Shown: positions 1 through 7,205 of the stretch, piece by piece
How the letters are laid out: each line of letters starts with the position of its first letter
Position numbering within the stretch: the first letter of the stretch is position 1
Assembly: GCA_035288405.1 (NCBI GenBank)
Contig: DATEAK010000163.1
Span: forward strand, 1 to 7,205
Direction: 5' to 3'
From: JACPSX01 sp035288405 [NCBI: bacterium]
Lineage (GTDB): Bacteria; JACPSX01
DNA length: 7,205 nucleotides
Position numbers and translations under genes: made by a program
Notes under the pieces: generated by a model
Told to the model about the DNA's origin: nothing
The model's database searches: none
The model's input: the letters and a program-made list of their open reading frames with translations, nothing else

Positions 1-179
1 GGAGAGTCGGATCCGTAGACCACCACCTTCCCCTCCCGTTTGGCTCCCTCGATCCAGGCCTGAGGAACCTGCAACTCCTTGGGAACCTCCGCGGCCCGGG
101 CAAGAGTCTGTGCCCCGATGAGCATTCCGAGCATCACCAGAAATCCCACGATCCCAAATCGCCAACCCAGGTGAGTCAT
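1..179 (-). CDS. Second ABC-type solute-binding protein, N-terminal 59 residues (3' end outside window)
   Basis: I translated this directly: ATG at 179-177, then 59 codons to the window edge without a stop. The start has a good Shine-Dalgarno sequence 8 bases upstream. Residues 1-30 form a signal peptide: MTHLGWR, a hydrophobic core FGIVGFLVMLGMLIGA (8-23), and a likely cleavage site after ARAA (27-30). The mature start, ELQVPQAWIEGAKREGKVVV (35-54), follows the same pattern as the preceding binding protein (VP..W...AK.EGK...Y). It is therefore a paralogue of the same ABC receptor class, placed in tandem. Only the first strand is visible, so ligand class, full length and intactness cannot be judged. 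It is probably the last visible gene of the permease/UbiD-2/binding-protein operon, which continues past the window. Confidence 0.75.
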   Translation of the reverse strand, partial: MTHLGWRFGIVGFLVMLGMLIGAQTLARAAEVPKELQVPQAWIEGAKREGKVVVYGSDS

Positions 180-187
180 ATTCTTTG

Positions 188-195
188 CCCCTCCC
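188..195 (-). promoter_or_regulatory. Shine-Dalgarno sequence of the second solute-binding protein gene
   Basis: On the minus strand this reads GGGAGGGG and ends 8 bases before the ATG at 179. It falls in the 36-base gap after the first binding-protein gene, which supports a real gene start at 179. Confidence 0.7.
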
Positions 196-215
196 GAACA
201 AGTCCTTTTGATGGA

Positions 216-1313
216 TTATAAACCGCCAATCGTCACCTTCCGCCACAGCTTCATACCCGGGGAATTATCCCCCCACTGCATCTCCATCTCCGCCGTCCGC
301 ACGGCCTGCTTCTTCCCCTTGATGCGCTGGTCCAGATCGGGAAAATTGAAGCTCTTCCCCTGGAGTTTCGGATGCACCGGATTGGCCTGGGTGACCTTGG
401 CATAGACCTCCTGCCCTTCCTCGCTCAAAATCCAATTCACGTAGAGCCTGGCGGCAAAGGGGTGGGCCGCCTTCTTCAAAATCACGATGTTCCCCAACCC
501 CACAGGCAACGGCTCGATGGCGAGCCAATCCACGGGCCCCTTGTTCTTGTAAACGTCAAAGGCGTTATATTCCGACACCGGAATCGCGATTTTGTATTCC
601 CCCGCGGCCAGGAACTTGACCGCGGCATCAGCTCCCTCGGTGCGGAACTGGGCTTTGTTTCGCGCAAAACCTTCCAGGAGCTTCGTGGCTCTCTCGGGAC
701 CCAGACCATGCCATATGGGATTGAACCAGACGCCGGCGGCAATACTGTTAAACCCCACCTGGCCGCTCCATTTAGGATCCAGCAGGTCTTCCCATGTTTT
801 CGGAAGATCCTTCTTGGACACCAGTTTCGTGTTGTAGGCCAAGCTGTAGTAGCGCTTGCGGAAAGCAATCGATATGGTGCCGTATTTCAGATCATCGGGA
901 TAGCTCTTCCAAACCGGGAGATCGGCCAACTCGCCCAGGGCCTGAGCATCCAGATAGTTCTTCAGTGCTCCCCCGAGTCCTGTGACGATGTCGGCGATGG
1001 GAGATCCACGCTGGGCGGTCAAAAGAACCTTCTGGTAGCGAACTTCGGTAGGTGCCTTCAAGTATTCCACCTTCACAAACGGGTACCTCTTATAAAACGG
1101 CTTGAGAATTTCCTCCTGGTCCCTGGGATCGTCCGTGGAATACAGGATAATCTTCCCTTCGACCTTGGCTTTGTCCAGCCAATCCTTGGGAACCGCCAGC
1201 TCGGCCTCCACTCCCTTCGCCCCGGCAGCGGCAACGACTTTCCCCGCCGCTGTCAGTAGCAACAAAGGAGCCATGACCGCCACCAGAATAGCAACCATCT
1301 TGTTTGTCTTCAT
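216..1313 (-). CDS. ABC transporter periplasmic solute-binding protein (extracellular solute-binding protein, FbpA/FutA-like fold)
   Basis: A 365-aa exported protein. The N-terminus has Lys residues, a hydrophobic core (MVAILVAVMAPLLLL, 6-20) and an Ala-rich region ending near residue 30, which looks like a Sec signal peptide. There is no lipobox Cys. The mature part opens with VPKDWLDKAKVEGKIILYST (41-60), the usual first strand of this binding-protein class, then GSPIADIV (103-110), YNTKLV..KDLPKTWEDLLDPKWSG (160-184) and HPFAARLYVNWILSEEGQ (284-301), all typical of the iron/sulfate/polyamine group. Ferric-binding relatives have two adjacent tyrosines in the 'GL.N.YY' region; here the matching stretch is AIPVSEYNAFDVY (243-255), with no pair. 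Iron is therefore doubtful and a carboxylate ligand is plausible, though unproven. The start overlaps the UbiD-2 stop (ATGA). The likely membrane partner is the permease two genes upstream. A related binding-protein gene follows after 36 bases. Confidence 0.9.
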   Translation of the reverse strand: MKTNKMVAILVAVMAPLLLLTAAGKVVAAAGAKGVEAELAVPKDWLDKAKVEGKIILYSTDDPRDQEEILKPFYKRYPFVKVEYLKAPTEVRYQKVLLTAQRGSPIADIVTGLGGALKNYLDAQALGELADLPVWKSYPDDLKYGTISIAFRKRYYSLAYNTKLVSKKDLPKTWEDLLDPKWSGQVGFNSIAAGVWFNPIWHGLGPERATKLLEGFARNKAQFRTEGADAAVKFLAAGEYKIAIPVSEYNAFDVYKNKGPVDWLAIEPLPVGLGNIVILKKAAHPFAARLYVNWILSEEGQEVYAKVTQANPVHPKLQGKSFNFPDLDQRIKGKKQAVRTAEMEMQWGDNSPGMKLWRKVTIGGL

Positions 1314-2773
1314 CTCGCTTCCTCCAAGCCTTTTCTCTCTTGACGGGCAAAAAGCGCAGAGAGTCTTTCTCCCCACTCTTCCTTCAACCGAGCTTTCAGA
1401 ACCGGACTGAGGCCGCTGACAGGAGGGAACTGGTCCTTCCATTCAAACGGACGGGTGGCATCAATGATCGCCCTGGAGTTAAATCCTTTGTGCTCCCTGG
1501 GGATGATCGGGTCCAGGGGCCCGCTCCAGCAGCGCCGCAAAATATCGATGGATTGTTCCGGATCACTGCGCGTGCACAGCGCCCAGATGAGATCGTCGCT
1601 GTCATAGATGTTCACGTCTTCATCGACCACGACGACATAGCGCCCCAGATAGGCTCCCGCCCGGCACTGGCTTGCGATGATGGCCGCTTGGCGGGCATGG
1701 CCGGGATAGCGTTGCTTGATGGCCACCACGATCAAAAATCGACTGGCCGCCGGGTGGCAGTTGACCGCAGTCACATCGGGCACGCCCGCCTCCTCGAGGG
1801 CGTTCCAGATCAAAGACGCGTGCATCAGCGTGTGGACCCCCTTGCCCACCGAAGGACGCATGGGAGGGGCTCCGCACAAGATGGGATTGTTGCGGAACAT
1901 AACGGATTGAACCCGCATGACCGGCTCAGGCCTTCGCGAACTGGCGTAGTAACCCGTCCATTCCCCGAAGGGCCCTTCGTCCATCCAATCCCCGGGAGCC
2001 ATCTCTCCTTCGAGGACGATCTCACTGCGGGCCGGGATGGGCAGGCCGGTCACAGGCCCGCGAATCACCTCAATAGGCTCACCGCGTACCGCCCCTGCAT
2101 ACTCATATTCCCCCATCTTGTACGGGACCGAGGTGGAAGCGGCCAGGAAAAGAAGCGGGTCCTGTCCGAGGCAAATCGCGACAGGGCAGGGTCGCTTCCT
2201 GTCAAAGTATTTCTGGCGCTGAATCCGGCCGTGCTTTCCGGGGGAAATGTAGACTCCTACGGACCGTTCATCTTGAAGCATCACCCGGTATGTTCCGAAG
2301 TTGATCCAGCCGTCTTCCGGATCCTGCGTGATCACCATGTGGGCCGTGCCCAGATAACGGCCGCCGTCCAGCTCGTGCCACCGGGGAGCCGGAAACTCAT
2401 ACAGGTTCACCTGACTACCCGTTCGGACGTTTTCCAAGATCGGCCCATCTCGAACTTCCAGGGGAGGCAGGGGCGCCAGGCGACGCACCTTGTGACGCCA
2501 CTGCTGCACGAATTCTATGGGGCTCAGGTGCGGATCAAGACCCGTTGTAAGCCCCAGCCTCTCCACGCTCGTAAACAAATTGGCGAGGACCCGGTGCCCG
2601 GCAGGATATTCTTTAATCCGGTCAAAGAGCAGGGCCGGAGGGGAAGAAGAGCCCGAGCAGACCAGTTCCACGATTCCCCCCATCTCCAGGTCCCAGTGAA
2701 CTCCTTCAATCGCCTCCAATTGGCCCAAAGCTTCCACTTCGGTCATCCAACTCCTGAGGTCCGAATACCCCAT
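1310..2773 (-). CDS. UbiD-family (prFMN-dependent) decarboxylase, UbiD-2
   Basis: A 487-aa member of the UbiD family, close to the usual length. The frame is open far upstream (to 3628), but that part overlaps the permease gene in another frame and resembles no family. The start is the ATG at 2773-2771, preceded by GGAAGGGAAGGA and followed by typical N-terminal sequence (MGYSDLRSWMTEVEALGQL). Residues matching the Fdc1 metal/prFMN and catalytic set: N158 and R163 in NFGTYR, H181 in SPGKHGR, E235 in EPIEVI, and E266 and E271 in EGPFGE, so it should be active. VVVVDEDVNIYDSDD (380-394) and AIIDATRPF (435-443) are further family blocks, the latter shared with UbiD-1. Outside these blocks the two UbiD proteins differ widely, so they are old paralogues and not a recent duplication. 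The TGA stop overlaps the next gene's ATG. The enzyme sits inside an ABC transporter operon; the substrate is unknown. Confidence 0.93.
   Translation of the reverse strand: MGYSDLRSWMTEVEALGQLEAIEGVHWDLEMGGIVELVCSGSSSPPALLFDRIKEYPAGHRVLANLFTSVERLGLTTGLDPHLSPIEFVQQWRHKVRRLAPLPPLEVRDGPILENVRTGSQVNLYEFPAPRWHELDGGRYLGTAHMVITQDPEDGWINFGTYRVMLQDERSVGVYISPGKHGRIQRQKYFDRKRPCPVAICLGQDPLLFLAASTSVPYKMGEYEYAGAVRGEPIEVIRGPVTGLPIPARSEIVLEGEMAPGDWMDEGPFGEWTGYYASSRRPEPVMRVQSVMFRNNPILCGAPPMRPSVGKGVHTLMHASLIWNALEEAGVPDVTAVNCHPAASRFLIVVAIKQRYPGHARQAAIIASQCRAGAYLGRYVVVVDEDVNIYDSDDLIWALCTRSDPEQSIDILRRCWSGPLDPIIPREHKGFNSRAIIDATRPFEWKDQFPPVSGLSPVLKARLKEEWGERLSALFARQERKGLEEAR
1319..1325 (-). promoter_or_regulatory. 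Shine-Dalgarno sequence of the coupled solute-binding protein gene
   Basis: On the minus strand this reads GGAGGAA. Its GGAGG core ends 7 bases before the ATG at 1313, inside the last codons of UbiD-2. With the ATGA stop/start overlap at 1313-1310 it indicates translational coupling. It also selects this start over the longer open frame that begins at 1442. Confidence 0.8.
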
Positions 2774-2823
2774 CCGTCCTTCCCTTCCGCAAGAGTCCCT
2801 CGTCGAGAGGTCTCCGCTCCCCT

Positions 2824-4563
2824 TTAACGCCGCCCTCCAACCTCCCGGAATCCCAGACGGCGCATGCCCATGGCCACCATGAAAAGGAATAAAATCATCA
2901 GGGTGCCGAGACCGCAAACGGCTCCCATTTGGCCATCGTCCCACAGCATCCAGACAAACACCGAAAGTACCTGGTTCTGAGACCCTTCGTAGAGCATCAA
3001 AGGCATACCCGTTATACGCACCGAAAGAAATAGGGACCAGATCCCGAGGCCCACAAAGGTGGGAATCAGCAAAGGGAAATGAATCTTGCGAAATGTCTCC
3101 AGCATAGTCGCCCCGCTCAGGTACGCCGCCTCTTCCAGCTCCCGGTGAATTTGCAGCAAAGAGGCGGTCATGGCCCGGGTCCCATAGGCCATGAAGCTCA
3201 TCATGAAACCCAGGGAAATCAACCACACCGTACCGTAGAGGGGAACATACGGTCTCAGTTCCAGAAAGATCCAGATGAGAGCCAAAGCCATAACGATTCC
3301 GGGAATGGAGCGGGGCAAAAAGGCCAGCATGTCCATCAACCTTCTTCCCCAGAACCGCGTGCGCACCAGCACCCAGGAGATGAGGAAGGAGAGGATAATC
3401 GTGCCCACGGCTGTGACGACGACCATGAGGCCGGTGTTCTTCAGCACCTTCCAGGTAGCACCGTAAATGACAATGGTGCGGTAGTTGTCCAGGGAAACAA
3501 GGGACAGACTCTTCACCGTCGGCAAAGTTGGAAAAGGAATCAGCGAGGTCCAAAAAAGCACGAGCAAGGGCAAGACCAGAGTCAGGAGGAGATACAAGAA
3601 AACACCACCGAGGGCCACATATTTCCATCGCCCCAGGTCCAATCGTCTGGGCTTGTAGTCCCGGCCGGTCACCACGGCAAACTTGTCGGCCCGGCGGATG
3701 GCGCGGGCATAGAGATAGACGCCGATGGCCGCCATGACGACATAGGCCACCGCGAGAGCGTTAGCCTGGCCGTAGTCGGGGGTCTCTAACCCCTGGGTGA
3801 CCGCGTAAATCTTCGTGCTGAACACGTAGATCCGGGCGGGGAGACCCAGCACGCCCGGAATCTCAAAGGTCTCTAAAACCGTAATCGTCTCGTAGATGAG
3901 GACCGCCACGATGCCCGAAGATAACACCCGCAGCGTGATCCGGTGCAGCCGGGAAAAAGGCCCCGCCCCGGAGACGGCGGCGGCTTCCTCCAGGGCCGGA
4001 TCCATGTTGCGGAACAGGGGAACCATGAGGAGAAAGGAGGTCGGGACGACGCGAAGGGCCTCCAAAACGATCATTCCCGCCAGAGTATACGTGTTCAGCG
4101 GAGCGGAGCTTAGATTGAAGAGATCCATCAACCAGCGATTGATATATCCCATGCGCGGGCTAAACAGCAGAACCCAGGCAATGGCATGCAAAACTCCGGG
4201 GATGGCCAGAGTCAAGGGGATCGCAGCAAAAGCGATTCCCCTGTAGGGCATGTTGGTGCGCTCCACAAGCCACGCCATTACCAGGGCCAGACCAAGGCCC
4301 AAGAATACGGCTCCCGCCGTCAGGATGAGAGTGTTGCTCATGATAACGAGGGTGGATTTCTTCAGGTAAGCCCGGGCGTAATTTTGCAGCCCCGGATTCT
4401 TGAACTCTCCGAGGGCGGTCGAGTTGCTGAAACTGCCCAGGATCAGCATCAGCAGCGGGGCCAAGGTAAACGCCAACAGAAACAGCAGGAGAAGCGTGCA
4501 CCATGGATGGCTGATTCTAAAACCGCGGCGATGGCTTAGACTTACGGTTCCCGCCAGCTCCAT
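2824..4563 (-). CDS. ABC transporter permease, fused two-domain, ferric-iron (FbpB) type
   Basis: A 579-aa inner-membrane protein holding two permease domains in tandem, as in FbpB-type iron/thiamine permeases, so one chain can form the whole channel. About twelve hydrophobic segments are visible, roughly six in residues 20-290 and six in 315-570, joined by a charged linker (about 288-313, RRADKF...RDYKPRRLDL). Each half has the EAA loop that docks on the ATPase: EEAAAVSGA at 192-200 with R..LRVL after it, and EEAAYLSGA at 477-485 followed by FRKIHFPLLIP. The ATG at 4563 is preceded by GGAGGAGGG ending 11 bases upstream; an AAGGA directly at the start is too close to serve. The gene ends in TAA, 50 bases before UbiD-2. 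Database names would call it an iron permease, but the UbiD gene between it and the binding protein hints at an organic-acid substrate. The partner ATPase is not in the window. Confidence 0.92.
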   Translation of the reverse strand: MELAGTVSLSHRRGFRISHPWCTLLLLFLLAFTLAPLLMLILGSFSNSTALGEFKNPGLQNYARAYLKKSTLVIMSNTLILTAGAVFLGLGLALVMAWLVERTNMPYRGIAFAAIPLTLAIPGVLHAIAWVLLFSPRMGYINRWLMDLFNLSSAPLNTYTLAGMIVLEALRVVPTSFLLMVPLFRNMDPALEEAAAVSGAGPFSRLHRITLRVLSSGIVAVLIYETITVLETFEIPGVLGLPARIYVFSTKIYAVTQGLETPDYGQANALAVAYVVMAAIGVYLYARAIRRADKFAVVTGRDYKPRRLDLGRWKYVALGGVFLYLLLTLVLPLLVLFWTSLIPFPTLPTVKSLSLVSLDNYRTIVIYGATWKVLKNTGLMVVVTAVGTIILSFLISWVLVRTRFWGRRLMDMLAFLPRSIPGIVMALALIWIFLELRPYVPLYGTVWLISLGFMMSFMAYGTRAMTASLLQIHRELEEAAYLSGATMLETFRKIHFPLLIPTFVGLGIWSLFLSVRITGMPLMLYEGSQNQVLSVFVWMLWDDGQMGAVCGLGTLMILFLFMVAMGMRRLGFREVGGRR

Positions 4564-4796
4564 ATCCTTCTCAACCCTCCTCCAGATAAAAAGAACCCTG
4601 GCGTTAGAGAGTCACAGTCTCAACCGCAAGGCACTCGGATGGAACTGCTTATTGAGCTTAAAGCATGAGGTTTACAGTTACACCTCTATAGCATAATCGA
4701 CCTTGCGGAAACAACCTTCTTTTTCAGCCACCGGCACAAGCCCTCGGATCCCCGATCACCGGCTCAGGGAACACCGCAACCGCAGTTGACTTCGGC
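4564..4796. other. Intergenic gap between the two modules; no gene seen
   Basis: These 233 bases separate the UbiD-1 stop from the permease start, while every other gap in the window is 50 bases or less. Only very short ORFs occur (for example ATG-CTA-TAG). Just after the UbiD-1 stop, on the minus strand, imperfect pairing is possible (GAGCC with GGCTT, TCGG with CCGA around a GGAT loop, about 4740-4770). It is followed by an A-run, not a T-run, so it is not a convincing intrinsic terminator. A T-rich stretch (TTCTTTTTAT) near 4587-4596 has no strong stem before it. The gap could hold the promoter of the permease operon. Confidence 0.6.
4685..4714 (-). promoter_or_regulatory. Weak candidate promoter for the ABC/UbiD-2 operon
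   Basis: The minus strand reads TTGTTT (4714-4709), 18 bases, then TATAGA (4690-4685). The latter is preceded by TG one base upstream, as in an extended -10 element. It matches the sigma-70 consensus only partly (3 of 6 and 4 of 6). Its position, about 120 bases before the permease ATG in the window's only sizeable gap, is its main support. Confidence 0.22.
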
Positions 4797-6392
4797 CTAC
4801 AGCTTCTTTCTCTCTTTCTCCTCCAGCTTTGTTCCGGTCCGGTAGTATTCCCCCCGAATCGCCAGGTCTGCTTCTTCTTCCTGCTCCTTGGTCCAATAGC
4901 CCAAAGGATAGCCATGCCACGGCACCTTCGGATTTAACTTCTCCCATCCCTCCTCTTCCCAAATCTTCCTGGCTCGTTCCATATATTCTTGGCGAGGAAG
5001 AGCCACAGGAGGGTAATCGAATTTCCGCGTCGCATCGATGAGAGCGGCTGAGGAACCCGAGGGAGAAGGAAAGGCCCGTTCCGAATCCGGAGCGTCGGGA
5101 GGAGCAGCGGAAACATCCAAACCTGCCGGCCTCCCCTCCACAATGCGGATGTCCCTGTGGGGCTGGACCCGAAACGACATGGCCCAGTTCACCGAGTCGG
5201 GATCTCCCGGATCGATGTCTTCGTCCACGGCAATGATGAACTTCACGGTTGGGGGATTGAAGCTATAGGCGGCATGGAGCGCCTGCCAGGCGTCGCCGGG
5301 ACCATATTTCTTCATCTGGATCACGGCATAGGGACCACTTCCGGAAGTTTGGTGGAATGCCACTCTGAGAACACCGGCAATATTGCAGTCATGCCTTAGC
5401 AATTTGAACCAGGCGGCTTCCCGGCCGATGCCCCGCATCACACTGGATTCGCTCGGGGGAAACTGACTGATAAAGGCGCTGTATATGGCATCCCGCCGGT
5501 GGGTGATACAGGTCACGTTGAAGTACGGGCTCATTGTGTTCATGCCCATGTAACCCGTGTACTCCCCAAAAGGGGCTTCCCTTTCCAGAGAATCCGTGGG
5601 GATTTCACCCTCGAAGACGATCTCCGCCGTGGCAGGTACCTCGAGATCCACGGTTTTGCAGCGCACCAGTTCGACGGGCTCGCCGGCAATTCCTCCCGCC
5701 ACCGCATACTCGTCTGTGCCGTAGGCGGGCTTCCCAGCCCCCACGTAGATAATATTGGGGCTGGCGCCAATCACAACGGCTGCCTGCAGGGGAATCCCCT
5801 TGGCCCTGCACTTCTTCCAATGAGTGAACAGGTGAGAGCCGGAAAAGACGCCGGTGCGAGTCGCGCTTTTAATCATGGCCCGGTAATTTCCCAAATTTCT
5901 CTCGCCGGTCTCCGGATCCTTGGTAACCCAGTTCGCGTTGCTCAAATAGGGAGCGTTGTCGAGCCCCGGGGTGGAGACGGGAACAGGAAATTCCCCGATA
6001 CCCCCGTGGTTCAGGAGCCCCGCTCCCAAGTGAACTTCCTCGTGAACGGGCCCCGTCTCCAATAAAATAGGTTTCACGGGATGCATCTGAGCATCGTTCC
6101 ATTTGGCCGCGATTTCTTCGGGAGAACACATCATCCCCAACGCATAGATATTCCTTGAGGCGGCATAGCCCCCAACCAGGACGGGCATGGAGTACTTGTT
6201 TCCCCTGCCGTCCGTGACGTTCTTAAAGAGGAAGGCTTTGCGCGCCGATTCCGGCAGGTTTCCCCGGAATTGCCAGCGCACCACGGGCATCAGCTCCAGG
6301 TCCTTGTTGATGGGACGCTGAACGGTTCGCAAGAGACCACCTTCTTCAAGTTTCTGCAAGAATTCCCTCAGATCGCGATAATATTTCCTCAT
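4797..6392 (-). CDS. UbiD-family (prFMN-dependent) decarboxylase, UbiD-1
   Basis: A 531-aa cytoplasmic enzyme of the UbiD family, which (de)carboxylates aromatic or unsaturated acids with prenylated FMN. I chose the ATG at 6392-6390 because GAGGAAGGG lies just before it and family homology begins there (MRKYYRDLREFLQKLEE). An in-frame ATG at 6506 would add 38 non-family residues and overlap the TAXI gene. Compared with Aspergillus Fdc1, the metal/cofactor and catalytic residues appear conserved: N166 and R171 in NLGNYR (N168, R173), H187 in SGSHLFTH (H191), E241 in EPVELV (E233), and E272 and E277 in EAPFGE (E277, E282). The C-terminal FIIAVDEDIDPGD segment (385-397) is also family-typical. 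The second motif position is Ala where many members have Gly. A Pro/Ser/Ala-rich stretch at 421-449 is longer than in UbiD-2, and the tail is Lys/Glu-rich. Substrate and reaction direction cannot be read from the sequence. prFMN must come from a UbiX encoded elsewhere. Confidence 0.93.
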   Translation of the reverse strand: MRKYYRDLREFLQKLEEGGLLRTVQRPINKDLELMPVVRWQFRGNLPESARKAFLFKNVTDGRGNKYSMPVLVGGYAASRNIYALGMMCSPEEIAAKWNDAQMHPVKPILLETGPVHEEVHLGAGLLNHGGIGEFPVPVSTPGLDNAPYLSNANWVTKDPETGERNLGNYRAMIKSATRTGVFSGSHLFTHWKKCRAKGIPLQAAVVIGASPNIIYVGAGKPAYGTDEYAVAGGIAGEPVELVRCKTVDLEVPATAEIVFEGEIPTDSLEREAPFGEYTGYMGMNTMSPYFNVTCITHRRDAIYSAFISQFPPSESSVMRGIGREAAWFKLLRHDCNIAGVLRVAFHQTSGSGPYAVIQMKKYGPGDAWQALHAAYSFNPPTVKFIIAVDEDIDPGDPDSVNWAMSFRVQPHRDIRIVEGRPAGLDVSAAPPDAPDSERAFPSPSGSSAALIDATRKFDYPPVALPRQEYMERARKIWEEEGWEKLNPKVPWHGYPLGYWTKEQEEEADLAIRGEYYRTGTKLEEKERKKL

Positions 6393-6395
6393 GAC

Positions 6396-6403
6396 CCTTC
6401 CTC
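6396..6403 (-). promoter_or_regulatory. Shine-Dalgarno sequence that fixes the UbiD-1 start
   Basis: On the minus strand this reads GAGGAAGG, with the AGGA core ending 6 bases before the ATG at 6392. It lies in the 32-base gap after the TAXI gene stop and supports the start at 6392 over the in-frame ATG at 6506. Confidence 0.7.
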
Positions 6404-6424
6404 TAGAGATCCAGCTTTCGTTTC

Positions 6425-7205
6425 CTAAATTTCCCCACCCAGGAGGTTGTTTTCCCGGTAATAGGAGCGGGCACCCGGATGAAGGGGAACCGGCATGGTC
6501 TTCCACAACTCTTCGGGGCGAATCGGATAATGAAGGGGGCTCTCCATTACCGGAATGTGGCGGTATTTGACCTCGAAATCATCTCGATCCTCCACAATGA
6601 CCCGTGCCATCAGGCGGGCCACATCGTCCGGCATGTCGCTGCGGACCAGAACCAGCCACTGGCTCCAGTCCAGAGTCGGCACGGGGCGTGCAAGTCCCCG
6701 GAATTCCCCTGCATCGATGACGGCTCTTTGATATCCGTAGTCTTGGTTGAGACTCTGGAGTTGCGGCTCATCAATCTCCAGAAACCGCATCTGCCTGCGA
6801 TCCGTGAACCAATGCCAAGTCATGATCGCCTCGTAAAAAATGGCATCGACTTCCCCGGAGACCACCAGTTTGGGAGCCTTGGGAGGACGTTCGATCTCAA
6901 ACCATTCTCCACCCCAGCTCCGGATGTCGTCCCATTGGATGCCGTAAGCATTGAGGATGCGCTCGGCAACAAATCCTATGTGATTAATCCCATCATTGAG
7001 CCCGGTCACGATCCTGATGGGAGGTTTTTTCTCCCGAAGATCATGAAACGAGCGGATCCCATAGCGCTCGGCAAAGTCCTCGGCGATGGCCAGAACCATG
7101 CGGTCCCGGTGGGGCATGGCCGCGATGGCCCGCAGGTCGGGGCAGGGCCGATCGAACATCCCCCGGCCTTCCAAGGCCTGCGCCGCAGTAACAATCGGGG
7201 TCGTG
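6425..7205 (-). CDS. TAXI-family TRAP transporter solute-binding protein, C-terminal part (5' end outside window)
   Basis: The open frame runs from the window edge (first full codon at 7204) to a TAG at 6427-6425, giving 259 visible residues. There is no stop before the edge. A TTG at 7174 could act as a start, but the frame continues upstream in recognisable family sequence (TTPIVTAAQALEGRG), so the true start and signal peptide lie outside. TAXI proteins are periplasmic receptors that hand small organic solutes to TRAP membrane subunits. Seen here: a DLREKK...IRIVTGLNDG segment (about 55-72) in the place of the family's 'DLkGKrv.vG' loop, a ...ILNAYGI..DDI helix (83-94), a SGEVDAIF segment (116-123), and the C-terminal signature LHPGARSYYREN (241-252). 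No TRAP permease is visible; it may lie upstream or elsewhere. The gene is followed after 32 bases by a UbiD-family gene, so the two are probably co-transcribed. The family is fairly certain; the ligand is unknown. Confidence 0.82.
   Translation of the reverse strand, partial: TTPIVTAAQALEGRGMFDRPCPDLRAIAAMPHRDRMVLAIAEDFAERYGIRSFHDLREKKPPIRIVTGLNDGINHIGFVAERILNAYGIQWDDIRSWGGEWFEIERPPKAPKLVVSGEVDAIFYEAIMTWHWFTDRRQMRFLEIDEPQLQSLNQDYGYQRAVIDAGEFRGLARPVPTLDWSQWLVLVRSDMPDDVARLMARVIVEDRDDFEVKYRHIPVMESPLHYPIRPEELWKTMPVPLHPGARSYYRENNLLGGEI

What the first reader, a model, noticed from the sequence alone, without database searches (positions are those of the whole stretch)
216..4563. UbiD decarboxylase embedded in, and translationally coupled to, an ABC uptake operon
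The order is permease, UbiD-2, binding protein, with 50 bases and then a 4-base ATGA overlap. Such tight coupling of a catabolic enzyme to a periplasmic receptor suggests that UbiD-2 acts on what the transporter brings in. This would be an uptake-plus-decarboxylation module in which an 'iron-type' ABC system carries an aromatic or unsaturated acid. The gene order and overlap are seen directly; the shared substrate is inferred.
Basis: partly seen in the sequence, partly recalled or inferred. Interest (0 to 1): 0.6.

Follow-up and report, generated by a model that had tools for sequence, protein, structure and literature searches.

The report
Decarboxylase gene inside an uptake operon
A bacterial gene for a carbon-dioxide-removing enzyme sits tightly packed inside an operon for a nutrient importer, a pairing that recurs in some other bacteria and probably lets the cell take in an organic (likely aromatic) acid and start to break it down.

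Summary
On the minus strand an FbpB/PhnU2-like two-domain ABC permease (4563-2824) is followed after 50 nt by a UbiD decarboxylase (2773-1310), whose stop overlaps the start of a binding protein (1313-216) by ATGA. A second binding protein follows; a TAXI binding protein and another UbiD precede. The pairing is not unique: in Desulfobacterota MAGs 12 of 21 related permeases lie within 4 kb of a UbiD (3.1 expected; 13 further neighbourhoods outside that count had none), in Chloroflexota 7 of 33 (1.07 expected); Binatia are at chance, Pseudomonadota 0 of 9. It is loose, however: of the 20 best UbiD-2 relatives in 34 searched genomes, 2 stand beside this permease type, and none of the 10 best in the genome-contig scan. 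Other relatives sit beside other importers, one in an Aromatoleum plasmid region laid out like the known o-phthalate cluster. The binding protein has Tyr-Asn where ferric HitA has Tyr-Tyr, so 'iron-type' is only a family label. Uptake followed by decarboxylation of an organic, probably aromatic, acid is the best reading; the substrate is not shown. New variant of a known kind.

The parts
6425..7204 (-). TAXI-type (TRAP-associated) solute-binding protein, 5' end cut by the window
   Evidence: PF16868 69.4 bits over cut-off 27; TIGR02122 75.2 bits, below its cut-off 84.35
4797..6392 (-). UbiD-1, 531 aa, starts 32 nt after the TAXI gene
   Evidence: PF01977, PF20696, PF20695 over cut-off; TIGR00148 244.3 bits, just under its cut-off 244.85; catalytic-type motifs NLGNYR and EAPFGEY
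4564..4796 (.). 233-nt gap between UbiD-1 and the permease; no terminator-like or promoter-like site found in it
   Evidence: consensus scan only, so whether one or two transcripts is open
2824..4563 (-). FbpB/PhnU2-like two-domain ABC permease, 579 aa
   Evidence: PF00528 in two stretches; best NCBIfam TIGR03262 PhnU2 146 bits, far below its cut-off 593.25
1310..2773 (-). UbiD-2, prFMN-dependent decarboxylase family, 487 aa
   Evidence: all three UbiD Pfam domains; best solved relative 7pda 396 bits; its group is sister of PpcB in the tree
1310..1313 (-). ATGA: stop of UbiD-2 overlaps start of the binding protein
216..1313 (-). ABC solute-binding protein of the Fbp/AfuA/PhnS2 kind, 365 aa, signal-peptide-like N-terminus (by eye)
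3..179 (-). start of a second, similar binding protein (59 aa seen), 3' end cut
   Evidence: similar by eye to the N-terminal part of the first binding protein

Best explanation
This is an uptake-plus-decarboxylation module. A periplasmic binding protein of the Fbp/AfuA kind (perhaps two, in tandem) captures an organic anion, most likely an aromatic or other unsaturated carboxylic acid; the two-domain permease, driven by an ATPase encoded beyond the window's end or elsewhere, carries it in; and UbiD-2 (with prFMN made by a UbiX elsewhere) removes a carboxylate as an early catabolic step. UbiD-1 with its own TAXI binding protein next door may handle a related acid or a second carboxylate. Shown: the genes, their order and overlap, catalytic-type residues in both UbiDs, recurrence of the pairing in other genomes, loss of half of the ferric tyrosine pair. 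Inferred: the shared substrate, its aromatic nature, the direction of the reaction, and the place of the ATPase and UbiX.
For: Domain content. UbiD-2 keeps N158, R163, H181, E222, E266 and E271 (their roles are recalled from Fdc1). Pairing with the same permease family: G004 10 of 14 permeases within 4 kb of a UbiD, against 1 of 60 response-regulator matches and 0 of 6 LivHM-type matches (Fisher P 1.4e-8 against the regulators); Desulfobacterota 12 of 21 (3.08 expected) and Chloroflexota 7 of 33 (1.07 expected). G656 has a single UbiD match at E 1e-20 or better, and it follows SBP-permease-ATPase (ATPase by eye). Three separate layouts in G210: L178 permease-SBP-UbiD-2(47%)-UbiD-1(51%)-SBP-permease-Rieske, the first binding-protein stop 16 nt before the UbiD-2 start; L241 permease-ATPase(by eye)-UbiD-2 (57%); L252 UbiD-2(55%)-UbiD-SBP-SBP with a permease after them. 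UbiD-2 relatives beside other importers: an ABC set in EbN1 plasmid 2, between two UbiX-UbiD pairs and near two CoA transferases and TAXI; UbiX, a binding protein and a 591-aa permease-like protein in an Acidimicrobiaceae MAG (by eye); MFS, UbiX, MetA-type porin and a gentisate pathway in Burkholderia. Rieske, Gfo/Idh and cupin proteins near other cases. Binding protein: HitA's Tyr-Tyr lies opposite Tyr-Asn; the profile of 12 such proteins scores best with the PLP binder P5PA, and the P5PA paper (PMC8427247; passages) reports Fbp-like proteins binding organic phosphates and an ATPase shared between systems. A review (PMC13040137; passages) lists ABC and TAXI-TRAP among phthalate importers and UbiD-like decarboxylases in the anaerobic pathways.
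Against: No substrate is known for either protein; of the NCBIfam cut-offs only the generic TIGR00148 is reached by UbiD-2. None of the 43 loci found by UbiD-2 alone has a match to this permease in the DNA held, and of the 20 best UbiD-2 relatives only 2, both in G210, do (two more, L244 and L258, have a related binding protein close by). In Binatia the linkage is within chance (3 of 15, 1.38 expected) and in Pseudomonadota 0 of 9; 13 further Desulfobacterota neighbourhoods scanned, outside the count, have no UbiD. The chance model places genes at random and ignores catabolic islands; the response-regulator control, in one MAG, meets this only in part. A protein series annotated as iron-binding (7f6, 119-122 bits) ranks between P5PA and AfuA in the profile search, and leads the single-sequence search. 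Substrate clues come from other genomes at about 26-51% identity. No ATPase and no UbiX are in the window.
Confidence: 0.58

Rival explanations
1. Catabolic-island neighbours without a shared substrate: genomes of this kind carry many UbiD and many transporter genes in aromatic-acid islands, and tight packing reflects co-regulation or gene shuffling, with the transporter bringing in a different compound.
For: G004 holds 93 UbiD matches and G001 38; gene order differs among the parallels; 18 of the 20 best UbiD-2 relatives lack this permease nearby; Binatia linkage is at chance.
Against: Permeases are linked to UbiD far more often than response regulators in the same MAG; genomes with 1-3 UbiD matches still place one beside this transporter (G656, G569); translational overlap in the window and 16 nt spacing in L178.
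Confidence: 0.29
2. True ferric-iron importer placed beside iron-dependent catabolic genes.
For: The best single-sequence PDB matches are annotated iron-binding (7f6 series, then HitA); plasmid relatives of the permease are annotated iron permease.
Against: HitA's tyrosine pair lies opposite Tyr-Asn in the window protein, and by eye none of 12 aligned related proteins has Tyr-Tyr there; the profile scores highest against the PLP binder P5PA; AfuA carried the iron name before it was shown to bind sugar phosphates (PMC8427247, passages).
Confidence: 0.06
3. Organophosphate or phosphonate importer: the UbiD-2 group is the sister of phenylphosphate carboxylase subunit beta (PpcB), and UbiD-2 acts on, or carboxylates, a phosphorylated aromatic brought in by a PhnS2/P5PA-like system.
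For: PpcB is the sister of the UbiD-2 group (99/97) in the tree; TIGR02724 315 bits, below its cut-off 468.95; binding protein and permease have their best NCBIfam matches in 2-aminoethylphosphonate families, well below cut-off.
Against: No small Ppc subunits or phenylphosphate-synthase-like genes among the window's genes; neighbours of UbiD-2 relatives point to carboxylates.
Confidence: 0.07

Closest known systems
Anaerobic o-phthalate clusters of denitrifiers (ubiX, UbiD-like phthaloyl-CoA decarboxylase, CoA transferases, TAXI-TRAP)
   Same: UbiD-family decarboxylase genes packed with a dedicated importer (review PMC13040137, passages). A region of EbN1 plasmid 2 with this layout also holds an ABC set followed by a UbiD 47% identical to UbiD-2
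   Different: Solved phthaloyl-CoA decarboxylase is a distant match of both window UbiDs (65.6 and 77.9 bits), and so are the EbN1 UbiDs beside UbiX (26-27%); the EbN1 ABC set is of another type; no CoA transferase in the window. That the EbN1 stretch is the published cluster is my inference from its layout
AfuABC / P5PAB organophosphate ABC importers (FbpA-like binding proteins)
   Same: Binding protein of the same superfamily, easily misnamed iron-binding; P5PAB works with another system's ATPase (PMC8427247, passages)
   Different: Low similarity (single-sequence E 2e-9 and 6e-9); ligand unknown here; no UbiD is mentioned in the passages seen
Phenylphosphate carboxylase (PpcA/PpcB)
   Same: UbiD-2 is nearest to PpcB among the named families tested
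   Different: Below the equivalog cut-off; the small subunits and PEP-utilising-type genes seen beside PpcB in Azoarcus KH32C are absent from the window
UbiD family decarboxylase with solved structure 7pda
   Same: 396 bits over nearly the full length
   Different: No paper in the held library contains the code 7PDA, so its substrate gives no guide

Membership tests
UbiD (prFMN-dependent) decarboxylase family | Three UbiD domains (PF20695, PF01977, PF20696) | tested here: met
   Both UbiD-1 and UbiD-2 over all three cut-offs
UbiD (prFMN-dependent) decarboxylase family | Catalytic Arg and two Glu (R-E-E) and the metal-site residues; roles recalled from Fdc1 | tested here: met
   UbiD-2 N158, R163, H181, E222, E266, E271; UbiD-1 carries NLGNYR and EAPFGEY
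UbiD (prFMN-dependent) decarboxylase family | prFMN binding and decarboxylase activity | not testable with these tools
   needs an assay
Phenylphosphate carboxylase beta (TIGR02724) | Score over equivalog cut-off 468.95 | tested here: not met
   315 bits
Fbp/PhnSTU-type ABC importer | Fused two-domain permease plus class-2 binding protein | tested here: met
   two PF00528 stretches; SBP_bac_8/6/1 over cut-off
Fbp/PhnSTU-type ABC importer | PotA/FbpC-type ATPase in the operon | tested here: inconclusive
   none in the window, which ends inside the second binding protein; present in relatives L155 and, by eye, L203, L204 and L241; none called beside the module in L134
Ferric-iron-binding FbpA/HitA | Two adjacent tyrosines that hold the iron (recalled) | tested here: not met
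   HitA Tyr-Tyr aligned to window Tyr-Asn
2-aminoethylphosphonate importer PhnS2/PhnU2 | Scores over equivalog cut-offs | tested here: not met
   49.5 of 392.75 and 146 of 593.25 bits
o-Phthalate (phthaloyl-CoA decarboxylase) cluster | UbiD close to phthaloyl-CoA decarboxylase, with a CoA transferase or ligase | tested here: not met
   65.6 and 77.9 bits to the solved enzyme; no CoA transferase or ligase among the window's genes

The most novel reading that the evidence does not exclude
A class of carboxylate importers not described in the papers I found, within the 'iron-type' ABC family, has come together repeatedly with UbiD enzymes of two separate clades (UbiD-1 and UbiD-2), so that uptake and one or two decarboxylations of aromatic polycarboxylates form one coupled unit. 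The two clades occur together in the window, in G210 (L178), G004 (L145), two Binatia and a Deltaproteobacteria MAG (L001, L003, L004, without this permease but with a Pht5-like gene between) and, more loosely, Chloroflexota (L204).
Probability: 0.2. Interest if true: 0.6.

Novelty: new variant of a known kind. Interest (0 to 1): 0.4.

Why it matters
Many transporters called iron importers and many UbiD enzymes have no known substrate. A recurrent, tightly packed pair gives two handles on one unknown compound: a ligand screen of the binding protein directly proposes the UbiD substrate. It also suggests that, near UbiD genes, the automatic label iron ABC transporter may often be wrong.

Tried and rejected
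Own-genome search: no genome is held for the window, so the true downstream gene (ATPase?) and UbiX could not be sought. Structure prediction of the binding protein with three sequences gave pLDDT 47; not used, and no fold search was made. Plasmid megablast of the whole window: no match. Reading the kinship of UbiD-2 to PpcB as phenylphosphate carboxylase: rejected, below cut-off. UbiD-1 as phthaloyl-CoA decarboxylase: rejected, distant. Binatia as a further case of linkage: rejected, within chance. Promoter/terminator scan: 2 promoter-like sites against 2.6 in shuffles and 10 terminator-like against 7.3, none in the 233-nt gap. Paper searches: among the titles and abstract starts listed I saw none that describes a UbiD beside an Fbp-type ABC system, and no held paper contains 'Fe3+ ABC transporter' together with UbiD and carboxylase; the longer lists were capped (for example 20 of 108, 20 of 36, 15 of 167), and most subscription papers are not held. 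Passages of PMC8269228 and PMC10570749 were read and not used.

Counting choices. One search examined 13 G004 permeases (the truncated C217 copy is only), 12 of 18 G001 and 3 of 16 G002 matches, 33 of the 38 Chloroflexota rows (five not fetched), all 9 Pseudomonadota rows, and in Desulfobacterota only genomes whose UbiD number I had (G004, G210, G300, G191, G238, G143); 13 further neighbourhoods were scanned and had no UbiD, and G088 was not fetched. Searches scored only the best few candidates of each genome. Dropped before counting: the second permeases at the far ends of L134 (same gene as in L135), L161 and L196 (cut copies; the one in L196 lies within 4 kb of a UbiD). The second permease of L178 was counted. 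The two G210 cases found later (L241, L252) are not. UbiD numbers in the expectation come, which used different E-value limits. The 20 loci are the first 20 rows less one neighbouring copy that falls inside the same stretch; the genomes were chosen for holding the permease. The tree was sampled partly by permease linkage, so its mix of contexts is not an unbiased count. Gene calls come from a home-made codon-score script; starts are rough. Some stretches are short, e.g. L002, L010, L017, L149, L179, L184, L255, so absence there is weak.
Full report
What is there. The genes of note are all on the minus strand. In order of transcription: a TAXI-type binding protein (7204-6425, cut), UbiD-1 (6392-4797, 32 nt later), a 233-nt gap, a two-domain ABC permease (4563-2824), 50 nt, UbiD-2 (2773-1310), an ATGA overlap, a class-2 binding protein (1313-216), 36 nt, and the first 59 codons of a second, similar binding protein (179-3). 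Purine-rich, ribosome-binding-like stretches precede the starts.

What the proteins are. Both UbiDs pass all three UbiD Pfam cut-offs. UbiD-2 passes only the generic NCBIfam model TIGR00148 (UbiD-1 falls about half a bit short of it) and is otherwise nearest to phenylphosphate carboxylase beta, below cut-off. In a 55-row tree its group is sister to PpcB with support 99/97, and its nearest row is a Binatia sequence, 55% identical; UbiD-1 falls in a separate group of 12 rows with support 100/100. Residues that correspond, by recalled Fdc1 numbering, to the metal site and to the Arg-Glu-Glu centre are present. The permease and binding protein belong to the Fbp/PhnSTU kind but miss every NCBIfam naming cut-off.

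Iron or not. A single-sequence search puts proteins annotated as iron-binding first. An alignment with HitA sets its tyrosine pair opposite Tyr-Asn, and by eye none of 12 aligned binding proteins has Tyr-Tyr there. A profile of those 12 scores 124 bits with P5PA, a pyridoxal-phosphate binder, 119-122 with the iron-annotated 7f6 series, 118.5 with AfuA (4r72/4r73) and 107.5 with HitA. In the P5PA paper (PMC8427247; abstract start, passages) AfuA had carried the ferric name before it was shown to bind hexose phosphates, and P5PAB needed an ATPase from another system. So the iron label says little here, and a missing ATPase gene is not a strong objection.

Does the pairing recur? I took relatives of the permease from four groups and looked for UbiD within 4 kb. 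Against a random-placement expectation: Desulfobacterota 12 of 21 (3.08), Chloroflexota 7 of 33 (1.07), Binatia 3 of 15 (1.38), Pseudomonadota 0 of 9 (0.01) (what was left out is listed under Tried and rejected, including 13 Desulfobacterota neighbourhoods without UbiD). In G004, a Desulfobacterales MAG with 93 UbiD matches at E 1e-20, 10 of 14 permeases lie within 4 kb of a UbiD, against 1 of 60 response-regulator matches and 0 of 6 LivHM-type matches. The best parallels: L178 (G210) reads permease-SBP-UbiD-2-UbiD-1-SBP-permease-Rieske, the first binding-protein stop 16 nt before UbiD-2; L241 (G210) permease-ATPase-UbiD-2 and L252 (G210) UbiD-2-UbiD-SBP-SBP with a permease after them; L134 (G004) cupin-UbiD-2-SBP-permease-cupin; L203 and L204 (Chloroflexota) SBP-permease-ATPase-UbiD-2. 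G656, home of L203, has no other UbiD match at E 1e-20.

What speaks against a fixed partnership. In the 43 loci found through UbiD-2 itself no match to this permease appears; L005 and L007 show a related binding protein. Of 20 stretches around the best UbiD-2 relatives, 2 hold the permease beside the UbiD, both in G210; two more (L244, L258) have a related binding protein close by. Of 60 permease neighbourhoods, 9 hold a UbiD at all. Two Streptomyces plasmid relatives of UbiD-2 stand with UbiX and no transporter directly beside them. The exact order permease-UbiD-SBP was not seen again in the loci I annotated. The association is therefore recurrent but loose: parts of the same kinds are brought together in different orders, mostly in genomes rich in UbiD.

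Clues to the substrate, all indirect. Beside UbiD-2 relatives lie: in EbN1 plasmid 2, an ABC set of another type between two UbiX-UbiD pairs, near two CoA transferases and TAXI, a layout like the o-phthalate clusters of a review (PMC13040137, passages); in Burkholderia, a gentisate pathway with porin, UbiX and an MFS carrier; in Binatia L155, a cupin and a Gfo/Idh enzyme in line with it and a Rieske protein on the other strand; in L001, L003 and L004, a gene between UbiD-1 and UbiD-2; of the 15 listed plasmid relatives of the L001 copy one is annotated pht5, 4,5-dihydroxyphthalate decarboxylase, and most of the other annotated ones as ABC substrate-binding protein. The best plasmid relative of the permease, in Neorhizobium, has the order flavin-dependent oxidoreductase-permease-SBP-SBP-ATPase: the window's order with UbiD-2 placed after the permease, which suggests an ATPase beyond the window's end. 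These point to aromatic carboxylates, but at low to middling identity and in other organisms.

Verdict. Observation confirmed; interpretation partly supported. The likeliest mechanism is import of an organic, probably aromatic, acid by an Fbp-family ABC system followed by UbiD decarboxylation (0.58). Dedicated importers beside UbiD enzymes are known in phthalate degraders; the Fbp-type variant, embedded with one or two UbiDs, was not met in the paper searches made (listings, abstract starts and a few passages seen).

Noticed in passing
window 7204-6392 (minus strand): A TAXI-type binding protein lies 32 nt before UbiD-1, so each UbiD in the window has a binding protein of a different transporter family beside it; in L168 (G001) a TAXI match also directly precedes a UbiD-2 relative.
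   Followed up: partly
G004 (L007's genome): 93 UbiD matches at E 1e-20 or better in a 4.8-Mb MAG (99 at the looser limit), an unusually large number; G210, G527, G001, G002, G419, G444 and G591 carry 31-46 each. Chimeric binning was not excluded.
   Followed up: no
L136_15004, L143_8087, L142_587, L143_4853 (G004): Some UbiD-1-clade paralogues have Ser or Asn for the catalytic Arg and Thr or Asp for the first catalytic Glu, so they may not be ordinary decarboxylases.
   Followed up: no
L001 5320-9437, L003, L004: In two Binatia and one Deltaproteobacteria MAG, UbiD-1, a Pht5-like protein and UbiD-2 stand in a row, followed by a GST-like gene (by eye).
   Followed up: partly
L134, L141, L155: Cupin proteins stand directly beside UbiD genes in several of the transporter-linked loci (L134 and L155 by Pfam; L141 by eye).
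   Followed up: no
L252 (G210) 5482-5685: A permease-like scrap of 71 bits lies between a UbiD and two tandem binding proteins, perhaps a remnant or a chance frame.
   Followed up: no
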